From NCBI GenBank assembly GCA_001563915.1, contig LKMP01000002.1, forward strand, positions 1 through 64,000: a DNA stretch of 64,000 nucleotides, written 5' to 3'. The notes below the pieces were generated by a model. That model saw nothing but the letters and a program-made list of their open reading frames with translations, was not told where the DNA came from and did no database searches. Positions 1 through 64,000 of the stretch are shown one piece after another. The stretch's first letter is position 1; every line of letters starts with the position of its first letter. The stretch comes from Nanohaloarchaea archaeon B1-Br10_U2g21 (GTDB taxonomy: Archaea; Nanohalarchaeota; Nanosalinia; Nanosalinales; Nanosalinaceae). The position numbers and the translations under genes were made by a program.

Positions 1-39
1 CCAGATATACTGGCCATAACCAGTAATACTGACGAAAGC

Positions 40-49
40 TTATAAATCT
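40..49 (+). promoter_or_regulatory. TATA box for a leaderless start at 71
   Basis: The TTATAAATCT box is centred about 26 bases before the ATG at 71. This is the archaeal TATA-to-start distance, so transcription would begin at or near the start codon. Assignment is by position and motif only. Confidence 0.45.
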
Positions 50-70
50 ATTTCTAGCCTAAATATCTCA

Positions 71-148
71 ATGAATTTGAAAGAAAGTTCTATAGAGAAC
101 TTAATCAGAATAATTGAAGAGGCAAGGCAACTTTTAGAAAATAGGTAG
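71..148 (+). CDS. Tiny 25-residue helical ORF, function unknown
   Basis: The ORF starts with ATG and encodes a short, probably helical peptide (IENLIRIIEEARQLLENR at its end) with an i/i+3/i+4 pattern of Leu and Ile and charged residues between. The only support is the well-placed TATA box at 40-49, which would make the mRNA leaderless with the ATG as its first codon. There is no Shine-Dalgarno site and I recognise no family. It could be a real small protein, a leader peptide or chance. Confidence 0.3.
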   Translation: MNLKESSIENLIRIIEEARQLLENR

Positions 149-173
149 TTTGAGACCCTTCTACTCCACTATT

Positions 174-247
174 TACTTATCTTAAATGTTTAACCAGCAA
201 CTTAACTTCTTAACCTAGAAGAGTAGATAAGTATTTAAAAGTTAAGT
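174..247. repeat. Interleaved inverted repeats in an AT-rich spacer
   Basis: TACTTATCT at 174-182 is the exact reverse complement of AGATAAGTA at 225-233. ACTTAACTT at 200-208 is the exact reverse complement of AAGTTAAGT at 239-247. The two 9-base pairs interleave, so as RNA they could form alternative or pseudoknotted stems, and as DNA they could be operators. The rest of the spacer 149-341 shows nothing coding. Confidence 0.4.
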
Positions 248-341
248 AGAAACTTTAGATAGGCTTAAGGCCCTAACTAAAAGCAGAAAACTATGCATAA
301 GTCTTGTCGCGTGTCTCCCGCACTCTAAGTTCTTATTTAAA

Positions 342-965
342 TTATCTCATAGGTTTAGCTAATATCCAGAAATGTTTTTCTTCTCTCCAATTCTCTGTAT
401 AAGCATCCAGTATCTCAAAACCGGCTTCTTTAACTAATTTTTTGTTTTCTTCCGGTGCGTATGCACTCCAAACCATTTCTTCCCCTCCAATTTCTCCTTT
501 CAAACCATCCATTTCTACATCTGCGCCAAGAGTTATCAGAATCGCTCCATCCTCTTTTACCCAGTACCTCATTTTTTCCAGAAGCTTAGAATGCTCTTCT
601 CGAGGAATATGAAATATTGCATAGAAACTAACTATAGCATCAAAACTATTTTCTGAAAAGTCCATTTCAAAGAACTCGCCTTGAATAAATTCGGCATTAG
701 GGACGTTCTTTTTTGCCTCATGAATGTGTTTTCCAGCTATATCTACTCCTGTTAACCTATATTTTTGCTCAGTAAGATATTTGTCGAAAGGAATTCCCAT
801 TCCGCAACCTAAATCAAGTATTTTTTCTCCTTTAATTTGAGTAAAAAGTTTTTGGAAGAGTTCTTTTTCTTCGGATCTTAATCTTCTGTTTTCTCTGTAG
901 TCTCCTTTATAGTCTCCTTTTTCGTAACCCTCTTTGACTTTATCTCTCATAATAGTAATATTCAC
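342..965 (-). CDS. Class I SAM-dependent methyltransferase
   Basis: This 207-residue protein has a Rossmann-type SAM-binding core. Motif I is ILDLGCGMGIPFD near residues 49-61, followed by the acidic strand end GVDIAG near 73-78 and a motif IV-like FDAIVSFYAIFHI near 108-120. It resembles UbiE/Methyltransf_11 small-molecule or protein methyltransferases. The substrate cannot be read from sequence. MRDKV at residue 6 is an alternative start. It stands alone, pointing away from the neighbouring lipoprotein gene. Confidence 0.8.
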   Translation of the reverse strand: MNITIMRDKVKEGYEKGDYKGDYRENRRLRSEEKELFQKLFTQIKGEKILDLGCGMGIPFDKYLTEQKYRLTGVDIAGKHIHEAKKNVPNAEFIQGEFFEMDFSENSFDAIVSFYAIFHIPREEHSKLLEKMRYWVKEDGAILITLGADVEMDGLKGEIGGEEMVWSAYAPEENKKLVKEAGFEILDAYTENWREEKHFWILAKPMR

Positions 966-1276
966 TATTCAAATAAAAGCAATACATAACTAGATATTTC
1001 CTACAATAAATGAACGAGCACCGCCATCTCTAATAATGCCGTATAAGCCATAACTCTGCTACTAGCGGCCAAAATCACTCCAAAAAATTAATTTCTATAT
1101 ATGATAATAGATTAAGATATTATAATCATTATTAGACAGCTCTAAGGGTTCGGAAAGGCAAAGAACTCGAAGCTCGTACCTTCTGCATTATTTATCTTCT
1201 CTATAAGGTATTTTAGAAAAATCATGCATATCTGTATACACTACTTTCTTTAAGAAGACTCTAACAAAGTTTCTAT
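966..1276. other. Intergenic spacer with no supported feature
   Basis: AT-rich spacer between divergent genes. A TATA-like CTATAAGG lies near 1200, too far from the 1277 start for a leaderless mRNA but usable with a leader of about 50 bases. I found no ORF with a credible start and no RNA gene. Confidence 0.5.
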
Positions 1277-2434
1277 ATGACTCATGCAAAACTAGTGCTT
1301 GGTCTTTTACTATCTATACTCCTTTTTACCAGCGGATGTCTAGAAGACGAAACTTCTTTGGAGGACGAAACATCAGAAATTGAGGTAGAGAAAGTTGTTG
1401 AGGGCCTTGCCTCTCCTTGGGCGATTAATTTTGTTCCAGATATGGACTATGCATTAGTCACAGAAAGTTCTGGCGAGCTGGTGCTTATTGACACTTCAAA
1501 CGGCGATATTGAACGCTTTAGCGGCGTACCTGAAGTTGATGATACTGGACAGGGAGGTCTTATGGATATCGAGGTACATCCTGATTACCCTGAAAACGAA
1601 TGGGTATACATGACTTATACGGATAGTAATGAGGACGGCATTGCAACTCACGTTGGCCGAGCTGAGCTAGATTTGGAGACCCAAGAACTTGAAAATTTTG
1701 AGGTTTTACATGTTGCAGAACCTTTTCAGGATGGAGGACAGCACTTTGGTTCTCGCATAGTTTTCGACGATGAAGATTACCTTTTTGTTACAAGCGGCGA
1801 TCGTGGAGATAAAAACTTTGATGACCATGTTTCACAGGATACTTTGAATGAACTAGGAGCGACTTTGAGACTGAATGAAGACGGAGAGATTCCTAGCGAT
1901 AATCCCTTTGTTGACGATGACGAAGTAGCGGATTCAATTTATAGTTACGGCCACAGAAACAGTCAGGGGATGACAGTTCATAATGGGGAAATTTGGCAGA
2001 GCGAACATGGTGAAGAAGATGGAGATGAAATAAATATAATTGAAGAAGGAGGAAACTACGGATGGCCTATAACTCATACTGGCTGCGAGTACGGTACTGA
2101 CAGCCCTGTTGGAGAAGATCCATTCGAAAATCCTGATGTGGTTGATCCCGTATATTACTGGGAGTGCAACACCGGCGGTTTTCCTCCAGCTGGAATGACT
2201 TTTTATAGCGGTGAGGCTTTTTCTGAGTGGGAGGATGATTTATTTATCGGAAATCTTGCAGGCCAATATCTTGGACATTTTGAAGTAGATGACGAAGATG
2301 TAGAGGAAAAAGAACCTCTTCTTGAAGAAGATGAGTGGCGAATCAGAGATGTGGCGGAAGAACCATCTACAGGCTATCTTTATGTGGTTGTGGACGGTGA
2401 TGATGCTCCTTTAGTAAAGATAACGCCTGAGTAA
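1277..2434 (+). CDS. PQQ-dependent sugar (aldose/sorbosone) dehydrogenase-like lipoprotein
   Basis: A 385-residue exported protein of the soluble-glucose-dehydrogenase beta-propeller family. An N-terminal hydrophobic segment ends in a lipobox-like TSGC (Cys21), suggesting lipid anchoring outside the cell. Family landmarks are GLASPWAINFVPD near 43-55, GGQHFGSRIVF with the expected catalytic His156, SYGHRNSQGM at 223-232, EHGEEDGDEIN at 243-253 and NYGWP at 260-264. Members oxidise sugars using PQQ with Ca2+. The protein is very acidic, fitting a salt-exposed location. No PQQ synthesis gene is in this window, so the cofactor would have to be scavenged or made elsewhere. Confidence 0.85.
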   Translation: MTHAKLVLGLLLSILLFTSGCLEDETSLEDETSEIEVEKVVEGLASPWAINFVPDMDYALVTESSGELVLIDTSNGDIERFSGVPEVDDTGQGGLMDIEVHPDYPENEWVYMTYTDSNEDGIATHVGRAELDLETQELENFEVLHVAEPFQDGGQHFGSRIVFDDEDYLFVTSGDRGDKNFDDHVSQDTLNELGATLRLNEDGEIPSDNPFVDDDEVADSIYSYGHRNSQGMTVHNGEIWQSEHGEEDGDEINIIEEGGNYGWPITHTGCEYGTDSPVGEDPFENPDVVDPVYYWECNTGGFPPAGMTFYSGEAFSEWEDDLFIGNLAGQYLGHFEVDDEDVEEKEPLLEEDEWRIRDVAEEPSTGYLYVVVDGDDAPLVKITPE

Positions 2435-2544
2435 AAACACTAACACAAATACTGTTTTTTATTATTTCTAAAACATTTTCCAGTAGAGCGATTGACGTAC
2501 TGTAACAGAATTTAACAGACTCTAGACTCTAAGTCTTAGTTTAT

Positions 2545-3084
2545 ATGGTTACAGAAAGTTTTGAGGCTGCGGCTCAGAATTTTGTTGAACAGGCCATATT
2601 CTTTTTACCTAATCTATTAGCAGGATTAGTATTTCTTATAGTAGCTTACATAGGGATTAAAGCTTTCAGCAAGCTGATTGAGCGATCTCTTAACAGAAAA
2701 TACCAAGATAAAATCATTGTTCAGTTAGTCAATACAATAATCTCTATTTTCCTATGGTTTGCAGTATTGCTTTCTTTTCTAAACATAATGGGGCTGGGCG
2801 AAATTGCTGCAAGTCTTGGAACTGCATCAGGGTTTTTGGCCTTGGGAGTAGCTTATGCATTATCAGACATGATTGCTGATACGGTTTCAGGGTATTATCT
2901 TGCTAAAGACCATGATTTTGAGATAGGTGACCGCGTAAAAGTAGGTGAAGATGAAGGAAAGGTTATAGAAGTAGGGCTGCGTAAAAGCCGGCTATTACTT
3001 GACAACTCTGATACTGCAGTGATCGGTAACAGCGAGATAGAGCAGAAATGGGTGAATAAATCGGAGACAGACTTCAAAGAGTAA
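2545..3084 (+). CDS. Small MscS-family mechanosensitive channel
   Basis: 179 residues with about three membrane helices: near 20-40, 63-83, and a Gly/Ala-rich pore-type helix near 88-118. A beta-domain segment with the MscS hallmark FEIGDRVKVGEDEGKVIEVGLRKSRL follows near residues 125-150. The family releases solutes on osmotic downshock, a natural need in brine. The protein ends shortly after the beta domain, so the C-terminal alpha/beta vestibule of full MscS is missing. This is a known minimal form in archaea, not an obvious truncation. Confidence 0.8.
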   Translation: MVTESFEAAAQNFVEQAIFFLPNLLAGLVFLIVAYIGIKAFSKLIERSLNRKYQDKIIVQLVNTIISIFLWFAVLLSFLNIMGLGEIAASLGTASGFLALGVAYALSDMIADTVSGYYLAKDHDFEIGDRVKVGEDEGKVIEVGLRKSRLLLDNSDTAVIGNSEIEQKWVNKSETDFKE

Positions 3085-3125
3085 GGTAGTGCATAAAAAG
3101 ATTATAGACTGGTAACACGACTGTG

Positions 3126-3437
3126 ATGAGCGCAAGTGAAGTCGAACTCTTTGATTGTGAAGATTATGAAGAAATAGATTTGGGCCTAGAATATTTCACA
3201 GGTATTAGATCTAATGGTTCAGTAGAGGTACTAGCATTTATTCAGGGCTCTCCTAATGACTGGGATATGGAAGAAATCTTGGCTGAAACTCGAGAATATT
3301 CAAGAGATATGCTTGACTCATCTCCAGACAGTTATTCTGTTGTTATAGAAGAAAACGAAGATTCAGATGGCTATAGAAGCGGATACCGGGAAATGCTTCA
3401 AATGTCTGAAGATGAAGTCAGATGGCTACAGGAATAA
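3126..3437 (+). CDS. Acidic hypothetical protein, 103 residues
   Basis: A soluble, strongly acidic protein (many Asp/Glu, few Lys) with no membrane segment and no motif I recognise. GTG at 3123 immediately precedes the ATG at 3126, and either could start translation; I chose ATG. It lies 40 bases after the MscS gene on the same strand and may be co-transcribed with it. Confidence 0.6.
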   Translation: MSASEVELFDCEDYEEIDLGLEYFTGIRSNGSVEVLAFIQGSPNDWDMEEILAETREYSRDMLDSSPDSYSVVIEENEDSDGYRSGYREMLQMSEDEVRWLQE

Positions 3438-3534
3438 GTTCTCTTTAGCCCTATCCTACCAAGAGTCTAAAAAATTACTATAAAAGACTTTTTACAGAGA
3501 AACTCTTACAGAGGCTAGACCTTTCTAGTTTAAT

Positions 3535-3607
3535 GGCGGGATGGTGTAGTGGACTATCATCGGTGCTTTGGGAGCGCCGGACCCCGGTTCAAATCCGGGT
3601 CCTGCCA
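3535..3607 (+). tRNA. tRNA-Pro (anticodon TGG)
   Basis: Acceptor GGCGGGA at 3535-3541 pairs with TCCTGCC at 3600-3606 with one G-T wobble; the discriminator is A3607. The anticodon arm GGTGC/GCGCC encloses loop TTTGGGA, giving TGG. The T arm contains GGTTCAAAT. No intron and no encoded CCA. A TATA-like CTATAAAAG lies near 3479. Confidence 0.93.
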
Positions 3608-3690
3608 ATTTATTCCTTCTGAATGAATAAGAAATAGTAAGAATAGAGTAAAGTTAATTAGAGTTTCCTAACAGTTTTTGGAACACTGTT

Positions 3691-4158
3691 ATGGAGATAC
3701 GACATTACTGTGAAGAATATGAAGATGAAATCAAAGCAGTAATTGAAAAAGCTATTTCTTCTGTGAAACCTGAAAAATATTCTGCTCACCAGCAAAAACA
3801 TTTGGAAAACATAATTCCCGAAATGAATATTGAGTTTGCAAAGAAAGACAGATATGTTTACTTTTTAGCAATTAAGAATGACGAACTTATTGGTGTTGCT
3901 GGTTTTCAAAAGGAAAGTGGAACGATATCAGGGATATTTGTTGATCCTGATTATATGGAGAAAGGTATTGGAACAAAACTGCTCAATAGGTTAGAGCAAG
4001 AAGCTAGAAAAGAGGGATTGACTAAACTGAAATCTCCTTCCTCTCTTGAAGCAGTGAAGTTCTATAGAAAAAATGGGTATAACGTTATCGGTGAACGAGA
4101 GCAAAATATGAAAGGTCTAACTATTAGTGTGAAAGTAATGATAAAAAATCTTGGGTAA
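3691..4158 (+). CDS. GNAT-family N-acetyltransferase
   Basis: 155 residues with the GNAT fold. Beta strand GTISGIFVDPDY leads into the acetyl-CoA-binding loop MEKGIGTKLLNRLE (the Q/RxxGxG/A type site, near residues 90-103), and the late SLEAVKFYRKNGYNVIGE element is typical of the family's C-terminal half. Substrate unknown. It stands alone after tRNA-Pro. Confidence 0.85.
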   Translation: MEIRHYCEEYEDEIKAVIEKAISSVKPEKYSAHQQKHLENIIPEMNIEFAKKDRYVYFLAIKNDELIGVAGFQKESGTISGIFVDPDYMEKGIGTKLLNRLEQEARKEGLTKLKSPSSLEAVKFYRKNGYNVIGEREQNMKGLTISVKVMIKNLG

Positions 4159-4249
4159 TATCATGTATCTAATTAAAGAACTGTTTTTAATTGGGTTTTT
4201 CTTCAGCTAACAATTTTTTTATTCTATTTTCACTTTAGGAGGACATGTG

Positions 4250-4561
4250 ATGGACTACGACGAAAATGATCTTGATGACGCTCTTAGTCTTTTAAGCAAT
4301 GAGACTCGAAGAGAAATACTAGATTATCTGCAAGATAATGAAGAAGCCTTAGTCGAGGAAGTGGCGCATCACTTAACTTCTGAACTGGATTTAAGTAGGA
4401 CGGAAGCTAAGGTGGAGCTGCGGCACAAGCATTTGCCCCAACTAGAGGATTATGGTATTGTAATACACGATGAACGTACAGGCGTATTTGGATATGATTT
4501 ACTGCATTACAGTCCTGATGAAGATATTGAGAGGCTTCTCAACGTGTCCGAATATTTGTAA
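4250..4561 (+). CDS. Winged-helix DNA-binding protein (haloarchaeal ArsR/DUF7344-like)
   Basis: A 103-residue acidic regulator. DALSLLSNETRREILDYL near the N terminus is the typical first helix of ArsR-like winged helices, followed by EEVAHHLT and a recognition-helix region, then a wing around YGIVIHDERTGVFGYD. The strong AGGAGG at 4237-4242 stands 7 bases before the ATG at 4250, deciding that start over the GTG at 4247. No cysteine pair for metal sensing is seen, so the signal is unknown. Confidence 0.7.
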   Translation: MDYDENDLDDALSLLSNETRREILDYLQDNEEALVEEVAHHLTSELDLSRTEAKVELRHKHLPQLEDYGIVIHDERTGVFGYDLLHYSPDEDIERLLNVSEYL

Positions 4562-4611
4562 TGCTCTGAGTTCTAATTTTAAAGGCAAAAAAAGAAAAAG
4601 GGAAAAATAAG

Positions 4612-5559
4612 TTATCGGTCTAGTTGTAAGACTGCAACCATTTGCCCGTGAGATCCATTTTCATGCATCGTCCATTCTCCTCCTGTTTCTTCATAGGATT
4701 GAGCATCTTCTATAGGATCAACGTTAGTGTCCCACGCTTCATGCGGTTGCTGAACGTATCCGACTACGTGGATATCGTCAGCATGGTCTCCGGTAATCTC
4801 TACTTCTCCATATTCTATTGTTGCGTCTTCAGCCAAATCGTGCCATTCAAGACAGTGGCTGTCGATATATCCGTCTCCCTGTACTACTTGAGACGAAGTT
4901 CCGAACTGATCCGAATCCAGAGGTCTTTCATAGTTCTCTGTTAATGGCAGGTCTACTGTGAATGGTCCGGCATGTGGATGCCATTCCAAAGATTCGCCAG
5001 TAGGAATTGTTATCTGTGTGTCGGGTAATGTTTCCCCTATAATTACTTCTTCCTCTTCATTCAGAAGAGTTACACAGATTTTGCCTGAGCCTTCTCCTTG
5101 ATAGGATGCATAGTCTCTCTTGTATTCATCCCTAGGGTTAATGTAGCTCACCCATTCATCGCTTCCAGCTTCATACCATTCTTCTCCAGGTTCTGGAGCC
5201 TCCAAAATGTAGGCTTGCTCCGTTACTTCTGAAGCGTCAGATTCGTCTTCGCCATTACCTGTTTCATTGTTCTCACTATCTCCGTTTGATTCTTCCTGTT
5301 CTTCTGTTTCATCGCTGCCGAAGAAGTCATCATTAAACCAGTTGTCGCTATTAAATGAATCTTCGCTTGTTGAAGACTCATTCTGAGTTTCTTCATCTTC
5401 TTCGTCTGCAAAGAAATCGTCATTAAACCAATTACTGGTTTCAAATGAGTCTTCTGTATTGAAGAAATCGCTTTCAAATGAAGACTCAAATGGACTTGCA
5501 GCAACTATTCCTGATGCCATTATCAGCATAAATGCAGTCATAACTATCTTGCTATTCAT
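4612..5559 (-). CDS. Secreted acidic protein with a duplicated Phe/Asp-rich repeat
   Basis: 315 residues with a signal peptide (about 1-21, ending IVAAS). Residues 37-52 and 67-82 are near copies (core NWFNDDFF in each) set 30 residues apart within a Glu/Asp/Ser-rich stretch. A folded-looking C-terminal half from about residue 115 has two cysteines (ICVTLL, SHCLEWH) and many Trp, His and Tyr. I recognise no family for that half. The layout, an acidic tether followed by a compact domain, suggests a cell-surface or secreted protein. Confidence 0.65.
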   Translation of the reverse strand: MNSKIVMTAFMLIMASGIVAASPFESSFESDFFNTEDSFETSNWFNDDFFADEEDEETQNESSTSEDSFNSDNWFNDDFFGSDETEEQEESNGDSENNETGNGEDESDASEVTEQAYILEAPEPGEEWYEAGSDEWVSYINPRDEYKRDYASYQGEGSGKICVTLLNEEEEVIIGETLPDTQITIPTGESLEWHPHAGPFTVDLPLTENYERPLDSDQFGTSSQVVQGDGYIDSHCLEWHDLAEDATIEYGEVEITGDHADDIHVVGYVQQPHEAWDTNVDPIEDAQSYEETGGEWTMHENGSHGQMVAVLQLDR

Positions 5560-5728
5560 CTACTCACTCACCGTAAGACAGTAATTAGCAAGCCTGTGAC
5601 TTAACCTTATAGCTTCAAAACTACAACAATGGCATGTAAACGGTTTAAAAGATAATATAAGCTATTAACCAATGTTATGATTCTATTAGTATGATTTTAT
5701 GTATAATATGAAAGTCATTGAATAAGAA

Positions 5729-7066
5729 TCACAATTTATCAAATGCCCTACCTATAACCTCGTTAAGAGCTGGATGTATGTGAATAGTGTCTTTTATGTC
5801 TTGTAGAGAGCCATTCTGTCTCATTACAGGCAAGACTTCATGTATCAGTGTAGAGGCCTCGGGACCTATTATATGGACTCCTAATATTTCTCCGCTTTTG
5901 GAAGCCATTACCTTAACAAATCCCTCTTCTTCCTTTAACGCCATCCCCATACCAGTATCTGCATAATTGTAAATAGCTTTTCTGTAATCCACACCAGACT
6001 CCTCTAATTGCTGTTCTGTTTCTCCAACTCCGGCTATTTGCGGTTTGCTGAATACTGCATGAGGCATTGCTCTGTAATCAACTTGTTCCTTTTCGCCTAT
6101 AGAAGCCAGATACGTGTACTGTGCTTCTAAATTAGCCGAATGCTTGAACATATAATTACCTGCGATATCTCCCAATGCATAAACTCCCTCAACGGAAGTC
6201 TCCATATATTTATTAGTTTCAATAAACCCTCTATCGTCTAAGGCTATAGCAGTATCGTTAATCCGTAATTTATCAGTATTAGGCCTTCTACCTGTCGCTA
6301 TAAGCACCTGTTCAGCTTCTAATACTTCCCCATTGTCCAGATATACTCTTTTCTCTCCTTCATTCTCTATTTCTTCTGCCTGCGCACCTAGTACTACCCT
6401 ATACTGCTCTTCAGCTAGCTCAGTGAATTTCTTAGACACGTCTTTATCTTCTCGAGACAGTAATCTTTTACCTCGCTCCACAACAGTTATTTCTACACCC
6501 ATTTCATTGAAGAAGAAAGCCATTTCAGCAGCTATGTACCCTCCTCCAACTATAATCATTGATTCAGGTCTTTCTTCAAGTTTCAATGCCTCACTACTAG
6601 TTAAATAGTCAACATCTTCGATTCCTTTAATCGGAGGAACAAAAGGCCTTGTACCGGCAGCTATGAATATTTTATCAGCAGCCAGCTTCTTCCCGTCTAC
6701 ATCTATTACTTTATCATCTATAAATTTGGCCTCTGTACGGTATAAATCATAGTTTTCCGAACTTTCTATACCTGTCTCAATGGCTTCTGCATCTCTGCCG
6801 ACAGCACCATTAACTTCTTTGATAATTGTTTCATAATCTATGCTGTTAACTTCTGCATTTATGCCAAATTTCTCTGAGTTCCTTACTTCTGCCAGAATTT
6901 CTGCTCGGTGTATAAGCATCTTGGAAGGTATGCAGCCTCTATTGAGGCATGTACCTCCAAGCGGTCCAGGTTCTACCAATGCAACTTTCGACCCTCGAGA
7001 GTTGTAAGCTGATGCTATATCTAGGCCTGAGCCTGCACCTATAACAATTACATCATAGTCTTCCAT
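5729..7066 (-). CDS. FAD/NAD(P) pyridine nucleotide-disulfide oxidoreductase (dihydrolipoamide/mercuric reductase type)
   Basis: 445 residues with the full class I disulfide-reductase layout: FAD-binding VIVIGAGSGLDIA at 7-19, redox pair Cys40/Cys45 in GGTCLNRGCIPSK, a second dinucleotide motif IIVGGGYIAAEMAFFFNEMG near 172-191, a GVYALGDIAG FAD site, and the C-terminal HIHPALNEV with the catalytic His-Glu pair. No heavy-metal-binding domain is present. No 2-oxoacid dehydrogenase genes are nearby. With the adjacent small zinc protein and thioredoxin on the same strand, a general thiol-redox role is likelier than pyruvate oxidation. Confidence 0.85.
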   Translation of the reverse strand: MEDYDVIVIGAGSGLDIASAYNSRGSKVALVEPGPLGGTCLNRGCIPSKMLIHRAEILAEVRNSEKFGINAEVNSIDYETIIKEVNGAVGRDAEAIETGIESSENYDLYRTEAKFIDDKVIDVDGKKLAADKIFIAAGTRPFVPPIKGIEDVDYLTSSEALKLEERPESMIIVGGGYIAAEMAFFFNEMGVEITVVERGKRLLSREDKDVSKKFTELAEEQYRVVLGAQAEEIENEGEKRVYLDNGEVLEAEQVLIATGRRPNTDKLRINDTAIALDDRGFIETNKYMETSVEGVYALGDIAGNYMFKHSANLEAQYTYLASIGEKEQVDYRAMPHAVFSKPQIAGVGETEQQLEESGVDYRKAIYNYADTGMGMALKEEEGFVKVMASKSGEILGVHIIGPEASTLIHEVLPVMRQNGSLQDIKDTIHIHPALNEVIGRAFDKL

Positions 7067-7067
7067 C

Positions 7068-7160
7068 TTATTCTTCGTCTTCTTCGTGGTCGTGATCTTC
7101 TTTACCTGTAAGGTCTACGCCACAAGTCCTACATACTTTTTCTTCATCTTCATCTCCCAT
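7068..7160 (-). CDS. 30-residue acidic zinc-finger protein
   Basis: Encodes a 30-residue protein with CRTCG (Cys10, Cys13) and HDH (His23, His25), a plausible single zinc site, on an Asp/Glu-rich background. GAGGTG lies 7-8 bases upstream of the ATG. The stop is one base from the reductase start, so the two are translationally linked. Small single zinc-knuckle proteins are common in haloarchaea; the function is unknown. Confidence 0.7.
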   Translation of the reverse strand: MGDEDEEKVCRTCGVDLTGKEDHDHEEDEE

Positions 7161-7173
7161 AATTTTTCACCTC

Positions 7174-7461
7174 TTAGAGTTCTTCGCCATTTGCCCAGGC
7201 TTTTAGGGTTTCATAATCTGCTGACCCACAGATTGATTCTCCAGTTTCTCGGTTTATGAAGAAAGGCACTCCTCCACACTTCTCATCCCCATCTAACTCG
7301 TAGTAAATTTCTTGGTTATCCTCGTTTTCCCATACTTCAAGTCTCTGTACCACTATATCTTCTTCATCTTCCAGTTTCTCTACTTTTGGAGCCATTTCCT
7401 TACAGTGTGTGCATCCGTCGCCATAGAACTCCACAAGATTTTCTTCAAGTTCTTCGCTCAT
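7174..7461 (-). CDS. Thioredoxin/glutaredoxin-like protein
   Basis: 95 residues with a thioredoxin fold: strand LVEFYGDGC, redox site Cys17-Thr-His-Cys20, and the cis-proline element GGVPFFINRETG. A further cysteine (CGG) precedes the cis-Pro loop and another lies in ESICGSADY. It heads the operon thioredoxin - zinc protein - flavin disulfide reductase and may be reduced by the latter (inference from order). Confidence 0.85.
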   Translation of the reverse strand: MSEELEENLVEFYGDGCTHCKEMAPKVEKLEDEEDIVVQRLEVWENEDNQEIYYELDGDEKCGGVPFFINRETGESICGSADYETLKAWANGEEL

Positions 7462-7524
7462 TGTTTCATCACGTTATCTAATTGTAAGCCTTTCTTTTTG
7501 AAGCTTCGATTCTAACTACATGAT

Positions 7525-8340
7525 ATGTTGGAATTTATTTGGCAGTATTTAGTAGGGCCTATAATAGCTGAAGCAATAGAGGAACCTGCTGTATGGAATG
7601 AAGTTGCTGCTGTAGCTGGCTATAATCTTTACAATACAGTTCTTTGGGCTGCGATAGCAGTAACAATTTTAGCAGCGACTCTAAAGCTGTTTGAGCGGCA
7701 CAGCATAGAATTCACCCCTAATAATGCGTTAAAACTAGCCCCCTTAATATTGCTAGCAGGAGTTCTAAGGTTTTTGCAGGATGCAATAAACCTTCCTTTA
7801 GCTGCAGAAATTGCTTTGATTACTCCCATAATCTACATGTGGATAGGTTTGATTGGTATAGGTCTCGTATACCTCGATAATTTTTATCAAAATGTTTTCA
7901 GATACTCAAACTTTGTTTTCGGCAGCCTAACTATCCTTCTACTTGCTTATATCGCTCTACTAGGCATAAACTTTGTAGTAATCGCTGCCGTAACTGTTTC
8001 TGCAGCCATTCTGGCAGGTCTTTACTACTACTTGTTTGAAGATAGTCGTTACGGCAGATTAGTGCTTGTTTTAGCCGTTTTCAGCCAGTACTTTGAGGGT
8101 TTCGCATCTACGTATGGCCTAACGCAGGGATTTGAACAGCGCCAAGTTTTAACCCAGTTCTTTACAAATATCTTTGGTTTACCAGGCTTCACTGCCTTAA
8201 AAACAGTGATTTTAGCAGGTTCTATCTATATTTACTTTGACTTAGACGAAATGTATCAAGCTTTGCTTTTAGTTGCTCTATACTCCATTGGTTTAGCTAC
8301 AGGCACCCGAGTCTTGTTGCGTGCTGCAACTGGCATCTAA
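7525..8340 (+). CDS. DUF63 family multi-pass membrane protein
   Basis: 271 residues with about seven or eight membrane helices. GYNLYNTVLWAAI, then APLILLAGVLRFLQDA and ALITPIIYMWIG are the characteristic blocks of the archaeal DUF63 family. That family has no established function. It is divergent from the thioredoxin operon and is followed 34 bases later by a secreted membrane-anchored protein. Confidence 0.8.
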   Translation: MLEFIWQYLVGPIIAEAIEEPAVWNEVAAVAGYNLYNTVLWAAIAVTILAATLKLFERHSIEFTPNNALKLAPLILLAGVLRFLQDAINLPLAAEIALITPIIYMWIGLIGIGLVYLDNFYQNVFRYSNFVFGSLTILLLAYIALLGINFVVIAAVTVSAAILAGLYYYLFEDSRYGRLVLVLAVFSQYFEGFASTYGLTQGFEQRQVLTQFFTNIFGLPGFTALKTVILAGSIYIYFDLDEMYQALLLVALYSIGLATGTRVLLRAATGI

Positions 8341-8374
8341 CAAGGATTATATATAAGCAGTTCGAAGTGAGTTT

Positions 8375-9712
8375 ATGAAGAAGTGGATTGTTCTCTTAGC
8401 AGGAGTCATTTTATTTACTGGAATAATTTCTGCTTTTGAAATAGAGATAGAAGATGTCAACGATCGAGCCACAACAGATGACTCTGGCGAATTTAAGATA
8501 CACATAGAAAATACTGCAAATGAGTATCGAACTTTCCAGATGAATGTTCTAGACTACCATCGGCGCTGGTATTCTCATGAAAGAAGAGCAACTATAGAAC
8601 CTCAAGATTCAGCGTATTTTAACCTAACTGTAAGTCCCGGAGATGACGCCGTGCAAGACCTATACAGAACTCAGTTCTCAATCACAGATCTTGAGACAGA
8701 TGAACGCAAAACGGACAGCATAAGATTCAGAGTAGTAAGAGATAGAAATCTGAACTTGGACTCCTACAGCATTGAAGAAAATGCACTGGAGCCTGGAGAA
8801 ACAGTAGAAGTTTCAGCTACGGTCAGAAATGTAGGTTCTTCCACCCTTGAAAATGAAACACTCACATTTGAGACCTTAAACAATAGTAAATCTTCTGAAC
8901 TCGATCCTTTAACAGCCGGAGGGCTTAGAACAGTTACCGAAGAGTTTGAAATCAATGATTCTGAGTCTCCAGGTGTGAAAAAGGCCGTATTAGACGTTGA
9001 AGGCCGCGAATACATTGAAGAATTCAATATTTCTGAAATCGTGGATATAAGAGAGTATAGTGAGACTGATAATCGTATTTTTGTAGTGCATGAAGATTTA
9101 GAATTTGAGAACTTTGGAAACCTTGAGGAAACACACGTCTACGAGCGCGAAGTACCAAGCTATTTAGCACCCGTATTTTACGCGCCTGATGCGGAAGAAA
9201 AAGACTCTGACTCAGGTAAACTTTACAGATGGGAGTTTGAACTTGCTCCAGGAGAAAGTGAAACATTATCGATGCGTACAGATTACTGGATACCTATTAC
9301 CGGCCTAGTTATTTTGTTAGCAGGATTTATTGGTTTAAAAAAGCTGACTTCTAGCGTCAAAGTCTTGAAAACTGTTGAATCCATAGATGGAAAGATAAAC
9401 ATAACTATAGAAGTTGAAAACGATAGCTCAAAGGTATTTAATGACGTTGTTCTTGAAGAATTTATCCCAAACGTTCTAGATGTTAATACAAGCTTTGATA
9501 TGGCGAATCCTGAAGTTAAACATTCAAAGGACGGCAGTAGTTTAAAATGGTGGATTAACGAGCTAGAGCCCGGCGATCAAAGAATTTTCAAATATTCTGT
9601 TACCCCTAAAGTTGAAGTTGAAGAAGGTATAACTATAAGGCCATCAGTGCTTAAAGAGGGCGAAAAAGAACTTGCTTCAAGCCAAGAAATTGAGGCAAAG
9701 TTTAACTTGTAA
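8375..9712 (+). CDS. Membrane-anchored surface protein with CARDB/NEW3-like beta domains
   Basis: 445 residues: signal peptide at 1-20, about 280 extracellular residues in repeated immunoglobulin-like blocks (IENTANEYRTF..., LEPGETVEVSATVRNVGSS), a membrane helix near 303-323 (WIPITGLVILLAGFIGL), and then, unusually, a further beta-sandwich of about 115 residues (VESIDGKINITIEVENDSS..., LEPGDQRIFKYSV) on the other side. This matches archaeal S-layer-associated COG1361-type proteins. TATATATAAG near 8348 puts the start at a leaderless position. Confidence 0.7.
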   Translation: MKKWIVLLAGVILFTGIISAFEIEIEDVNDRATTDDSGEFKIHIENTANEYRTFQMNVLDYHRRWYSHERRATIEPQDSAYFNLTVSPGDDAVQDLYRTQFSITDLETDERKTDSIRFRVVRDRNLNLDSYSIEENALEPGETVEVSATVRNVGSSTLENETLTFETLNNSKSSELDPLTAGGLRTVTEEFEINDSESPGVKKAVLDVEGREYIEEFNISEIVDIREYSETDNRIFVVHEDLEFENFGNLEETHVYEREVPSYLAPVFYAPDAEEKDSDSGKLYRWEFELAPGESETLSMRTDYWIPITGLVILLAGFIGLKKLTSSVKVLKTVESIDGKINITIEVENDSSKVFNDVVLEEFIPNVLDVNTSFDMANPEVKHSKDGSSLKWWINELEPGDQRIFKYSVTPKVEVEEGITIRPSVLKEGEKELASSQEIEAKFNL

Positions 9713-9777
9713 GAAGCAAAGTGCTGGTTATTATGTAATTAGTTGCAGGTTTCAAGATGTAACAATCACTTAATATC

Positions 9778-10428
9778 TTGAATCAGTATTTTTGGACTGT
9801 GTTACCTCTGAAAAACAGGGAAGATGCGGGAGAAAAGCTGAGAAGGCTAGTCTTAGATACAGAGGATTCTTTTGATGTATTTCTAGGAATAAATGAAGGC
9901 GGCGTCGTAGTAGGTGAAAAAATAGCTCGCGCCTTTAATAGACAAATAAACCTTGTGAAGGTCAAAAATTTTGGATTGCCTTCAGCCCCAACTCTAGATC
10001 TAGGAGCAGTAACAGATGAAGGTACTTTAAGTATTAACCCTGAAGTTGAAAGCGCAGTAACAGTTAAACCTGATTATGTAGCTGAAGTAGCTGATAAAAA
10101 AAGGTTTGAAGCCCGGAAATGTTATAGTAAGTATTGTAAAGGTCTTAAAAGACCTAGTTTGAAAAAAAGAGAGGTTTTTATTGTCGGAGATGGATCTCAA
10201 AGTATTTCAGCTTTAACAGCTGTTGTAGGTTATGCGAAAAAATCAGGCGCGTCAAAAATATGTCTAGGTACTTCGTTCTTATCGCACCAAGATATGGAGC
10301 TTCTCTCAAAATTAACAGATTCAGTAGTGGCTATTGAGAGTTCTAACTCATTTGGTTCAGTAGATGATTTTTACAGAGAATTAAGACCTCTGGATAAAGA
10401 AATAATGTCTGATATATTAGTCCAGTGA
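9778..10428 (+). CDS. Phosphoribosyltransferase-fold protein with altered PRPP loop
   Basis: 216 residues resembling the COG1926 predicted phosphoribosyltransferases: an N-terminal NREDAGEKL block, GINEGGVVVGEKIARAF at 38-53, and LPSAPTLDLGAVTDEGTL at 67-84. The PRPP-binding signature expected as DDG-x-ATG-x-T reads VGDGSQSISA at 136-145, losing one acidic residue and the Thr-Gly turn. Either the substrate differs or the protein has lost catalysis. The start is TTG at 9778 without a Shine-Dalgarno site. Confidence 0.65.
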   Translation: MNQYFWTVLPLKNREDAGEKLRRLVLDTEDSFDVFLGINEGGVVVGEKIARAFNRQINLVKVKNFGLPSAPTLDLGAVTDEGTLSINPEVESAVTVKPDYVAEVADKKRFEARKCYSKYCKGLKRPSLKKREVFIVGDGSQSISALTAVVGYAKKSGASKICLGTSFLSHQDMELLSKLTDSVVAIESSNSFGSVDDFYRELRPLDKEIMSDILVQ

Positions 10429-10470
10429 AAGCTAAGTAATAAAAAAGAAGGAAAATACGGAAGAGATGGC

Positions 10471-10617
10471 CTACTTTCCCGGCATATTTAAAATATTTAA
10501 TACCGCCCCTGCTGAGTAAGGTAGCCTAGCTCTATCGATCTGATAGATATTTAACTCATCTCCAACCGTCTGTGCTTCTAGCTCTGCCTCAAAAAGTCGT
10601 TTGTTTGCGTCAATAAT
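10471..10617 (-). pseudogene. Short coding remnant lacking a start codon
   Basis: A 48-codon open frame closes at TAG 10471-10473 and reads like real protein (KRLFEAELEAQTVGDELN, then YQIDRARLPYSAGAVLNIL). It has no ATG, GTG or TTG in frame before the upstream stop; the frame begins with ACG-ATT-ATT. It is therefore either a 5'-truncated gene or an unusual ATT start. The remaining spacer up to 10744 has no other feature. I do not recognise the family. Confidence 0.4.
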
Positions 10618-10744
10618 CGTTCACCTCACCTTCAACCTCTGCTCACCATCCGATTTTCAAGCCAGATGAATTTGCTGGATAAAGAATAGATTATAGCTAA
10701 TTAATAAGGTTATTATAATGCCAGACATGCAAAAAATTGTACCT

Positions 10745-11248
10745 TTAGGCCTCAAGTTTGTCCCAGAGTCTAATTAACTCTGTGTAAAGTAATACTGCCG
10801 CAGGAAGAAAGATGAGCAAGATTATACCTTCTAGAGAACTAAGGAATGCTACTAAGAATCCTAGTAACGGTACTGTGAGCATCTCTACTCTAAAAGCATT
10901 AGAGTCACTAAGCCATATGGCGCCTTCACCATCAGCATCTCTAACGTTTAATTCTCTTTCGCCATCTTCAACTCTATCATCTAGCACTGTACGTGTTAAA
11001 ATTTCTCTTTCTCCTGTTTCTTCATTCTCATGAATAAACGAGGCCGTGCTTCCAGGTCTAACTTGATATTCTGTACCTGATTGCATGAAAACAAGCGTTC
11101 CTGAAGATATTCCATTTAGATCATCTCCAGATGCTACAAAGCTATTTGAAGCTCCTATAACATGTGGGAATTGATAAAAAAATAGCACCACTATTGAGAT
11201 AACTAATACGCTTCCAGCTGCTTTTCGATAGCCTCCTGTGAAATTCAT
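10745..11248 (-). CDS. Signal-peptidase-I-like membrane protein without catalytic residues
   Basis: About 167 residues from the internal ATG, preceded by AGGGA. One helix lies near the N terminus and two at the C terminus. Between them is a beta region whose layout follows S26 signal peptidases: SNSFVASGDDLNGISSGTLVFM corresponds to the SGSMxPTL...GDLV block, followed by a THRVV-like ILTRTVLDD and a DADGEGAIWLSDSN element. The nucleophile Ser-Met is replaced (FVASG) and no general-base Lys is evident, so it is probably not a peptidase. Haloarchaea also carry degenerate paralogs. Confidence 0.5.
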   Translation of the reverse strand: MNFTGGYRKAAGSVLVISIVVLFFYQFPHVIGASNSFVASGDDLNGISSGTLVFMQSGTEYQVRPGSTASFIHENEETGEREILTRTVLDDRVEDGERELNVRDADGEGAIWLSDSNAFRVEMLTVPLLGFLVAFLSSLEGIILLIFLPAAVLLYTELIRLWDKLEA

Positions 11249-11335
11249 TATAATCCCTCTTAACATGTTAGAAGAAAGAAAGAAAGGTAGAGCTCAAGAA
11301 GTCTCGTACCGCACCAGACTCCTCTTATTGCTCAT

Positions 11336-12121
11336 TTAGTAACCTTTCTTGTCTTTCTTATCGTCCTTCTTGTCGTCTTCCTTCTTGTCGTCTTCCTTCT
11401 TCTCTTCTTCTACTTTCTCGTCCTTCTTGTCTTGTTCTTTCTTCTTGTCCTTCTTCTCTTCTTCTACCTTCTTGTCTTCGTCAGATACCTTCTTGTCCTT
11501 CTCTTTGTCATCTACGTGCTTTCCTTCTTCGTAGGACTTCTTGTCATCTGAGTCTTTGCTGCTCTTGTCTGTCTTAGATTCTTTCTTATCGGATGAAGAA
11601 TCCTTTGAGTCATGTTTCTGTGTGTAGTCACTCTTGTCTACGTCATCCCATTCACGTTCGATGTGGATGCTCTCAGATCCAGCTCTCTGGCTGAATTCGG
11701 ACTTGTCAAGCTTCTTCATTAGCTGATCGACAGCTTTCTTCTCGTGCTTGTACATGTCCTTATACTCATCTACCTTCTTCTCAGCAGATTCGTACTTGTT
11801 CTTGTACTGATCTAGCTTATGCTTCTTGTCACTGTACTTACTCTTGTAATCACTTTTCTCATACTTCTTCTTCTCATAACTGTCCTCGAACTTCTTCCTG
11901 TCTTCCTCTAACTTAGTGACCTTATCTCTTTTCTCATCTACTTGCTTGTCATGATCCTTCTTCATGTCCTTCTGCTTGTCCTTCATGTCATGGAAGTTCG
12001 CTTTGTAGTAGTCCTTGTCCTTGTCAGATGTGTCTTGGAACTGGCTACCCGCAGTTGCTAGACCTGCAAGGCCTATAACGAGACCTATAACGACTATTGA
12101 GACTGTAACTTGTTTATTCAT
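11336..12121 (-). CDS. Secreted Lys/Asp/Glu-rich rod-like protein
   Basis: 261 residues from the ATG at 12121, which has GGGAGG 8 bases upstream. A signal peptide (to about ATAGSQF) is followed by a charged region with heptad-like spacing, probably coiled coil to about residue 140, a short less-charged block (EFSQRAGSESIHIEREWDD), then a low-complexity tail built almost only of K, D, E and S in units such as KKEDDKKED. The high lysine content is unlike the rest of this acidic proteome. A secreted structural or attachment role is plausible; no enzyme domain is visible. Confidence 0.65.
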   Translation of the reverse strand: MNKQVTVSIVVIGLVIGLAGLATAGSQFQDTSDKDKDYYKANFHDMKDKQKDMKKDHDKQVDEKRDKVTKLEEDRKKFEDSYEKKKYEKSDYKSKYSDKKHKLDQYKNKYESAEKKVDEYKDMYKHEKKAVDQLMKKLDKSEFSQRAGSESIHIEREWDDVDKSDYTQKHDSKDSSSDKKESKTDKSSKDSDDKKSYEEGKHVDDKEKDKKVSDEDKKVEEEKKDKKKEQDKKDEKVEEEKKEDDKKEDDKKDDKKDKKGY

Positions 12122-12473
12122 TATATTCACCTCCCTATAATTGAAACCTGTTTTTAGCGATATTCACAGGTAAACGCTGGGGATCATTGCCCCCGTAGCT
12201 CGATTTTACGAAAAACAAATTCCTTATATGCGGATTAAGACGGCAAAAAATGTTTTGCAACAGCCTATTAATTTTCTGAAGTCTTTTCAGATCATTTTTG
12301 TTACTTAACATTGACTGAATCAGTCCTTCATCCCCCATGGCCAGAAATTACTCGAGGATTTATAATATCTTTATTACAGAAACAAGCTTATTAGAGAGCT
12401 CTATATTGCGAATAATCTTGATACAATCAATTAAATATGGTTCAAATAGCTCTAAGAAAACTATAGTATTTTT
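12122..12473 (-). promoter_or_regulatory. Promoter and structured 5' leader of the Lys-rich secreted protein
   Basis: On the minus strand CATATAAGGA (12230-12221) is a good TATA box. Initiation about 26 bases on would give a leader of roughly 75 bases before the ATG at 12121. That leader contains a hairpin with GGGG at 12179-12182 facing CCCCC at 12190-12194, and ends in the strong Shine-Dalgarno site at 12130-12135. The remainder, 12231-12473, is AT-rich and shows no gene. Confidence 0.45.
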
Positions 12474-12797
12474 TCACATGTTTTCAGATAGATTATTGCC
12501 TCTTTCTCCCAATTTTCGTTGTTGCTTTTCTACTTCTCTGTAGGCACTTGATAGTGGATCCACTATATCACGTCCTCCTTCAGTGAAAGTCACTATCTTT
12601 TTCCTCCCTTTAGGCTCAAACTGTACTAACTCATAGTCTTTCATTCTATTCAAAACCTTCACTGTATGAGCATAAGTTGCTCCTACATCCTTTGAGAGCT
12701 TTCGAGCATAGCTTTCATCTCTGCCTGCAACGTTAATCATAATTCGGACAGGTTTTACCTTGAAAAAAAGTTTCTCAATCTCATTATCACTTTCCAT
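12474..12797 (-). CDS. Winged-helix regulator, paralog of the next upstream gene
   Basis: 107 residues from the ATG at 12797 (a GTG at 12809 is in frame). A MarR/ArsR-like winged helix: KPVRIMINVA, the recognition-helix region ATYAHTVKVLNRMKDYELV at 40-58, and a basic wing KGRKKIVTFTEGG. It shares TYAHTVK and GRKKI with the protein at 12889-13170, so the two arose by duplication. The target is unknown. Confidence 0.7.
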   Translation of the reverse strand: MESDNEIEKLFFKVKPVRIMINVAGRDESYARKLSKDVGATYAHTVKVLNRMKDYELVQFEPKGRKKIVTFTEGGRDIVDPLSSAYREVEKQQRKLGERGNNLSENM

Positions 12798-12888
12798 CTG
12801 CACAACCACAATAAACCCTATTCAGCCTTATTAATAGAGTTATAAATTCTAGAATATAATAAAAAAAGTTCAAAAAATGGCATTTATT

Positions 12889-13170
12889 TTAACTCCATCT
12901 ATCCCCTCCCTCCAATTTTTCTAACAGCTCCATGAAGTGATCAGCGTACTCTTGTCCTTTCTCGGTAAGCACCAAGATCTTTTTTCTACCCTTTTTTTCA
13001 GTTTCTATGATCCCCTTCTCTTCAAAACAAGAAGTAATCTTCACTGTATGTGCGTACGTAGTGTCAATCTTTTTTGAGATGAGACTGCAATAAACATCCT
13101 CTCTATTTTGTCTAATAGTGACTAACGCTAGCACTGGCTTTTCCTTCAGGAAAAAACTTTTTTCATTCAT
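12889..13170 (-). CDS. Winged-helix regulator, paralog of the 12474-12797 gene
   Basis: 93 residues with the order helix - TYAHTVKI (38-45) - wing KKGRKKILVLTEKG, parallel to its downstream paralog. The ATG at 13170 overlaps the stop of the upstream gene (TAGTGATG), indicating translational coupling. Three cysteines are present, two of them in or near the recognition region (YCSL, TSCFE), which might make it redox- or metal-responsive (inference). Confidence 0.7.
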   Translation of the reverse strand: MNEKSFFLKEKPVLALVTIRQNREDVYCSLISKKIDTTYAHTVKITSCFEEKGIIETEKKGRKKILVLTEKGQEYADHFMELLEKLEGGDRWS

Positions 13171-13172
13171 CA

Positions 13173-13460
13173 CTAAGCCACCTCTCCTGAAACACCTCTA
13201 TCTAGCCGTTCATAAAATTCGTCGAAAACCACACCCTCATCGTTCAAACGATGACCAATTCTTAAACTGTAACGACCTCCCGGCGCCACATCAGTATATT
13301 TACTCATATTGAAGACGGTAGAACAGTCTATTAAGCCCTCTAAAACACTTATTACTCTCGAATTCATTTCATAATCTACTTGATATGTAGAGCGTCTATT
13401 CGCTTCTTCGGAAGCATGCATAGCTCTTGACTCAAGATCAAAGTAGCAGTATTCTAACAA
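13173..13460 (-). CDS. Hypothetical protein, first gene of a regulator operon
   Basis: 95 residues from a TTG at 13460 with AGGAG 8 bases upstream. No membrane segment and no recognised motif; a central block SRVISVLEGLIDCSTVFNM and a basic/Gly-rich APGGRYSLRIGHRL. Its stop codon overlaps the start of the winged-helix gene, so the two are made together, and it may be the sensor or partner of that regulator. Confidence 0.55.
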   Translation of the reverse strand: MLEYCYFDLESRAMHASEEANRRSTYQVDYEMNSRVISVLEGLIDCSTVFNMSKYTDVAPGGRYSLRIGHRLNDEGVVFDEFYERLDRGVSGEVA

Positions 13461-13842
13461 GCAGGGATCTCCTCCATTGAATAGTTATTAGATTTTGAAC
13501 CTAACCTTCTATATACATCATAGATAGTGCTAAACTGAATTGCTATCATATAATTCACGCATACGACTATGAATGAGTCCCATATTCTTAAAGGTCTATA
13601 TAATGCAGTATATAGTTAAACAAACTCAATAGAAAACTGTTTAAACTAATATAGACAACAGTAAAATGCTTAGATATTCTCTAAATCTCAAATACATACT
13701 TTATCATAGACATTAGTTACTCTTCGACAACAAACCAAGAAAACCTCTTCTTTCGGCGAGAGATGAAAAAACTCCATTGATCCAATACTTAAATTTTGGC
13801 CCCCTCAAACAATTTGTACCCTGCCATAAAAGAAGGTTTTAT
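13461..13842. other. AT-rich spacer before tRNA-Tyr
   Basis: Contains TATA-like stretches (TATATAATG near 13599 and TATATAG near 13610) but no ORF with a credible start. The minus-strand operon promoter probably lies at its left end. I see no structured RNA other than the tRNA that follows. Confidence 0.5.
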
Positions 13843-13916
13843 CCCGGCTTAGCTCAGCCTGGCAGAGCGGCCGACTGTAGATCGGCTTGTCCCAGGTTCA
13901 AATCCTGGAGCCGGGA
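13843..13916 (+). tRNA. tRNA-Tyr (anticodon GTA)
   Basis: Acceptor CCCGGCT at 13843-13849 pairs with AGCCGGG at 13909-13915; discriminator A13916. Anticodon arm GCCGA/TCGGC encloses CTGTAGA, giving GTA. The first pair is C1-G72, the identity pair of archaeal tRNA-Tyr. No intron. Confidence 0.93.
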
Positions 13917-14171
13917 AACCTTCACGCTTTCTCAATCTCTGCCTGCTCCGTAACTAACAGCACAGAACCTCTTTTTAGCCACCGACATGACTCTCCAAGC
14001 TAAAGATTCATACTAGCAAAAACATTAAGGCATCATTTAACCAAATAAACTCCTTCACCAAGGTTAGTAAGAAGATTTGGGCCTGACTTCGTACTGAGTT
14101 CGGAAAACCTGCTTTAAAAAGAAAACCTAGTACTTTGACAGAGGTGACTCGACTTGAACTCTGCCCAAACA

Positions 14172-14309
14172 ATGACTATGAAAAAGAAGCCTGAAAAACT
14201 CGGAACCTGCATCATCTGCGGTGAAATGGTCTTTACCAATGACGACTATCTTAAAGCTACAGAAGGCCACACGCATCACAGCTGCATAGCCAAAACAGAG
14301 GCCTTTTGA
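14172..14309 (+). CDS. 45-residue zinc-binding small protein
   Basis: A short ORF with Cys13-x-x-Cys16 (TCIICGE) and a C-terminal HTHHSC (His33, His35, His36, Cys38), sufficient for one zinc site. The N terminus is basic (KKKP), unusual in this proteome, which suggests nucleic-acid contact. It starts at ATG 14172, with an in-frame ATG two codons later. It lies alone between tRNA-Tyr and a regulator gene, and the family is not recognised. Confidence 0.6.
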   Translation: MTMKKKPEKLGTCIICGEMVFTNDDYLKATEGHTHHSCIAKTEAF

Positions 14310-14460
14310 GGGCCATTCAAATCTTTTTCTTTCTATTACGGATAAAATTCAGCCCTGTCTTATATTTATGAAGTATGAGTCCATATTCCCCCTCTCTTTA
14401 TTTAAGACAAGGCCTAATTTATTGGTATAAACAGATAAATCCAATGACCCTGATCATAGA

Positions 14461-14754
14461 ATGCAGAACTTTGAGAAAATACTCTGGTGGCTTATCGGCG
14501 GAACAAGAGGAGGTAAAAACAGATTGAGAATCATAATGACTTTAGATGAGCAACCTATGAATGCAAATCAGCTATCAGAAGACCTTGATCTTGATTACAA
14601 AACAGTTCAGCATCATCTCAGGTTGATGGAAAAGCATCATGTGATAACTACGATGGGAGAAGGCTACGGCAAGAACTATTTTTTAACGGATCAAATGGAA
14701 GCAAATCTTGATAAGTTAAAAGACATAGCCGATAAGTCTGGAGTGGAAATATGA
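14461..14754 (+). CDS. ArsR-type winged-helix regulator coupled to a membrane protein
   Basis: 97 residues. RLRIIMTLDEQPMNANQLSE, then LDLDYKTVQHHLRLMEKHHVI near 41-62 is a textbook helix-turn-helix with recognition helix, and GEGYGKNYFLTD is the wing. The stop overlaps the next gene by four bases (ATGA), so the regulator and a four-helix membrane protein are translated together. This pairing of a small winged helix with a small membrane protein recurs in archaea; the signal is unknown. Confidence 0.75.
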   Translation: MQNFEKILWWLIGGTRGGKNRLRIIMTLDEQPMNANQLSEDLDLDYKTVQHHLRLMEKHHVITTMGEGYGKNYFLTDQMEANLDKLKDIADKSGVEI

Positions 14755-15161
14755 AATACGGCGATAAACTAAAAGAGAACCTGAACAGTTTCAACATTAC
14801 AATTGCCACAGGCATGATAATAGCTGCAATAACCGCTTACGTTGCAACCAACACTTTTTTCGTAGCTAGCCCGCTCTTAGAAAATGTTTTAGTAGCTAAA
14901 GTAGTTTTTACATCTTTTAATATCGTAATACTTTCAGCACTAACATACAATTACCTCAAAATATACCGCGAAGTACCCACCTCAATGTCAAGAGGCTTAG
15001 CAATTTTTAGCGCCGCACTACTACTATATGCAGTTACAGCTAGCCCTATACTCCACTTATTAGCAGGTTTTGAAGGTATAACTATAGGCGTTTTTACATA
15101 TGTGCCTGATATGTTTGTGACTATAGCTGGAACAATCATACTCTACGAAAGTTACAAGTAG
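14751..15161 (+). CDS. Four-helix membrane protein, partner of a winged-helix regulator
   Basis: 136 residues with hydrophobic segments near 16-36, 47-67, 82-102 and 112-132 and short charged N and C termini. No enzymatic motif. It starts inside the stop of the ArsR-like gene, so it is probably the membrane sensor or effector of that regulator (inference from coupling). Confidence 0.7.
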   Translation: MKYGDKLKENLNSFNITIATGMIIAAITAYVATNTFFVASPLLENVLVAKVVFTSFNIVILSALTYNYLKIYREVPTSMSRGLAIFSAALLLYAVTASPILHLLAGFEGITIGVFTYVPDMFVTIAGTIILYESYK

Positions 15162-15267
15162 AGGCATTAAAAATCAGATCTTTTTCTTCTGCATCATGTC
15201 TCAGAATTTCCAGAATCTTATTGATCTAAACATCGCTAAATAAAAAAATAGAAAAGTAATTGAATCC

Positions 15268-15837
15268 ATGGAGTTCCAGGACAAATACGCCGATTTCTTT
15301 GAAACGGTACATCCTGACTATTTTGATCAGAAACTATTCGTACCAGGATTTGGATGTGAAGAGTCAAAATATGCGTTAATAGGTGAAGCGCCTGGCGCTA
15401 ACGAAGTAAAACAGGGCAAACCCTTTGTAGGTCGAGCAGGGAAAAGACTTGACGAAATACTCTCTAATATAGGAGTAAAACGTTCTGAACTCTATATAAC
15501 CAACTTAGTTAAAGTACGCCCTCCTAACAATCGCAACCCAACAAAGAAAGAAATAGCTGCATGGGCCCCACTACTGAGAGAAGAAATAGACTCAGTTAAA
15601 CCTGAAATAATCATAACTCTAGGCAACTTTGCTTCTCGTCAGATGCTTGACACCAGCAAAGGTATTTCACAGATTCACGGCCGAATCTTTACAAGAGAAG
15701 GTCTTAAAATCATGCCAACTTATCATCCTGCAGCAACACTTTATGACAGAAGTAAAGGTCCTGAACTTGAGAAAGATTTGAGAAAGGCCTTTCAAAAAGA
15801 AGAATCTGGACAGAGAAAGCTAGATGATCTAACCTAG
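15268..15837 (+). CDS. Family 4-like uracil-DNA glycosylase lacking the Fe-S cysteines
   Basis: 189 residues of the UDG superfamily. Motif GEAPGANE with GKPFVGRAGKRLDE (39-64) is the uracil-pocket block, ITNLVKVRPPNNRNPT (77-92) is the central block, and TYHPAA is the C-terminal catalytic loop. Family 4 enzymes bind a 4Fe-4S cluster through four Cys; here the two in the central region are Val83 and Trp99, and the N-terminal pair is reduced to the single Cys30. It should still excise uracil from DNA, but without a cluster. Confidence 0.85.
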   Translation: MEFQDKYADFFETVHPDYFDQKLFVPGFGCEESKYALIGEAPGANEVKQGKPFVGRAGKRLDEILSNIGVKRSELYITNLVKVRPPNNRNPTKKEIAAWAPLLREEIDSVKPEIIITLGNFASRQMLDTSKGISQIHGRIFTREGLKIMPTYHPAATLYDRSKGPELEKDLRKAFQKEESGQRKLDDLT

Positions 15838-16395
15838 TTCTGACTGATCTACTCTATTGAGGCCTGACTGTTCCGCATATTTTTCCAAAGACTCTGCAGC
15901 ACAGTTAGTATATCTCTCAGGATATTGGTTGATGTCTTCAAGAATTGAATTTACAGCTCTATACTCTGCATAAGCCACCTCGTCTGCTAGCTCTAAATCA
16001 TAGTTTTGCGTTGTAGAAAATACTGTAACATTCTGAGGATTATCTTCACAATCTTTAGTAAAACTGAATTCGTATTCTAACTCAGGTTTGAATGGAAGTT
16101 GTTCAGGCTCACAATTGTAAAGTTCTTCAGCATATTCTCTAATGGCTGCACACTCATAGCTTTCTCCTAGTTGAACGTGCCCAGCAGTTATTTCATATAA
16201 ACCTGGTTTTCTATTTTTGTCTTCAGACCTTTTCTGTATAAGTACATGCTCCTTTTTTCTGGATTTGAAGCTTAGAATTGAAACAGCCCTGCTTCTCCGC
16301 CCTTTTCTAGCACTAATAGTATTACGAGACATCTTCCCTACGATATTATCTTTTTTATCAACTACTGGAATCATCTCTTCATGTTCTTGACTCAT
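15829..16395 (-). CDS. Nudix hydrolase (IPP-isomerase-like branch)
   Basis: 188 residues with an intact Nudix box at 72-93 (G72, E78, R86-E87, E90-E91) in GHVQLGESYECAAIREYAEE. The N-terminal MIPVVDKKDNIVGKMSR resembles the Nudix group that includes isopentenyl-diphosphate isomerase and the YfcD-type hydrolases. It lacks the clear Cys/Glu catalytic pair of the isomerase in the expected places, so a pyrophosphohydrolase is the safer call. Its 3' end overlaps the UDG gene by nine bases. Confidence 0.8.
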   Translation of the reverse strand: MSQEHEEMIPVVDKKDNIVGKMSRNTISARKGRRSRAVSILSFKSRKKEHVLIQKRSEDKNRKPGLYEITAGHVQLGESYECAAIREYAEELYNCEPEQLPFKPELEYEFSFTKDCEDNPQNVTVFSTTQNYDLELADEVAYAEYRAVNSILEDINQYPERYTNCAAESLEKYAEQSGLNRVDQSELG

Positions 16396-16474
16396 ATTAT
16401 AACGTAATACTAAGTATTACGATTTGCTTTTATAGGTTGTCCTTACTAAAAAATGACTTCCCCCACCTATAAAC

Positions 16475-17350
16475 GTGGAAAAATATAAAGAAATAATTCC
16501 TGAGTACAAAGCCTTTCAAAAAGAAGTCGAGAAAGATCCAGTTGCATCAGTAAGAAGAAACAACCTCAAAGCAAGACCCGACTTTGAAGAAAAATTGGCG
16601 AAAGATTTCGAAGTTGAAAAATCGAGCTGGAACAAAGATGTATACAGACTGGGCAGAATTGACAATCCCGGAACTTCAATGCTTCACTGGCGCGGCGAAT
16701 ACTACGTACAGGAAGAATCAGCAACAGCACCTGTCGAAATTCTTAACCCTAAGCCAGGAGACCATGTACTTGATACATGTAGCGCTCCAGGCGGAAAAAC
16801 CACTCAAATAGCTGATAAAATAAACAATACCGGTATAGTAGTAGCGAATGAAAAATCTGGACAGAGGATGAAGAGTCTACACGCCAACGTATATAGGACC
16901 GGAGCATTTTCAGCGAACACATTGAACCTTGATGGCAGAAGAATACCTGAAGACACAGAATACGATAAAGTCTTAGTAGACGCACCTTGTAGTGGTGAAG
17001 GAAACAACTGCCGTAGAAAAGAAAAAGCAGCCAGCGAACAGCAGACAAAAGACATCTCAAAACTACAGGTAGACCTCTTGAAAAAAGCCTTAAACCTAGT
17101 AAAGCCTAGAGGCACATTAGTCTACTCAACATGTACTTTCTCACCTTGGGAGAACGAACAAGTCGTCTCAAAAGCTTTAAATGACACAACATCATTAGAA
17201 AGAATTAAATTAGATTTCAACCACTGTAGAGGCTTAGAAAGTTTTGAAGGCGAAGAATTCGGCAGCGAAATGGATAAAACCGTTAGAATTTACCCTCATC
17301 ATTTGAAATCAGGTGGCATGTATGTCGCAAAATTCAGAAAAAAAAGTTAA
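16475..17350 (+). CDS. RNA m5C methyltransferase (NOP2/Sun, RsmB/Trm4 type)
   Basis: 291 residues that methylate cytosine-5 of tRNA or rRNA. SAM-binding DTCSAPGGKTTQIADK at 100-115; the two catalytic cysteines are Cys172 in DAPCSGEG and Cys220 in YSTCTFSPWENE. The protein starts at GTG 16475 and lacks an N-terminal PUA domain. A separate small gene overlapping its end supplies a PUA-like domain that other NSUN proteins carry fused, suggesting a two-subunit enzyme. Confidence 0.88.
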   Translation: MEKYKEIIPEYKAFQKEVEKDPVASVRRNNLKARPDFEEKLAKDFEVEKSSWNKDVYRLGRIDNPGTSMLHWRGEYYVQEESATAPVEILNPKPGDHVLDTCSAPGGKTTQIADKINNTGIVVANEKSGQRMKSLHANVYRTGAFSANTLNLDGRRIPEDTEYDKVLVDAPCSGEGNNCRRKEKAASEQQTKDISKLQVDLLKKALNLVKPRGTLVYSTCTFSPWENEQVVSKALNDTTSLERIKLDFNHCRGLESFEGEEFGSEMDKTVRIYPHHLKSGGMYVAKFRKKS

Positions 17351-17732
17351 AAAATACCTAAAGAAGAGATTTGGAATAGAACCTGAAGGAGAATTTTACT
17401 ATAACGGAGATTACTGGTTCTGTCGAGAACCTAACGACAAATATGAGACTAACGGAATTAGAGCTGTCAGAGACATGGACATAGGACTCAAACCTACAAC
17501 TTATTTTTTACAGCTTATAGGCTCTCAAATTGAGAAAAATAAAGTAGACTTAGACAAAAAAGAATTAGAGGCCTTACTTAATGGAGAAATGATTGAGAGA
17601 ACTCTGAATGAGAAAGGTTATGTAGCGCTATTCTATGAGACTCGCTGTATTGGATGCGGACTATACAAAGATGAATTAGTGTCAAGCAGAGTACCTAAAG
17701 GCCGTGGAAAAGAGTTTCTAGGATTTCTTTAG
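17322..17732 (+). CDS. PUA-like RNA-binding protein, partner of the m5C methyltransferase
   Basis: 136 residues from the ATG at 17322, which has AGGTGG five bases upstream and lies 29 bases inside the methyltransferase gene. The C-terminal half, KGYVALFYETRCIGCGLYK then SSRVPKGRG, has the strand-Gly-x-Gly pattern ending in P-K-G-R-G found in the PUA-type domain attached to RsmF/NSUN-family methyltransferases. Coupled translation supports a complex with the upstream enzyme. Confidence 0.7.
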   Translation: MSQNSEKKVKKYLKKRFGIEPEGEFYYNGDYWFCREPNDKYETNGIRAVRDMDIGLKPTTYFLQLIGSQIEKNKVDLDKKELEALLNGEMIERTLNEKGYVALFYETRCIGCGLYKDELVSSRVPKGRGKEFLGFL

Positions 17733-17986
17733 CGGCTTTTATCAGCTATAGTCTCTGCAAGATATATTAGCATCATCAATCCTGTAGCCTGTGCTGCTAG
17801 AACGGTAGAATCAGTAGAAAATTCAAATAATGAATCTCCAAATCCTATATGCTCTTGAAGCAGGAAAAAGTTCATTCCTAATACAATAATGGTTGCTAAA
17901 TCAATTATAGTAGACTTCTCAAGATAACGTCCTAGCGAACCAAATATTCCTCCTTTATTATTGTTACCAAGGTCTAAACCTCCCAT
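17729..17986 (-). CDS. Small two-helix membrane protein
   Basis: 85 residues: a Gly/Asn-rich N terminus (GGLDLGNNNKGGIFG), a hydrophobic segment near 27-43 and a second near 65-80. No known motif. It overlaps the upstream gene's 3' end by four bases, tail to tail. Confidence 0.6.
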   Translation of the reverse strand: MGGLDLGNNNKGGIFGSLGRYLEKSTIIDLATIIVLGMNFFLLQEHIGFGDSLFEFSTDSTVLAAQATGLMMLIYLAETIADKSR

Positions 17987-18038
17987 AGAATTAATATCTC
18001 ATTTCTGTTATTTAAACTCGACTCAACTCTTCAAACCC

Positions 18039-18048
18039 TTTATAAATT
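18039..18048 (+). promoter_or_regulatory. TATA box of the 5S rRNA gene
   Basis: CTTTATAAAT is centred about 26 bases before the predicted 5S start at 18070. This spacing independently supports that 5' end. Confidence 0.7.
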
Positions 18049-18069
18049 TTAACTCCGCGTCTGTAATTG

Positions 18070-18183
18070 TTGGCGACCATAGCGAGGGGGTTACACCCGT
18101 ACCCATCCCGAACACGGAAGTAAAGTCCCTCAGCGATTCGAACAGTACTGCCTTCATGGCGGGACATTCGAAACGTTGCCACT
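18070..18183 (+). rRNA. rrf: 5S ribosomal RNA
   Basis: About 114 bases. The closing helix pairs GGCGAC near the 5' end with GTTGCC near 18174-18180. The internal block CCCATCCCGAACACGGAAGT is the universal 5S loop B/helix III sequence, and AGTACTG with the GGCGGGA region follows as expected. It stands alone with its own promoter; no 16S or 23S gene is nearby. Confidence 0.92.
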
Positions 18184-18246
18184 TATTTTTCCTTTTCCAC
18201 CTACATAAAAAAACAAGAAAATAATACTTTTTCTAGCACAGAAGAA

Positions 18247-19107
18247 ATGAACCTCACACGCACACTGAACAACGCAAAAATACTGGGCCTTTTAACTGGT
18301 ATGACAGGCCTGTTCATAGCAGCAGGATTTCTCATAGGAGGAACTACAGGAATGATTATAGGCCTGTTCTTTGCAGGAATTATGAATTTTGGAAGTTACT
18401 GGTACAGTGACAGAATTGTTCTGAAAATGTATAACGCAGAAAAAGTAAAGCCTGATGAAAGATCTCAACTATACACTTCAGTAGAGCAACTTGCTGAAAA
18501 TGCAGATATCCCTATGCCTGATCTTTACATATCTGATATGAACGCGCCTAACGCTTTTGCAACTGGGAGAAACCCTGAGCATGGTGTTGTCTGCATAACT
18601 CAAGGTCTTCTAAGAAATCTTGAAACGGATGAGATTGAAGCTGTAGTAGCCCATGAACTTGCACACATAAAAAATCGTGATACCTTAATTAATGCTGTAG
18701 TAGCTACAATTGCTGGGTCTATCGCAGTGATAGCCGAACTAGTTTTTTGGTCCGCACTTTTTGCAGGTAGAGATCAAGAGGGGGAATTGCTATCCGCAAT
18801 GGCCTTCATGATTTTGACTCCTTTAATCGCGACCGTGATTAGAATGTCTATTTCGAGAAAAATGGAATTTCGTGCCGACAGTGACGCAGTGAAGATTCAT
18901 GGCCAGAGAGAGGGACTTTCAAACGCTTTGAGAAAAATAAGCTCTGCAAACGAAAGACAAAGGAGAGGTCATAACTCTAAAGTGCAAGAAGCAGGTTCGA
19001 ACATGTTTATTTACAATCCCTTCGCCAGCGACAAATTTACGAAACTTTTCTCAACTCACCCAGATTTAGATTCGAGACTGGAGAATATTGAAGCCTCCAG
19101 TCTCTAA
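18247..19107 (+). CDS. htpX: HtpX family membrane metalloprotease
   Basis: 286 residues. Two N-terminal membrane helices (about 13-31 and 33-50), cytosolic domain with APNAFATGRNPEHGVVCITQG, zinc motif HELAH at 136-140, two further helices near 148-190, and RKMEFRADSDAV carrying the third zinc ligand Glu. HtpX proteins degrade misfolded membrane proteins. Length and order match the family fully. Confidence 0.93.
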   Translation: MNLTRTLNNAKILGLLTGMTGLFIAAGFLIGGTTGMIIGLFFAGIMNFGSYWYSDRIVLKMYNAEKVKPDERSQLYTSVEQLAENADIPMPDLYISDMNAPNAFATGRNPEHGVVCITQGLLRNLETDEIEAVVAHELAHIKNRDTLINAVVATIAGSIAVIAELVFWSALFAGRDQEGELLSAMAFMILTPLIATVIRMSISRKMEFRADSDAVKIHGQREGLSNALRKISSANERQRRGHNSKVQEAGSNMFIYNPFASDKFTKLFSTHPDLDSRLENIEASSL

Positions 19108-19111
19108 AAGT

Positions 19112-20074
19112 TTAAAGAGAAGTATGCTCACCGACTACTGCATCATTTAAATCCACTTCTTCAAGCTGAGAATTATTATCTATTATTGAATTCCTTATTT
19201 CGCTATCCTCAATATCTACATCGTGGAATACGATGACATTTTCAAGCTTAGAATTCTTGACTTTTGAGTTGCCCATAATGAACACGTTGTCGTTAAGTTC
19301 TGAATCTTCTGTGTCTCCCTTCACAATTTTTTCATCTATAACTGAAGCTTGTGCTTCAAGATATCCTTTAGGTGTGCCGACATCATGCCATTCTCCCTTA
19401 AAGCTGTAAGCATACATATCTGTCTGCTCATGAGCCCACTCAAGAAGCCTACCAGGCTCATCTAAGTACTGTTCTGCTGGCACATCAGTCTTGCTAAAGT
19501 GTTTTTCATATTTTTTAAACAGACTCAGCTGATCCTCAGGATAAAAATAACACGCGGTTGAAGCAAGTGTTGAAGGCGGCTCCTCAGGTTTTTCTTCGAA
19601 CCCTACAATTTTTTCTTTATCTGTATCTACTATACCAAACTGAGAGGCCTGTGCTAGATCATTTACATCAAAAACAACATTTGTAGGCGCATTTTTATCA
19701 AGCGAGAAGTCTACGAAGTCTTTGATTGAAAAGCTATAGTAATTGTCGCCGCCTATAATCAATAGGTCATCTTCAATTTCCTCGTCCTCCAGGATTTTAA
19801 TTATTGCTCCTATAGTACCAGGTTTTTCATCTTCTGAGTCTTGGTCTTCTACAATTATCCTGACGTTATCTCTGCCAGTAAGTTCAATATATTCTTCGAA
19901 ATCATCTGCAAACTTCTTATTAGTAGAAATTAAAACTTCATCAAAATCATCAAGCTCTTCAACAATATATTCTACTATAGGCTTATTTCCTAAAGGTAGA
20001 AGGGGTTTTGCACGGTCCTTTGTGATAGGCCATAATCGGGTTGCGTGACCTCCTGCAAGAATTACTGCTTTCAT
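19112..20074 (-). CDS. Sugar-1-phosphate nucleotidyltransferase
   Basis: 320 residues. ILAGGHATRLWPITKDRAKPLLPLG (from residue 5) is the nucleotide-binding loop of the RmlA/GlmU class, GGDNYY carries the metal-binding Asp, and GFEEKPEEP the product-contact Glu-Lys. The C-terminal 60 residues have the hexapeptide-like rhythm of a left-handed beta-helix (NVFIMGNSKVKNSKLENVIV) but no acetyltransferase length. It probably makes an NDP-sugar for surface glycans or protein glycosylation; the sugar is not decidable. Confidence 0.85.
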   Translation of the reverse strand: MKAVILAGGHATRLWPITKDRAKPLLPLGNKPIVEYIVEELDDFDEVLISTNKKFADDFEEYIELTGRDNVRIIVEDQDSEDEKPGTIGAIIKILEDEEIEDDLLIIGGDNYYSFSIKDFVDFSLDKNAPTNVVFDVNDLAQASQFGIVDTDKEKIVGFEEKPEEPPSTLASTACYFYPEDQLSLFKKYEKHFSKTDVPAEQYLDEPGRLLEWAHEQTDMYAYSFKGEWHDVGTPKGYLEAQASVIDEKIVKGDTEDSELNDNVFIMGNSKVKNSKLENVIVFHDVDIEDSEIRNSIIDNNSQLEEVDLNDAVVGEHTSL

Positions 20075-20106
20075 AATACAAAGTATTACCTTTCAGGTTT
20101 TAAACG

Positions 20107-21081
20107 TTAATCCAGTTCAAAACTGTGTTTTTCAGAACTATCAGCAGCAACCTTAATTTCATCTAGCAACTGACATTTTCTACACAGGTTCCCACTACAA
20201 GGCTCCCCACATTTATCGCATTCTTCAATCTGGTTATCCTTATCGTCCCAGTCAATATTATCTTCTACAAGATCAGAAATCTCTCTACCCTGCGATACTA
20301 TCGAGTATTTAATTCCCGGCATCTCGCTTTCCAACCTGTTAATAAAAGACTTTACTAGCGGTCTAAGAGAGGTTTCCTGCACGTGAGGACATCTATCAAT
20401 AACTCCTAAATCGTGGAGCCTTGAGTACAGTGCGATTTCTTTCTCCATCACATCTCTTAGAGGTTTTATACGCGGCGTGAATTTTTCATGATTAACAGGA
20501 TCTTTTTTAGGGCCTATCCGAGCCATTCGTTTCATATCGCCTTTAATATGATTCATAAGTATGGCTTGAGCTTCATCATCGAGATTATGTCCAATAGCCA
20601 TTTTATCAGCACCGACTTCTCTACAGAGTTTATTCAAGAGATCGCGTCTCATAATCCCGCAGTAAGTGCAGTTACCTTTAGCACCAGCATCAGCCACATC
20701 ATCCATTTTTAAATCATAATAATCGCTGTAACGGCCTATCTTCAATTCTATACCTAACTCATCACACATCTCCTTAGCAGCGCTTATCGACTCATCTCTA
20801 TATGGATCTATTCCTTCATGTACCGCTATCGCTACTATATCTATATCAGGCCTATCTCCAAAAATTTCTACAAGCTGTTCCAGCATAACTGCAGAGTCTT
20901 TTCCTCCTGAGAGGCCTACAGCTATTGTATCTCCTGATTCTACAAGATTTCCTTCTCTTATTGTTTTTTTGACTTTTTTGTTGATATCTATTGAGAAGTG
21001 TTTTTTGCATAATGCTCGGCCTTCATATTCTCGGCATATAACTGCTTCTTTGCCGCATTTGCTGCATTTATCATCCGCCAT
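20107..21081 (-). CDS. TtuA/Ncs6-type tRNA 2-thiolation enzyme
   Basis: 324 residues. An N-terminal zinc ribbon (Cys6/Cys9 with Cys25/His28), PP-loop ATP pyrophosphatase motif SGGKDS at 58-63, CTYCG for Fe-S binding, GHNLDDEAQA, and a C-terminal zinc region CDKCGEPC...LCRKC. This is the archaeal/eukaryotic group that thiolates U34 or U54 of tRNA with sulfur from a ubiquitin-like carrier. All expected cysteines are present. ThiI, another tRNA thiolase, is encoded 1.4 kb away. Confidence 0.9.
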   Translation of the reverse strand: MADDKCSKCGKEAVICREYEGRALCKKHFSIDINKKVKKTIREGNLVESGDTIAVGLSGGKDSAVMLEQLVEIFGDRPDIDIVAIAVHEGIDPYRDESISAAKEMCDELGIELKIGRYSDYYDLKMDDVADAGAKGNCTYCGIMRRDLLNKLCREVGADKMAIGHNLDDEAQAILMNHIKGDMKRMARIGPKKDPVNHEKFTPRIKPLRDVMEKEIALYSRLHDLGVIDRCPHVQETSLRPLVKSFINRLESEMPGIKYSIVSQGREISDLVEDNIDWDDKDNQIEECDKCGEPCSGNLCRKCQLLDEIKVAADSSEKHSFELD

Positions 21082-21143
21082 ATTTTGAAATTGGTCAGAA
21101 AGTTTTTAGTCTTCAACTAATTTAGTTCAGTAAACAGGAATTA

Positions 21144-21800
21144 TTACGAGTTGAGCACTGACCTCAATTCGGCTAGCTCTCTAATCCTATAAGTTGGATT
21201 CAGACCTTCTCTCTCATCATAACTTTGTACCAATACCGAGTCCACTCCCGCATTTTGTGCTGCGTTTACATCTGCAGAAGTATCTCCTATCATAACTGGT
21301 TTATCCGCTCCAATCTCATCAATAGCCTTTTCGAGCATGTATGAATGCGGCTTTTTTCTCTCTATATAAGTTTCAAAGCTATCAAGAGGCAAAGATTTTA
21401 CGACTTCAAACTGTTTTCTAAGATTGAAATGTTTAAGCGTTAGCTGTGTAGTTTTAAGCGGAGCATTCGTTGCCAGAGCAACAGGAACATCCATCTCATC
21501 AATTAGATTTTGTGCTTCCGGGAAAAGCCGGATAGCGCCGTGTTTTATCAAATTAGTTTTAGCATCTTGGACAGCATGTTCTACTTGCAATAGCTCCTCC
21601 ATGCTCATATTTTTTCTCTCCAGTAGCTCTTCTATCTGCGACATCTCAGTAGCCTGCACTACCTGTATAGCATCTTCTTTATCGAAGCTGTAACCTATTT
21701 CTTCTGCTTTTTTCATTCTGATTCTGTCCATCCATAAAAAGTTATTCAGGCCCGAATCAAGGATTACTCCGTCCATATCGAATATTACTAAGTCGTACAT
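21144..21800 (-). CDS. HAD superfamily phosphatase
   Basis: 218 residues. Motif I is FDMDGVILDSG with nucleophile Asp8 and acid Asp10; motif II is ALATNAPL; KKPHSYMLEKA carries motif III Lys; GDTSADVNAAQNAGV is motif IV. An alpha-helical cap of the phosphoglycolate-phosphatase/beta-phosphoglucomutase type lies between. Substrate unknown. Confidence 0.85.
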   Translation of the reverse strand: MYDLVIFDMDGVILDSGLNNFLWMDRIRMKKAEEIGYSFDKEDAIQVVQATEMSQIEELLERKNMSMEELLQVEHAVQDAKTNLIKHGAIRLFPEAQNLIDEMDVPVALATNAPLKTTQLTLKHFNLRKQFEVVKSLPLDSFETYIERKKPHSYMLEKAIDEIGADKPVMIGDTSADVNAAQNAGVDSVLVQSYDEREGLNPTYRIRELAELRSVLNS

Positions 21801-21913
21801 GCGTCTGAACCATTAGAATTGAATATTTTTAAATCCCCCATCACCCTTCACTATAATATCATTTCAATGCAGCAGAAGCTCGTTAAAGTTAATAAAACAT
21901 ATACCTTCACTGT

Positions 21914-22002
21914 GCCAGCGTGGCAGAGTCTGGCTGAACGCGGCAGATTCGAAATCTGCTGGGGCTTAACGCCCCTCCCCGGTTCAAATCCGGGCGCTGG
22001 CG
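21914..22002 (+). tRNA. tRNA-Ser (anticodon CGA)
   Basis: 89 bases, class II. Acceptor GCCAGCG at 21914-21920 pairs with CGCTGGC at 21995-22001; discriminator G. Anticodon loop TTCGAAA gives CGA. The long variable arm GGGGCTTAACGCCCC is the serine hallmark. No intron. Confidence 0.95.
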
Positions 22003-22112
22003 AGCTTCATTTTTAGTCCTAAACCTCTTACAAGAATTCCAACGCTATTGTTCCTGACCGCCACTCCTTTTAAAGTTTCAAGGCGCTTGTTTAATTCACG
22101 GTGCATATCACT

Positions 22113-22457
22113 ATGACAGAAGAAGATGATTTTGCAGGTCAAGAATTCGAATCAAACGAAACAGAAGAAACAACAGAAGATGTTGAAGAAGTAGAAGACG
22201 TTGAAGAAGACGTTGAAGAAACTGAAGAGATCGAAGAAGAAACAGTTGAAGAAGAATCGTCAGGAGACGACTTTGACAAACCTGTAAGCGAAGGAGACAC
22301 AGTAGAAGTAGAGATAGAAGATCTAGGAAGTAAAGGAGATGGAATAGCGCGTGTTGAAGGATTTGTAGTTTTCGTCCCTGGAGCTGAAGTCGGAGAAACT
22401 TACGACGTAGAAGTTACTTCCGTTGGGAACAAATTTGCCTTCGCAGAAATAATCTAG
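22113..22457 (+). CDS. TRAM-domain protein with acidic N-terminal tail
   Basis: About 114 residues. The first half is almost pure Glu/Asp/Val/Thr ([19 protein letters not shown]). The second half is a TRAM beta-barrel: [47 protein letters not shown]. Stand-alone TRAM proteins bind RNA and act as RNA chaperones in archaea. A GTG at 22101 is in frame, so the start is uncertain by four codons. ThiI follows four bases later on the same strand. Confidence 0.82.
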
Positions 22458-22460
22458 GCC

Positions 22461-23576
22461 ATGGATACCCTGGTAAGATACTCAGAAATCCATACCAAGA
22501 AAGGTAAATTCAGAAGTCAGCTGCTTCAAATACTGCGGCAACGAGTCCAAGACAAGCTGGAATACGAGGAAATCGGATTCGAAAAAGTATCTGCGAAAAG
22601 AGGCAGAATAATTGTAAGAGGTACTAGCCCAGATAGTGCTGAGAAAATAGCACAATTACCAGGGGTTAGCTCAGCCTCCCACGCAATTGTGACTGATCCC
22701 CATTTATGTAATTTGAAAGAATCCGTACCTTTAGACGTAGGCGAGAGTTTCGGCGTTAGAGTCAAAACTAGAAATATAGAAACATCAAGCAGCGAACTGG
22801 AACAGCAACTAGGATCCTACATACAAAATGAGACTGGCGCCGCAGTAGACCTTGAAGAACCTGAGACTTGGATACGCCTTGAAGTAACCTCTGAAAAAGC
22901 TTATATTTTCACAGAAGTACTTGAAGGTCCTGGCGGCATACCTGCCGCAAGTCAAGGCAAATATATTGCTTTAATAAGCGGAGGAATAGATTCTCCTGTA
23001 GCGGCTTATAAGATGATGGTTCGTGGTGCAGATATTTTTCCAGTATATTTCTATAACAGACCTTATGCGGCTGAAGACCACTTACTAAGGTTTCAGAAAG
23101 TATTAGAAGAGCTAAAAAAATTCCACCCTGGTAAAACTTGGGATTATGCAGTAATTGATATGGAGAAAGCAAACAAAAAACTGCAAGATGTTAGTAAAGG
23201 CCGCATGGTAGTTCATAGACGACTGATGTTTGAAGCTGCAGAAAAATTGAGGCAAGAAGAAGGTTTTGATGGTATTGTCACTGGAGAAGCTCTGGGACAG
23301 AAGTCTTCACAAACTCCTCAGAATTTGTTCACTTCTTCACATGACTTACCAGTTTACAGACCTCTAATTGGATTTAACAAAAATAGTATTATTGAAATCT
23401 CTAAAAGGATAGAAACTTATTCTCTATCTGAGATTAACTCTTCTTGTGCCAGAATGGCTCCAAACAGTCCTTCGACTAATCTAAGTATTGATGATTTAGA
23501 ACAGTTGAAAGATGAAGTCTGTTTTGAAGAATTACTAACTAACATGATGGCTTCCTCTGATGTGAGGCAGAGCTAA
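22461..23576 (+). CDS. thiI: ThiI tRNA 4-thiouridine synthase
   Basis: 371 residues: N-terminal ferredoxin-like region and THUMP domain (about 1-160), then PP-loop SGGIDSP at 173-179 with the AAYKMM...FPVYFYNRP continuation specific to ThiI. The C-terminal INSSCARMAPNSPSTN matches the ThiI Cys-x-x-x-P block. There is no rhodanese domain, as usual for archaea. It installs s4U8 in tRNA. It is probably co-transcribed with the TRAM gene just upstream. Confidence 0.92.
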   Translation: MDTLVRYSEIHTKKGKFRSQLLQILRQRVQDKLEYEEIGFEKVSAKRGRIIVRGTSPDSAEKIAQLPGVSSASHAIVTDPHLCNLKESVPLDVGESFGVRVKTRNIETSSSELEQQLGSYIQNETGAAVDLEEPETWIRLEVTSEKAYIFTEVLEGPGGIPAASQGKYIALISGGIDSPVAAYKMMVRGADIFPVYFYNRPYAAEDHLLRFQKVLEELKKFHPGKTWDYAVIDMEKANKKLQDVSKGRMVVHRRLMFEAAEKLRQEEGFDGIVTGEALGQKSSQTPQNLFTSSHDLPVYRPLIGFNKNSIIEISKRIETYSLSEINSSCARMAPNSPSTNLSIDDLEQLKDEVCFEELLTNMMASSDVRQS

Positions 23577-23625
23577 AGCTTTAAAGGTAAAAAGGTTTAT
23601 AAGTTATCCGACTTGGTGTTGGAGT

Positions 23626-23913
23626 ATGGGGTTGAAAGAGCGTAAAACAGAGGCCGAAGCAGTACTTGACTCTGCCGAAATGACTATTGAGACTTTTGGT
23701 AGAAGTAGTAAGGCTGCTAGCAAGCTTGAATCGAAAATCTCACAGTTGGAGATGGAGTTACAGGACCCTGATTCCGAGTCTAAGCTGAAGAGTTTGATAA
23801 AAGATGTACGAGACTTGATGGAAGATGTACAAGAATCAGGATCGGAATTTATTCCAGAAGGACCTGAAGAAGCTCCTGGAGACATGATGGATGACGAAAT
23901 GCCTCCTCTGTGA
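23626..23913 (+). CDS. Small coiled-coil acidic protein
   Basis: 95 residues. A helical segment (about 3-75) with Leu/Ile heptads (KLESKISQLEMELQ, KSLIKDVRDLMEDVQ) is followed by a short Pro/Asp tail (EGPEEAPGDMMDDEMPPL). No family recognised. TTTATAAG at 23596-23603 is centred 26 bases before the ATG, so it has its own leaderless promoter. Confidence 0.6.
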   Translation: MGLKERKTEAEAVLDSAEMTIETFGRSSKAASKLESKISQLEMELQDPDSESKLKSLIKDVRDLMEDVQESGSEFIPEGPEEAPGDMMDDEMPPL

Positions 23914-23955
23914 AAAAGACTAGAACTATAAACACATATTTCCCAATTTTTCTTT

Positions 23956-24540
23956 ATGGAAAACTGTCCTTTCTGTCAATTAATACAGAATCCAGATCAG
24001 TTAATTTTAGTCGGAGAGACTGATAACTTCTATGCTTGGCTTGAAGTAAGCCCCCGAGCTAAGGGCCACACCATGGTTGTGCCCAAGGATCATACAGAAA
24101 ACTTAATGGAATTGGAGCCCTCGGAGTACAAAGAATGCATGAAATTGGTGAGAGAAGTAATGGAGAAAGCAATAGAAGGATTAGGTGCAGAAGGAGTATC
24201 AGTAGCGATGAATGTTATGGAAGCTGGAGGACAAATGCTGCCTCATGCATACATAATTATTTTTCCGCGTTTTTCAGATGACGAATCATCAGGGACTCCG
24301 GCAGGAGCAGCATTTCCTCATAGAGAGGATTTACAGGGAGAGCAAAAATTAAGAGAGATAAGTGATCAGATGACCTCTGTACAAGTAGAATTCGAAACAG
24401 AAGTCAAAGAACCTCATCCCGACTCACAGAAATTCAAAGAAGATTCCAAGAAAAATAAAGAAATAGAAGATGAGAATGAAGACTCTGGAGATGACGGAAC
24501 TAGAACTATGAAGCGCGGACACTCCATTCAGTGGGAATAA
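23956..24540 (+). CDS. HIT-domain protein with two of three triad histidines replaced
   Basis: 194 residues. The N terminus CPFCQLI (Cys4, Cys7) and KGHTMVVPKDHTENLMEL are clear HIT features, and the zinc-ligand pattern is intact. The defining triad H-x-H-x-H reads His97-Ala-Tyr99-Ile-Ile101, so the middle, catalytic histidine is Tyr and the third is Ile; the flanking Pro and the PRF after the triad are conserved. A charged C-terminal tail of about 85 residues follows. It is likely a nucleotide-binding rather than hydrolysing HIT protein. Confidence 0.8.
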   Translation: MENCPFCQLIQNPDQLILVGETDNFYAWLEVSPRAKGHTMVVPKDHTENLMELEPSEYKECMKLVREVMEKAIEGLGAEGVSVAMNVMEAGGQMLPHAYIIIFPRFSDDESSGTPAGAAFPHREDLQGEQKLREISDQMTSVQVEFETEVKEPHPDSQKFKEDSKKNKEIEDENEDSGDDGTRTMKRGHSIQWE

Positions 24541-24569
24541 ATATAAACTTTTACTACTATATAGTAACC

Positions 24570-24893
24570 ATGAGTTTCTTAGAAAAAATCGGAGTACTGC
24601 CAATAGCTGCTGTTGGAGGCTACTTAGCCTACAAGCATGGAAAGAGCTTAACAGACGAATATAGAGAACCCTTAAGCGCAACTATAGAAGCCACAGAAGG
24701 TTACGAAAATGGAGCTCAAGCACTAGGAGCAGGATTTAATGAACTCCTATATCAAAACGAAGAGAACGAGTCTTTCCTCAGTACTACAGCCAAAACTGCA
24801 GCAAGCGCAAGTCTCCTTGGTTACAGCGCCTACGTTCTCGCAGGAAGACCTAAAATGACTTTTGACGAGGTCGACGAAGCCCTAGAAGAATAA
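24570..24893 (+). CDS. Small hypothetical protein with short hydrophobic segments
   Basis: 107 residues from the ATG at 24570. ATATAAAC near 24541 lies about 27 bases upstream, which fixes this start and indicates a leaderless mRNA. One moderately hydrophobic segment near 6-20 and another near 75-92 (TAASASLLGYSAYVLAG) suggest a membrane hairpin. Acidic elsewhere; no known motif. Confidence 0.6.
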   Translation: MSFLEKIGVLPIAAVGGYLAYKHGKSLTDEYREPLSATIEATEGYENGAQALGAGFNELLYQNEENESFLSTTAKTAASASLLGYSAYVLAGRPKMTFDEVDEALEE

Positions 24894-24925
24894 TGCTTTT
24901 AACAGTCTAATCTGTCTGTACATAT

Positions 24926-27900
24926 ATGGCGAGTTATAATCCCCAAAAGATAGAGAAAGATGTCTCCACATATTGGGACAATAAAAATGTTAAAGAAAAA
25001 GTCAGAGCCTCAACTCAAGGCAACGAACCCTTCTTTCTAATTGATGGCCCTCCATATCTTAACGGAGCTCCTCACGTAGGACACATGCAAGGAAAAGTTC
25101 TGAAAGACGTAATGCTTAGATTTAAGCAAATGCAAGGTTTTGACGTACACGACCAAGCAGGATTCGATACTCATGGACTACCCAACGAATTAGCCACTGA
25201 GGAAGAGCTTGGAATAGAAAACAAAAATGAAATTGGAGACAGCATATCCGCAGCCAAATTCATTGAGGAGTGCAAAGCCAGAGCTACTTCAGCCAAAGAC
25301 TTATGGGAAGGTGTCATGGATGACCTCGCCGTATGGCAAGACTTTGAAAATCCCTATATGACCTATGATCCAGAATACATCGAAACTGCATGGTGGCTGC
25401 TAAAGAAGACACATGAAAAAGGCCTCCTATACGAAGACGGTAAACCAATTCACTGGTGCCCAAGATGCCAGACTTCGCTATCAGGTTATGAAGTAACAGA
25501 TGAGTATCAACAGGTTGAAGATATTGCAGTTTACGTAAAGTTTCCTCTACGGGACAGAGAGGAAAAAGTCGTTATCTGGACTACGACTCCATGGACAGTA
25601 CCATCAAACATGGCTGTATTTGTACATCCTGAACACGAATACGCAACAGTAGAAGTACAAGACGAGAAACTCATAATCGCAGAACAATTAGTCGACAAAG
25701 TAATGAATACTGCAGGTATTGAGGAAGAAGAATACGGCGTAACAGACACCTTTAAGGGTAAAGATATTGAAGGCCTAAAATACGATACACCCTTCCTTGA
25801 AGAAGTGCCTAAACAGAGAGAACTTGATGAAATTGAAGGAGTCCACGAAGTCCATACCTCAAACAATCTAGTAACGCTTGAAGAAGGTACAGGTCTTGTA
25901 CACGCAGCCACAGGTCATGGACCTGAAGACTATGAAGAGACTCGACCTCTCAACTTGCCAGTCTTTTCACCATTAGATGAAGAAGGAGTATATACCAACG
26001 AAGCAGGGGAGCTTGAAGGATTAAATGTATTAGAAGTAGACCCAGAAATCGAGTCAAGGCTAGGCGATAAGAGCCTGTTGTTTTACAGCGAACCTTACAG
26101 ACACGACTACCCTCACTGCTGGAGGTGTAAAACCGAATTAATTTACAGAGCTGCTGATCAGTGGTTTATCGAGAATGATGAAGTCAAAAAGAGAATGCTA
26201 GAAGAAAACGATGAAGTTAAATGGGTGCCTGAAAACGCCCAGCAACGTTTCCATAACTTTGTTCAGGACTCTCCGGACTGGTGTATATCCAGACAGAACT
26301 ACTGGGGCATTCCTATACCAATCTGGAGAAACGATGAAACAGGCGAGATACAAATAATAGGAAGTTTTGAAGAACTCGAGGAACAAGTTGGGGAATTACC
26401 ACAAGAGTTCGATCCTCACAAGCATGTAGTTGACGAACTCACATGGGAAGATGAACATGGAACTTTCAGAAGAATACCTGACATATTCGATGTATGGTAT
26501 GACTCTGGTATAGCTCCTTTTGCATCACTCCACTACCCATTTAAGGAAGAACCTTTCGAATCTATGTGGCCCATGGATTTCATTACAGAAGGAAGCGATC
26601 AAATTAGAGGCTGGTTCTATTCCCTGATGTTTACCGGCATACTAGGCTTCGATGAAGCACCATACAAACAAATACTGTTCCAAGGCTACGTACTTGACGC
26701 AGAAGGAGAAAAGATGAGCAAATCTCTAGGAAACGTAGTTGATCCCTCGGAACAAGTAGCAGAATATGGTGCCGATTTACCAAGATTCTACCAACTACGC
26801 CTCGCACCTCCTTGGGAACAAAAAAACTACAACGAAGAAGAAATACAAAACGAAATCTACAGATTCTTCTCAGTACTTTGGAACACAAAAGAATTCTACA
26901 AAACCTATGAAAAAGAGCTCGAAAAGCCTGAAGAACTCAAAATAGAAGACCAGTGGATTCTATCTCGTATAAATTCCATCACCTCAGAATCTGAAGAGAA
27001 AATGGAGAAAGGTCATTTCTTCAAAGTCGCTAGAGAACTTGAAAGATTTGTAGTAAACGATCTATCCCGATGGTACGTGAAAAAAGTACGGCCTAGGATT
27101 AAAAACGAGGACAACTCAGCGTTGTGGACACTGAAAAAAGCCATCTATCAAGTTAACCTATTGATGGCTCCTTTCTCACCTTATATCACCGAGAAAATTT
27201 ATCAAGACCTTGATGGAAAAAACATATCAGTACATTCAGAAGACTATCCTAAGCACGAAGAAGAAAGAATAGATGAAACACTAGAAAATGGAATGGAAAT
27301 TGCTAGAGAGATAGTTGAAGAATCTATTAAAATCCGAGATCAGGAAGCATACAATTTGAGATGGCCAGGACGTAGAATAGTCCTCTCCGTAGAAAAAGAA
27401 ACTGAAAAGCTTCTTTTTGAGTTTGAAGATCTGATTAAAGAAATGGCCAACGTAAAAGAAATAGAGTATGGCGGTGTAGCGTCCAATCTCATAGCAAAAC
27501 CTGATTATTCTTCTTTAGGACCCAAATTTGGTTCATCAGCAGACAAAGTAGCTGAGCGAATTGAATCCCTGACCCATAGCCAGATAGACCAGTTGCAGTC
27601 AATTGGAGAGATAGAAGTCGATGGATTTGACATCACTGAAGATGATGTAGAGGTTAGCAGAGAATCACCTGAAGATGTAGGAAGCAAAGCTTTCTCAAAG
27701 GGAGAACTAGTCCTTGATTTAGAGATGACTCCTGAAATCAAGGAAGAAGCGTTTGCCTCAGAACTTGTAAGAGCAGTGCAGCAAAAACGAAAGGATGAAG
27801 GTCTTGACGTTGAAGACAAAGTCGAACTTTCATTAGAACCTCGTTTCAAGAACTTTGAGAACTTGTTTGAACAGAGGATTAATCTAAAGTCGCTAGACTT

Positions 27901-27985
27901 TAAGGAAAAGAGTTTAGAGGTTTCAGGAATGGCCAAGTTTGAAAATGAAAAAACAGAGTTTTCCTTTTCCCAACCTGTAGAATAG
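24926..27985 (+). CDS. ileS: Isoleucyl-tRNA synthetase
   Basis: 1019 residues, full length for archaeal IleRS. HVGH at 50-53 (HIGH motif), GFDTHGLPNE connecting block, an editing domain with VVIWTTTPWTVPSN, zinc-type CPRC and CWRC pairs, and KMSKS at 596-600. The C-terminal region has the archaeal/eukaryotic-type anticodon and appended domain (RAVQQKRKDEGLDVEDKVEL). It charges tRNA-Ile; a tRNA-Ile(GAT) gene is at 47519-47593. Confidence 0.96.
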   Translation: MASYNPQKIEKDVSTYWDNKNVKEKVRASTQGNEPFFLIDGPPYLNGAPHVGHMQGKVLKDVMLRFKQMQGFDVHDQAGFDTHGLPNELATEEELGIENKNEIGDSISAAKFIEECKARATSAKDLWEGVMDDLAVWQDFENPYMTYDPEYIETAWWLLKKTHEKGLLYEDGKPIHWCPRCQTSLSGYEVTDEYQQVEDIAVYVKFPLRDREEKVVIWTTTPWTVPSNMAVFVHPEHEYATVEVQDEKLIIAEQLVDKVMNTAGIEEEEYGVTDTFKGKDIEGLKYDTPFLEEVPKQRELDEIEGVHEVHTSNNLVTLEEGTGLVHAATGHGPEDYEETRPLNLPVFSPLDEEGVYTNEAGELEGLNVLEVDPEIESRLGDKSLLFYSEPYRHDYPHCWRCKTELIYRAADQWFIENDEVKKRMLEENDEVKWVPENAQQRFHNFVQDSPDWCISRQNYWGIPIPIWRNDETGEIQIIGSFEELEEQVGELPQEFDPHKHVVDELTWEDEHGTFRRIPDIFDVWYDSGIAPFASLHYPFKEEPFESMWPMDFITEGSDQIRGWFYSLMFTGILGFDEAPYKQILFQGYVLDAEGEKMSKSLGNVVDPSEQVAEYGADLPRFYQLRLAPPWEQKNYNEEEIQNEIYRFFSVLWNTKEFYKTYEKELEKPEELKIEDQWILSRINSITSESEEKMEKGHFFKVARELERFVVNDLSRWYVKKVRPRIKNEDNSALWTLKKAIYQVNLLMAPFSPYITEKIYQDLDGKNISVHSEDYPKHEEERIDETLENGMEIAREIVEESIKIRDQEAYNLRWPGRRIVLSVEKETEKLLFEFEDLIKEMANVKEIEYGGVASNLIAKPDYSSLGPKFGSSADKVAERIESLTHSQIDQLQSIGEIEVDGFDITEDDVEVSRESPEDVGSKAFSKGELVLDLEMTPEIKEEAFASELVRAVQQKRKDEGLDVEDKVELSLEPRFKNFENLFEQRINLKSLDFKEKSLEVSGMAKFENEKTEFSFSQPVE

Positions 27986-28011
27986 AAAAGGTTTGGCCGA
28001 GGATATAAGTT

Positions 28012-29100
28012 ATGAACACTGAAGAACTTGAACCCGCTGTAAGTTTTCTTAAGGAATGCGAGGCCTCTAAAGTTAAAATTCTCCATCATTGGGATATGGA
28101 TGGTGTGGCTTCTGCCGCAATAATTTCAAAAATCTTGAGAAATATACGTGGAAAAGAAGCAGAAGATGTTTCAATACCTTTGAAAAGAGCCTATCACCTC
28201 TCAGAAGAAGAAAATAAACAACTAAAAGATTTTGATAAGCTAATCGTGCTTGACTTTAACTTACAAGCTTCAGAACTTGAAGCTCTCAACCAAGAACTTG
28301 ATGTGCTTGTAGTAGATCATCACAACTTTGACCGAGTGCCAGATATACCTTTTCTAAATCCTCGAGAGTTAGAAGCAGAAGCCTACGTGCCTTGCAGCAA
28401 AATATGCTTAGATATTGCTGCAGAGTTTGATCTGGAAGATGAAGTAAGGTGGATAGCTGGCCTAGGAATCATACAGGACTTTGGAGTAGCCTCGTGTCCC
28501 GAGGTATTTGAAGAATTAGAGGAAGACTATCAAAGATATTTACCAGAGGAGTTAACACAGCATGAGCTGGCGAAGAACTGCGAATATGGGCGTTATTCTT
28601 CTGTTCTTAATATTAAACCTTACAGAGATTCTAGACATTATTCTAAACTTGCTTACAGAGCTTTAATGGAATCAGATGATTTAATGGAGCTTGAAGCTCA
28701 AGAGTCTTACAGAAAGGTTTACGAAGTATACTTAGAAATGCAGACTGAGTTCAACAGACTTATAGAGAATTATGACGAAGAACGAGAGATTGATAGAGAA
28801 AAAATGGTGATCATATTTGAAATTGATTCACAATTCAACATTAATTCTTCTATTGCAACTAACATGTCAACAAAAACGCCTGACTGGATACATCTAGTCG
28901 TACATAGAGATGGAGAAGTAAATATTAGCGCTAGATGTCAGAGCGGTAGAGTAGATCTCGGAGAACTAATGAGAGAAGCCCTGCCTCAAAAAGCTATAGA
29001 GAACGGCGCTGAAGCAGGAGGGCACGAGAATGCTGCAGGAGCATCTATGGAGCCTGAACATTATGAATTATTCAAACAGAACTTCAAAGAACTGCTATAA
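28012..29100 (+). CDS. DHH family phosphoesterase (RecJ/NrnA-like)
   Basis: 362 residues. HHWDMDGVASAAI at 25-37 (motif I), IVLDFNLQ (motif II), VVDHHNF (the DHH motif), then a DHHA1 domain ending in GGHENAAGAS. It is shorter than the other DHH protein in this window (453 residues) and lacks its extra insert, so it more likely acts on short oligonucleotides or single-stranded ends. It follows ileS by 26 bases. Confidence 0.85.
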   Translation: MNTEELEPAVSFLKECEASKVKILHHWDMDGVASAAIISKILRNIRGKEAEDVSIPLKRAYHLSEEENKQLKDFDKLIVLDFNLQASELEALNQELDVLVVDHHNFDRVPDIPFLNPRELEAEAYVPCSKICLDIAAEFDLEDEVRWIAGLGIIQDFGVASCPEVFEELEEDYQRYLPEELTQHELAKNCEYGRYSSVLNIKPYRDSRHYSKLAYRALMESDDLMELEAQESYRKVYEVYLEMQTEFNRLIENYDEEREIDREKMVIIFEIDSQFNINSSIATNMSTKTPDWIHLVVHRDGEVNISARCQSGRVDLGELMREALPQKAIENGAEAGGHENAAGASMEPEHYELFKQNFKELL

Positions 29101-29140
29101 GCCTGAGTGTATTTAAACACTAGAGAACTATAAACAAAGC

Positions 29141-29245
29141 ATGGGAGCAACCGAACGTAAAGCCGAGAAACAGAAGGAAAAAGCAAAAGAACTTCTAGGC
29201 CTATCCGATGAGAGAGCAAAGGAAATATTTGAAGACGATGAATAA
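29141..29245 (+). CDS. 34-residue charged small protein
   Basis: A short ORF, helix-forming and highly charged (TERKAEKQKEKAKELLGLSD then ERAKEIFEDDE). TATTTAAAC near 29109 is centred about 28 bases before the ATG, a leaderless layout as for other genes here, which supports it as real. No family recognised. Confidence 0.5.
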   Translation: MGATERKAEKQKEKAKELLGLSDERAKEIFEDDE

Positions 29246-29314
29246 ACCTCCTATATTTTTCCTTTAGTTTTTTCGAAGCCTTTTCAATTGATTCTTCAAT
29301 TTAGGCTAATGATG

Positions 29315-30706
29315 TCAGTACCACTTAGATTTTTCATCAGAATCCTCAACTTCAAATCCCAATTCTTCTAATTGGTCGCGAATAAAGTCTGATAATTTAT
29401 AGTCTCCTTCTTCGCGCGCATTGTCTCTGACATCTAGCAACATATCAGCCATTGAAGCCTCTCTGGCACTGACCGGAGTCTTGATGTCAACACCCAGCAC
29501 CTTTGAAAGTTTTCTAAGCGTCATGCCTGCCTGCTCTGAAGCTTCTCCTCTCGAGTTCACCTTTCCCGCAAACTTTAGTAAGGCCTGTTTAGCCTTTGGA
29601 GTGTTGAGATCATCATCCATAAATTCTAGGAATTCCTTTTCTAAGGCTTCTGCCTCAGTTTCTAGACCTTCTCCATCCGAGAGCTTATACGCTTTTCTTA
29701 ATTTTTTGAGTTCTTTCTCAGCCTTTTCTATACCATTTTTTGAGAAATCAGTCTCAGACCTATAATGCGCTGAATTAATGTAAAGTCTTATTGAATCGCC
29801 GGAGAAACCTTCTTGAAGCAGTTCTCTAACTGTGTAGAAATTTCCCTTAGACTTACTCATTTTTTCACCCTCAACCCTTATGAACTCATTATGAATCCAG
29901 TACTTCGACTGACCTTTACCTGATGCAGCAAAGGCCTGAGCTCTTTCATTTGGATGATGTGGGAAAATATGGTCTTTTCCTCCTGCATGAATATCGAACT
30001 CAGCTCCTAAGTATTTCTGACTCATTACTGAGCATTCGAGATGCCATCCCGGATAACCCTCAGACCACGGAGACTCCCATTTCATAGCATGATTCTTGTC
30101 CGCATTAATCCATAATGCAAAGTCAAATTGATTCCTCTTATTGTCATCATGATCTACACGGGCCTGTGCTTCACTCTTAAGTTGTTCTACGTCTTTTTTT
30201 GCCATCTCGCCATAAGGATAATCTTCAGCAAACGCCTCCACGTCAAAGTAAACACTCCCTTCCGCTTCATACGCATAACCATTCTGAATTATTTCTTTGA
30301 TATAATAAATCATTTCATTGATATGTCCAGTTGCACGAGGCACAATATTCTGGCGCTCAATGTTTAGGGACTGAGTATCTTCGAAATAACGCTGAATCTG
30401 AGTTTCCACTAACTCCATAGGTTCCAGACCCAATTCATTAGCACGTTTTTCTACTTTATCCTCTCCTTGATCCCCATCATCGGTTAAATGACCTACATCC
30501 GTAATATTTTGGACGTGTCTGACACTGTATCCTTTATATTCTAAATAACGTCTTAGCGTATCCCAAACCACATAAGCTCTAGCGTTTCCAATATGGACAT
30601 CATCATAAATAGTCTGGCCACAGCTGTACATCTTGACTCTACCTTCTTCTAACGGTTTAAATTCTTCTTTTTCTCTACTCAAAGTATTGTACAACTTCAA
30701 CGCCAT
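29315..30706 (-). CDS. cysS: Cysteinyl-tRNA synthetase
   Basis: 463 residues. SCGQTIYDDVHIGNARAY carries the first zinc Cys and the HIGN version of the HIGH motif; ECSVMS, HHPNERAQ complete the zinc site; KMSKSKGNF is the ATP loop. The length matches standard CysRS, so Cys-tRNA is made directly and not by the SepRS/SepCysS route. The cognate tRNA-Cys is at 32335-32405. Confidence 0.96.
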   Translation of the reverse strand: MALKLYNTLSREKEEFKPLEEGRVKMYSCGQTIYDDVHIGNARAYVVWDTLRRYLEYKGYSVRHVQNITDVGHLTDDGDQGEDKVEKRANELGLEPMELVETQIQRYFEDTQSLNIERQNIVPRATGHINEMIYYIKEIIQNGYAYEAEGSVYFDVEAFAEDYPYGEMAKKDVEQLKSEAQARVDHDDNKRNQFDFALWINADKNHAMKWESPWSEGYPGWHLECSVMSQKYLGAEFDIHAGGKDHIFPHHPNERAQAFAASGKGQSKYWIHNEFIRVEGEKMSKSKGNFYTVRELLQEGFSGDSIRLYINSAHYRSETDFSKNGIEKAEKELKKLRKAYKLSDGEGLETEAEALEKEFLEFMDDDLNTPKAKQALLKFAGKVNSRGEASEQAGMTLRKLSKVLGVDIKTPVSAREASMADMLLDVRDNAREEGDYKLSDFIRDQLEELGFEVEDSDEKSKWY

Positions 30707-30808
30707 AAATTATTCTTAGTCACAGGAAGCTTTAATTTTTCCGCGTAAGAAAAAGCAAAAAATTCAATCTTTTCAAAAATAATCCATAAAAGCGACAACC
30801 TACTTAAT

Positions 30809-31300
30809 TTAAGCAGTCATTTTCTCAAGCTTTCTGATAAATTTCTGAATCTTAGGCCTTTCTTTAACCACCTGAGACTCCGAAGCATCCAAGCTATCAA
30901 GTAATTCTTCAGCACCAACCCACTTTATCTCAGATAAATCATCTTGTGCAGAAGCATTTCCTTTTTCAGCTTCACAATGATAGAAAAGCCTAACCATAGG
31001 CGTCCTATCCGAATCATACTCCTTTTTGTACAAATCTAAAAGCCTATACACCTTAACCTGTAAGCCTGTTTCTTCTTTAATCTCTCTTTTCACAGCATCT
31101 TCGACATTTTCTCCATAATCAAGATGCCCTCCTGGGAAAATCCACTGTCCGCTAATAGGATGTCCCTCAGACTCTTCCTTGCGCCCTATCAAAATTTTTC
31201 CTTCTCTAGTAATTATGCTTGATAATACGACTCTGAATGTATCTCGTGCAATAACTTTATCGCCTATTGAAAGACTTGAACCCTTATTTGATAAAATCAC
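30809..31300 (-). CDS. Nudix hydrolase (MutT-like)
   Basis: 163 residues. Nudix box GGHLDYGENVEDAVKREI then KEETGL at 57-80 with G58, E64, R72-E73 and E76-E77 all intact. The preceding FRVVLSSIITREGKILIGRK and GQWIFPGG are typical of nucleotide or NDP-sugar pyrophosphatases. Substrate unknown. The first 15-20 residues are poorly conserved-looking, so a later start is possible. Confidence 0.85.
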   Translation of the reverse strand: MILSNKGSSLSIGDKVIARDTFRVVLSSIITREGKILIGRKEESEGHPISGQWIFPGGHLDYGENVEDAVKREIKEETGLQVKVYRLLDLYKKEYDSDRTPMVRLFYHCEAEKGNASAQDDLSEIKWVGAEELLDSLDASESQVVKERPKIQKFIRKLEKMTA

Positions 31301-31364
31301 AGGTCAAAAAAAATGAAGTAATTAAATTCAGCACAGACAATACTATTTTCTAGGTGTAAAAAAG

Positions 31365-31727
31365 TTGCCAAAACTGTCTTTGAAACCAAAGAATGTTAGA
31401 GATGAAGTAATATTCGAAGTTTATGACTTATCATTTGAGAATTTCCATGAACAAGTAGGAGAGCTTAAAGGAAAAGGCAGTCTCAAACTCAATAAAGGTT
31501 CCTATAAAGTCCTAGCAAAAGACGGTGATAGAACTTACAGAAAAGTAGTTTTGGTCGATGGAAGTATGACTGCTATAATCGACTTCGCAGATAAATATGA
31601 TCCTTTAGAAAAAAAGTCGGGTTTGAAACTAATAGCAACCTTGATGTTAATATCTCTAATATTAGCAATTATAATGTATTACTTAGGCATACCAGAATAT
31701 CTAGAGGCCTTATTATTGAATCTATAA
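31365..31727 (+). CDS. Tail-anchored membrane protein
   Basis: 120 residues starting at TTG. A beta-rich soluble part (KPKNVRDEVIFEVYDLSF, GSYKVLAKDGDRTYRKVVLV) is followed by one membrane helix at about 88-107 (LIATLMLISLILAIIMYYLG). No recognised family. The fold pattern resembles small carboxypeptidase-regulatory or PEGA-like beta domains, but this is only a resemblance. Confidence 0.55.
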   Translation: MPKLSLKPKNVRDEVIFEVYDLSFENFHEQVGELKGKGSLKLNKGSYKVLAKDGDRTYRKVVLVDGSMTAIIDFADKYDPLEKKSGLKLIATLMLISLILAIIMYYLGIPEYLEALLLNL

Positions 31728-31743
31728 ATTTAAACCAAAAAAC

Positions 31744-32289
31744 TTATTCTAAGACTGTAGATTCATCACTTACGCCAGCACAGTCCTTAAAAGAGGCTTC
31801 GATTCTAGTAAAGTTTCCTATAGGTACCCTCTGATTTCTGCCTTCCCCTTCAAAAAACACCGTTTCAAAAGAATCTTGGTCTCCATCCATTTCTAAGCCT
31901 ACATCAGCATGATGCGTACTATCATACGTAATATAGCTCTCATCTCCAAGAATGACTACATCCTTAAGCTCAAGTTCTGCATTAGAACAATCGCTAATAG
32001 GTGAAGGAGACCTGTCTGTATCAAAAATACCTGGATCAATGTAGTCTCCTATTAAAAAACCTGATATTCCTAGCGCTAGGACTGCAAAAACTGTTAAGAA
32101 CGGTATAGAACGTTTTTCTCTAACATCTTTAACAGCTATGGCAGGTTCTTCACTTGAAAAGATGTGGCTTACAACTTCAGAATCATGGCCTGCGTTCTCT
32201 AGAGAATCTATTATCTGTTTTTCGGAGTAACCATTCTCTAGCTGTTCTTTAGCCCACTTTTTTAGCTCTTTTTCGCTAAAATCCTCCAT
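31744..32289 (-). CDS. Single-pass membrane protein with an N-terminal three-helix domain
   Basis: 181 residues. The first 45 (KELKKWAKEQLENGYSEKQI, then SLENAGHDSEVVSHIF) resemble the short helical domain found at the start of many archaeal membrane proteins. A membrane helix lies near 63-82, followed by an extracellular beta domain with two cysteines (SDCSNAELE, KDCAGVSD) that could form a disulfide. Function unknown. Confidence 0.55.
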   Translation of the reverse strand: MEDFSEKELKKWAKEQLENGYSEKQIIDSLENAGHDSEVVSHIFSSEEPAIAVKDVREKRSIPFLTVFAVLALGISGFLIGDYIDPGIFDTDRSPSPISDCSNAELELKDVVILGDESYITYDSTHHADVGLEMDGDQDSFETVFFEGEGRNQRVPIGNFTRIEASFKDCAGVSDESTVLE

Positions 32290-32334
32290 AACATATTCTG
32301 TGCTGGCTTAGATAAAAACCTTTCATAGAAAGTT

Positions 32335-32405
32335 AGCCGGAGCTGGGATTTGCACCCAGGTACGCCGCTCTGCAGGCGGCTGCATAACTACTCTGCCACT
32401 CCGGC
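32335..32405 (-). tRNA. tRNA-Cys (anticodon GCA)
   Basis: 71 bases. Acceptor GCCGGAG pairs with CTCCGGC and the discriminator is U, the cysteine identity base. Anticodon loop CTGCAGA gives GCA. No intron. Confidence 0.95.
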
Positions 32406-32538
32406 CTATAAAACGAGAATAGTAGACAAGCTATTTTAAACCCTGTACGACACCCCCATTAAAACTCATAGAATTTTTTAACTTCGCAAAATAGAAGAAA
32501 TAAGTGGAGAATAGGATTCACCATAAACTTTTACTAAC

Positions 32539-32661
32539 CTAAATTTTCAGAGCTTTCTGGCATTGTTTTACCCTCTGAATCTCTCTTCCGTGTTCTACCT
32601 CAAAACCCTGGTTTACTCCTATTCTATGCCTGAATTTCTCAACTATCTCTTTCTTCTCCAA
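32539..32661 (-). CDS. 40-residue basic small protein
   Basis: A short ORF from TTG at 32661 with GAGGTG (32674-32669) seven bases upstream, an ideal spacing. The product is rich in Lys, Arg and Glu (MEKKEIVEKFRHRIGVNQ near its start, ending KQCQKALKI) and looks helical. It lies in the otherwise empty 32406-32818 spacer downstream of cdc6. No family recognised. The rest of this spacer holds nothing I can support; I looked for origin repeats and found none convincing. Confidence 0.45.
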   Translation of the reverse strand: MEKKEIVEKFRHRIGVNQGFEVEHGREIQRVKQCQKALKI

Positions 32662-32818
32662 AACTTTTCACCTCTAAGGCCTTATGCAATGATGACAAAT
32701 GGGAAATTCCCCCTCTCCCACTCTTTTTCTTAGCCTCGGGGATAAGTAGAAATGCGCATGCACCAGTATTTAAACCGATTTGGAGTTGTCCGAATGTCCG
32801 AAAAAACCAATTTTTCTT

Positions 32819-33832
32819 CTAATCTTGCAAACTGTAAATCCGGTCTTGTGTCGATCCTCTTATATCCACAAGCCCCTTATCATGCATATCCTTCATATAT
32901 CGCCTCATAGATCTCTTTGACCTAGGGCTATCAACTTGGCTCTCATAAACTTCATAGAGCTCTCCCGGCCTAACTTCGCCTCGTTCTTTCAACACCTTAT
33001 AAAGCGCTTTCTGCTGGTCATTAAGTTTTTGTAAAGACACAGATTTATTCTGCTCCACAGCTGTTGAAAAACTCTCTTCAATTAATTCTCCAGGAATTTC
33101 TTTTAGGCCTTTTGTCTCCGCTTTTTGTGCTGCAAGTTTCAAACTGTTGATGGCTATTCTTGCATCCCCTGAGGCATGAGAAGCTATTTTTTGCAGTTCT
33201 CTTGATCTTACCGAATTATTCCTCAAACCATATTTTACTCGGTCTTCAAGAATATCAACTAGTTCTTTCTCATCGTAGGCCTTAAACCTGATTTCTTCTA
33301 TGCCTGAGAACGACGACCTGATTCGGTCATCAAGTGATGCAAATATATCTCGGCGATTCGCAATCAGTATTACTGCAACTTTTTGGTACCTCGACATGTC
33401 AAAAAGAACTTTTTCATCTTTAATCTGGTCTACCTCGTCAAGAACCACAACCATAGGTTGTTTTCTAGCTTTTTCCTCAAACATATCGACTAGTTTTTCA
33501 GTAGATGTGCCGTCACGCATTACAAATTCATTCATGTCTCTTAGAAGCTTGTAATATACTTCAAATCTCGAGGGCTGTCCGAATCCATCAACAGTTCCTG
33601 AGAGTACCTGTGGCGAATGTTTCTTTAACTCTTCTACAACATACTGTGCCATTGCACTTTTACCTGTGCCGGGAGGACCATAGATTAACATATCTATAGG
33701 CGGAAATCCTTCAAGTATGGGTCTCAAATTATCAGCTATAACCTGTCTCTCGTTCCCACGATGCAGCATTTTATTTGGGAGATAGTCAGCGGTTAAAACC
33801 CTAGCGTCCTGTATGACAGTGTTTCTATTCAC
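32819..33832 (-). CDS. cdc6: Orc1/Cdc6 replication initiator
   Basis: 337 residues. AAA+ Walker A YGPPGTGKS at 51-59, Walker B VVVLDEVDQ, sensor NRRDIF, sensor 2 GDARIAINSL, and a C-terminal winged helix (LYEVYESQVDSPRSKRSMRR). It binds origin repeats and loads MCM. The start is a GTG, and a TATA-like TATATAAT lies close upstream at about 33845. It is the only Cdc6 seen here. In many archaea the origin lies beside this gene, but neither flank shows clear repeats. Confidence 0.93.
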   Translation of the reverse strand: MNRNTVIQDARVLTADYLPNKMLHRGNERQVIADNLRPILEGFPPIDMLIYGPPGTGKSAMAQYVVEELKKHSPQVLSGTVDGFGQPSRFEVYYKLLRDMNEFVMRDGTSTEKLVDMFEEKARKQPMVVVLDEVDQIKDEKVLFDMSRYQKVAVILIANRRDIFASLDDRIRSSFSGIEEIRFKAYDEKELVDILEDRVKYGLRNNSVRSRELQKIASHASGDARIAINSLKLAAQKAETKGLKEIPGELIEESFSTAVEQNKSVSLQKLNDQQKALYKVLKERGEVRPGELYEVYESQVDSPRSKRSMRRYMKDMHDKGLVDIRGSTQDRIYSLQD

Positions 33833-33873
33833 AGAAATTAATTATATACAATGCTTTATGCATTTAACCTGTT

Positions 33874-34167
33874 TCAGGCAATATAATCATGACTTTCCTC
33901 TGATTCAGCCTTATCTTTTTCGCGCTCTTCTAACTCTATCTCCCCATACTTTTCCTCATATCTTTCAATATTATGCTCCAACAAATTTTTGAACCGTTTA
34001 GCGCTTTCAGGAGATGTAATAATCGGTTGATGCTCAACTGAGACTTTTTTATCTCCCTCAGGACCTTCAATAACAGGAACAGATTTTCTAAAATCTAAAA
34101 CAAATTCGCTGTTTCTGAAAACTAACGCAATACTATCAGAGTAAAAACTTTTACCTCTCATTTTCAC
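33874..34167 (-). CDS. DUF3467 protein
   Basis: 97 residues. SDSIALVFRNSEFVLDFRK, then EHQPIITSPESAKRFKNLLE and NIERYEEKYGEIEL match the DUF3467 family: an N-terminal beta part, the SPxxAKRL block and a terminal helix. No molecular function is established for the family. An acidic tail follows. It lies upstream of cdc6 on the same strand. Confidence 0.75.
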   Translation of the reverse strand: MKMRGKSFYSDSIALVFRNSEFVLDFRKSVPVIEGPEGDKKVSVEHQPIITSPESAKRFKNLLEHNIERYEEKYGEIELEEREKDKAESEESHDYIA

Positions 34168-34201
34168 AAGTCCAATTTGAAGTATGAAGGATAAAAAGCC
34201 C

Positions 34202-34693
34202 TTAGATGTACTGATTGGCGAAGATTATAAAGAATATGGTCCACCACCCAACTATCGAAATTAATGCAAATACACCGGCAAGCCTTTCAAATTTCGTAAC
34301 CTCAATGTTTTCAGCATCCCATTCATCTGCAAGCTGCCTGAAACGTGGAGTGATTTTCTCGTTCAATATTATTCCATTAACGAATACTATACTAACTAAA
34401 ATCATCTTAGTCTGAAAGAACCAACCATGAACATTTTCAGGATATTGAGATATCAAATATATACCTGTAAATCCGAGTATTGTAAGACCTATCCACACAA
34501 GTAGCGATAATACAGATGCAAGTTTAGCAAAGACAGGTGCAAACTTTTTCTTAAAATGTAATAGCATAAGCATCGAATCAGTGGCCGTAACAGCTCCTAT
34601 AGCTATAACTGCCGCGGCCAAGTGCGCAAATCTTATCAAAATATATGGATCATTAAATGAATTTTGGAAAAGCCCTATGATGCCAGAAATCAC
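34202..34693 (-). CDS. Four-helix membrane protein, CopD/DUF2214-like
   Basis: 163 residues with helices near 22-42, 60-82, 97-115 and 141-160. RFAHLAAAVIAIGAVTATD with an early membrane His resembles CopD-type or related haem/copper-associated membrane families, and a His-Gly-Trp loop (NVHGWFF) precedes helix 3. The ligand is not established. It starts at a GTG that shares one base with the stop of the 37-residue membrane protein gene upstream, so both are translated together. Confidence 0.6.
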   Translation of the reverse strand: MISGIIGLFQNSFNDPYILIRFAHLAAAVIAIGAVTATDSMLMLLHFKKKFAPVFAKLASVLSLLVWIGLTILGFTGIYLISQYPENVHGWFFQTKMILVSIVFVNGIILNEKITPRFRQLADEWDAENIEVTKFERLAGVFALISIVGWWTIFFIIFANQYI

Positions 34694-34806
34694 TAAAAGT
34701 GCACCTCCCTAACTTCTTTCCCCAACTTCACCACATAGTAAAGGCTTATGATTCCTATCATAGCCGCCCACAATATCACGAAGCTGAACATAGGATCTTC
34801 AAACAT
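34693..34806 (-). CDS. 37-residue single-span membrane protein coupled to the next gene
   Basis: An ORF starting at ATG 34806: a short polar start (MFEDPMF), one hydrophobic helix (FVILWAAMIGIISLYYVV), then a basic end (KLGKEVREVHF). Its TAG overlaps the GTG of the four-helix membrane protein by one base. The topology and size are like accessory peptides such as CcmD or CcoQ. Partnership with the downstream protein is inferred from the overlap. Confidence 0.6.
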   Translation of the reverse strand: MFEDPMFSFVILWAAMIGIISLYYVVKLGKEVREVHF

Positions 34807-34844
34807 GCAAGAAATGGTTTAGATTATATAATTAATAAATCTAA

Positions 34845-35264
34845 TCAAGAATTAGTCTGTCTCAATGGCTCAGAAAGTGATTCTTCAGGATCATCTGCAG
34901 ACCAGGCCTCCACTATAAAATTGTCGGATTCTTCTGGCTCAGAGATATTGAACTCTATTTTTCGGCGTTCCAGCTGCCCCATTTCAGTCTCTTTACTCCA
35001 AGTTTCTAGAACGTCATCATGCTCGCTCAGAGCCCTCATTTCGGCTACTATCAGTCCTGAACCGCCTCTGTTGAAGAGTCTGACCTCCGCACGCAGTTGT
35101 TCCTCTTCAGAATCATTAACACTATCTTCTAACTGGTGTACTTCAAACTCTTGAAGTACTGGATTAGATACTCCAAACGCCACATATGTGAATGCTGCGA
35201 AAACAGCGCCTACAAATACTAGGCCCGATATAAGAAGCGTATTGAAAGCCCTAATAGCATTCAT
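34845..35264 (-). CDS. Membrane-anchored extracellular small protein
   Basis: 139 residues: an N-terminal membrane helix at about 8-30 (LLISGLVFVGAVFAAFTYVAFG) without a clear cleavage site, then an acidic beta-rich domain (AEVRLFNRGGSGLIVAEMRA, RRKIEFNISEP). The pattern fits a single immunoglobulin-like or CARDB-like domain held at the cell surface. Function unknown. Confidence 0.55.
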   Translation of the reverse strand: MNAIRAFNTLLISGLVFVGAVFAAFTYVAFGVSNPVLQEFEVHQLEDSVNDSEEEQLRAEVRLFNRGGSGLIVAEMRALSEHDDVLETWSKETEMGQLERRKIEFNISEPEESDNFIVEAWSADDPEESLSEPLRQTNS

Positions 35265-35369
35265 GAGATAATTTTTTTCTTTGTAGGAATAAATAACAGG
35301 CAGCTCTAAAAAATGTAGATGTAGTTATTTTAAACAAGTAAACTCTATTCATCAATAAGTGAGACTCTT

Positions 35370-35804
35370 TTGAGCGTTCCAAAGTATATAATCATAACTG
35401 TGTTTCTTGCAGCTCTGACGACTTATCTTTTAGCTCCTGCAGCAGTTGAAGACAGAATCAGTGAGTTTACTGCCTCTGCAGACAGTTGTCCTGAAGAAGT
35501 GGATAGCTTCCTTGATGGCCATGTAACTTATGTTAATGACTCTAATGTAGATGCTAGATTAGAGAGAAGTAATACCTCTAATTTCGCCACATCAACTCGA
35601 AATCTGCGTTGTGATTCAGGTGCCGATGAAGGACAGAACTTAGAACACTATTACTGCACCTCTACAACTGAGGATTTAATAGTTGAATATACTGAGTTAG
35701 ACGAAGATGGAACTATAATATCGCAGAAGAACTTGTTACTACCTTTTATAGAGCTAGATGAAGATGGGAACTACATAGACTATAGTTGTGAAGTAACTGC
35801 CTAA
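35370..35804 (+). CDS. Secreted acidic protein with four cysteines
   Basis: 144 residues from a TTG start. A signal peptide or anchor at 1-25 is followed by an acidic domain with four Cys (DSCPEE, NLRCDSG, HYYCTST, DYSCEV), enough for two disulfides. No recognised motif. It is divergent from the neighbouring membrane-protein operon. Confidence 0.55.
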   Translation: MSVPKYIIITVFLAALTTYLLAPAAVEDRISEFTASADSCPEEVDSFLDGHVTYVNDSNVDARLERSNTSNFATSTRNLRCDSGADEGQNLEHYYCTSTTEDLIVEYTELDEDGTIISQKNLLLPFIELDEDGNYIDYSCEVTA

Positions 35805-35942
35805 ACAATATCAGTTATCGACATCTGGACTGTATATCCGCATCGAAATAGAAAGTGACTCCTGGGATTACGAAGAATTTAAATAAAAAATCAGTAGAGG
35901 CTCACCCAGTTTTACAAATAACCTACGGCACAAATCAAAATC

Positions 35943-36212
35943 ATGGTACAGTTCGAGACAATAGAGAAAGAAAGAAGAGACTATGGAAACTTTCCAGGAG
36001 AAAAATTTGTTGAAGTAAGCCGCAATAAAGTTATCCAAGATGATGGTGACGAAAACACGTTTATCCAAATCAGCAGTGGCTATTACAAAGATGAAGATGA
36101 GGCCGTCTACAAAAAACGGTTTACAGTCCCTGCAGATGAAAAAGCAGTAGATCACATAGTAGAAAAGCTTCCCAAGATGCTAGAGAAAGAACAGACCTCT
36201 AAAGAAGAATAA
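35943..36212 (+). CDS. Small acidic protein, faint PC4-like pattern
   Basis: 89 residues. GEKFVEVSRNKV, then FIQISSGYYKDEDEAVYKKR and FTVPADEKAVDHIVEKL give four strands and a terminal helix, loosely like the PC4/Sub1 single-stranded-DNA-binding fold. The Lys/Arg surface that binds DNA in that family is not obvious, so this is a weak suggestion. No Shine-Dalgarno site. Confidence 0.5.
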   Translation: MVQFETIEKERRDYGNFPGEKFVEVSRNKVIQDDGDENTFIQISSGYYKDEDEAVYKKRFTVPADEKAVDHIVEKLPKMLEKEQTSKEE

Positions 36213-36298
36213 CTCCAAAAAAGACGTGGAAATTCTTTTTTTTCTTTTCTCCCTTTCTATACACTAAATTATATGTTAGTAAGTGCTATTGTTTCTGT

Positions 36299-36925
36299 AT
36301 GGAACTTGGTGCATCTATAGCATCACATTATTTCGAACCACACGAAGAGTACGATGAAGGCCTTTTAGCCGGAAGATTTAATCCTCCTGGCAACCACCAC
36401 ATAAAGTTACCTAGTTACGTCGCCGACCAGTATGATTTAAACAAAGTAAATATAGTGATAGAAGATGCAGCCCAATCTGCAAGGAACCCTTTGCCTGCGG
36501 AACAGATAAAAGATATTCTAGAAGAATCTTTGAGCGATCAAGACGTAGAGTGCAAAGCTTTTACCCATGACATAACAGACTTTGAGAGCTTTATGTGGGA
36601 CGACTTAGAACCTCTCAACGAAAACACTTTATACTACACTGGAGACCTCGAACAAGCCATATTTGGAAAAATAAAACAACTCTATACAGGGAAAAACTTT
36701 GGGATAGCTTATGAACCCAGAGAACATCAAGACTTAGGCAGCGAAGCCACCACAGCCTCATCAGGAACACAAATCAAACAAGCAATAAATCAGAGTCGTC
36801 CTTGGCAAAACTATGTGCCTCCAGAAACACTGAAAACACTAGAAGAAAATCATGAGGCCTTAACAACAATCCAAGAAGGAAACCCTACAGGACGAGGTAA
36901 ACACCTCGAGCTAATAAAAAAATAA
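36299..36925 (+). CDS. NMN-adenylyltransferase-like nucleotidyltransferase with altered HxGH
   Basis: 208 residues. LLAGRFNPPGNHHIKL at 22-37 aligns with GRFQPFHxGH of archaeal NMNAT, IVIEDAAQSARNPLPAEQI at 52-70 with the SAQxS...NPFTAxER block, and SSGTQIKQAI then PWQNYVPPETL at 154-178 with the ISGTxIR...VP end. All blocks are in the right order and spacing. The catalytic HxGH reads GNHH, so activity may be shifted or lost. Leaderless promoter TTATATGTT near 36270. Confidence 0.7.
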   Translation: MELGASIASHYFEPHEEYDEGLLAGRFNPPGNHHIKLPSYVADQYDLNKVNIVIEDAAQSARNPLPAEQIKDILEESLSDQDVECKAFTHDITDFESFMWDDLEPLNENTLYYTGDLEQAIFGKIKQLYTGKNFGIAYEPREHQDLGSEATTASSGTQIKQAINQSRPWQNYVPPETLKTLEENHEALTTIQEGNPTGRGKHLELIKK

Positions 36926-37007
36926 AAACTGAAAACAACTTTTCCCTTAACCTTCTTTTTTGCTCAAACAGACCTAATTAAATCCATATCTCAAAAAAGA
37001 GCTTATT

Positions 37008-37430
37008 ATGGGCAAAAGGATTAATTCAGGTGTAGAGACTTTCACAGAAAAAACTACCGACTATCGGAAATGCATGTTCCGAATGAAACAGAAAGATTTC
37101 CATTTCCACCTCAAAGAAGTCAAAGCTGTAAAGTTCAAAGGCGGTACAAAACATGGATTCATCAAAGCTATGATTTGTAAGGCCCTCGATGACGAAGGCC
37201 ACTATTACTTAACAGAAAAAGAATTCAATAACGGTAGAGAAGCAGACATCTATGATGCAAGTATTGACTCAGTAATTGAAATCGAATCTAACTGCACACC
37301 CGCAGACAGAAAGAAAAAGATCAAAGATTTTGGTAAAAGTGTTAAAGAAGTCTACATAATTGATCCTGTAAATTGGCCAGATAACTACGAAAAGGTCTAC
37401 AACAAAGCAAAAGACGAATTTTGTTTCTAA
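37008..37430 (+). CDS. Possible PD-(D/E)xK nuclease-fold protein
   Basis: 140 residues, unusually basic for this window. HGFIKAMICKALDDEG, then EFNNGREADIYDASIDSVIEIES at 72-94 gives a helix, then a strand bearing Asp80, then a strand with Glu91 and Glu93 (EIES in place of ExK), followed by VKEVYIIDP. This is the PD-(D/E)xK core order. Basic composition, four Cys and isolation hint at a virus- or plasmid-derived gene. The call rests on motif pattern only. Confidence 0.45.
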   Translation: MGKRINSGVETFTEKTTDYRKCMFRMKQKDFHFHLKEVKAVKFKGGTKHGFIKAMICKALDDEGHYYLTEKEFNNGREADIYDASIDSVIEIESNCTPADRKKKIKDFGKSVKEVYIIDPVNWPDNYEKVYNKAKDEFCF

Positions 37431-37460
37431 CCCAGCTTCTAGAAAAAATTAATAGTATAA

Positions 37461-37494
37461 TAGCCCAGCCAGCCGCCAAGCAAAGTCTGGGCTA
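37461..37494. repeat. Perfect 8-base inverted repeat in a spacer
   Basis: TAGCCCAG at 37461-37468 and CTGGGCTA at 37487-37494 are exact reverse complements around an 18-base loop. It sits after the 37008 gene and could be a terminator-like RNA hairpin shared by the convergent genes, or part of a small RNA. The rest of 37431-37644 shows nothing. Confidence 0.4.
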
Positions 37495-37644
37495 CCAATG
37501 CATTCTCCACTAAAAAGCAGAGAAAGCATAAAATACAAATAAAAACACAACTCTTAAAAGAAGGAAACAAAGACTTTACTCCAGTTTTCTCTATACACCA
37601 GATCTATCTAATTATTACCTCTAACATTTTAACGCCTTTAGAGA

Positions 37645-39093
37645 TTACTGCCATTTCAGTTTGGGATAACTATCTTCCACAGTCCTCCATACGTTTTCAA
37701 AGTCAAATCCCTCCATATTTTCTGCGGCAGCATCTCCTTTCATCTCCTCAGTAGTTAAGCCTTTAGCCGTTGGACTATCTGATCTCGTGCCATCACAATC
37801 CGGGCATAAATCCTCGTTCCAGTAGGAATATTCTGCTCCGCCTCTTCCAATCAGTGCATTTCTTTGCTCTCCCTCTGCACCATCATTAGGAGGGTTTACC
37901 GTAAATGTCCTGTTGACACTACTACCTCTTCCCTGTATACCTCCTGTTTGAACACTTGCACCATCTATTTCTCCCGTATAATAGGAGTCTACTATTGTTG
38001 CTGCCCTCCCCGCTATACCTCCTGATCGACCCCCATTAACCGTAGCTTCAGAGTAAGACTGATTTACGGTGCCGTGACGACCTACAATTCCGGCTGTTCT
38101 TCGGCCTGGACCTTCAGAGTACCCGCTTGTATGCGATTTCAGGATATGCGTTCCTGAACCTGCTCCTAACAATACGCCTACTTTTCTCGACCCTCCAACT
38201 ACTTCTCCATTTGCATAGGTCTTATAGATTAAACTATTTCTTACATCTCCTCCTAGCGCTCCAGTTCGATGATCTCCTATTATTCCAGTATTATTTAGCT
38301 TTAGATATTCTACAGTCATATCGTCGCCGTAACCTACTAACCCCACCCTATCTGTTTCTGGACGCTCTATCGCTAAACCTTCAATAACATTGCTGTTACC
38401 ATTTATAGACGCTCTGAATGGTTCTTCAGGATCTCCTAAAGGATGAAATCCACTTTCCCACGCTTCTGTCTGCTGCGCATCTATTTTTCGTTCTAAACTA
38501 TACTCTCCTTCTTTATCTTCACTCATACACTGCAATTCTGCAAGATTATTTATCTGATATACCTCCTCGTCTTCAACCCACATCTCTTCAATGATTTCAC
38601 CGCAGGCATTTCTTCTATACGGATCGTCCCATAGCTCTCCGTTTTCAGGAATTTCTAAATCCCCAGTTATAGTACCTGATTCAACTAATCCTTCTAAATT
38701 TCCTTGTGTATATTGAACTTCTAGCTCAAATTCTCCCTCTGAGTCAGAGGAAATGTTTGTTAGCCCTAAAACTTCTTCATTTCCTACCCCAACATCAGTG
38801 AAACTATTTAAGACCATTTTCTTTGAATCAGGGTTTGATATTGTTATTTTTTCAACCTCAAGATTTTCTGAACCTCCATTTCTAACCACTAACTCTAAAC
38901 TTTCATCGCCAACATCACTATCAGTTATTATTACATCTCCATCATCAAAACCAGATATTTGAACGCTAGGTCCAAAAATATCGCCTTGAACCACTGAAAA
39001 GATTGCGCCGCCGACCACAGCAACAACTAATAACATCCAGCCATAAGTCATCAAATACTCAATCGCAGACTGACCTGAGAACGTTCCTCTCAT
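37645..39093 (-). CDS. Pilin-anchored GLUG-repeat adhesin-like protein
   Basis: 482 residues. The N terminus RGTFSG followed by QSAIEYLMTYGW is a class III (type IV pilin-like) signal, cleaved before Gln8, whose hydrophobic helix (to about 36) assembles into filaments. An acidic beta domain follows, then from about 165 a repeated GLUG-type region (TGALGGDVRNSLIYKTYANG, SGGIAGRAATIVDSYYTGEI), a Cys pair CPDC, and the family's usual end FDFENVWRTVEDSYPKLKW. This is a filament-borne adhesin candidate for contact with other cells. Confidence 0.8.
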   Translation of the reverse strand: MRGTFSGQSAIEYLMTYGWMLLVVAVVGGAIFSVVQGDIFGPSVQISGFDDGDVIITDSDVGDESLELVVRNGGSENLEVEKITISNPDSKKMVLNSFTDVGVGNEEVLGLTNISSDSEGEFELEVQYTQGNLEGLVESGTITGDLEIPENGELWDDPYRRNACGEIIEEMWVEDEEVYQINNLAELQCMSEDKEGEYSLERKIDAQQTEAWESGFHPLGDPEEPFRASINGNSNVIEGLAIERPETDRVGLVGYGDDMTVEYLKLNNTGIIGDHRTGALGGDVRNSLIYKTYANGEVVGGSRKVGVLLGAGSGTHILKSHTSGYSEGPGRRTAGIVGRHGTVNQSYSEATVNGGRSGGIAGRAATIVDSYYTGEIDGASVQTGGIQGRGSSVNRTFTVNPPNDGAEGEQRNALIGRGGAEYSYWNEDLCPDCDGTRSDSPTAKGLTTEEMKGDAAAENMEGFDFENVWRTVEDSYPKLKWQ

Positions 39094-39147
39094 AATAATA
39101 CTCTTTATTGTGGCATACTAAAACCTTTACTCAGATAAAACAAGAAA

Positions 39148-39568
39148 TTGAGGCAAATACAAATAACAGTCGCGTTCAGACATGAAGCACCATACGATAT
39201 ACTTGCCGAGCAGAATCAGAAGGTCGAGAGCAACGGGACTTCATGGACTGACAGAGAAGAAAGAACCTGGAATAACGTAGTCTTCCCAAAAATTTCTCAG
39301 AGTAAGCTAATTATAGAATGGGAAAAAACTGAAGAGAACGGAAAAATCAATACTATGGTCTCTTCGCAAACCTAACTGGAAAATCAGAACTCTCCACAGC
39401 CTAAGACGCACAAGAATCACAGATCTAGTAGCAGACACAGGCCTAAGTGTGAAAGAAGTCAGACAGAGATCAGGACATCCAATTATAGAAACGATAGACA
39501 GCTACAAAGAGAACAGTGTAGAAAGTCCGAAAAACTCTGGAAAGATACTGTATGGAAGAAAATGTTGA
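39148..39568 (+). pseudogene. Frameshifted tyrosine recombinase (integrase) remnant
   Basis: In one frame up to TGA 39566-39568 the DNA reads TLHSLRRTRITDLVADTGLS, then KEVRQRSGHPIIETIDSYKE. This is the C-terminal catalytic part of tyrosine recombinases: the HxxR box, the later G-H, and the terminal Tyr. Upstream, in another frame (39148-39375), FPKISQSKLIIEWEK and NTMVSSQT resemble the preceding part of the same domain. A frameshift near 39362-39376 joins them. The N-terminal core-binding domain is absent. It marks a decayed mobile element. Confidence 0.7.
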
Positions 39569-39625
39569 CTTATTGAGTTTAGTAGAAGGTTAAATCATTG
39601 ATTTTTATGATCTGAATTTTGAAAC

Positions 39626-40450
39626 TCAACTCCAATGTTTTTGAATGTATTCAGTAGCTTCACCTATGCTTAGTGGTTTTGAAGAACTTCCTTGTCTAAC
39701 ATAAAACTCCTCTTTATCTCCAAAGTAAACAGGATCAGAGCTTGATTCTACTGATACAACACAAATAGTCTTGCCTTCGACTTCCTCAAATTCAACCTCT
39801 GTATAAATGGAACCGAACGTATCACCCATTTTATCTGAGATTACCTGGTTAAGCTGCAGCTCGAAATCATCGCGGCCTTTCTTCATTTGTTTAAGATCTC
39901 TTTCAATACCCACAATCTCTTTGTTCTCATCTTTTACCCCAATTATCAGAGTTCCGCCCTCAGAGTTGGCAAAAGCACATATTTCTTTAGCTGCTTTTTC
40001 TTTTAAGGCCTTATTAGGCTCTTTCTGATAAACATCCCATAAAAACGTCTCCTTGAATTCTATTTTGAAATTCTCTCCTCTCTGAATCAAATCTCTAACG
40101 TCATAACTCTCTTGTTCGGCTTCAGCATCCAAATTTTCAATGAAACTATTGATAGCTTCTGATAGCATTTCCCTCCGTTTCTGAAGGAACTTTTCGTAGT
40201 TCTTCGTTTTCCATAATTCAGTATTCTTAGGGACAAATTGTTGCTCGAAAGCTTTAGGATGGTCTTCCATTATCTCTGGCATATACTCTGAAGGCGGAGT
40301 ATCGTTAATATTCCAATTCCCTTCCTTAGTTAGAAATGCTCTATTTGCTATTTCATTGACTCTACTCTGATCCGAGCTGTTATTTGTGTTATACCCGTTT
40401 TTATAGAGAAGAGATTTAGGGAAAATGTGGTGAGAGTGTTTATTGCTCTG
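39626..40450 (-). pseudogene. 5'-truncated DUF262/DUF1524 (GmrSD-type) plus AlbA_2 gene
   Basis: The open frame runs without a start from 40450. It begins SNKHSHHIFPKSLLYKNGY, the HNH-like block of DUF1524, then NEIANRAFLTKEGNWNIND and WKTKNYEKFLQKRREM, the usual end of that domain, and continues into an AlbA_2/Schlafen-type DNA-binding domain (FKIEFKETFLW, EICAFANSEGGTLIIGVKD). The DUF262 N-terminal part is missing. Only a shorter product from ATG 40282 could be made. The break falls exactly within the last codons of the small gene at 40440-40709. Confidence 0.75.
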
Positions 40451-40709
40451 TCATATCTGTGTGGCTTGAGACAAAGAGGTCTGTTCCCCTCATAAACTTC
40501 TTCAGTTCATCATAATCGTCTGTAGCTCCTATAGCCATTCCGTATCTCTCATCTTTGTTTTCTACTTCGTATCTGTCTGTTTCTTCTAGGACTTCGATTG
40601 CTCTGTCGAATGATTCTCTGTCTGCTTCATCCCCTTGCCATTCTTCTGGTTTATACTCAAGTTCTACAGCATGTCTTCCGCTGTAAACTGATTCAACTTC
40701 TTCTGTCAT
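40440..40709 (-). CDS. Acidic hypothetical protein joined to a truncated gene
   Basis: 89 residues, acidic and soluble (FDRAIEVLEETDRYEVENKD, then MGAT-like turn and a C-terminal SSHTDMTEQ). No recognised family. Its last four codons overlap the start of the truncated DUF1524/AlbA reading frame. Its promoter region holds two inverted repeats and a TATA box, and a diverged copy of the tRNA-Thr 3' flank lies about 80 bases upstream. Confidence 0.6.
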   Translation of the reverse strand: MTEEVESVYSGRHAVELEYKPEEWQGDEADRESFDRAIEVLEETDRYEVENKDERYGMAIGATDDYDELKKFMRGTDLFVSSHTDMTEQ

Positions 40710-40714
40710 AGTAT

Positions 40715-40747
40715 GTTACTGGTAAGTAACAAATATTTATATTTGTT
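40715..40747 (-). promoter_or_regulatory. Operator-like inverted repeats over a TATA box
   Basis: GTTACT/AGTAAC (40715-40720 and 40725-40730) and AACAAATA/TATTTGTT (40728-40735 and 40740-40747) are two perfect inverted repeats. The second contains the minus-strand TATAAATA, about 30 bases before the ATG at 40709. A dimeric repressor bound here would block transcription. Confidence 0.5.
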
Positions 40748-40790
40748 TTGGTCTTTCGATTTTTCTCATCAAGCGCTTTGATGTTCAGAA

Positions 40791-40862
40791 GCTCATATGA
40801 GCAACACTATCAAAAAATCCTGTTATTAGGACTTGATAAGATAAAATATTGGGTATAGCCCC
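40791..40862. repeat. Copy A of a 72-base direct repeat ending in the tRNA-Thr 3' end
   Basis: Ungapped alignment with 41763-41834 gives 54 of 72 identical bases (75% by hand count). The right end TAGCCCC matches the last bases of the tRNA-Thr gene. Sequence beyond 40862 differs. It fits a far att site left by integration at the tRNA 3' end. Confidence 0.6.
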
Positions 40863-40946
40863 TTTTTGAGCTTTTGACAATCGTTGCCAAAGCCCATATT
40901 TATGGTGAGACCGAAGGGTTGTTAATGTTAGTTTTAGTAGACAATC

Positions 40947-41261
40947 TTAAGTTTTCTCCTCAAACTGACTTAATTGGTCTTTTATCAGTTCAATTAAGTC
41001 CTCAGTATTCCTGTATTCTCGGATATTGTCAGATACTGCTTTCAAAGAGCCTGAAGGAGTAGAACCTGTTTCATATACGCACAATATTGGAATGTTATAC
41101 GAATCAGCCCAGCCAAGTTCAATACCTTGTCCTGTTGAAGCTTCAGAAACTTCTGCCAAAACAAGATCACACTGATTCTGCAAAAACTCTTTGGAGTTAA
41201 ATGGCTTATCAGAATCTTCCTTATTAGAAAAATAATAAGAGAAAATATGTGTTTCTTTAGC
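40947..41261 (-). pseudogene. 5'-truncated nucleoside 2-deoxyribosyltransferase-like gene
   Basis: The frame is open from 41261 to the stop at 40947 and reads FNSKEFLQNQCDLVLAEVSE, then ASTGQGIELGWADSYNIPIL and CVYETGSTPSG. This is the C-terminal half of the deoxyribosyltransferase/DNPH1 family (pattern D-L-x-V-A-E-V-S ... G-x-G-x-E-L-G-x-A). The N-terminal substrate-binding half is missing. The frame begins inside the stop region of the gene at 41257-41697, so the loss coincides with that gene's arrival. Confidence 0.65.
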
Positions 41262-41697
41262 CTAAAGTCCTTCTGATCTCTGCAACAGTTTCAACTGCCT
41301 CTACTGTATCTTCCAGTAGGTCAACTGTTTCTTTCGGCGATTCCTGAGGCTCAAAGCCAGCCATTAATAATCCGCTTGAATACTCGTTACTGTAAACATC
41401 GCAACTCACTTCTTCACTTTTAAGATGATTGATTGCCGAATAGACTGCTTCGGGGTTAAGATCATCAAGCTCTGTATTAGAACCAGAGGGTTCTCCTTCA
41501 GGAATGTTGACCGATAGCTCTTTTAGATTTTCTGCATCATCGTAACTCAAGGATGCGTTTGTAGAATCTTTCTCGTACTGGAAATATAATCCTTCACTAC
41601 TATGTTCGTCGAAGCTATATCCTCTTTCTTCTAACATAGCTTCGGCAGCATCTCCTTGTGGATCGGAAGGACGACAGCTCTTATCTTTTGTCATCAT
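41257..41697 (-). CDS. Acidic hypothetical protein at the tRNA-Thr locus
   Basis: 146 residues, very acidic, predicted mostly soluble; blocks GDAAEAMLEERGYSFDEHSS and SPKETVDLLEDTVEAVETVA. I recognise no family. It is the first gene left of tRNA-Thr, its end fuses directly to the truncated deoxyribosyltransferase frame, and its upstream region carries repeat copy B. Confidence 0.6.
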   Translation of the reverse strand: MMTKDKSCRPSDPQGDAAEAMLEERGYSFDEHSSEGLYFQYEKDSTNASLSYDDAENLKELSVNIPEGEPSGSNTELDDLNPEAVYSAINHLKSEEVSCDVYSNEYSSGLLMAGFEPQESPKETVDLLEDTVEAVETVAEIRRTLG

Positions 41698-41762
41698 ACA
41701 GTAACAATAGTTTGTAAGGTTTAAAAAAGTATTGCCTTATTCTTGCAAATACCGAGTTCAAA

Positions 41763-41834
41763 TCTCATAAGAGCAATATTAGTTCAATAACCTGTTATCA
41801 AAACCTGATAAACTAAAATATTTGGTTTAGCCCC
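41763..41834. repeat. Copy B of the 72-base direct repeat, at the tRNA-Thr 3' end
   Basis: Includes the last six tRNA bases and 66 bases of 3' flank. It is 75% identical without gaps to 40791-40862, 972 bases away. Confidence 0.6.
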
Positions 41835-41916
41835 GAGTGGGATTTGAACCCACGACCTGCTCCTATCTTGCTCATTGTTACAAGGGAGCTGCTCTGGCCA
41901 GCTGAGCTATCGAGGC
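41829..41916 (-). tRNA. tRNA-Thr (anticodon TGT) with a 14-base intron
   Basis: Acceptor GCCTCGA pairs with TCGGGGC; discriminator U. Anticodon stem GCTCC/GGAGC. The loop reads CTTGTA, then 14 extra bases at 41878-41865, then A. Removing them leaves a 74-base tRNA with anticodon TGT. The intron is at the canonical 37/38 site. Confidence 0.9.
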
Positions 41917-41974
41917 CTCTGTGTTAGAGAGATAAGGAAATTTTTATATGCAGCATAGTAGTTTGCACCGTTTT

Positions 41975-42283
41975 TTAGACATCTACGTTGTCTGGTGTTT
42001 CTTTGATTTCTTTTTCTGCTTTGTCTTTGATACGGTAGATGTTACTTGATCTATCGCAGTTTGGACAACTAATCCACCACGGCCTAGACCCCAGTTCTTC
42101 TTCATCTTTGAACTCATGGCCACAGTATGGGCATTTGATGACATACATGAACATTTCCATGTCATAGCTTGCTACTTTGGCGAAGCCTGTACTCTCTCCT
42201 TCATCGTTTTCTAGTTCTCTGTTGGTTGCGTATTCAATCTTGTCATAGTCTAGATCAAGGGTTACACTGGGTTCTTCTGCCAT
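41975..42283 (-). CDS. Zinc-ribbon protein
   Basis: 102 residues. YVIKCPYCGHEF and WWISCPNCDRSSNIYRI give a Cys4 zinc ribbon (two CPxC knuckles about 20 apart) in the C-terminal half; the acidic N-terminal 45 residues form a beta-like segment. Single-ribbon proteins of this kind often bind RNA or join larger complexes; function unknown. Confidence 0.7.
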   Translation of the reverse strand: MAEEPSVTLDLDYDKIEYATNRELENDEGESTGFAKVASYDMEMFMYVIKCPYCGHEFKDEEELGSRPWWISCPNCDRSSNIYRIKDKAEKEIKETPDNVDV

Positions 42284-42347
42284 CGTTTATACCACAAGAC
42301 TTGAATGGTACTGCAGCTTTTTTAACTATTGTATAAGCTTAGACTGT

Positions 42348-42818
42348 TTATCTGAAGACCTGTCTATAAACAACATCTACTTCGTTTTCATCGATTTCTA
42401 TGCCGATTTTTTGGTAGCCATCTACATTGACTGATTTGTCAATTTCAAAGACATCACTAGGTTCTGAAACTTCTTTAATTGACGGATTGTATTTTCTTAG
42501 TAGCTTAAGATCCCATTCGCGGCTTGAATTAATGACAACTAAGTCATAGCCTGAAGCAGTTGCTAGGAATGCCTTTGCTACATCCTCTCGTGTTTCCATT
42601 TTGATGTATGCTTTTTCATCAACTGGACTTCCACCCATTCCTTTCTTTGTTTCTTCATCTAATCTGTATTCTTTGATACCCGGAACTTTTTTGAGAAATT
42701 CTAAATCTTCTGTTTCAATTTGGATTCTGTTTCCCTCACGTTCTATTTCTTTGACTCTAGGCCTCAGATTTTTTTCTAATGCTTCAGGTTTTTCGGTAGG
42801 AATTACTTCTATTTTCAT
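42348..42818 (-). CDS. Hypothetical protein with a ferredoxin-like N-terminal pattern
   Basis: 156 residues. The first 55 (MKIEVIPTEKPEALEKNLRP and DLEFLKKVPGIKEYRLDE) have the beta-alpha-beta rhythm and 'PGI' turn seen in THUMP-type RNA-binding modules. The remainder, KAFLATASGYDLVVINSS and a final beta-rich segment, I do not recognise. An RNA-related role is possible but unproven. Confidence 0.5.
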   Translation of the reverse strand: MKIEVIPTEKPEALEKNLRPRVKEIEREGNRIQIETEDLEFLKKVPGIKEYRLDEETKKGMGGSPVDEKAYIKMETREDVAKAFLATASGYDLVVINSSREWDLKLLRKYNPSIKEVSEPSDVFEIDKSVNVDGYQKIGIEIDENEVDVVYRQVFR

Positions 42819-42872
42819 AGAGAGTTTTTACCGGTGAAGGTTTTTATTTAGAGTTCCATATATTGTATCTAT

Positions 42873-43154
42873 ATGGGCATTTTCGGCGAGGAGAACAATA
42901 AAAGTCAAAATAGCAATGACAGTGAGGAAGTGAAGATTTCTGCTCCTGAACCTGAAGACGAACCTTCTGATTTAAAGAAGGCTGTAGAGTCTAAATTTAG
43001 CTCTAGTCCTTCTAGAAAAAGCAGTATGAATAGTAGCGTTTCAGTAGATGACTTATATGAGCAGAACGAGAGGATAATTGAGTTATTAGAGACTATAGCT
43101 GACGATGACATAAATGATACCGGCCCTGGAGGCGGTTTGAATGGGGTACTATGA
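42873..43154 (+). CDS. Small disordered protein with C-terminal coiled coil (paralog pair, first)
   Basis: 93 residues: a polar, Ser/Glu-rich, probably disordered N terminus and a short helix VDDLYEQNERIIELLETIAD near 57-76. The helix core (EQNxRIIxxLE) recurs at the end of the next protein. The genes overlap by 14 bases. Such paired tails suggest that the two proteins bind each other or a common partner. Confidence 0.6.
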   Translation: MGIFGEENNKSQNSNDSEEVKISAPEPEDEPSDLKKAVESKFSSSPSRKSSMNSSVSVDDLYEQNERIIELLETIADDDINDTGPGGGLNGVL

Positions 43155-43458
43155 TAACGTGAAGAACTCTGTACGTGATAAAGGCGGAAGTAGAAGTAAT
43201 GGTTTCAAGAAGCTGCGTGAAGAAGCTGAGAAGGAAACTGATGAAGAAGAACAAGATGATACTCCTATAGAAGTCTTGGAAGAAGGCTTGAAAGAACGAC
43301 CTTTTGAGCAAAAAAAGTCTCCTAGAAATACGGATAGTTCTGAAGACTCCGAGGTTTCAAGTTCTGCTGAAACTGAGTCTGAAGTGCTTGAAAAACTGGA
43401 TAAGCTTATTGAGCAGAATGATCGTATAATTAAAGTGCTTGAGAGTTTTGGAAATTAG
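43141..43458 (+). CDS. Small disordered protein with C-terminal coiled coil (paralog pair, second)
   Basis: 105 residues: a charged N terminus (SVRDKGGSRSNGFKKLREEA), an acidic Ser-rich linker, and a C-terminal helix LEKLDKLIEQNDRIIKVLES homologous to the helix of the gene it overlaps. Function unknown. Confidence 0.6.
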   Translation: MGYYDNVKNSVRDKGGSRSNGFKKLREEAEKETDEEEQDDTPIEVLEEGLKERPFEQKKSPRNTDSSEDSEVSSSAETESEVLEKLDKLIEQNDRIIKVLESFGN

Positions 43459-43470
43459 GTTGAAATAATA

Positions 43471-43941
43471 CTATATTTCTTTTACCATCCTTTTTTGTTC
43501 AGCCTGAAATCCTTTTTTCTTGTATAATTGTTCTGCACTCGTATTCCTAACATTTACGTTTAGCTCTATGGTTTCACATCCTCTTTCACGAGCTTCTATC
43601 ACAGTTTTATCAAGTAATTCTGATGCTAGACCATTTCTTCTATAACTTTCTTTGATATATAACTCGTTTATCTTTGCATAACGTTCTTTTTGAAATACTG
43701 GCGCCGCCTGTCTAATTGCCATAGTTATGAACCCTACAGGATCTTCATCATTTTCTACTATCAATGTAAATGATTCATCATCCAGTATTTTCTCTTCTCT
43801 GTAAATTATACAGTCTCTTATATTCAATTCTTCGGAAAGAGCATTATCTGAAGAAACTCCTTCCATTTCCTTGGCTAAAGGCAACCACAATTCATGAGTA
43901 ATGAATTCTGCATCTGATGGCTTCGCTGCTCTAATCTCCAT
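43471..43941 (-). CDS. GNAT-family N-acetyltransferase
   Basis: 156 residues. INELYIKESYRRNGLASELL near 90-109 is the acetyl-CoA pyrophosphate loop (R-R-N-G-L-A), followed by ETIELNVNVRNTSAEQLYKK and KGFQAE, typical for RimI-like or amine acetyltransferases. Substrate unknown. Confidence 0.85.
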   Translation of the reverse strand: MEIRAAKPSDAEFITHELWLPLAKEMEGVSSDNALSEELNIRDCIIYREEKILDDESFTLIVENDEDPVGFITMAIRQAAPVFQKERYAKINELYIKESYRRNGLASELLDKTVIEARERGCETIELNVNVRNTSAEQLYKKKGFQAEQKRMVKEI

Positions 43942-43957
43942 AAGGCAAAAATGAACC

Positions 43958-44233
43958 CTATACTATCTCTACAGTTATTTTTTCTCGGCCCTGAGTAGTT
44001 GTCTCTACGCTCTCTTTGAGCTCGATTTCAAGCCCCATCTTCTTGAACTCATCTGTTTGTAAAAATTCTAGCTCAAGTCTGTTGTCTTCAGTAGGTTCTA
44101 TGTCGACTTCTTCTTTTCCTCTAAAGCTGAGGCCTACTTCGCCTTCCCTAATCTTATCAGCAAAGTTTTCAAGGAAGTTGGCCAGTTCATTATTTGAAAA
44201 TTGGAAGTCTAGTTCCAGTTCTTTGCTTGACAT
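43958..44233 (-). CDS. Amphi-Trp-like small domain protein
   Basis: 91 residues. FSNNELANFLENFADKIREG then beta strands VGLSFRGKEEVDIEP, RLELEFLQTDE and LEIELKESVE follow the helix plus repeated-strand layout of the haloarchaeal amphi-Trp family, though the Trp itself is missing. Function unknown. Confidence 0.5.
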   Translation of the reverse strand: MSSKELELDFQFSNNELANFLENFADKIREGEVGLSFRGKEEVDIEPTEDNRLELEFLQTDEFKKMGLEIELKESVETTTQGREKITVEIV

Positions 44234-44287
44234 AATTAACTAGTTAAGGGTGAATAGTTTTATTTGTAAGGCCTTTTTTTGCGTTAA

Positions 44288-44557
44288 TTATTCAGCCATT
44301 AGTTTCTTTGATAGGAAGTGATCTTTTTCTTCAAGTTCACGAATAGCTTCTACTGCAAATAAGTAGGCAACGCCTATCATAAGCATTCCTAGTAGACCTG
44401 GCCCTATATCCACCATTTCTCTTACTGAATAGATTACTGAGAATACCATTAGCATTCCGAGTATGAAAAGCGTGAATGAAATTCCTATCTCTGCATTTGT
44501 AGAAAGTTTTGGAAGTCCAAAGATATCTTTTTCATCCACTTTTTCGGTATCTGCCAT
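44288..44557 (-). CDS. Small two-helix membrane protein
   Basis: 89 residues with hydrophobic segments at about 25-46 (IGISFTLFILGMLMVFSVIY) and 53-72 (LLGMLMIGVAYLFAVEAI), and charged ends. No motif. It lies just after the Arv/Oap-type operon on the same strand. Confidence 0.6.
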   Translation of the reverse strand: MADTEKVDEKDIFGLPKLSTNAEIGISFTLFILGMLMVFSVIYSVREMVDIGPGLLGMLMIGVAYLFAVEAIRELEEKDHFLSKKLMAE

Positions 44558-44615
44558 TTTTTGTAATCCTCTTAAACCTAAATTTACCGAGACCGGATTT
44601 AAATGTTTCCAGAGT

Positions 44616-44999
44616 TTATTTCAGGTCTTGTATGTTTATGTCTCTACTGTCAGGCGAAAAAGCCGATGGTAGATGAATATGATATACTCCTTCAGACTTC
44701 TGGATTACTAGAGGCATTTCTTCTAGCAATCGCGTGACATTGATGTTATACACTCCTTCTTCTTCTACACTAATCGAGTCGATGTCGAACTCAAACCTAA
44801 TATTTGCTCTTGTAGCCTCTCCTTCAGCTACCATTTCTTCAATATCGTCTGCAACCTTTTCTCGTTCTTGTTCTAGTTCTTTCTCTGAGAGTTCTTCGGC
44901 TTCATACATAAAAAGCGATGATCCGCACTCACATCCGTCTATAATCTGGTCTGAGTTGTCTTCATAGACTTCTCCGCAGTTCATGCATCTGTGGGGCAT
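44616..44999 (-). CDS. oapC: OapC/ArvC-type zinc-ribbon protein
   Basis: 127 residues. HRCMNCGEVY and DGCECGSSLF provide Cys5, Cys8, Cys23 and Cys25 of the ribbon. A charged helix and a C-terminal beta segment (VYNINVTRLLEEMPLVIQKS then VYHIHLP) match haloarchaeal COG3364 proteins (OapC, also called ArvC). It is third in the order GTPase - DUF2073 - zinc ribbon, the arrangement known from Haloferax. Confidence 0.8.
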   Translation of the reverse strand: MPHRCMNCGEVYEDNSDQIIDGCECGSSLFMYEAEELSEKELEQEREKVADDIEEMVAEGEATRANIRFEFDIDSISVEEEGVYNINVTRLLEEMPLVIQKSEGVYHIHLPSAFSPDSRDINIQDLK

Positions 45000-45053
45000 T
45001 TAAAATCCGCCTCTGCGAGTATTTGGTATAGATAAGTCTAGATTTTTGTACAT

Positions 45054-45440
45054 TTATTCTACCTCATCAAGTTTTGCGAGGAACGAGACTGAATCTCTTT
45101 CCTCTTTAATTTTTTCCATTACTCTGGAGTTTCCCACAATTGTGAGACCATCACGGTACTCTTCATTCAGTATTTTATCATAGAAAAGCGATTTTACCTT
45201 GTTTATCCGAGTTGAAGAACTATCTAAGCCTAAGAATTCTACTCCTGGAAAATCGTCATCAATTTCTTCCATAGAGTTCTGTATAAGCATTCTTTTTTCT
45301 TCAGGAGTCCATCCTTCTTCCAATACTAGCACGGCATTATCCTTTACTTTTTCCAGTACTGTTTCCAGTTTTTCTTCAAAGTTCCCCCCGCTTAATTTAT
45401 CTCTGGACAAGAACTCAATTGTGACTCCATCATCAGTCAT
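45054..45440 (-). CDS. oapB: DUF2073 protein (OapB/ArvB)
   Basis: 128 residues. VTIEFLSRDKLSGGNFEEKL, AVLVLEEGWTPEEKRMLIQN and FPGVEFLGLDS are characteristic blocks of archaeal DUF2073. The gene shares one base with the GTPase stop upstream and is followed by the zinc ribbon. In haloarchaea this gene is part of oapABC/arvABC, first noted next to a replication origin and later tied to extracellular vesicle formation. Confidence 0.8.
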   Translation of the reverse strand: MTDDGVTIEFLSRDKLSGGNFEEKLETVLEKVKDNAVLVLEEGWTPEEKRMLIQNSMEEIDDDFPGVEFLGLDSSSTRINKVKSLFYDKILNEEYRDGLTIVGNSRVMEKIKEERDSVSFLAKLDEVE

Positions 45441-46069
45441 TATCCTAACCTTTCGATTATTTCCTCATAAAGCTTGTCGATGTTTTTACCCTCCTTTGCC
45501 GAAATTTCCAGTACAGGATGCTGAGGGAACGCGTCTCTCACTCTTGAAGGATCTGAATCTTCCAAATCAACTTTGTTCGCTAACACAAGTATTGGAATAT
45601 CTTTAGCCTCTAGATTTCCAATAATTGTTACGTTGACCTGTGTATAAGGGTCTTCAGTAGAATCAAATATAACCAGGCACGCATCTACATCATCGAGATA
45701 TTTTATAGCTTCTACAATCCCTTTTGTGGCTTCTTTAGCTCGACCTTTAGCTTCATCCTCATCCACACCATGTTCTGTGAAATCCTTAAAATCCACGTTA
45801 GTAGATATTCCAGGCATGTCAAGGAGATTCAAGTCCAAGGTACGGCCATCATCAGATTCAATAGTAACTTTTTCCTTTTTTTCAACTACACGAGTTTCAT
45901 GAGGTACTTCTGACACATTACTCATATCTTCCCCAGTAAGATCATTAGAAATATGATTCGCGAGAGTAGATTTTCCTGCATTAGGAGGTCCGTATATCCC
46001 TATACTAATATCCTCTTTTTCCGACTCGCTGAAAAGACTGTTGAAAAACTGTTTCAGGCGATTAATCAT
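45440..46069 (-). CDS. oapA: Era-like small GTPase OapA/ArvA
   Basis: 209 residues with all G motifs: G1 GPPNAGKST at 27-35, G3 DMPG at 84-87, G4 NKVD at 165-168, G5 SAK at 190-192. The N-terminal RLKQFFNSLF helix is amphipathic and could touch membrane. This is the GTPase that in Haloferax drives vesicle formation (ArvA), and its operon partners are both present downstream. The product here is expected to act in membrane traffic or vesiculation; this is by homology. Confidence 0.85.
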   Translation of the reverse strand: MINRLKQFFNSLFSESEKEDISIGIYGPPNAGKSTLANHISNDLTGEDMSNVSEVPHETRVVEKKEKVTIESDDGRTLDLNLLDMPGISTNVDFKDFTEHGVDEDEAKGRAKEATKGIVEAIKYLDDVDACLVIFDSTEDPYTQVNVTIIGNLEAKDIPILVLANKVDLEDSDPSRVRDAFPQHPVLEISAKEGKNIDKLYEEIIERLG

Positions 46070-46170
46070 TTTGACACCGCGTAATGATAACTCCGAAGGC
46101 CAAGTATAAAAACTATGCGCATTTCAAAGCCCTCCGATATTAAAACTTGGGGTCAGCACACTTTTCGTAT

Positions 46171-46605
46171 ATGCCTGAGGAAAAAGGAGTGATAGTAGCA
46201 GTATTCGACGAAAAAGACCGCGTCGCCGTCCTCAAACGTAAAAAGAACTGGGAAGGATGGGAGCTAGTTAAAGGACATCTTGAAGAAAACTATGAAGAAA
46301 CAGTAATCCAAGAGATAAAAGAAGAAGCAGGCCTCAATTCCGAACTGATTGACTCTATAAAGGACTTACAATATACAGCAGAGTGGAGTTACAAAGATGA
46401 TGGAGATGAAATACTGCGAAAGTATAAAGCTTATGCAGTGAAAGTCTCAGGAACACCTGTCATCCGCACTTCCAACAACCCTTCCGATGAACATGAACAT
46501 GGCTTCTTCCTAAATCCTCGTGATGTCAAAGAGATGGTTGAATATGACAATAACCGGAAGATAATTGAAAAAGCCTGTAAAGAATTAGGCATAGATTCAA
46601 ATTAG
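46171..46605 (+). CDS. Nudix-fold protein with a compressed Nudix box
   Basis: 144 residues from ATG 46171 (a TTG at 46147 is also in frame). VFDEKDRVAVLKRKKNWEGW and ELVKGH are typical of diadenosine-tetraphosphatase-like Nudix proteins. The box itself, GHLEENYEETVIQEIKEEAG, is two residues shorter than the consensus and has Gln47 where the Arg of REUxEE should be; the final Glu pair remains. Activity may be weak or redirected. Confidence 0.75.
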   Translation: MPEEKGVIVAVFDEKDRVAVLKRKKNWEGWELVKGHLEENYEETVIQEIKEEAGLNSELIDSIKDLQYTAEWSYKDDGDEILRKYKAYAVKVSGTPVIRTSNNPSDEHEHGFFLNPRDVKEMVEYDNNRKIIEKACKELGIDSN

Positions 46606-46626
46606 CCTCTGAGAAAATTCTTTTCC

Positions 46627-46875
46627 ATGACTAACCCTAAAGAAATGTTGGAAGTTTACCAGTTCGAAGGCTGTCCCTTCTGCAGAAAAGTAAGACAAAA
46701 AATGACAGAGCTAGGACTTGACTTTATAGCTAGACAGGTAGACTCTGAGGACCGTACAAGAGTAGAAAAAGTATCCGGTCAGAGTAACGTACCTGTGCTT
46801 GTAGATCCTAATAATGATACAGTTATGCCTGAATCAGATGATATAGTAGAATATTTGGAAGAGCATTACAGTTAA
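46627..46875 (+). CDS. Glutaredoxin-like protein
   Basis: 82 residues: VYQFEGCPFCRKVRQKM with redox Cys16/Cys19, SNVPVLVD with the cis-Pro, and ESDDIVEYLEEHY, the glutathione-S-transferase/glutaredoxin-type ending. It lies 21 bases after the Nudix gene and is probably co-transcribed. An in-frame ATG at residue 7 is an alternative start. Confidence 0.88.
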   Translation: MTNPKEMLEVYQFEGCPFCRKVRQKMTELGLDFIARQVDSEDRTRVEKVSGQSNVPVLVDPNNDTVMPESDDIVEYLEEHYS

Positions 46876-47414
46876 ACTACACCCATATTGAAGAGATCAA
46901 TGACTGGTTCAAATTCTTCATCAATACTATAGATCTCAGACTGTGTTACTGTAACACCTTCACATATTATTTTTCCAGTTTCTTTCATACTTCCAAGTCT
47001 ACCAGGCTCTGATACTGCTTCAACAAGTTCTCCCCATAAAAAAGCACCAGTAGTATTCTCCCAAATCTCCTTTAACGTCTTCAACTCACCGCAAGGCTCA
47101 ATATAGGCCTCTGTATCCACCCTATATCCAAGCTTCTCGAAATAGCACGCATTTTGAACTGCTTTATCAACATTACTACTGTAAGCTGTTAAAAGATTCT
47201 CAACATCCAGACTTTCCCGATAACTTACCTCCACTACTTTCAAATCTCTAGCATTATTAGGACTAGACAGTAAAAGTCCCACTTGGCCTTCAACCTCATG
47301 CTGAGGCACTTCTCCCTCTAAAATCCCGGGATAACTTTCTTCTATCCCAAGCACCTCATAACCTTGCTGTTCATACTCTTCAGCGAGCTTTTCCAATTTT
47401 TCATATCTGCGCAC
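46872..47414 (-). CDS. Hypothetical protein, 180 residues
   Basis: Acidic, soluble, alpha/beta-looking (EKLEKLAEEYEQQGYEVLGI, then DLKVVEVSYRESLDVENLL). Three Cys are scattered. No membrane segment and no motif I recognise. It overlaps the glutaredoxin gene tail to tail by four bases. Confidence 0.55.
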   Translation of the reverse strand: MRRYEKLEKLAEEYEQQGYEVLGIEESYPGILEGEVPQHEVEGQVGLLLSSPNNARDLKVVEVSYRESLDVENLLTAYSSNVDKAVQNACYFEKLGYRVDTEAYIEPCGELKTLKEIWENTTGAFLWGELVEAVSEPGRLGSMKETGKIICEGVTVTQSEIYSIDEEFEPVIDLFNMGVV

Positions 47415-47518
47415 AGCAAAACATAGATTAAAGTTAAACAGTTAAATGAACAAAAAAGTTTTTCAGAATCTCATAATTATTCTCTGAAACAATCTTTCGA
47501 AGCAGACAAAAGTAGAAG

Positions 47519-47593
47519 TGGACCGGGCCAGATTTGAACTGGCGATCTCCACGTTATCAGCGTGGCGCTATAACCTGGCTAAGCTACCGGTCC
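47519..47593 (-). tRNA. tRNA-Ile (anticodon GAT)
   Basis: 75 bases. Acceptor GGACCGG pairs with CCGGTCC; discriminator A. Anticodon arm CCACG/CGTGG encloses CTGATAA, giving GAT. No intron. Confidence 0.94.
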
Positions 47594-47678
47594 GTAAATA
47601 TTGGTTTGACTGGAAAGTGTTTTTAATGCAACGGAGTGCAACTCACGATTTTTATTCAAATACTTCCCTAATATCAAT

Positions 47679-48146
47679 ATGGGAGATATGGAATCAGAAA
47701 TCAGCCGTATTGAACAAAGTTTCGAGGCCTCGATTCCGCGCAACAAAAGATCTGACGCCAAAGTTTTTATGGACCAGTTCATGCCTTTGGCTTTGATACT
47801 TTTAGGTTCTCTCGTAACTTTCCATTTCTTTATACCTGTAGACAGATGGATTTCTGATGTTGTCAACTTGGTCAATTTAGGTCTTGTACTTTTCTTTGGA
47901 CTGCGGTTGGGTCTTGCTTTTAGCCTAGCAGATTCTCATAAAAAATTCTTGGAGCAGCACTGGTTTGATGCATTGTTAGTTATCCCTGCGCTTGCCATAC
48001 TTAGAGAGGCCAGACTTCTACTATTACTTGAGGCTGAGACAGAAGAACAGGCCTATCTAGGATTCCTGTTTGCAAGGAACACAACTATTGCTGGACAAAT
48101 TACTAAGATGTATGCTTGGGGTCGAAGAATATTGCGGCTTTCTTGA
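47679..48146 (+). CDS. Voltage-sensor-like membrane protein without pore
   Basis: 155 residues with helices near 33-52, 60-83 and 88-108. FFGLRLGLAFS then HKKFLEQHWFDALLVIPALA resemble S2 and S3 of voltage-gated potassium channels, and the following ILREARLLLLL resembles the start of the S4 region. No pore-loop selectivity filter (TVGYG) follows, so it is not a complete channel. It may be a small ion-channel-derived protein. Confidence 0.55.
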   Translation: MGDMESEISRIEQSFEASIPRNKRSDAKVFMDQFMPLALILLGSLVTFHFFIPVDRWISDVVNLVNLGLVLFFGLRLGLAFSLADSHKKFLEQHWFDALLVIPALAILREARLLLLLEAETEEQAYLGFLFARNTTIAGQITKMYAWGRRILRLS

Positions 48147-48151
48147 AAAAG

Positions 48152-48286
48152 TGGGCTCGACGGGATTTGAACCCGCGACTACCAGGTATCCCCTCATGAA
48201 ACGCCGAGTTTTTCTAGATCTTTATCCTCCTAGAAATTAGAGGTCTGTTAAGAGCCTGGTGCTCTGCCGGGCTGAGCTACGAGCCC
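48152..48286 (-). tRNA. tRNA-Lys (anticodon CTT) with a 61-base intron
   Basis: Acceptor GGGCTCG pairs with CGAGCCC; discriminator A. Anticodon stem CCAGG/CCTGG. The loop CTCTTA is interrupted after position 37 by 48248-48188, and A38 follows. The mature form is 74 bases. The intron is long for this genome and itself contains stem-forming stretches (CTAGGAGG and AGATCTAG). Confidence 0.9.
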
Positions 48287-48459
48287 TGTTATTTTTACCT
48301 ATGGAAAAAAGAGAGGTCTTATGATTTATACGATGTTCTTGTAATCTATAATTTTTCTTTTAAGCTTCTATTTCAAAAAAACTGAGCAGTTTTTTAGTAG
48401 TATAGTGAAAAATCTAACAGAAATAAATGGGGAGAGAAAATAAAAAAATTTTTCTGTAT

Positions 48460-49011
48460 CTACCGGAGCTCGGTCTTTCTAATCTCTAGCTCTCTGAACG
48501 GATAGATTTTTTCAGCTCTTTCTCGGAACTCTTTCTGAACGTTGTCCATGAAAATGTTCTCCATGAACTCTTCATAGGTCTGTTGAGAAGCATTTTCTTC
48601 AACTACTTCTTCTATCTCTCTTCTAACTGCTTTCATTGCTTTATTGGAGGCTTTTCTAAGTGTTGCTCCGACTACTTTTACTCTGACAGTTTTTCCATCT
48701 TTGGTCTCAAAATCTCTGACCATGTCAAATCTATCAGTATCAGACCTAATCATACGAGATACAAACTGTGAGGAGCATTCCATAGAATCTATCTCTGTGA
48801 ATGCTTTATTACCTTCTACATCTGTTACTCTTAGCGTTACATCCGCATAGTATTTGTCGCTGCTTTCTAATAAGTCATTTAGGCCTTCTTTAATTGTTCG
48901 ACCGATTACTTGTGATTCTTTTTCTGCTGGTGTCTCGGTTACGATATCTACATCGAATATATCTGGTGCTTGGATTTCATACCAGTTTTTCTGTAAAACT
49001 GCTTTAGCCAT
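48460..49011 (-). CDS. rps3ae: Ribosomal protein S3ae
   Basis: 183 residues. KNWYEIQAPDIFDVDIV near the start and the later VTLRVTDVEGNKAFTEI, SRMIRSDTDRFD and KVVGATLRKASNKAMKAVR blocks match archaeal/eukaryotic S3Ae (eS1). Full length, small-subunit protein. Confidence 0.93.
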   Translation of the reverse strand: MAKAVLQKNWYEIQAPDIFDVDIVTETPAEKESQVIGRTIKEGLNDLLESSDKYYADVTLRVTDVEGNKAFTEIDSMECSSQFVSRMIRSDTDRFDMVRDFETKDGKTVRVKVVGATLRKASNKAMKAVRREIEEVVEENASQQTYEEFMENIFMDNVQKEFRERAEKIYPFRELEIRKTELR

Positions 49012-49064
49012 ACGTCAAGTTCAAAATCAAAACTTTATAAACGGTTGTAGTTTTTAGCAATAGC

Positions 49065-49592
49065 TTAATTCAAAATTTCTAATATTAAGTCAGTTTGATC
49101 CGAATATTCTAATTCTGACCACTCTTCTTCTTGTATATTTGGGGACTTAACCTTGACTTCTTTCAAGTTTGAAGATACTTCTTGTTCTCGTGTAGGCGGA
49201 GCCACCACGTTAACTGCATCTAATGGAATAAAGCTAATTCTATAACCATAGAAACCAGCATGTTCTCTTTCATCAAGAGAATCTAGCGAATCTTCTCTGT
49301 GATAATTTAGAACTCGGTTTAAGTTAGCTTCAGCTATAATGAAATCATCAGTATTTAATGGCAGATAAGGTTGTATCTTTTCCGGGCTATCTCCCCATTG
49401 GGCCGGCATTTCTTCATCGTACTTGAGTTTATCACTATATTTATCTTGGTAATCTCTAAAACCTTCGTCTTGTACTACTTTATCTATCATGTCTGAAAAA
49501 TTATGTACGTCTAGCGTTTCTCTTCTTTTCCTATATTTTTTAGGTTCCAGAGAACCTCCAACAGATAAAACTCGGTATAGGTTTTCAGACAT
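49065..49592 (-). CDS. Hypothetical protein, 175 residues
   Basis: Soluble and mixed-charge, with a basic stretch KKYRKRRETL near 18-27 and a central NTDDFIIAEANLNRVLNYHR. No recognised motif. It lies between RecJ-like and rps3ae genes on the same strand but with spacers on both sides. Confidence 0.5.
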   Translation of the reverse strand: MSENLYRVLSVGGSLEPKKYRKRRETLDVHNFSDMIDKVVQDEGFRDYQDKYSDKLKYDEEMPAQWGDSPEKIQPYLPLNTDDFIIAEANLNRVLNYHREDSLDSLDEREHAGFYGYRISFIPLDAVNVVAPPTREQEVSSNLKEVKVKSPNIQEEEWSELEYSDQTDLILEILN

Positions 49593-49654
49593 TAATCCTA
49601 CTATAATAACACAACTATAAAAATGTTGTTAGATGGTGGTAGTGAATAAATAAG

Positions 49655-51016
49655 TCATGTTTCCTGGCCTATTTTTTCCCGGAGCATTTCAAGAAATTCA
49701 TCCTTATTTTCTCTTGGTATCTTAGCTCCGGCCGCCACATTATGACCTCCTCCTTCCCCATCTAACTCTTCACATATTTCACCGATTATTTCTCCTAAGT
49801 TAAGACCTGCCTCTACTGCATCTTTCGAAGCTCTTGAAGAAATCTTAATCTCATCTTTCCCCGAATACGCAGCCCCCACCACAACATCAGATGTGAAAAA
49901 TCCATTACTCATTGATATAGTCGTAACAGTACCTATAAAATCATCCTTGATGTTGTCTTCTGCATCAATCACTCCAATTCCATCCTCATATATGTATTCC
50001 TCATCGTTCTTATTATTTTCAACAAATCGGAGCGATTTAGCTATTTTTCGACTGTATGCTCTAGAAATCTTTTTTGCAAGTTCTAAATCTCTTTCAACTA
50101 GAATGTTAACGCCTGTACGCGCTTTTCCAAGACGCCCACACGCATTAATAACTGTTGAGAACTCATCAACCTCATAACCATTTTCTAAAGTGTAAATATT
50201 GTTTAGCAGCGGTTGTACCGGTCTACCAGTCTTAATCAAACCATTTATCAGTTTGCGTTCTTCCTCCTCTGATAAATCACTCAACGTTCTGAAACTCCCA
50301 TTTTCTCTAATATTAACACCGTGAGACTGTACAAACTGCACAGCCCCATTATCATCATTAGAAATACCTTCCAAATGTGGATCAGTAGTATATTTTAGCG
50401 AGTCTTTTAGAGGTTTAGTCGTTCTACCATAGAGATCAAGACCTTTTCTTTTCTTAACTATCTCATTTTCCACTGCAAGCTTTTCAAGGTCTGAGTTAAG
50501 GCCTAGAAACTCTCCCTCTTGTTTCTGGATATCTCCTGTTGCTCCTATAAGAGCTAGCTCAACTAAATCAATGTTTTCTTCATCATATGCCCATGCCACT
50601 ATAAAAGACATTCCTGCTGCAGAGATTGCTTCTCCACCATCAATTCCAAGAAAATGAGGATTTAAGTGGACAAAACTACCTTTCTCACTGGGTTCGTGAT
50701 GATCAACTACAATTACTTCTTTTTCAGGCGCCAATATTTCTTCTATTGACGATGCCTTTCCTGATCCTATGTCAACAAATAATATGAGCTCTTCATCTTC
50801 TTCAGCAAGTCGTTCTACATCCTCTTCGTATAATTGTTTCAAAATTTCGTATTCAAACTCTTTACCCGCTCTTTCAAGCATTTGATATGCTATGGCGGTC
50901 GCAGATATTCCGTCTGCATCATATTGGCCTACAAGTCTTATCTTACCATCATATTCCTTGATTTTCTCAACTGCTGCCTGTGATTCTTCTTTAATATCTT
51001 GTAGACCATTCTCCAT
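49655..51016 (-). CDS. RecJ-like DHH single-strand nuclease (GAN type)
   Basis: 453 residues. GQYDADGISATAIAYQ at 30-45, ILFVDIGSG, VIVVDHHEP (DHH motif), IGATGDIQ with the fourth metal Asp, then DHHA1 ending in GEGGGHNVAAGAKI. The length and extra middle domain match archaeal RecJ/GAN proteins that associate with GINS at the replisome. No GINS gene is in the window. It is the second DHH protein here. Confidence 0.88.
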   Translation of the reverse strand: MENGLQDIKEESQAAVEKIKEYDGKIRLVGQYDADGISATAIAYQMLERAGKEFEYEILKQLYEEDVERLAEEDEELILFVDIGSGKASSIEEILAPEKEVIVVDHHEPSEKGSFVHLNPHFLGIDGGEAISAAGMSFIVAWAYDEENIDLVELALIGATGDIQKQEGEFLGLNSDLEKLAVENEIVKKRKGLDLYGRTTKPLKDSLKYTTDPHLEGISNDDNGAVQFVQSHGVNIRENGSFRTLSDLSEEEERKLINGLIKTGRPVQPLLNNIYTLENGYEVDEFSTVINACGRLGKARTGVNILVERDLELAKKISRAYSRKIAKSLRFVENNKNDEEYIYEDGIGVIDAEDNIKDDFIGTVTTISMSNGFFTSDVVVGAAYSGKDEIKISSRASKDAVEAGLNLGEIIGEICEELDGEGGGHNVAAGAKIPRENKDEFLEMLREKIGQET

Positions 51017-51077
51017 AAGTTATATCTGCCTGTGTCAAAGTTAACTGTTTTTCTTGAGATTGAACAGAATCAGGAAG

Positions 51078-51509
51078 TTATCTTGTATACTTCCAGCTTT
51101 CCCCAATATTTCCGTTTTCCCTGTGATAAGACGCAATTCTCCTGATCTTAGCTTCTGTAAGCTCTAGTCTTCTAATGGCCTGCTGATCTTCTGAATTGTC
51201 TTCCAAGTGTTCAGTAATCTTTTCTGCTTTCTTGATAAGATTCGTTAGATCTTCAGGTAGTTCAAGACCTACATCATTTTCGTCTAAAATTTCTGTAATA
51301 GTTTTCTCAGTAACCTGTTCTACGCTAGGGATTCCATACTGATCTCTAATTCTTAAACCAATCTGCGCAGGCATTAGACCTTCTTCCCTTAACTTAAGGA
51401 CTAGATCTTCTACTTCATCTTCATCGTAGTCTACCCAGTCAGGTTGACTTTCTTCTACAGGTTTTTTTGATCCGGATACTCCTCTTCCGTCAGAATGCAT
51501 TCTTGCCAA
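51078..51509 (-). CDS. rps15: Ribosomal protein S15 (archaeal S13e type)
   Basis: About 143 residues. The start is TTG 51509, because ARMHSDGRGVSGSKKP is the conserved N terminus of archaeal S15 and AGGTGA stands seven bases upstream. AQIGLRIRDQYGIPSVEQVT and the C-terminal RRLELTEAKIRRIASYHREN complete the match. The RecJ-like gene follows, a pairing common in archaea. Confidence 0.93.
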   Translation of the reverse strand: MARMHSDGRGVSGSKKPVEESQPDWVDYDEDEVEDLVLKLREEGLMPAQIGLRIRDQYGIPSVEQVTEKTITEILDENDVGLELPEDLTNLIKKAEKITEHLEDNSEDQQAIRRLELTEAKIRRIASYHRENGNIGESWKYTR

Positions 51510-51644
51510 TGTTTGTTCACCTTTGCTGATACGGCTCAGCTCATACTTCGCCGCTCTAAACAATATGAGTAAGAGGAAATTTTTTAAATCAAGACCAGGC
51601 CACTAAATTTTTTGTGAAAATCAGAGTCTAGAGCTAAGAAATTC

Positions 51645-52205
51645 TTACTTATAGCGACCTCTTTGTTCTACTTCCGCCAATCTCTGGATCACATCTTCCC
51701 TAAACTCAGGCCTATATCCTTCCATAAAGTTCTCCCAGGCTTCTTCAAACTTGTCTGAGTGAGAACTCTTTAAGACTTGTTTCAGAAGATGAAGGTCTAC
51801 TGCTCGGTCTTCTGTCCGTGTACTCTGGCCGGATAGTCCAAAGTCAATTAAATATATCTTATCCGAGTGCATGATATTCTTTGTAGTCATATCCCCATGC
51901 ACTATCTCTGCAGAGTGAAGCCTGCCCAGATGTTTTCCGACTTCCCCCATTTTTTCAGCTTTAAAATTTTCTGCGAGAGATTTGCCATCAATTTTTTCAA
52001 TTTCAAGCACATAGTCTGATACCTGTTCAATTTTTGGCACGCTAACATCATGTCTTAAGGCCTTTTTCATTGAGTTATACTCTGTCTGTGTTCGCTGCTT
52101 TCTAATACGCTGGTCAAGCTCTGGATGGCGGTATTTTTTCCTAGGTCTTTCTTTGACCACTTTATCTTCTAGTATTTCTATTTCGGCTTCTGCTCCTTGG
52201 ATCAT
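51645..52205 (-). CDS. bud32: Bud32 kinase/ATPase of KEOPS
   Basis: 186 residues, the small atypical kinase that powers t6A synthesis in the KEOPS complex. GAEAEIE at the start, RHPELDQRIRKQRTQTEYNS, catalytic HGDMTTKN at 103-110 and metal site IDFGLS at 120-125. It is a separate gene, unlike the Kae1-Bud32 fusions of many Euryarchaeota. It overlaps the antiporter gene upstream by four bases. Confidence 0.93.
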   Translation of the reverse strand: MIQGAEAEIEILEDKVVKERPRKKYRHPELDQRIRKQRTQTEYNSMKKALRHDVSVPKIEQVSDYVLEIEKIDGKSLAENFKAEKMGEVGKHLGRLHSAEIVHGDMTTKNIMHSDKIYLIDFGLSGQSTRTEDRAVDLHLLKQVLKSSHSDKFEEAWENFMEGYRPEFREDVIQRLAEVEQRGRYK

Positions 52206-53806
52206 AGGTTGAGATATTTGCGGAATTCTAAAAGGCTTTTCCTACGCATCTCTTCTTTCTTTACCGGATTATTTGTGAGCGCATAAAGATCATCCACCAT
52301 TTTTTCGCTTGCAGCAATATCTGGAACCATAACATGTAAAGCACCTTTTTCAAGAAGTTCTAGGCCTTCTTTTGGATCTTCTGCTCTAACTATCTTATCT
52401 TTAGGGCTTTCGATTCCAAGTATCCGGCCTGAAATTTTGAACGATGGAACTGTTGAGATGATCAAAGCTGCGTTTTCATGATTTGCTTCATCCCATGTGA
52501 TTTCATCCATTACGTCCCCATAGACTGCTTTGAAACCTTTCTGGTTTAGTTCGGAGATTTTTTCAGGGTCATTGTCGATTACTATAAACTCTGTTTCTTC
52601 TTCCAGTAATGCCTCTACTATTTTCTTTCCCTGTATATCATAGCCTACAACGATTACGTGGTCTTCAGTTTCGTAACTCGTTCTCGAACCTCTTTCAGAA
52701 CCTATTACGTTGTATATTTCTTCTTCATATTTTTTAGTGTACGAGGAAAGGACCATTGTAGCTGTAGCCGCTAAAATAATAGCCTCAAAAGTCACATCTG
52801 TTATGAATCCAAGTACAAATCCTTGAATAGTTATTACTAATGCTAATTCGCTTACCTGATCTATAGACAGTCCTGTAAGTAGTGCCGTTCTGTTGTCATA
52901 GTTAAACATTTTTAACGATAGATATGCTGTTAGAGGCCCTACAATCACAGTTATTAGTGTAAGCCCTATTGCCGATGCTAGAACTGTTTGGCTAGGAAAA
53001 CTGAGTAATGCGCCAAGTATTACAAAGAATATTGCTGAAAAGAAGTCCTTTATTGACCCCATTGTATCTAGTAGTTCAACATTGTAAGGGAACTTTGATG
53101 CAGCTATGCCTGCTGCAAACGCCCCTACCACCATAGAAGCTCCAAGGAACTCGCTTAGACCTATAAAGCCTATTAGTAGAGATAGAGAAGCCATTGTAAT
53201 AAGCTCTTGATTTCCTCCGGCTTGTTCTGCTATAAATCCAAATACATGATCCCTGAACAGTACTGCTCCCACAATTATTAGAGCCGAGTATGCTAGTGCA
53301 AGTAAAGCTGACTCTACTGTAGTTGCAAGCACTACTGCTATAAGAGCAAAAGCCACCATATCCTGAACAAAATGCAGCGATTCGACAAGGCGGCCATGTA
53401 AAAGGTTTGTATGTATCTCTCTTTCTGTTAGTTGTAGACCTACAAGACTTGAACTCAATGCAGCCGCCATTGCAAAGTAAAAGGAATTATTTGAATCAAA
53501 TCCTAGTGCTGTAGCTAGTAGGTATGCTAATCCTCCCGTAACCAGCATCTGAATTAGAGAAGTATTAATTGCTGCTGAAGCAGTTGATTTTAAATTTTTA
53601 GGATTATACTTGAGTCCAAATATGAATACTAGGAATGCAATACCTATCTGTGCAAGATTTAACAAATCAGTACTTGATATAAGCGTTCCAGCTACTATAC
53701 CAGCAATTATATATCCTGGCAGCGATGGATGGCCAAACCTATCCATTATAAGTAGCATTATCGCCGCTGCTGCAAATATTACTGTAAAGTCTGCTAATAT
53801 TTCCAT
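52202..53806 (-). CDS. Kef-type CPA2 cation/proton antiporter with TrkA-N domain
   Basis: 534 residues: about 11-12 membrane helices to residue 370 (DRFGHPSLPGYIIAGIVAG start; SLVGLQLTEREIHTNLLHGR core), then a cytosolic NAD-binding TrkA-N domain (VIVVGYDIQGKKIVEALLE). It exchanges K+ or Na+ for H+. It overlaps the second antiporter by 13 bases and Bud32 by four. Confidence 0.9.
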   Translation of the reverse strand: MEILADFTVIFAAAAIMLLIMDRFGHPSLPGYIIAGIVAGTLISSTDLLNLAQIGIAFLVFIFGLKYNPKNLKSTASAAINTSLIQMLVTGGLAYLLATALGFDSNNSFYFAMAAALSSSLVGLQLTEREIHTNLLHGRLVESLHFVQDMVAFALIAVVLATTVESALLALAYSALIIVGAVLFRDHVFGFIAEQAGGNQELITMASLSLLIGFIGLSEFLGASMVVGAFAAGIAASKFPYNVELLDTMGSIKDFFSAIFFVILGALLSFPSQTVLASAIGLTLITVIVGPLTAYLSLKMFNYDNRTALLTGLSIDQVSELALVITIQGFVLGFITDVTFEAIILAATATMVLSSYTKKYEEEIYNVIGSERGSRTSYETEDHVIVVGYDIQGKKIVEALLEEETEFIVIDNDPEKISELNQKGFKAVYGDVMDEITWDEANHENAALIISTVPSFKISGRILGIESPKDKIVRAEDPKEGLELLEKGALHVMVPDIAASEKMVDDLYALTNNPVKKEEMRRKSLLEFRKYLNL

Positions 53807-55554
53807 TTTTCTGAAGTCTCCTTAACTTTTTGTTTTTCGATTTCAACCTCTTCTAAGAATATTTCTCTATCTTCTAGGTATAGCTTGAGCAGATCTCCTA
53901 GTTTTTCTCCCGCCAAGTGTTCTTTCAGTATCACATAATCTGCTCCGCTTTCGTATAGCTCTACAGCATCTTCAAATGATTTAGCTTTCAGAACGGTAAG
54001 ACATTCAAGTTCTTCCAATATCATTTTATTGAGATCTTGATCAGGCGCCATAGAGATTACTGCTTGAGCATTCTGAAGACTAGACTCTTTCCTGATTTCA
54101 TCATGTATAAGATCGCCGTACACTAATTCATGAGATGCATCCCTATTTTCAACACTGTGACCGGTTTCTTGAAGCTGTTCTACAACTGCAGGATTCTTTT
54201 CAACAATCAGAACATCCTCATAGAGTTCTTCGAGCAGAGGTACAAGTTCTCTCGTAGACTCATCATATCCTACTACTACCGCATGATTCCTATGTTTAAT
54301 GTCTCGCGTCTGTATAGGATTTTCTGGCTCAAATCTTTGTAGATAAGGCTCTACTCTCTCAAAGATTTCTCGGTTGTACATTACATAGTATGTAGAGATA
54401 GGCATAGTGATTATTGCCATCAAGCTCAGGAATCCTAGAATACCAGGCTCAACAAATCCTTGTGTAACTGCTAACGCTCCCAATACTAATGAGAACTCAC
54501 TGACTTGTAGCATTGAAATAGTACCAAGGAAAGAAGTCTCTAAATCAAAGTTTTGGCTAATGTAAAGACCGAAAACAATACAGAAATTGATTCCCAGAAG
54601 AAGTACCGATGCAATAACCGCTTCTTTCCAATATACTAATAGAGAACTCATATCGATTGTGAGGCCTATACTAGCGAAAAATATCACTATGAAAAAGTTG
54701 GTTACAGGAGCCATCCTCTCCTTTAACTCAGTACTATACGATGATTGGGCCAATGCAAGACCTGCAAGAAATGCTCCAATCTCAATTGAGACATCGTAAT
54801 AGTCTGAAACAAATATGAATATAAATGCCCATGCTAAGCCCACAGTGAGCAATGTTGTTGAGTTAGAGGCGCTTAATCGTAATAAAGTCGGCAATACATA
54901 CTTGCTTGTTAGATATGCGGCCATTCCTATCAGGAACATCATGAAAAATACTCTAGAAATTTGAAACATGATTTCATTGAATCCACTCATAGTGCCTACT
55001 GCTAAGATGGCCAAAGCCACTACAAGATAAAGATCCTGGAATATTAGTATTCCTACATCTACCCTGCCATAAAGCTCGTTTAGTTCATCCTTATCTCCTA
55101 AGACCTTCACGATAATTGGTGTCGCTCCAAAAGTAGTTGCCAAAGCAATCATCAATGACGTAAATAGGTCAAAACCAAGCAGTAAAGCGACTATCGTTGA
55201 TGCAATACCCTGTAACGTTGCCTGTCCCACTGCAATAAATCCTACAGGCTTTAAAATTTCCCTGACTTTTCCAAAACTCATTTCCATCCCTAGTAAGAAC
55301 AACAAAAATCCGAGGCCTAGTTCAGCAATTATGTCAATAAGTTGATCCTGTGACACTATAGGGCCATCAAGGAAAACAGATAAATCGAAGGGAAGCATTC
55401 CATGAGTAAGTAACGCATATCCTATGGGCCCTACAATCAGCCCTGTGATAATATACGCCACAATAGTCGGTTGTTTCGTCTTACGGGCTAGAAACCCGAG
55501 TAGCGTCGCTGCTATCAATAAAATTGCGAAGTCTAGTGTGAATGCTTCAATCAT
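53794..55554 (-). CDS. Kef-type CPA2 cation/proton antiporter with TrkA-N domain
   Basis: 586 residues: 12-13 membrane helices (ARKTKQPTIVAYIITGLIVG; ATTFGATPIIVKVLGDKDE core), then TrkA-N (HAVVVGYDESTRELVPLLEE) and a TrkA-like tail (LEDREIFLEEVEIEKQK). Paralog of the next gene. Two tandem antiporters may act as a heterodimer or with different ions in brine. Its start overlaps the sua5 stop by eight bases. Confidence 0.9.
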   Translation of the reverse strand: MIEAFTLDFAILLIAATLLGFLARKTKQPTIVAYIITGLIVGPIGYALLTHGMLPFDLSVFLDGPIVSQDQLIDIIAELGLGFLLFLLGMEMSFGKVREILKPVGFIAVGQATLQGIASTIVALLLGFDLFTSLMIALATTFGATPIIVKVLGDKDELNELYGRVDVGILIFQDLYLVVALAILAVGTMSGFNEIMFQISRVFFMMFLIGMAAYLTSKYVLPTLLRLSASNSTTLLTVGLAWAFIFIFVSDYYDVSIEIGAFLAGLALAQSSYSTELKERMAPVTNFFIVIFFASIGLTIDMSSLLVYWKEAVIASVLLLGINFCIVFGLYISQNFDLETSFLGTISMLQVSEFSLVLGALAVTQGFVEPGILGFLSLMAIITMPISTYYVMYNREIFERVEPYLQRFEPENPIQTRDIKHRNHAVVVGYDESTRELVPLLEELYEDVLIVEKNPAVVEQLQETGHSVENRDASHELVYGDLIHDEIRKESSLQNAQAVISMAPDQDLNKMILEELECLTVLKAKSFEDAVELYESGADYVILKEHLAGEKLGDLLKLYLEDREIFLEEVEIEKQKVKETSEKWKY

Positions 55555-56125
55555 GTAGAGCTGCCTCTATTTCTTCCTGAGAAATAGGTCCCTCTCTGTG
55601 AATAAAAACCTCACTGTTCTTTACCTCAGCAATAGTAGAAGTAGGGCCACTAGGTAAATGGCCTTTGTCAAGCACAAAGTCTACTTTTTCCAGCAACTCC
55701 TCAGAAATATCATCTACAGAATAAGAAGTCTTCTCACCAGAAATATTAGCGCTTGTTGCTATTAAAGGCGTTTTTTCTGCAATTTCTCTTGCTAGAGGGC
55801 TTGAGGAAATCCTGAAAACGAACTTGTTATTCACGTTGTCAGGCATATTATCTTTCTTTTTGGCTACCAACGTGAGAGGTCCTGGCATAAACTCTTCAAT
55901 CAGAATTTTTTCTTTCTCAGATAAATCAGCATATTCTTCAGCAACCTCTAGCGAACTGACAATAACTGTAAGGCCTTTATTTCTAGGTCTCTGCTTCGCA
56001 TCGTAAACTTTTTCCACTGCTCTTTTGTTTAGTGCATCAGCGCCCAAACCATAAGCAGTCTCTGTTGGATATACTATAAGACCTCCGTCTTTGATTATTT
56101 CTCTGGCTTTTTTATCGTCTGACAT
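55547..56125 (-). CDS. sua5: Threonylcarbamoyl-AMP synthase Sua5/YrdC
   Basis: 192 residues. GGLIVYPTETAYGLGADA at 14-31 and KVYDAKQRPRNKGLTVIVSS match the YrdC domain, with PGPLTLVAKK and LIATSANISGE following. It makes the threonylcarbamoyl-AMP that KEOPS transfers to A37 of ANN-reading tRNAs. YrdC-length, without the extra Sua5 C-terminal domain. First gene of the operon sua5 - antiporter - antiporter - bud32. Confidence 0.92.
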   Translation of the reverse strand: MSDDKKAREIIKDGGLIVYPTETAYGLGADALNKRAVEKVYDAKQRPRNKGLTVIVSSLEVAEEYADLSEKEKILIEEFMPGPLTLVAKKKDNMPDNVNNKFVFRISSSPLAREIAEKTPLIATSANISGEKTSYSVDDISEELLEKVDFVLDKGHLPSGPTSTIAEVKNSEVFIHREGPISQEEIEAALHD

Positions 56126-56181
56126 GCAGGAACTAAAACGTAAGGTGAATGTTTAAAATGCTGGGGAAAACTTGAGGTCGT

Positions 56182-56982
56182 ATGGCCATACAAAAGTTTT
56201 TCAATAATTACTTATCCAATAAATCAGTTTGGGCTGTGGCCTTACTTATTTTAGTTGCTGCAGAATCAATTTCGTATTTTGCAATTCATGTATTACGCGT
56301 TAGCAGTGAAATTCCGGTCTCTCCGGTTTCTCTAACTCTATTGATGATTGGCGGCATGTATTACCTTTCGAACCACAAGCAATTTGGCCAAAAAATTGAA
56401 GAAGTATTTTTAGTAGGTTTTACTTTCCTTGCTTTAGGCCTTGTTGGCGTACTTGCTAGCTTAGTATTCTACTTGGCTGTAATACCTGAACTGGCTCCTC
56501 TAGTGCTAGGACAGATAGTTTCAAGCCTGGAGCTTGCTGTAGTGGCTGCAGGAATAATTATTGCAATTCAAAAATTTGATGTCCAAGATTTGCTACGCAA
56601 ACTAATTATCGCATCTGCCGGATTCTTACTAACAGCTATAGGTTACTCAGCCTACGTTGGAGCATTTAATTTGTACACCTTAGCAACATTCCACGGAACA
56701 GCGACAGTAAGCTGGTTTGTAACCTCAGTATTTGCATTTTATACTGCAGAATTTCTTGCAAAAAATCTAGAATACAGAGAAAAAAGTCTTATTGCTGTTC
56801 TTTTGCCCGGATTAGTAATATTACATAATATAGCAGACTATATCGCATTATCTATTATTAGTTTCATAGATTTCGAAATAGCGGAATCTTTACAACATAT
56901 AGGTCTTGCAGAACCTTATTTAGCTAGTATTGCTGCAGCCATAACAGGTCTTTTGTATGCATTATATTTACACCTCTTTTAG
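56182..56982 (+). CDS. Multi-pass membrane protein of unknown family
   Basis: 266 residues with about eight hydrophobic helices in tight succession. Landmarks: HGTATVSWFVTSVFAFYTAE near 168-187 with a membrane His, and LHNIADYIALSII near 215-227. I recognise no family. It is divergent from sua5 with about 56 bases between starts. Confidence 0.6.
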   Translation: MAIQKFFNNYLSNKSVWAVALLILVAAESISYFAIHVLRVSSEIPVSPVSLTLLMIGGMYYLSNHKQFGQKIEEVFLVGFTFLALGLVGVLASLVFYLAVIPELAPLVLGQIVSSLELAVVAAGIIIAIQKFDVQDLLRKLIIASAGFLLTAIGYSAYVGAFNLYTLATFHGTATVSWFVTSVFAFYTAEFLAKNLEYREKSLIAVLLPGLVILHNIADYIALSIISFIDFEIAESLQHIGLAEPYLASIAAAITGLLYALYLHLF

Positions 56983-57016
56983 CGCAGACACGCTCTAAAG
57001 ACTAAGAATATACTAA

Positions 57017-57208
57017 ACTTGTCTAGGTTCGACCAGAGGCGAAGGAATACCTTACTCCAAAGGAAATAACATATGCGAGTTATCATTTGAAGACAGAACA
57101 ATTACTATTAGATATTCCGCTCGAGATCTAGATGAATTAGAAGGTGTAATAAGCAATGATAATTTTTATGATGAACTCTTGAGCCAAGAGGAAATGCAGA
57201 ATTTATAA
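57017..57208 (+). pseudogene. Pcc1-like (KEOPS subunit) C-terminal fragment without a start
   Basis: An open frame of 63 codons to TAA 57206-57208 reads STRGEGIPYSKGNNICELSF, then EDRTITIRYSARDLDELEGV and ISNDNFYDELL. The pattern PY-(R/K)-x(n)-strand, I-x-I-x-x-x-A-x-D-(L)-x-x-L-x-G-x-x-x-N is that of archaeal Pcc1. No ATG, GTG or TTG precedes it in frame and the first Pcc1 strand and helix are missing. It lies beside kae1, tail to tail. It is a truncated or frameshifted pcc1, or an assembly error here. Confidence 0.45.
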
Positions 57209-57232
57209 CCCAACCCTCCTATAACTCAATAA

Positions 57233-58180
57233 TCACACCCTTATTCCTTCAGGCCTCCAATTCTGTTTGATTTCCGAATCCTTTAAGTCTATAAACTGTT
57301 TTCGCTTAGCTTTTTTAAGGCCTCTTTCAGCGATCATTGCTGCATTGTCCATACAATACTCTTTCGGAGGGAAATATGCATTAGTGCTTCGCTGCTCACA
57401 CATGGTCTCCACCATCTCTCTGAGGCGATTGTTCATTGCTACTCCTCCTGTGAGAAGTGCTTCGTCACTGTCTGCTTGAGCCATCGCTCTTTCAAGTGCT
57501 TCGACTGTTGCAGGGTATGCATGTTCTTGGAAAGTGTTTGCGATGACCTCATCTTCAACTTTACCAACTTTTTTCTCAAGTTCTGTTACAATACCTGAAA
57601 ATGAGAAATCCATACCTTTAACTGGATATGCGATTTCAATTATTTCATCTGTCTGTTCTGCCAATTTTTCTATTTCAGGCCCTCCTGGATGAGGATATCC
57701 AATTTTCCTTGCGAGTTTGTCGACCGCGTTGCCTAGTGCGATGTCTAAGGTTTCTCCAATTATTCGATACTTCGAGTTTTTCTCTGCTATTACTTGCGAG
57801 TTGCCTCCTGAGAGGTAAAGCGTTACAGGGCTTCCCGCCTCTGTGGTGCGCTTACCTATCTCTATGTGGGCAACACAGTGATTGACGCCGATTAATGGCA
57901 CTTCATGTTTCTGTGCAAGCGTGCGGGCGGCTACTGCTCCAATATCCAAACATTGTGGTATTCCTGGCCCCTGAGAAAAAGCTACTGCATCAATTTCTCC
58001 TACTAGTCCTTTTGAAATTATTTCATGTGCTTTCTGGTAGTGATGCTCTGCTGCTTTTCTGGGATGTATACCTCCTTTTTCAGGCTCATACATTGACTTT
58101 TCATTTGTGTATATTTTTTCTTCACTAACAGTGGAAGCTGCAAAGGTATGAGCAGTAGATTCTAAGCCTAGAACTTTCAT
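57233..58180 (-). CDS. kae1: Kae1/TsaD, catalytic subunit of KEOPS
   Basis: 315 residues. LGLESTAHT at 4-12, metal ligands His101 and His105 in GVNHCVAHIE, nucleotide site YLSGGNSQV at 121-129, GGVAMNN and the third metal ligand in KEYCMDNAAMIAERG. It transfers threonylcarbamoyl to tRNA A37. All key residues are intact; no Bud32 fusion. It ends the conserved archaeal run PIN - rpo7 - spt4 - rps24e - rps27ae. Confidence 0.95.
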   Translation of the reverse strand: MKVLGLESTAHTFAASTVSEEKIYTNEKSMYEPEKGGIHPRKAAEHHYQKAHEIISKGLVGEIDAVAFSQGPGIPQCLDIGAVAARTLAQKHEVPLIGVNHCVAHIEIGKRTTEAGSPVTLYLSGGNSQVIAEKNSKYRIIGETLDIALGNAVDKLARKIGYPHPGGPEIEKLAEQTDEIIEIAYPVKGMDFSFSGIVTELEKKVGKVEDEVIANTFQEHAYPATVEALERAMAQADSDEALLTGGVAMNNRLREMVETMCEQRSTNAYFPPKEYCMDNAAMIAERGLKKAKRKQFIDLKDSEIKQNWRPEGIRV

Positions 58181-58273
58181 GTGAGAAATGTTAAAGTAGT
58201 AAAGAGTTTAATGGGCTCCCCATAAAAACACATATTGATTAATTTATTCTTCTAATATTATTTTGCTGTTTTG

Positions 58274-58591
58274 ATGAGTAAAAAACTCTATGATGATATT
58301 GTTGAATACGTGCATAAAGGAACCAGTTTCTATGAAAAGGAAACTCCTGATCTTGACTTAGAAACCCAGTGTTTCGTGTCTCATGAGAGACAGTGCGTCT
58401 TGAAAGTCCAGTTGGACGAATTAGGTGAAGTCTCTCTTGAGTATGGTAAAGATCTTCAGGACTGTGAAACTAAATCAGGATTCAGATATATGAGAACTCT
58501 TGAAAGTAAAGGAGCTACAACAGTCGAGTCTTTAGAAGACGCAGCAGAGTTCCTAATCGGTAATTACGCAGTCGATAAATTCGCTAAATGA
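58274..58591 (+). CDS. Acidic hypothetical protein, 105 residues
   Basis: Starts at ATG 58274 (a TTG precedes it). Three Cys (TQCFVSHERQCVLKV, LQDCETK) and an acidic, mostly helical outline. No known family. It is an insertion on the opposite strand within the otherwise conserved rps27ae-kae1 neighbourhood. Confidence 0.55.
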   Translation: MSKKLYDDIVEYVHKGTSFYEKETPDLDLETQCFVSHERQCVLKVQLDELGEVSLEYGKDLQDCETKSGFRYMRTLESKGATTVESLEDAAEFLIGNYAVDKFAK

Positions 58592-58619
58592 CAAAAATCA
58601 GAAAGAGAAATGAAGAAAA

Positions 58620-58769
58620 TTATTGGTGTTTAGTGTATTGACACTTACCACAACTCTTGCGGTCATCGTGTTCTGCTAAGAATGATCCGCATCTAGGGCA
58701 TTTCTCTCCCTCATATTCTCCATTTTTGTCATATTTCTCGTATAGTGGTGATTCAGAGTGTTTAGGCAT
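58620..58769 (-). CDS. rps27ae: Ribosomal protein S27ae
   Basis: 49 residues with a Cys4 zinc site: CPRCGSFLAEHDDRKSC GKC, that is Cys24, Cys27, Cys40 and Cys43. This matches archaeal S27ae (KCPRCG...AEHxDRxxCGKCxYT). It has no ubiquitin fusion. GAGGAG precedes the start, and it follows rps24e closely. Confidence 0.93.
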   Translation of the reverse strand: MPKHSESPLYEKYDKNGEYEGEKCPRCGSFLAEHDDRKSCGKCQYTKHQ

Positions 58770-58787
58770 TATAATTCTCCTCTAATT

Positions 58788-59228
58788 CTAGGCCTGATTT
58801 TTCATCCATTCTATGAATGTATTTCGGTTTTTGCCCTGTTCTTCTGCTGTGATAGCTGCTTCAAAATCAGGTTCTTCCATGTCATTCAGTGCTTGTTTAG
58901 CATCGGTAATAGTTCCTGAGACTATATCTTCATATTCTGCTGTTGCAACAGCTGTTTCATCGTCCTGCTCAACTGTTTCTTCTTCAAGCTCTTCATCATA
59001 TTCGAACTCTTCAAAAACATGGATTACTGCTTTAGCCTGTTTACTACCGTACCGACCGTAGACATTTTTAACGTCGACATTGTCTTTTTCTAAGCCTTTG
59101 TCAGCCGTTATCCGTGTTAGTACGTCTTCTTTGCTTGGAGTTGCTTCTCCACTGTGGTTTACTGTTGCTTCTACCTCTCTTCTCTCCATGAGAGGGTTTT
59201 CTTTTACTGATGTTATTTCGACTTCCAT
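58788..59228 (-). CDS. rps24e: Ribosomal protein S24e with acidic extension
   Basis: 146 residues. NPLMERREVEATVNHSGEAT then PSKEDVLTRI and VYGRYGSKQAKAVIHVFE match S24e (residues 11-71). The C-terminal half beyond about 75 is an acidic extension (EELEEETVEQDDETAVAT...) longer than the usual family length of about 100. S24e belongs to the small subunit. The extension is probably a salt-adaptation or lineage-specific tail. Confidence 0.92.
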   Translation of the reverse strand: MEVEITSVKENPLMERREVEATVNHSGEATPSKEDVLTRITADKGLEKDNVDVKNVYGRYGSKQAKAVIHVFEEFEYDEELEEETVEQDDETAVATAEYEDIVSGTITDAKQALNDMEEPDFEAAITAEEQGKNRNTFIEWMKNQA

Positions 59229-59242
59229 ATTATTTTTTCACC

Positions 59243-59425
59243 TTATTTTACTCTTACCGCATATCTTCCCGGAGTTTGAATACCTGCTTCTTCTGCTATT
59301 TCAGATTCCGCATCATATACAACAATGAGTCCGCTCCAAGAGTTCGATAGCACATTGTTTTTGCATACAGGACACTCATCAGAGTTCTCTACTATCCTCT
59401 TACAGTCTGTACACGCTCTAGCCAT
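59243..59425 (-). CDS. spt4: Transcription elongation factor Spt4 (RpoE'')
   Basis: 60 residues from the ATG at 59425, fixed by GGAGG eight bases upstream and by the family start ARACTDCKRIV. Zinc Cys5, Cys8, Cys18 and Cys21, then NVLSNSWSGLIVVYDAESE and IAEEAGIQTPGRYAVRVK, full length. It pairs with Spt5 to make RNA polymerase processive; it follows rpo7 by four bases. Confidence 0.95.
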   Translation of the reverse strand: MARACTDCKRIVENSDECPVCKNNVLSNSWSGLIVVYDAESEIAEEAGIQTPGRYAVRVK

Positions 59426-59429
59426 TAAC

Positions 59430-60005
59430 TCAGACCTCCTCTTCTTCTGCTTCAAGTTCTTCTTTTTCTTCTTCGTATTCTTCAATCCATTCCTGTTTTC
59501 CTAATCCAGGTTGTCTCATTGTCAGGTTAATCTTATTTGAGTCTTGTTTGCCTAGACTAACAGCGATAATTCTTGTAGTCACTATATCATTTACTGTCAG
59601 GCTTTTTTCCTGCTCATCACTTGTAAGCATTAAATTTTCTTCATCCAAGTTCATGTAGTCATCCGTTACTTGTGAAATGTGGCATAGACCATCAAAAGGC
59701 CCTATCCTGATAAATGCTCCGAATTCTGTCAGATCTACTACTTCTCCATTTATTACTTCATGAAGTTCTGGTTCAAAGACAATTGCTTTGTATCTTGCTG
59801 TGTAGTGGATTCCCGCATCTTCTGGTTCAATTTCTCCGCCTTCGATTTCTTCTACATCTTCAACCGCGATAATCACACCTAGTTCTGAGTCGATTTCGCC
59901 TTCTTTTTCTGCTATAAGACCATTCTGGACGCTTTCTTCAAGATCTTCCCCAAGGTGTTGGGGAGGAACCCTTACAGAGTCCTCAATTGTAATTCGTTTG
60001 TACAT
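59430..60005 (-). CDS. rpo7: RNA polymerase subunit Rpo7 (RpoE')
   Basis: 191 residues. N-terminal RNP-like domain (EDSVRVPPQHLGEDLEESV) and an S1 domain (ELHEVINGEVVDLTEFGAFI, GPFDGLCHISQV) are the two domains of Rpo7. It forms the polymerase stalk with Rpo4. An acidic tail (EEEKEELEAEEEEV) ends it. Confidence 0.95.
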   Translation of the reverse strand: MYKRITIEDSVRVPPQHLGEDLEESVQNGLIAEKEGEIDSELGVIIAVEDVEEIEGGEIEPEDAGIHYTARYKAIVFEPELHEVINGEVVDLTEFGAFIRIGPFDGLCHISQVTDDYMNLDEENLMLTSDEQEKSLTVNDIVTTRIIAVSLGKQDSNKINLTMRQPGLGKQEWIEEYEEEKEELEAEEEEV

Positions 60006-60067
60006 TTATCTCTCTACCTCTACGGAACTAAAATCGACTTTGGAACAAAGTTTTAATAGTGGTACGC

Positions 60068-60439
60068 TCACAACTCCAGATTCTCTGCCGCCAAGTGACT
60101 TGAACCCCTAATATAAATTACAGGTCTGCCTTCATCTAAAATCTTATTTTTCAGCTCTCGATCATTCGTAGCGACTAAGAACTCATCCGAAAGATCGTAT
60201 ATAAGATCATCTACTATTCCTTCTCCTTTGGTTTCTAACACCTCTATGTCTTGACTATCCACTAATTTATGTACTAGACCCCCATAGCGTCCTGATTCTA
60301 TACTTTTTGCTTCTTCTAATACATCATCTAGTGTGTACAGCTCATTACCAGGAAATTTTTCGTCCATCTCTCGAAATATAGATACATTCATCTGGAAAGG
60401 CGCTACCAAAAAATTGGTATCAAGCAGGATTTTTCTCAT
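60068..60439 (-). CDS. PIN-domain protein (Fcf1/VapC9-like)
   Basis: 123 residues. LLDTNFLVAPFQ with Asp7 at the start, acid residues in LDDVLEEAKSI, and FLVATNDRELKNKI near 89-102 carrying the last acidic positions of a PIN nuclease. It takes the place occupied by the Fcf1-like PIN gene upstream of rpo7 in many archaea. No antitoxin gene is adjacent, so rRNA processing or an unknown RNase role is likelier than a toxin. Confidence 0.85.
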   Translation of the reverse strand: MRKILLDTNFLVAPFQMNVSIFREMDEKFPGNELYTLDDVLEEAKSIESGRYGGLVHKLVDSQDIEVLETKGEGIVDDLIYDLSDEFLVATNDRELKNKILDEGRPVIYIRGSSHLAAENLEL

Positions 60440-60500
60440 ATCTCTTCTTTTGAAGAGCGGAAGCCTATTTATTTAACTGCTCCATGTATGATGATGTAAC

Positions 60501-61517
60501 ATGGATTTTGACTACAAGGCCTCATGTCTTAGACGGATAGAACTAAATTCCGAATGTAAAATTGTTTCAAGCGGCCACAGACCTCAGACTGGTGATGTAG
60601 TAGCTGTAAAGATTACGGACGTTAATGATACTTACCGATCGCTTGATCTTGAGGGCGGCGAGCTCATTGAACTGAACGAAGGCGATGTAGTAGTAGGTGT
60701 TTTGGGTAATAGAGCAGGTGTAAAAGGATATGTTGGCGAAGTACCTTCCGACATTTCCGAAGGAGAAACGCTCTCTTTTCTCGGTGCTGGAGGCCTATTT
60801 GGAGAATTCAAAGGCGCTACCAAAGAGCTAGATGACCCATGTAGTGTAGAGTTCCTAGGTTACGTTGGTAAAACTGATGAAATACTTAACATGAAAGATT
60901 ATGGTATAGAGACATCAGATTCTTTGAGGGATGATGCTAGAGTATTTGCAGTGACTTCTTCTAGAATGGATGCTGGAAAAACAACTTTAACCGCTAAGTT
61001 GATAGAACAATTAAGTCAAGACTACAAGATTGGTTCTTTAAAACTTACAGGTTCTGCACGCGAAAGAGACAGGCTAAAAATGCTTGAATCTGGCTCTCAA
61101 ATATCTCTAGATTTTGTTGACGCCGGACTTCCTTCTACAGTCGATAATCCTCGCGACGTGGAAAGAGCCGCTAAAGGACTCATTAACGAGGCTTTTGATG
61201 AAGACATTGACTTTGTAGTTATAGAGTTCGGTGCAGGCCTTATCAGCAAGTACTGTGTGAAAGAAGTTTTAAGAGAGCTAGAAATTAAGAATAAAGTCTT
61301 TGGTATAGGCGCTGCTGCTCTTGATGTTGTAGGCGCATATGGTCTTGAAGACGTGTTAGACGATATTGGCTACGAGCTTGATTTTATTTCAGGACCTATA
61401 ACAGACACACATGTTGGTAAAGACACGATAGAAGACTACGTAGGTGTACCCGCATTAAATGCATTCGACAATGAAGACATGGAGCGTGCAGCAGAACTAG
61501 TTTCAGAGAGCTTCTAG
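60501..61517 (+). CDS. P-loop NTPase with N-terminal beta domain, opposite the ATP-grasp operon
   Basis: 338 residues. The first 125 form a beta-rich domain with repeated Gly turns (VVVGVLGNRAGVKGYVGEVP, FLGAGGLFGEFKGA). The C-terminal domain has Walker A SSRMDAGKTTLT from residue 153, then GSLKLTGSARERDRLKMLES and FVVIEFGAGLISKY, resembling the dethiobiotin-synthetase/MobB/DUF1611 class of P-loop proteins. Substrate unknown. TATTTATTTAAC near 60470 gives a leaderless start. Its stop and that of the opposing ATP-grasp gene share the same CTAG. Confidence 0.65.
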   Translation: MDFDYKASCLRRIELNSECKIVSSGHRPQTGDVVAVKITDVNDTYRSLDLEGGELIELNEGDVVVGVLGNRAGVKGYVGEVPSDISEGETLSFLGAGGLFGEFKGATKELDDPCSVEFLGYVGKTDEILNMKDYGIETSDSLRDDARVFAVTSSRMDAGKTTLTAKLIEQLSQDYKIGSLKLTGSARERDRLKMLESGSQISLDFVDAGLPSTVDNPRDVERAAKGLINEAFDEDIDFVVIEFGAGLISKYCVKEVLRELEIKNKVFGIGAAALDVVGAYGLEDVLDDIGYELDFISGPITDTHVGKDTIEDYVGVPALNAFDNEDMERAAELVSESF

Positions 61518-62383
61518 CGTTCTGCTGTACGGGACGCTATAAAATTCATTATTTTATCCGCCATATCCAGTCCTAATACTTCCTCTACTCCTTCCACACC
61601 TGGTGAAGCATTTATCTCTCCAATATAGAATCCTCCATCTTCGGATTCAAGTATATCTATTCCCGAGATATCAAGGCCACAAAGCCTCGAAGCCTTAATC
61701 GCAGCTTCTCTCATTTCTTCCGATGGTTCTACTTTTTCTCTTTGTCCTCCTGTTGAAATATTAGATCTAAACTCCTCATCTCCTACCCTTTTGTAAGAAT
61801 AAGTTTCCTCTCCAATCACTATTATCCTGATATCTTCCCCGGGATTCTCAATGTATTCTTGCAGACAAATTTCCTGCTCAAATAGCGTTAACGTATCAGT
61901 TATAGGGCCTATATCGCTCTCAGTCGATGCCCTCATTACTCCTTTCCCCCCATAACCTGAAATTATTTTAATGACTGCAGGATACCCTATTTTCTCAGCA
62001 GCTCTTATAGTCTCATCTGTAGAGAGTGTGTAGGCCGATTTAGGCACCGGCAGATTTGCTTCATGAAGAACCTTCATCATGTGGAACTTATTAGACGCTA
62101 TAGGAAGAGAATCTGAATCCATCTGAGTGTATACTCCATTATCCTGCAGTATTTCTGAGAAATGTTCTGCGTTCATCATATCTGCTCCTAGAAGTCTGAG
62201 ATATACTGCATCGAAATCGCACAGATTTATATCCCGATACTTCAACTTTGTGCCTTCCTCAGTCGAAACCGTTCTTATGCCTTCTAGAGGCACACCTAGC
62301 ACATTTTCAAAGTATTCTTTACCAGCTTCAATAAAATGATGGTGTTGCGCAGACTTTTCACCGTAAACTACTGCGCATTTCAT
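61514..62383 (-). CDS. RimK/LysX-family ATP-grasp ligase
   Basis: 289 residues of the carboxylate-amine ligase family that adds amino acids to peptides, proteins or cofactors. ATP-grasp features are intact: Lys139, the Gly-rich loop GYGGKGVM at 143-150, LQEYIENPGEDIRII at 174-188, RSNISTGG at 206-213, and metal ligands Asp243, Glu256 and Asn258 in IGEINASPGVEGVE. Third gene of the operon; its start overlaps the stop of the degenerate ATP-grasp gene by four bases. The substrate is probably set by its partners. Confidence 0.85.
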   Translation of the reverse strand: MKCAVVYGEKSAQHHHFIEAGKEYFENVLGVPLEGIRTVSTEEGTKLKYRDINLCDFDAVYLRLLGADMMNAEHFSEILQDNGVYTQMDSDSLPIASNKFHMMKVLHEANLPVPKSAYTLSTDETIRAAEKIGYPAVIKIISGYGGKGVMRASTESDIGPITDTLTLFEQEICLQEYIENPGEDIRIIVIGEETYSYKRVGDEEFRSNISTGGQREKVEPSEEMREAAIKASRLCGLDISGIDILESEDGGFYIGEINASPGVEGVEEVLGLDMADKIMNFIASRTAER

Positions 62384-63192
62384 TCACTATCACCCTTTAA
62401 TGTCTCCACAATTCTACCGTATACATTTTTTCCACTGTGCTTCTCAAACATTTCTAAATCAGGTCTTACATCCATATCCATTACTTTTTCTCCTTTCAAA
62501 CTTACTCTGCATATATCTGTACCTACTGCCTTAGCCGCTTTATCTACTACTTCTTTCTGAGTGTCCGAGAGACTATAGTAATTTCTTCCAGGCTCATCAC
62601 TCCATATTTCTCCTTCAAGCTTGAGCGAAATTTTCTCTCCATCGATATACAGTACATCAAAAAACTCGCCCTCAGGAATCTCCTGTAAAAGCATGAAGTC
62701 ATTCTCGGCATCAAGATCATCTAGGCCTTCTAATTCCTCAAAACTTTCTATTCTTTTAGTCTTTTCCAGCTTAAAATTCGAATACTTCTTCACAACTAAA
62801 GGCAGCTCCAAATCATTTTCCAGACCTGTTAAACCTCTTTTAGTAGCTATAGATGCTTGTTTAGGTGCTGGAATACTTTTTTCCTCCAGTACTTTTATCA
62901 TATAAGGCTTCTTCATTAGAATAAAGATAGAAGATGGATTTAGATTTACTGAAGCCTGTGTCTGAGTAAGCGTTTCAGTAAGGACTCTGATATAGTTGAA
63001 TGCCTCAGGCCTCGGATTTATGTATAGTATATGCTCAGAACCTATTTCCTCATCTCCTATGTATACTTCTGGTTTTTTCCCAGAATGAATGCTTACATCT
63101 GCAAGAGATTTTTTTTCTACTTCTTCAAAGTGTTTCTTGAAATCTTCAGTCTCCGATTCAAAGTTATTTGCTAGTATCAGTGTCTTCTCCAT
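62380..63192 (-). CDS. Divergent, probably non-catalytic ATP-grasp protein
   Basis: 270 residues from the ATG at 63192, chosen for GAGGGG seven bases upstream. The layout parallels its neighbour: N-terminal domain, LNPSSIFILMKKPYMIKVLE, PLVVKKYSNFK with the ATP Lys, LLQEIPEGEFFDVLYIDG, and KAVGTDICRVSLKG. But the Gly-rich loop is replaced (YSNFKLEKTKRI) and the metal pair Glu-x-Asn reads Asp241-x-Arg243. It looks like a substrate-binding or regulatory paralog of the active ligase. Confidence 0.7.
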   Translation of the reverse strand: MEKTLILANNFESETEDFKKHFEEVEKKSLADVSIHSGKKPEVYIGDEEIGSEHILYINPRPEAFNYIRVLTETLTQTQASVNLNPSSIFILMKKPYMIKVLEEKSIPAPKQASIATKRGLTGLENDLELPLVVKKYSNFKLEKTKRIESFEELEGLDDLDAENDFMLLQEIPEGEFFDVLYIDGEKISLKLEGEIWSDEPGRNYYSLSDTQKEVVDKAAKAVGTDICRVSLKGEKVMDMDVRPDLEMFEKHSGKNVYGRIVETLKGDSE

Positions 63193-63985
63193 TTTGTTCC
63201 CCCTCATCTGTTTTTTCTGGTTTCCAGAGCCTGTTAACTTTTTCTTCCCTGTTCCATTTTTCGATGTAACTATTTACCGGTTCAGGAAGCGCGCTCTTTA
63301 GTAATCGGCCCTGCCTCATTATCTTCTTTAGCCTGAGTTCCATGTTTTTACTGAGTTCGTCATAGAAACTAGAATCAGAGTAAATCAGATTATTTTGTAT
63401 TCTCCAGTATGCTGTAGTATCTTCTGGAGCTAGTACGACATAACCTCTCTTTCTACCTTCGAACTCAGCCATGGCTTCTCGCATTTCAGAGTCATCAGCA
63501 TAGTATACACCCCCCGATACTGTATCAGCGCTAGGATCTACTACAATTAACTCATCTCCCTCTACTCCCACGCATAAGCTATAATGAGCTTTTTCTGAAC
63601 CAGGGAATAGTACTGGCTTTGCGAAGTTAGGAATTATTAATGCTCCATTGTCAAACCACGTCTTTAGTTCATCAGACAATTTCCCTATTTTATCATATTC
63701 TACATATGCTCCTCTAACATCTCCTTCAGTTAATTCCTCTACAGCATCTATTAATTCATCAGGCATTGTTCCTTTACCAACTTCACTACCAGCAAGATCT
63801 CCAATTTCTTCCTGCTTATGAGCGAATCCAAATATATTCAATGCCATTTCAGCAGAAGCAGGCCCGCAATATGAAGGATGTTGCGCTGTAAAGTACCTTT
63901 TCATATCTTCAAGCGTTTTTATATCACTTCTAGTCCTCTTAAACTTGACATTAGAGTCCATAACCTGGCTATTTGGCGCAACCAT
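63164..63985 (-). CDS. C39/papain-like cysteine peptidase
   Basis: 273 residues. HPSYCGPASAEMALNIFG with nucleophile Cys40, AHYSLCVGVEGDELIVVDPS with His134 and Asp150: a complete Cys-His-Asp triad of the C39/papain-like type (like the stand-alone 'peptidase C39' proteins found next to RimK genes in bacteria). No signal peptide or transporter domain, so it acts inside the cell. A helical basic C-terminal region (MRQGRLLKSALPEPVNSYIE) follows. First gene of the operon; overlaps the next by 29 bases. Confidence 0.8.
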   Translation of the reverse strand: MVAPNSQVMDSNVKFKRTRSDIKTLEDMKRYFTAQHPSYCGPASAEMALNIFGFAHKQEEIGDLAGSEVGKGTMPDELIDAVEELTEGDVRGAYVEYDKIGKLSDELKTWFDNGALIIPNFAKPVLFPGSEKAHYSLCVGVEGDELIVVDPSADTVSGGVYYADDSEMREAMAEFEGRKRGYVVLAPEDTTAYWRIQNNLIYSDSSFYDELSKNMELRLKKIMRQGRLLKSALPEPVNSYIEKWNREEKVNRLWKPEKTDEGEQNGEDTDTSK

Positions 63986-64000
63986 TGTGTATCCGTCATT

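Follow-up and report, generated by a model that had tools for sequence, protein, structure and literature searches.

A probable decayed cassette array at the 3' end of a tRNA-Thr gene in a nanohaloarchaeon

The first 64,000 nucleotides of a contig of Nanohaloarchaea archaeon B1-Br10_U2g21 (the window; genome G000, 816 kb in 24 contigs, 92% complete) contain what is probably a decayed array of two small non-autonomous cassettes, placed one behind the other at the 3' end of a tRNA-Thr(TGT) gene and fused by deletions. The repeat that marks this array belongs to a family of small integrated elements, present in six genomes, for which it serves as the attachment site. The family is a new variant of tandem accretion at a tRNA site, integron-like in its working, and the closest known kind is CIME-type tandem accretion. 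Excerpts of earlier papers describe archaeal integrons, tandem integration and CIME accretion (PMC9668308, PMC6563490, PMC8371274, PMC5704250). The literature covered, which lay largely outside the subscription journals, yielded no description of tRNA-anchored cassette arrays in nanohaloarchaea.

Results

The target of the array is a tRNA-Thr(TGT) gene on the minus strand (41828-41917; Rfam tRNA, 57.6 bits at 41829-41916). ARAGORN gave its anticodon as 'gtaa', and we read the gene from its letters as tRNA-Thr(TGT) with an apparent ~14-nt intron. The block upstream of it is conserved in G004, G008, G011, G012 and G017. The last 7 nt of the tRNA, GGGGCTA (41828-41834), form the attachment core, and with them begins the left end of cassette 1 (41746-41834, minus strand, core plus flank ...GCTCTTATGAGATTTGAAC), which by alignment and pairwise identity shows 66% identity with left end A and 70% with G010_3. 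This cassette carries, on the same strand, a gene for a 146-aa protein (41257-41697) and the 3' remnant of a nucleoside-deoxyribosyltransferase-like gene (40947-41261), and it closes with a right end of the family that we call R1 (40850-40945, minus strand, core GGGGCTA at 40856-40862; 70 bits and E 2.5e-14 against the R1 model, to whose training set this copy belonged). The left end of cassette 2 (40774-40862, minus strand, core plus flank ...GCTCATATGAGCTTCTGAAC), located by the repeat match, alignment and pairwise identity, is followed by a gene for an 89-aa protein (40440-40709) and the 3' remnant of a DUF262/DUF1524(GmrSD-like)-SLFN_AlbA_2 gene (39626-40450), both again on the minus strand. 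No R1 right end follows this second cassette of the window. On the plus strand lies a C-terminal fragment of a tyrosine recombinase (39374-39565, HSLRRTR..SGHP; Pfam Phage_integrase E 0.035, PHROG integrase 9e-4), the sole integrase trace found in G000. Directly after the array remnant, 37645-39093 on the minus strand encodes a 482-aa protein whose N-terminus reads as pilin-like. Elsewhere in the window, Rfam places a tRNA gene at 48152-48286 (minus strand, 55.8 bits) that is missing from the ARAGORN list and whose length suggests an intron.

An earlier sequence-only reading had described the two small genes as acidic, each preceded by a copy of a tRNA-flank repeat and each joined to a gene lacking its 5' part. 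Both joins are where that reading had put them. The 146-aa gene ends at 41257 and a 104-aa open frame starts at 41261; the 89-aa gene ends at 40440 and a 274-aa open frame starts at 40450. Alignment bears out the description of the downstream genes as 3' remnants. Compared with its paralogs, the 104-aa frame lacks about the first 37 of ~120 residues: it aligns from the EDSD stretch of intact family paralogs of 116-133 aa, one of them at G000:C15, and Pfam Nuc_deoxyrib_tr matches it over profile positions 59-101 of 117 only. A complete nucleoside deoxyribosyltransferase domain with its N-terminal strand was thus not found in 40947-41261. The intact paralog in the same genome (G000:C15:18604) is only 55.7% identical to the remnant and is therefore not the parent copy.

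The 274-aa frame contains an HHIFPKS stretch and an SLFN_AlbA_2 domain (Pfam 3.4e-25), and its AlbA part aligns with other proteins too. Its alignment to a 571-aa DUF262/DUF1524-like protein of G007 begins at residue 462 of that protein and covers the last ~110 residues, so that some 460 residues are missing from the remnant. PADLOC matched it to HEC-05 at profile positions 491-595 of 600 (E 2.3e-9). The names DUF262 and DUF1524 are our own reading of the remnant; Pfam did not call DUF1524 on it. Relatives, where the earlier reading had suggested looking for intact versions of both genes, supplied the G007 protein and the 116-133-aa paralogs, though not at the corresponding tRNA-Thr(TGT) genes of G008 and G011. 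There, a 545-aa gene starts ~115 nt after the tRNA in G008, with a different flank and no R1 site, and a recombinase lies directly downstream in G011, so neither genome shows the headless genes intact at this position.

As for the small genes themselves, their net acidity, (D+E-K-R)/length, is 0.191 and 0.164 against a median of 0.069 for the 78 ORFs of the window; they are acidic as described, and with ranks 7 and 10 of 78 they are no outliers. The 146-aa protein has a homolog inside a G010 cassette (G010:C1:831907-832332, E 2.1e-26, 45.9% identity over 146 aa), and the comparison indicates that it is complete. It matched nothing in Pfam or PHROG, and its predicted fold (mean pLDDT 39.4) was set aside. 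A search of 60 genomes for homologs of the 89-aa protein gave, apart from the protein itself, none below E 0.027, and Pfam, PHROG and PADLOC did not match it. Its gene looks intact, and as an orphan it leaves no homolog by which to judge its end. Viral contigs contained no match to either the 146-aa protein or the repeat pattern, and a viral origin was dropped.

The two repeat copies in the window (40789-40862 and 41761-41834) match at 76% over 74 nt (blastn E 2.7e-11), and one does precede each small gene. This 74-nt repeat comprises the last 7 nt of the tRNA and ~67 nt of its 3' flank, so the earlier description of a tRNA-flank repeat was right as far as it went; as a description of the whole site it fell short. 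The site at 40774-40945 is bipartite, with a right end of ~95 nt, a core GGGGCT(A/T) identical to the tRNA-Thr 3' end, and a left end of ~85 nt. The trail to the site family ran through the G010 homolog of the 146-aa protein, which has a copy of the flank 2.5 kb away. We built a covariance model of the right end (R1) from 10 aligned copies and searched 60 genomes: 19 of the window's own family (nanohaloarchaea), 9 from the rest of the order and 32 from elsewhere in the domain. Matches at E<1e-5 occurred in 6 of the 60 genomes (G000, G002, G008, G009, G010 and G016), all among the 19 of the family. None of the 9 other genomes of the order matched at this level, and among the 32 other archaeal genomes no match reached even E<=0.5.

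Within the fetched loci, which were scanned with less strict filters than the 60 genomes, the model found 12 places; 10 are the training copies, and those in G009 and G002 are independent finds, the latter a partial repeat at a contig end. G001, of the same genus as the window, had no R1 match, and no other strong copy was found in G000 itself, where the sequence-only reading had proposed to look for further cassettes. Weak R1 matches in G006, G017 and G025 (E 0.03-0.5) were left uncounted. The pattern match in G006 has no tRNA in its 3-kb locus, and three of six pattern matches (Sphingomonadaceae, Bryobacteraceae and Actinomycetota) were put down to chance on account of the lengths of their gaps.

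Around GGGGCT, every one of the 11 right ends has 6-12 nt in common with its tRNA. The left ends were assessed solely through alignment and pairwise identity. In G008, the left end at the tRNA flank and an internal copy are 89% identical over 79 nt, while between genomes the left ends are only 52-71% alike by pairwise identity (G016 left end excluded).

The right end can be folded into three helices. Across 12 sequences, 92.8% of the cells are paired and the changes are mostly one-sided. Double-sided changes occur in 2 of 14 pairs, a count equalled by 45 of 500 shuffles, and the covariation score is equalled by 1 of 500 shuffles. Support for the pairing is thus modest, and none of our conclusions depends on it. 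This foldability would fit a dispersed non-coding RNA or regulatory element that lies near tRNA-Thr by chance, with the headless genes as independent pseudogenes. Rfam searches on four sources returned nothing besides tRNA and 5S rRNA, however, and wherever the sequence reached far enough, in five genomes, each of the 11 repeats was found downstream of tRNA-Thr and on its strand. Since a cassette match between two genomes also ends exactly at the core (below), we regard a chance-placed RNA element as very improbable.

The better-preserved arrays belong to relatives of the window genome, which include NHA25 (G010), PL-Br10_U2g16 (G016) and B1-Br10_U2g1 (G008). The cassettes measure 0.8-2.2 kb, and the arrays start from tRNA-Thr(TGT) in G000 and G009 and from tRNA-Thr(GGT) in G008, G016 and G010, the G010 repeats lying behind 28.9 kb of other DNA. 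In G008, tRNA-Thr(GGT) is followed by a 375-aa gene, a site, a DUF2268 protease gene, a site, a 113-aa gene with an erythromycin esterase gene, and a site. G016 has tRNA-Thr(GGT), with an intron by our reading, then a phosphodiesterase/PglZ-like gene, a site, a 229-aa gene, a site, and a gene related to it that runs to the contig end; the related genes of these neighbouring cassettes are 77.7% identical in DNA. The G009 array consists of tRNA-Thr(TGT), an APH-like kinase gene and a site. That kinase gene (L107 3046-4050) has an apparent start further upstream in another frame and is possibly frameshifted. In G010, tRNA-Thr(GGT) is followed by a gene for a 461-aa tyrosine recombinase within the 28.9 kb, which hold no further R1, and then by a site, an erythromycin esterase gene, a site, a 211-aa gene, a site, the 146-aa homolog and a site. 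Inspection of the cassette ORFs and Pfam found no recombinase inside any cassette.

The esterase cassette is common to G010 and G008, which belong to two genera, at 89.6% DNA identity over 1424 bp, and in G010 the match runs as far as the final base of the core GGGGCT and no further. The esterase proteins are 88% identical between the two genomes, against 47% for the EamA gene that neighbours the tRNA in each. From these comparisons the cassettes appear to move or to have moved. The DUF2268 cargo of G008 has a homolog in G007 (L167 4732-5458, 82.9% over 731 bp) with neither cassette end, and such cargo thus occurs outside cassettes too.

The same two genomes display a fusion. In G008 the left end of the esterase cassette is gone, with the stretch upstream, and what remains is attached, at a join ~48 nt ahead of the esterase start, to the left end and 113-aa gene of another cassette; the G010 esterase cassette, which keeps its own left end, is the unfused counterpart. 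We take both joins in the window to be deletions of the same type, reaching further into the downstream gene. The headless genes are then probably older cargo of the cassettes, truncated on the 5' side by deletion of the attachment site between neighbouring cassettes. The sequence-only reading had pictured a repeated cassette event in which the repeat with a small gene replaced the 5' part of a resident gene. A repeated event at the tRNA-flank repeat is upheld, and the overwriting of resident genes is probably wrong, given the G008 fusion and its unfused form in G010. That two joins in one array each kept the small gene may point to selection for the small genes.

Could the junctions have been produced by the assembly? 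The G000 assembly is fragmented, in 24 contigs, which speaks for such an artefact. The longest exact match between the repeat regions is only 9 nt, which makes a chimera at the repeat unlikely, and tRNA-Thr, cassettes and R1 sites appear in the same layout in four other genomes. We therefore consider an assembly artefact the least probable of the explanations weighed here.

A stronger competitor is decay. Large integrative elements, proviruses or plasmids, could have entered tRNA-Thr one after another and shrunk to one or two genes between attachment sites (CIMEs by decay), in which case the cassettes would at no time have been mobile units. Decay is plain in the window, a recombinase-bearing island of 28.9 kb stands between the tRNA and the first repeat in G010, and CIME accretion is a known process according to excerpts of PMC5704250. 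Against this stand the esterase cassette, shared with its right end between two genera as a small unit, the 0.8-2.2 kb cassettes in four further genomes, and the related genes in the two neighbouring G016 cassettes. We consider decay from large elements unlikely, while giving it more weight than any other rival, and prefer the small cassettes.

The cassette ends offered a lead to a recombinase. A 14-nt arm motif derived from them, TRTGRGCTTTYGAA, has 17 matches in 7 of the 60 genomes searched, against 7 matches for the motif read backward as a control. All 12 matches in G008 (6), G010 (3) and G016 (3) fall within ends of cassettes or islands; the remaining 5 are spread over G006, G031, G054 (2) and G059, and the exact motif is absent from G000. 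In G010, one copy marks the tRNA-proximal end of the recombinase island, ~12 nt beyond the tRNA-Thr(GGT) 3' end; the R1 right end on the opposite side of the island holds another, and the two are in inverted orientation. The presence of the motif at both island ends would tie the 461-aa recombinase type to the cassette ends, and the family of this enzyme, beside tRNA-Thr(GGT) in G010, is the best candidate for the acting recombinase.

The island also contains an MCM-like helicase and restriction-like genes. Over its extent (L112 1-13827; L111, G010:C1:840001-863827) we noted two tyrosine recombinases, a large helicase, genes that read as RadC-like and HerA-like, a methylase-like protein of 1201 aa and a DUF262-like protein. 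It looks like a defence island and may be several elements. Related recombinases, 40% identical, are encoded at L039 6319-7605 (G011), immediately downstream of tRNA-Thr(TGT), and at L157 3210-4433 (G004), immediately downstream of a tRNA that we read as tRNA-Thr(CGT). The fetched stretches around these two contained no R1 right end. The integrase fragment of the window had no phmmer match to the G010, G011 or G004 enzymes (52 ORFs).

A PF00589 search of 20 genomes (G016 not among them) at E<=0.001 found no match in G000 and none in G008, so the arrays of these two genomes would depend on an enzyme from outside. Although G008 is 96% complete, this search brought up not even a XerA-like protein in it. 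A PF00589 match in G002 was dropped because it fell within the frame of a helicase-like ORF.

Discussion

The arrangement can probably be accounted for as follows. Each cassette consists of a left end (core plus ~80 nt), its cargo, and a right end of ~95 nt that ends in the core GGGGCT. After excision, a tyrosine recombinase acting in trans would join the core of the circular cassette to the identical core at the tRNA-Thr 3' end. Joining at the core would place the newest cassette next to the tRNA and leave the tRNA intact, and the array would grow by repeated insertion, much as integron cassettes are inserted. In the window, two later deletions would each have removed a stretch that comprised a right end, the left end behind it and the beginning of the gene that followed. 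Two cassettes would in each case have become one, in which an intact small gene stands immediately ahead of a gene that lacks its 5' part.

The likeness to integrons raises the possibility that the window is a true archaeal integron, with attC sites, IntI and a CALIN-like cluster. There is a cassette array behind a fixed site, the repeat is foldable and the arrays lack an integrase, and integrons have been reported in archaea in excerpts of PMC9668308. As described there, integrons likewise hold arrays of mostly single-gene cassettes at one insertion point, with resistance-like and unknown cargo, and include arrays that have no local integrase. The present cassettes differ from them in having two conserved ends in place of one attC, a tRNA gene as target, no IntI, and cargo in both orientations. 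The attC R box pair has the consensus RYYYAAC...GTTRRRY, and such a pair occurs in 0 of 22 strand reads of 11 repeats. The best recombinase, that of the G010 island, scores 31.1 bits with integrase_gron against a cut-off of 265 bits. On the R boxes and the recombinase scores we rejected the integron reading as very unlikely.

The cassettes resemble CIMEs more closely. According to excerpts of PMC5704250, CIMEs lack a recombinase, keep attL and attR, are lined up one behind another where a target gene (for example, one for a tRNA) has its 3' end, and could be moved by an enzyme acting in trans or in cis. Like a CIME or accreted element, the nanohaloarchaeal cassettes sit at a tRNA 3' end with the core repeated at the far side (11 right ends), and they contain no recombinase gene. 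They differ in being archaeal, only 0.8-2.2 kb long, mostly of one gene and with as many as three or four in succession; one of them is common to two genera, and they are not seen as relics of one larger element. The cryptic integrated elements of Thaumarchaeota are tyrosine-recombinase elements at tRNA genes, and in archaea a single integration site is known to be used repeatedly, as excerpts of PMC6563490 report; those elements span 2.6-98 kb and bear an integrase, unlike the cassettes described here. The Tycheposons, which are larger and belong to another domain of life, are tyrosine-recombinase elements that target tRNA genes; their cargo is varied, and they have reduced relatives.

A broader proposal is tentative, and we place it slightly below an even chance. 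Nanohaloarchaea may have an integron-like system of their own, unrelated to IntI/attC, in which an island-borne, tRNA-Thr-specific tyrosine recombinase captures free two-ended single-gene cassettes in trans, builds arrays at several tRNA-Thr genes, spreads both resistance-like and defence-like genes between genera, and makes composites when attachment sites between neighbours are deleted.

The window itself is of modest value, a decayed example that leads to better preserved arrays. Its fused cassettes, with that of G008, hint at the way in which small genes and fragments of genes are brought together at sites of this kind, and the two ends, core and arm motif together provide a handle by which such arrays can be searched for in other genomes, as well as substrates open to direct testing. 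If the cassettes are mobile, archaea with reduced genomes would have a second route for trading single genes besides integrons, with a tRNA gene as the landing site.

Follow-up and report, generated by a model that had tools for sequence, protein, structure and literature searches.

A conserved nanohaloarchaeal operon joining a RimK-family ligase and a degenerate partner to an MscS-C39 fusion protein: a candidate module for reversible protein tailing

Gene content of the operon

The window, meaning the whole stretch of DNA analysed (64,000 nucleotides), comprises bases 1-64000 of a 106,629-bp contig from the 816-kb genome of Nanohaloarchaea archaeon B1-Br10_U2g21. Its right edge cuts an operon in which eS6, aIF2gamma, a channel/C39 protein, a degenerate ATP-grasp protein and RimK are encoded in this order on one strand, with overlaps or gaps of 28 bp. 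The four ORFs of the initial annotation exist where it placed them: the 3' part of a gene for a fusion of MscS-like and Peptidase_C39_2 domains (63164..64000, minus strand), a degenerate RimK-like ATP-grasp protein or pseudo-ligase with a RimK fold by profile (62380..63207, minus strand; a second ATG near 63192 is a possible start), a RimK-family ATP-grasp ligase with intact active-site residues (61514..62383, minus strand), and a SIMIBI-type P-loop NTPase with an N-terminal beta domain (60501..61517, plus strand). The last is convergent with RimK, and the two genes meet at a CTAG in which, as described earlier, their stop codons overlap (61514-61516 and 61515-61517). A PIN_9 domain gene (60068..60439, minus strand) is a conserved neighbour that lies outside the system as counted here.

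The peptidase gene had been given a start at 63985, which is wrong. The window edge interrupts the ORF, the ATG at 63985 encodes an internal Met within the MscS beta-domain, and the complete gene runs from contig position 64753 to 63164. In addition, a precursor peptide gene had been thought to lie perhaps to the right of 64000; aIF2gamma and eS6 stand there, and no such gene was found between the eS6 and PIN_9 genes, where every intergenic gap is 62 bp or less. In one relative (G006; L048:10426-13494), aIF2gamma is 1022 aa long and carries an intein-like insertion directly after the GHVDHGK motif.

The complete channel/C39 protein of 529 aa consists of five predicted transmembrane (TM) helices, an MscS beta-domain (PF00924, 38.1 bits, cut-off 20.2) and a papain-like C39_2 domain (32.9 bits with the full protein and 34.7 bits with the domain part, cut-off 24). 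The alpha-beta cage domain (PF21082) gave no match in this protein, and C39_2 occupies its place. According to the positive-inside rule, the N-terminus is predicted to be outside and the C-terminus inside, which puts the C39 side in the cytoplasm. The catalytic triad Cys40/His134/Asp150 described in the initial annotation is present and corresponds to C296/H390/D406 of the full protein, the predicted catalytic codons being 63866-63868 (Cys), 63584-63586 (His) and 63536-63538 (Asp) on the minus strand. An AlphaFold model of moderate quality (pLDDT 75, pTM 0.47) was compared with known structures by Foldseek: its first half matches MscS structures and its second half papain-fold enzymes, namely phytochelatin synthase Alr0975 (E 5e-7), PeiR and the ComA peptidase domain. 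Phytochelatin synthase with glutathione ranks first among the matches to the C39 domain.

An intact ligase beside a degenerate partner had also been proposed, and this is borne out by 14 checked ATP-grasp/RimK positions, all of which are kept in the ligase and two in the partner. These positions are invariant or nearly so across the RimK family members studied here, and the family of the degenerate partner retains one to four of them. The partner is RimK-derived (hhalign 99.85%, E 8e-31), and its relatives exceed the Pfam RimK cut-off. The ligase itself scores above the cut-off of the RimK subfamily (TIGR00768, 171.9 vs 143.4 bits) and below that of the S6-modifying RimK equivalog (PRK10446, 121 vs 331 bits). 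In a profile comparison it matches genuine RimK structures best (183 bits, vs 114 for the best match of LysX/ArgX type). In six relatives whose genomes lack the P-loop gene, a YheCD/TTL-like ATP-grasp gene is convergent to RimK (L046, L047, L049, L051, L052 and L054).

The P-loop NTPase, which the initial annotation counted among its four genes, is a lineage-specific, optional accessory of the clade: it is present in 12 of the 60 nearest genomes, always at the RimK end, and only three distant copies were found among 388 genomes. Its fold gives a generic SIMIBI match only (HypB, SRP GTPases, TM0796). The protein scores below the cut-off of the MobB Pfam model (17.9 vs 26.6 bits), and a distant relative scores below that of DUF1611 (20.5 vs 25 bits). 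Relatives of the gene in two distant lineages stand in an operon with AstE/AspA-type deacylases (L062:5225-7299 and L209:1063-3155), and a third copy (L211) adjoins phosphonate-pathway-like genes.

Conservation and candidate erasers in other archaea

The genes are not scattered in relatives, and the order that the initial annotation had asked about is conserved: channel/C39, degenerate ATP-grasp protein and RimK follow eS6 and aIF2gamma in the nanohaloarchaeal loci, the exceptions being loci cut by contig ends or with one gene not called. Of the 28 genomes searched within the order, 25 carry both channel/C39 and RimK, and the remaining three carry neither. The arrangement, conserved in about 25 nanohaloarchaeal genomes, is more than chance. 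Outside the order the fusion is patchy (12 of about 360 archaeal genomes); seven of these 12 fusions adjoin RimK and/or the degenerate partner, and channel-C39 genes located away from RimK occur in distant archaea at L101, L103, L105 and L106. A functional link to aIF2gamma/eS6 is tempting, given that the eIF2 factor CDC123 is of the ATP-grasp type and that RimK puts tails on a ribosomal protein. We rejected this link, as the adjacency is gone outside the nanohaloarchaeal order and is probably positional. Acidic tails of eS6 were likewise discounted, since the proteins of halophiles are acidic anyway.

The C39 triad is intact in 26 of 36 family members, including the window protein, and at all loci with the P-loop gene, GCS2 or a convergent retropepsin. 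The catalytic Cys is missing in the other ten (~28%), eight of which also lack the His; Asp and the fold are retained in the domains without Cys. Therefore, proteolysis cannot be the sole role of C39 across the family.

No RimB-family retropepsin (PF05618) was found in the window genome or in any searched genome of its order. The same search, the most informative on genomic context, showed that retropepsin-RimK operons are common in other archaea. In seven archaea without the channel fusion, a retropepsin stands beside a degenerate/active pair of the same family as that in the window (L174, L177, L181, L182, L187, L188 and L195), and the degenerate and RimK proteins encoded at L068 and L104, both channel-fusion loci, cluster with these retropepsin-linked pairs. 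A second type of degenerate RimK, which forms a separate branch, accompanies retropepsin and RimK in a further set (L156, L160, L163, L168, L171, L185, L186, L189, L191 and L194). Meanwhile, at four channel/C39-RimK loci from two families, a retropepsin gene is convergent at the 3' end of RimK, either overlapping it (L067 and L100) or lying up to about 130 bp away (L069 and L099). One genus (L163 and L171) has an operon of retropepsin, RimK, pseudo-RimK and a stand-alone MscS that stops just past the beta-domain and is thus the unfused equivalent of the first half of the window protein. Outside the order, retropepsin is found in eight of the 12 genomes with the fusion and in about 64 of the 348 without it (Fisher 5e-4, uncorrected for kinship).

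A second candidate eraser is a MATCAP-family metallopeptidase with HExxH and EEG motifs, which is encoded at the locus in seven relatives. The catalytic Cys of C39 is lost in all seven, vs one of 16 other relatives with readable loci. Such a swap between a dead C39 and MATCAP is suggestive, with a Fisher value of 3e-5 that is uncorrected and rests on just two to four independent contrasts on the tree. MATCAP/TMCP enzymes are deglutamylases, which strip tubulin of glutamate chains and of residues at its C-terminus (PMC10499314). The MATCAP gene of the window genome lies elsewhere in the genome, unlinked to the cluster; this MATCAP/DUF1704 gene (L150:7666-8796; contig C13 of G000) ends a cluster of FtsZ, NusG, uL11, uL1, uL10 and P1, and MATCAP adjoins stalk-protein genes in several relatives as well (L151-L155). 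In eukaryotes MATCAP targets tubulin tails, and FtsZ is a homologue of tubulin. In one genome, a second RimK paralogue is encoded close to the channel/C39 locus, accompanied by genes for MATCAP and AstE/AspA (L061:2267-5356).

Comparison with known systems and alternative explanations

In Pseudomonas fluorescens, RimB strips glutamate tails and stimulates RimK, and the two together yield free poly-alpha-glutamate chains of up to 28 residues (PMC11957791). The window cluster has a RimK-family ligase in common with RimK-RimB, and the same-family pair stands beside a RimB-family retropepsin in other archaea; unlike RimK-RimB, the cluster contains a pseudo-RimK and an MscS-C39 fusion, and its order has no retropepsin. 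bS6 is a bacterial protein, so the substrate of the archaeal cluster must differ from that of RimK-RimB. The rlo operon of Pseudomonas aeruginosa (RloA/RloB/RloC) combines an ATP-grasp protein, a membrane papain-fold protein and a retropepsin, and controls hypo-osmotic survival (PMC12239564). The likeness covers the ATP-grasp protein, the membrane protein with a papain-like fold, a peptidase and, putatively, the role in hypo-osmotic stress. However, RloB has seven TM helices and a periplasmic inactive transglutaminase, whereas the window protein joins MscS to a C39 domain predicted to be cytoplasmic; RloA is secreted, and the description of rlo consulted here mentions no pseudo-RimK (PMC12239564). 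The defining rlo pair, an inactive-transglutaminase membrane protein and a secreted retropepsin, is absent from the window cluster. Since the cluster belongs neither to RimB/RimK nor to rlo, we call it a variant working like them.

With MscS channels the window protein shares the TM helices and the beta-domain, the alpha-beta cage being swapped for C39_2. The tyrosination/glutamylation system of tubulin (TTL/TTLL with MATCAP/TMCP, PMC10499314) also relies on writers of the ATP-grasp type and on MATCAP-type enzymes that erase C-terminal tails, and related archaea have MATCAP relatives within or close to the locus; it differs in that no tubulin substrate is known for the archaeal cluster. Neither a link between RimK and a mechanosensitive channel (MscS) nor an MscS-C39 fusion was found in the literature searched.

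Taking these data together, we favour, at a probability of roughly 0.5, a RimK/RimB/Rlo-like module that writes and erases alpha-glutamyl tails, or similar ones, and is linked to a mechanosensitive membrane protein. The proposal of the initial annotation that ligase and peptidase write and erase a tail thus survives in part: it gains from the retropepsin beside the same-family pair and from MATCAP at the loci of relatives, and it has to give way in that the peptidase is an MscS fusion, ten of 36 members have no catalytic Cys and the P-loop NTPase is not core. The strongest competitor, in which a small peptide is made and released, appears rather unlikely, though it draws on several observations. 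In that case the product of RimK, joined in relatives by GCS2 or further ligases, would be a soluble peptide (poly-glutamate, for instance, or a gamma-glutamyl/N-acyl peptide) acting as an osmolyte, a counter-ion or a thiol, which the channel-C39 protein would sense, cut or release on dilution. Four relatives (L053, L058, L059 and L063) have a GCS2 (glutamate-cysteine ligase family) gene at the locus, and in L165 one stands beside retropepsin-RimK; GCS2 is adjacent to RimK at L053:11571-12602, L058:7474-8481, L063:6563-7621 and L165:4103-5179; yet GCS2 was not found in the window genome, nor at most loci. The phytochelatin synthase match also fits such a peptide, but the papain-like fold is common to this enzyme and C39, which makes the match unspecific. 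The free chains produced by RimK and RimB (PMC11957791) and the deacylase genes adjoining the P-loop gene (L062 and L209) point the same way, while the retropepsin and MATCAP partners favour tails on peptides or proteins.

It is less probable again that C39 acts as a binding domain in sensing or gating without proteolysis, with RimK and its pseudo-partner modifying or regulating the channel itself. Degenerate C39-like domains of transporters are precedents for this, as is the inactive papain-fold membrane protein RloB, encoded in an operon with an ATP-grasp protein (PMC12239564); the frequent loss of Cys, usually with His, while the fold and Asp are retained agrees with it. The triad, however, is kept in most of the family, including the window protein and every locus with the P-loop gene, GCS2 or a convergent retropepsin. 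A cofactor ligase (MptN, CofF or LysX/ArgX type) with unrelated neighbours is very improbable. The MptN and LysX models strongly match the ligase at the family level, but the scores fall far below the equivalog cut-offs (MptN 156 vs 350, LysX 134 vs 275.6, CofF 86 vs 300), and membrane, pseudo-ligase and peptidase partners are conserved; a firm assignment to such a known pathway, which the initial annotation had named among the outcomes that would refute its proposal, was therefore rejected. C39 peptidases and ATP-grasp ligases are found in RiPP clusters (PMC8939145), and a RiPP/graspetide cluster or a fortuitous neighbourhood would be similarly far-fetched. The former was rejected because there is no room for a precursor gene and no ABC transporter, and against both stand the conserved order and the joint loss of the genes across an order.

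A possible link between protein tailing and osmotic stress

For the writer-eraser of tails that we favour, we infer the substrate, the amino acid and the channel activity. RimK, judging from its family, would spend ATP on attaching amino acids, of which alpha-linked glutamate is the most likely, to a protein C-terminus or on joining them into free chains. The degenerate ATP-grasp protein would be a pseudo-enzyme that probably pairs with RimK for regulation or for holding the substrate, and the C39 domain at the end of the MscS-type channel may be an eraser or a reader of the tails. On dilution, membrane tension could alter the access to or activity of C39, and in turn tail length; alternatively, the tails may gate the channel. 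Elsewhere the eraser role would be taken by the RimB-like retropepsin of other archaea or by the MATCAP-type carboxypeptidase that some relatives carry. That the channel has a built-in tail-cutting domain, so that tension directly controls the removal or reading of RimK-written tails, is a tentative extension that we hold to be less likely than not. If true, it would amount to a mechano-regulated, reversible, polyglutamylation-like protein code for osmotic shock in archaea.

The content of the operon suggests that osmotic shock may be linked to reversible protein tailing in these tiny halophiles. Both RimK/RimB and rlo have been described in bacteria, and the osmotic phenotype of rlo is unexplained. 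Here, in very small archaeal genomes, RimK and a conserved dead partner are accompanied by swappable candidate erasers (retropepsin, C39 and MATCAP) and tied to an MscS-type channel. This combination suggests that the tailing module is old and widespread, and ties it to osmotic stress through a direct molecular link that is open to testing.
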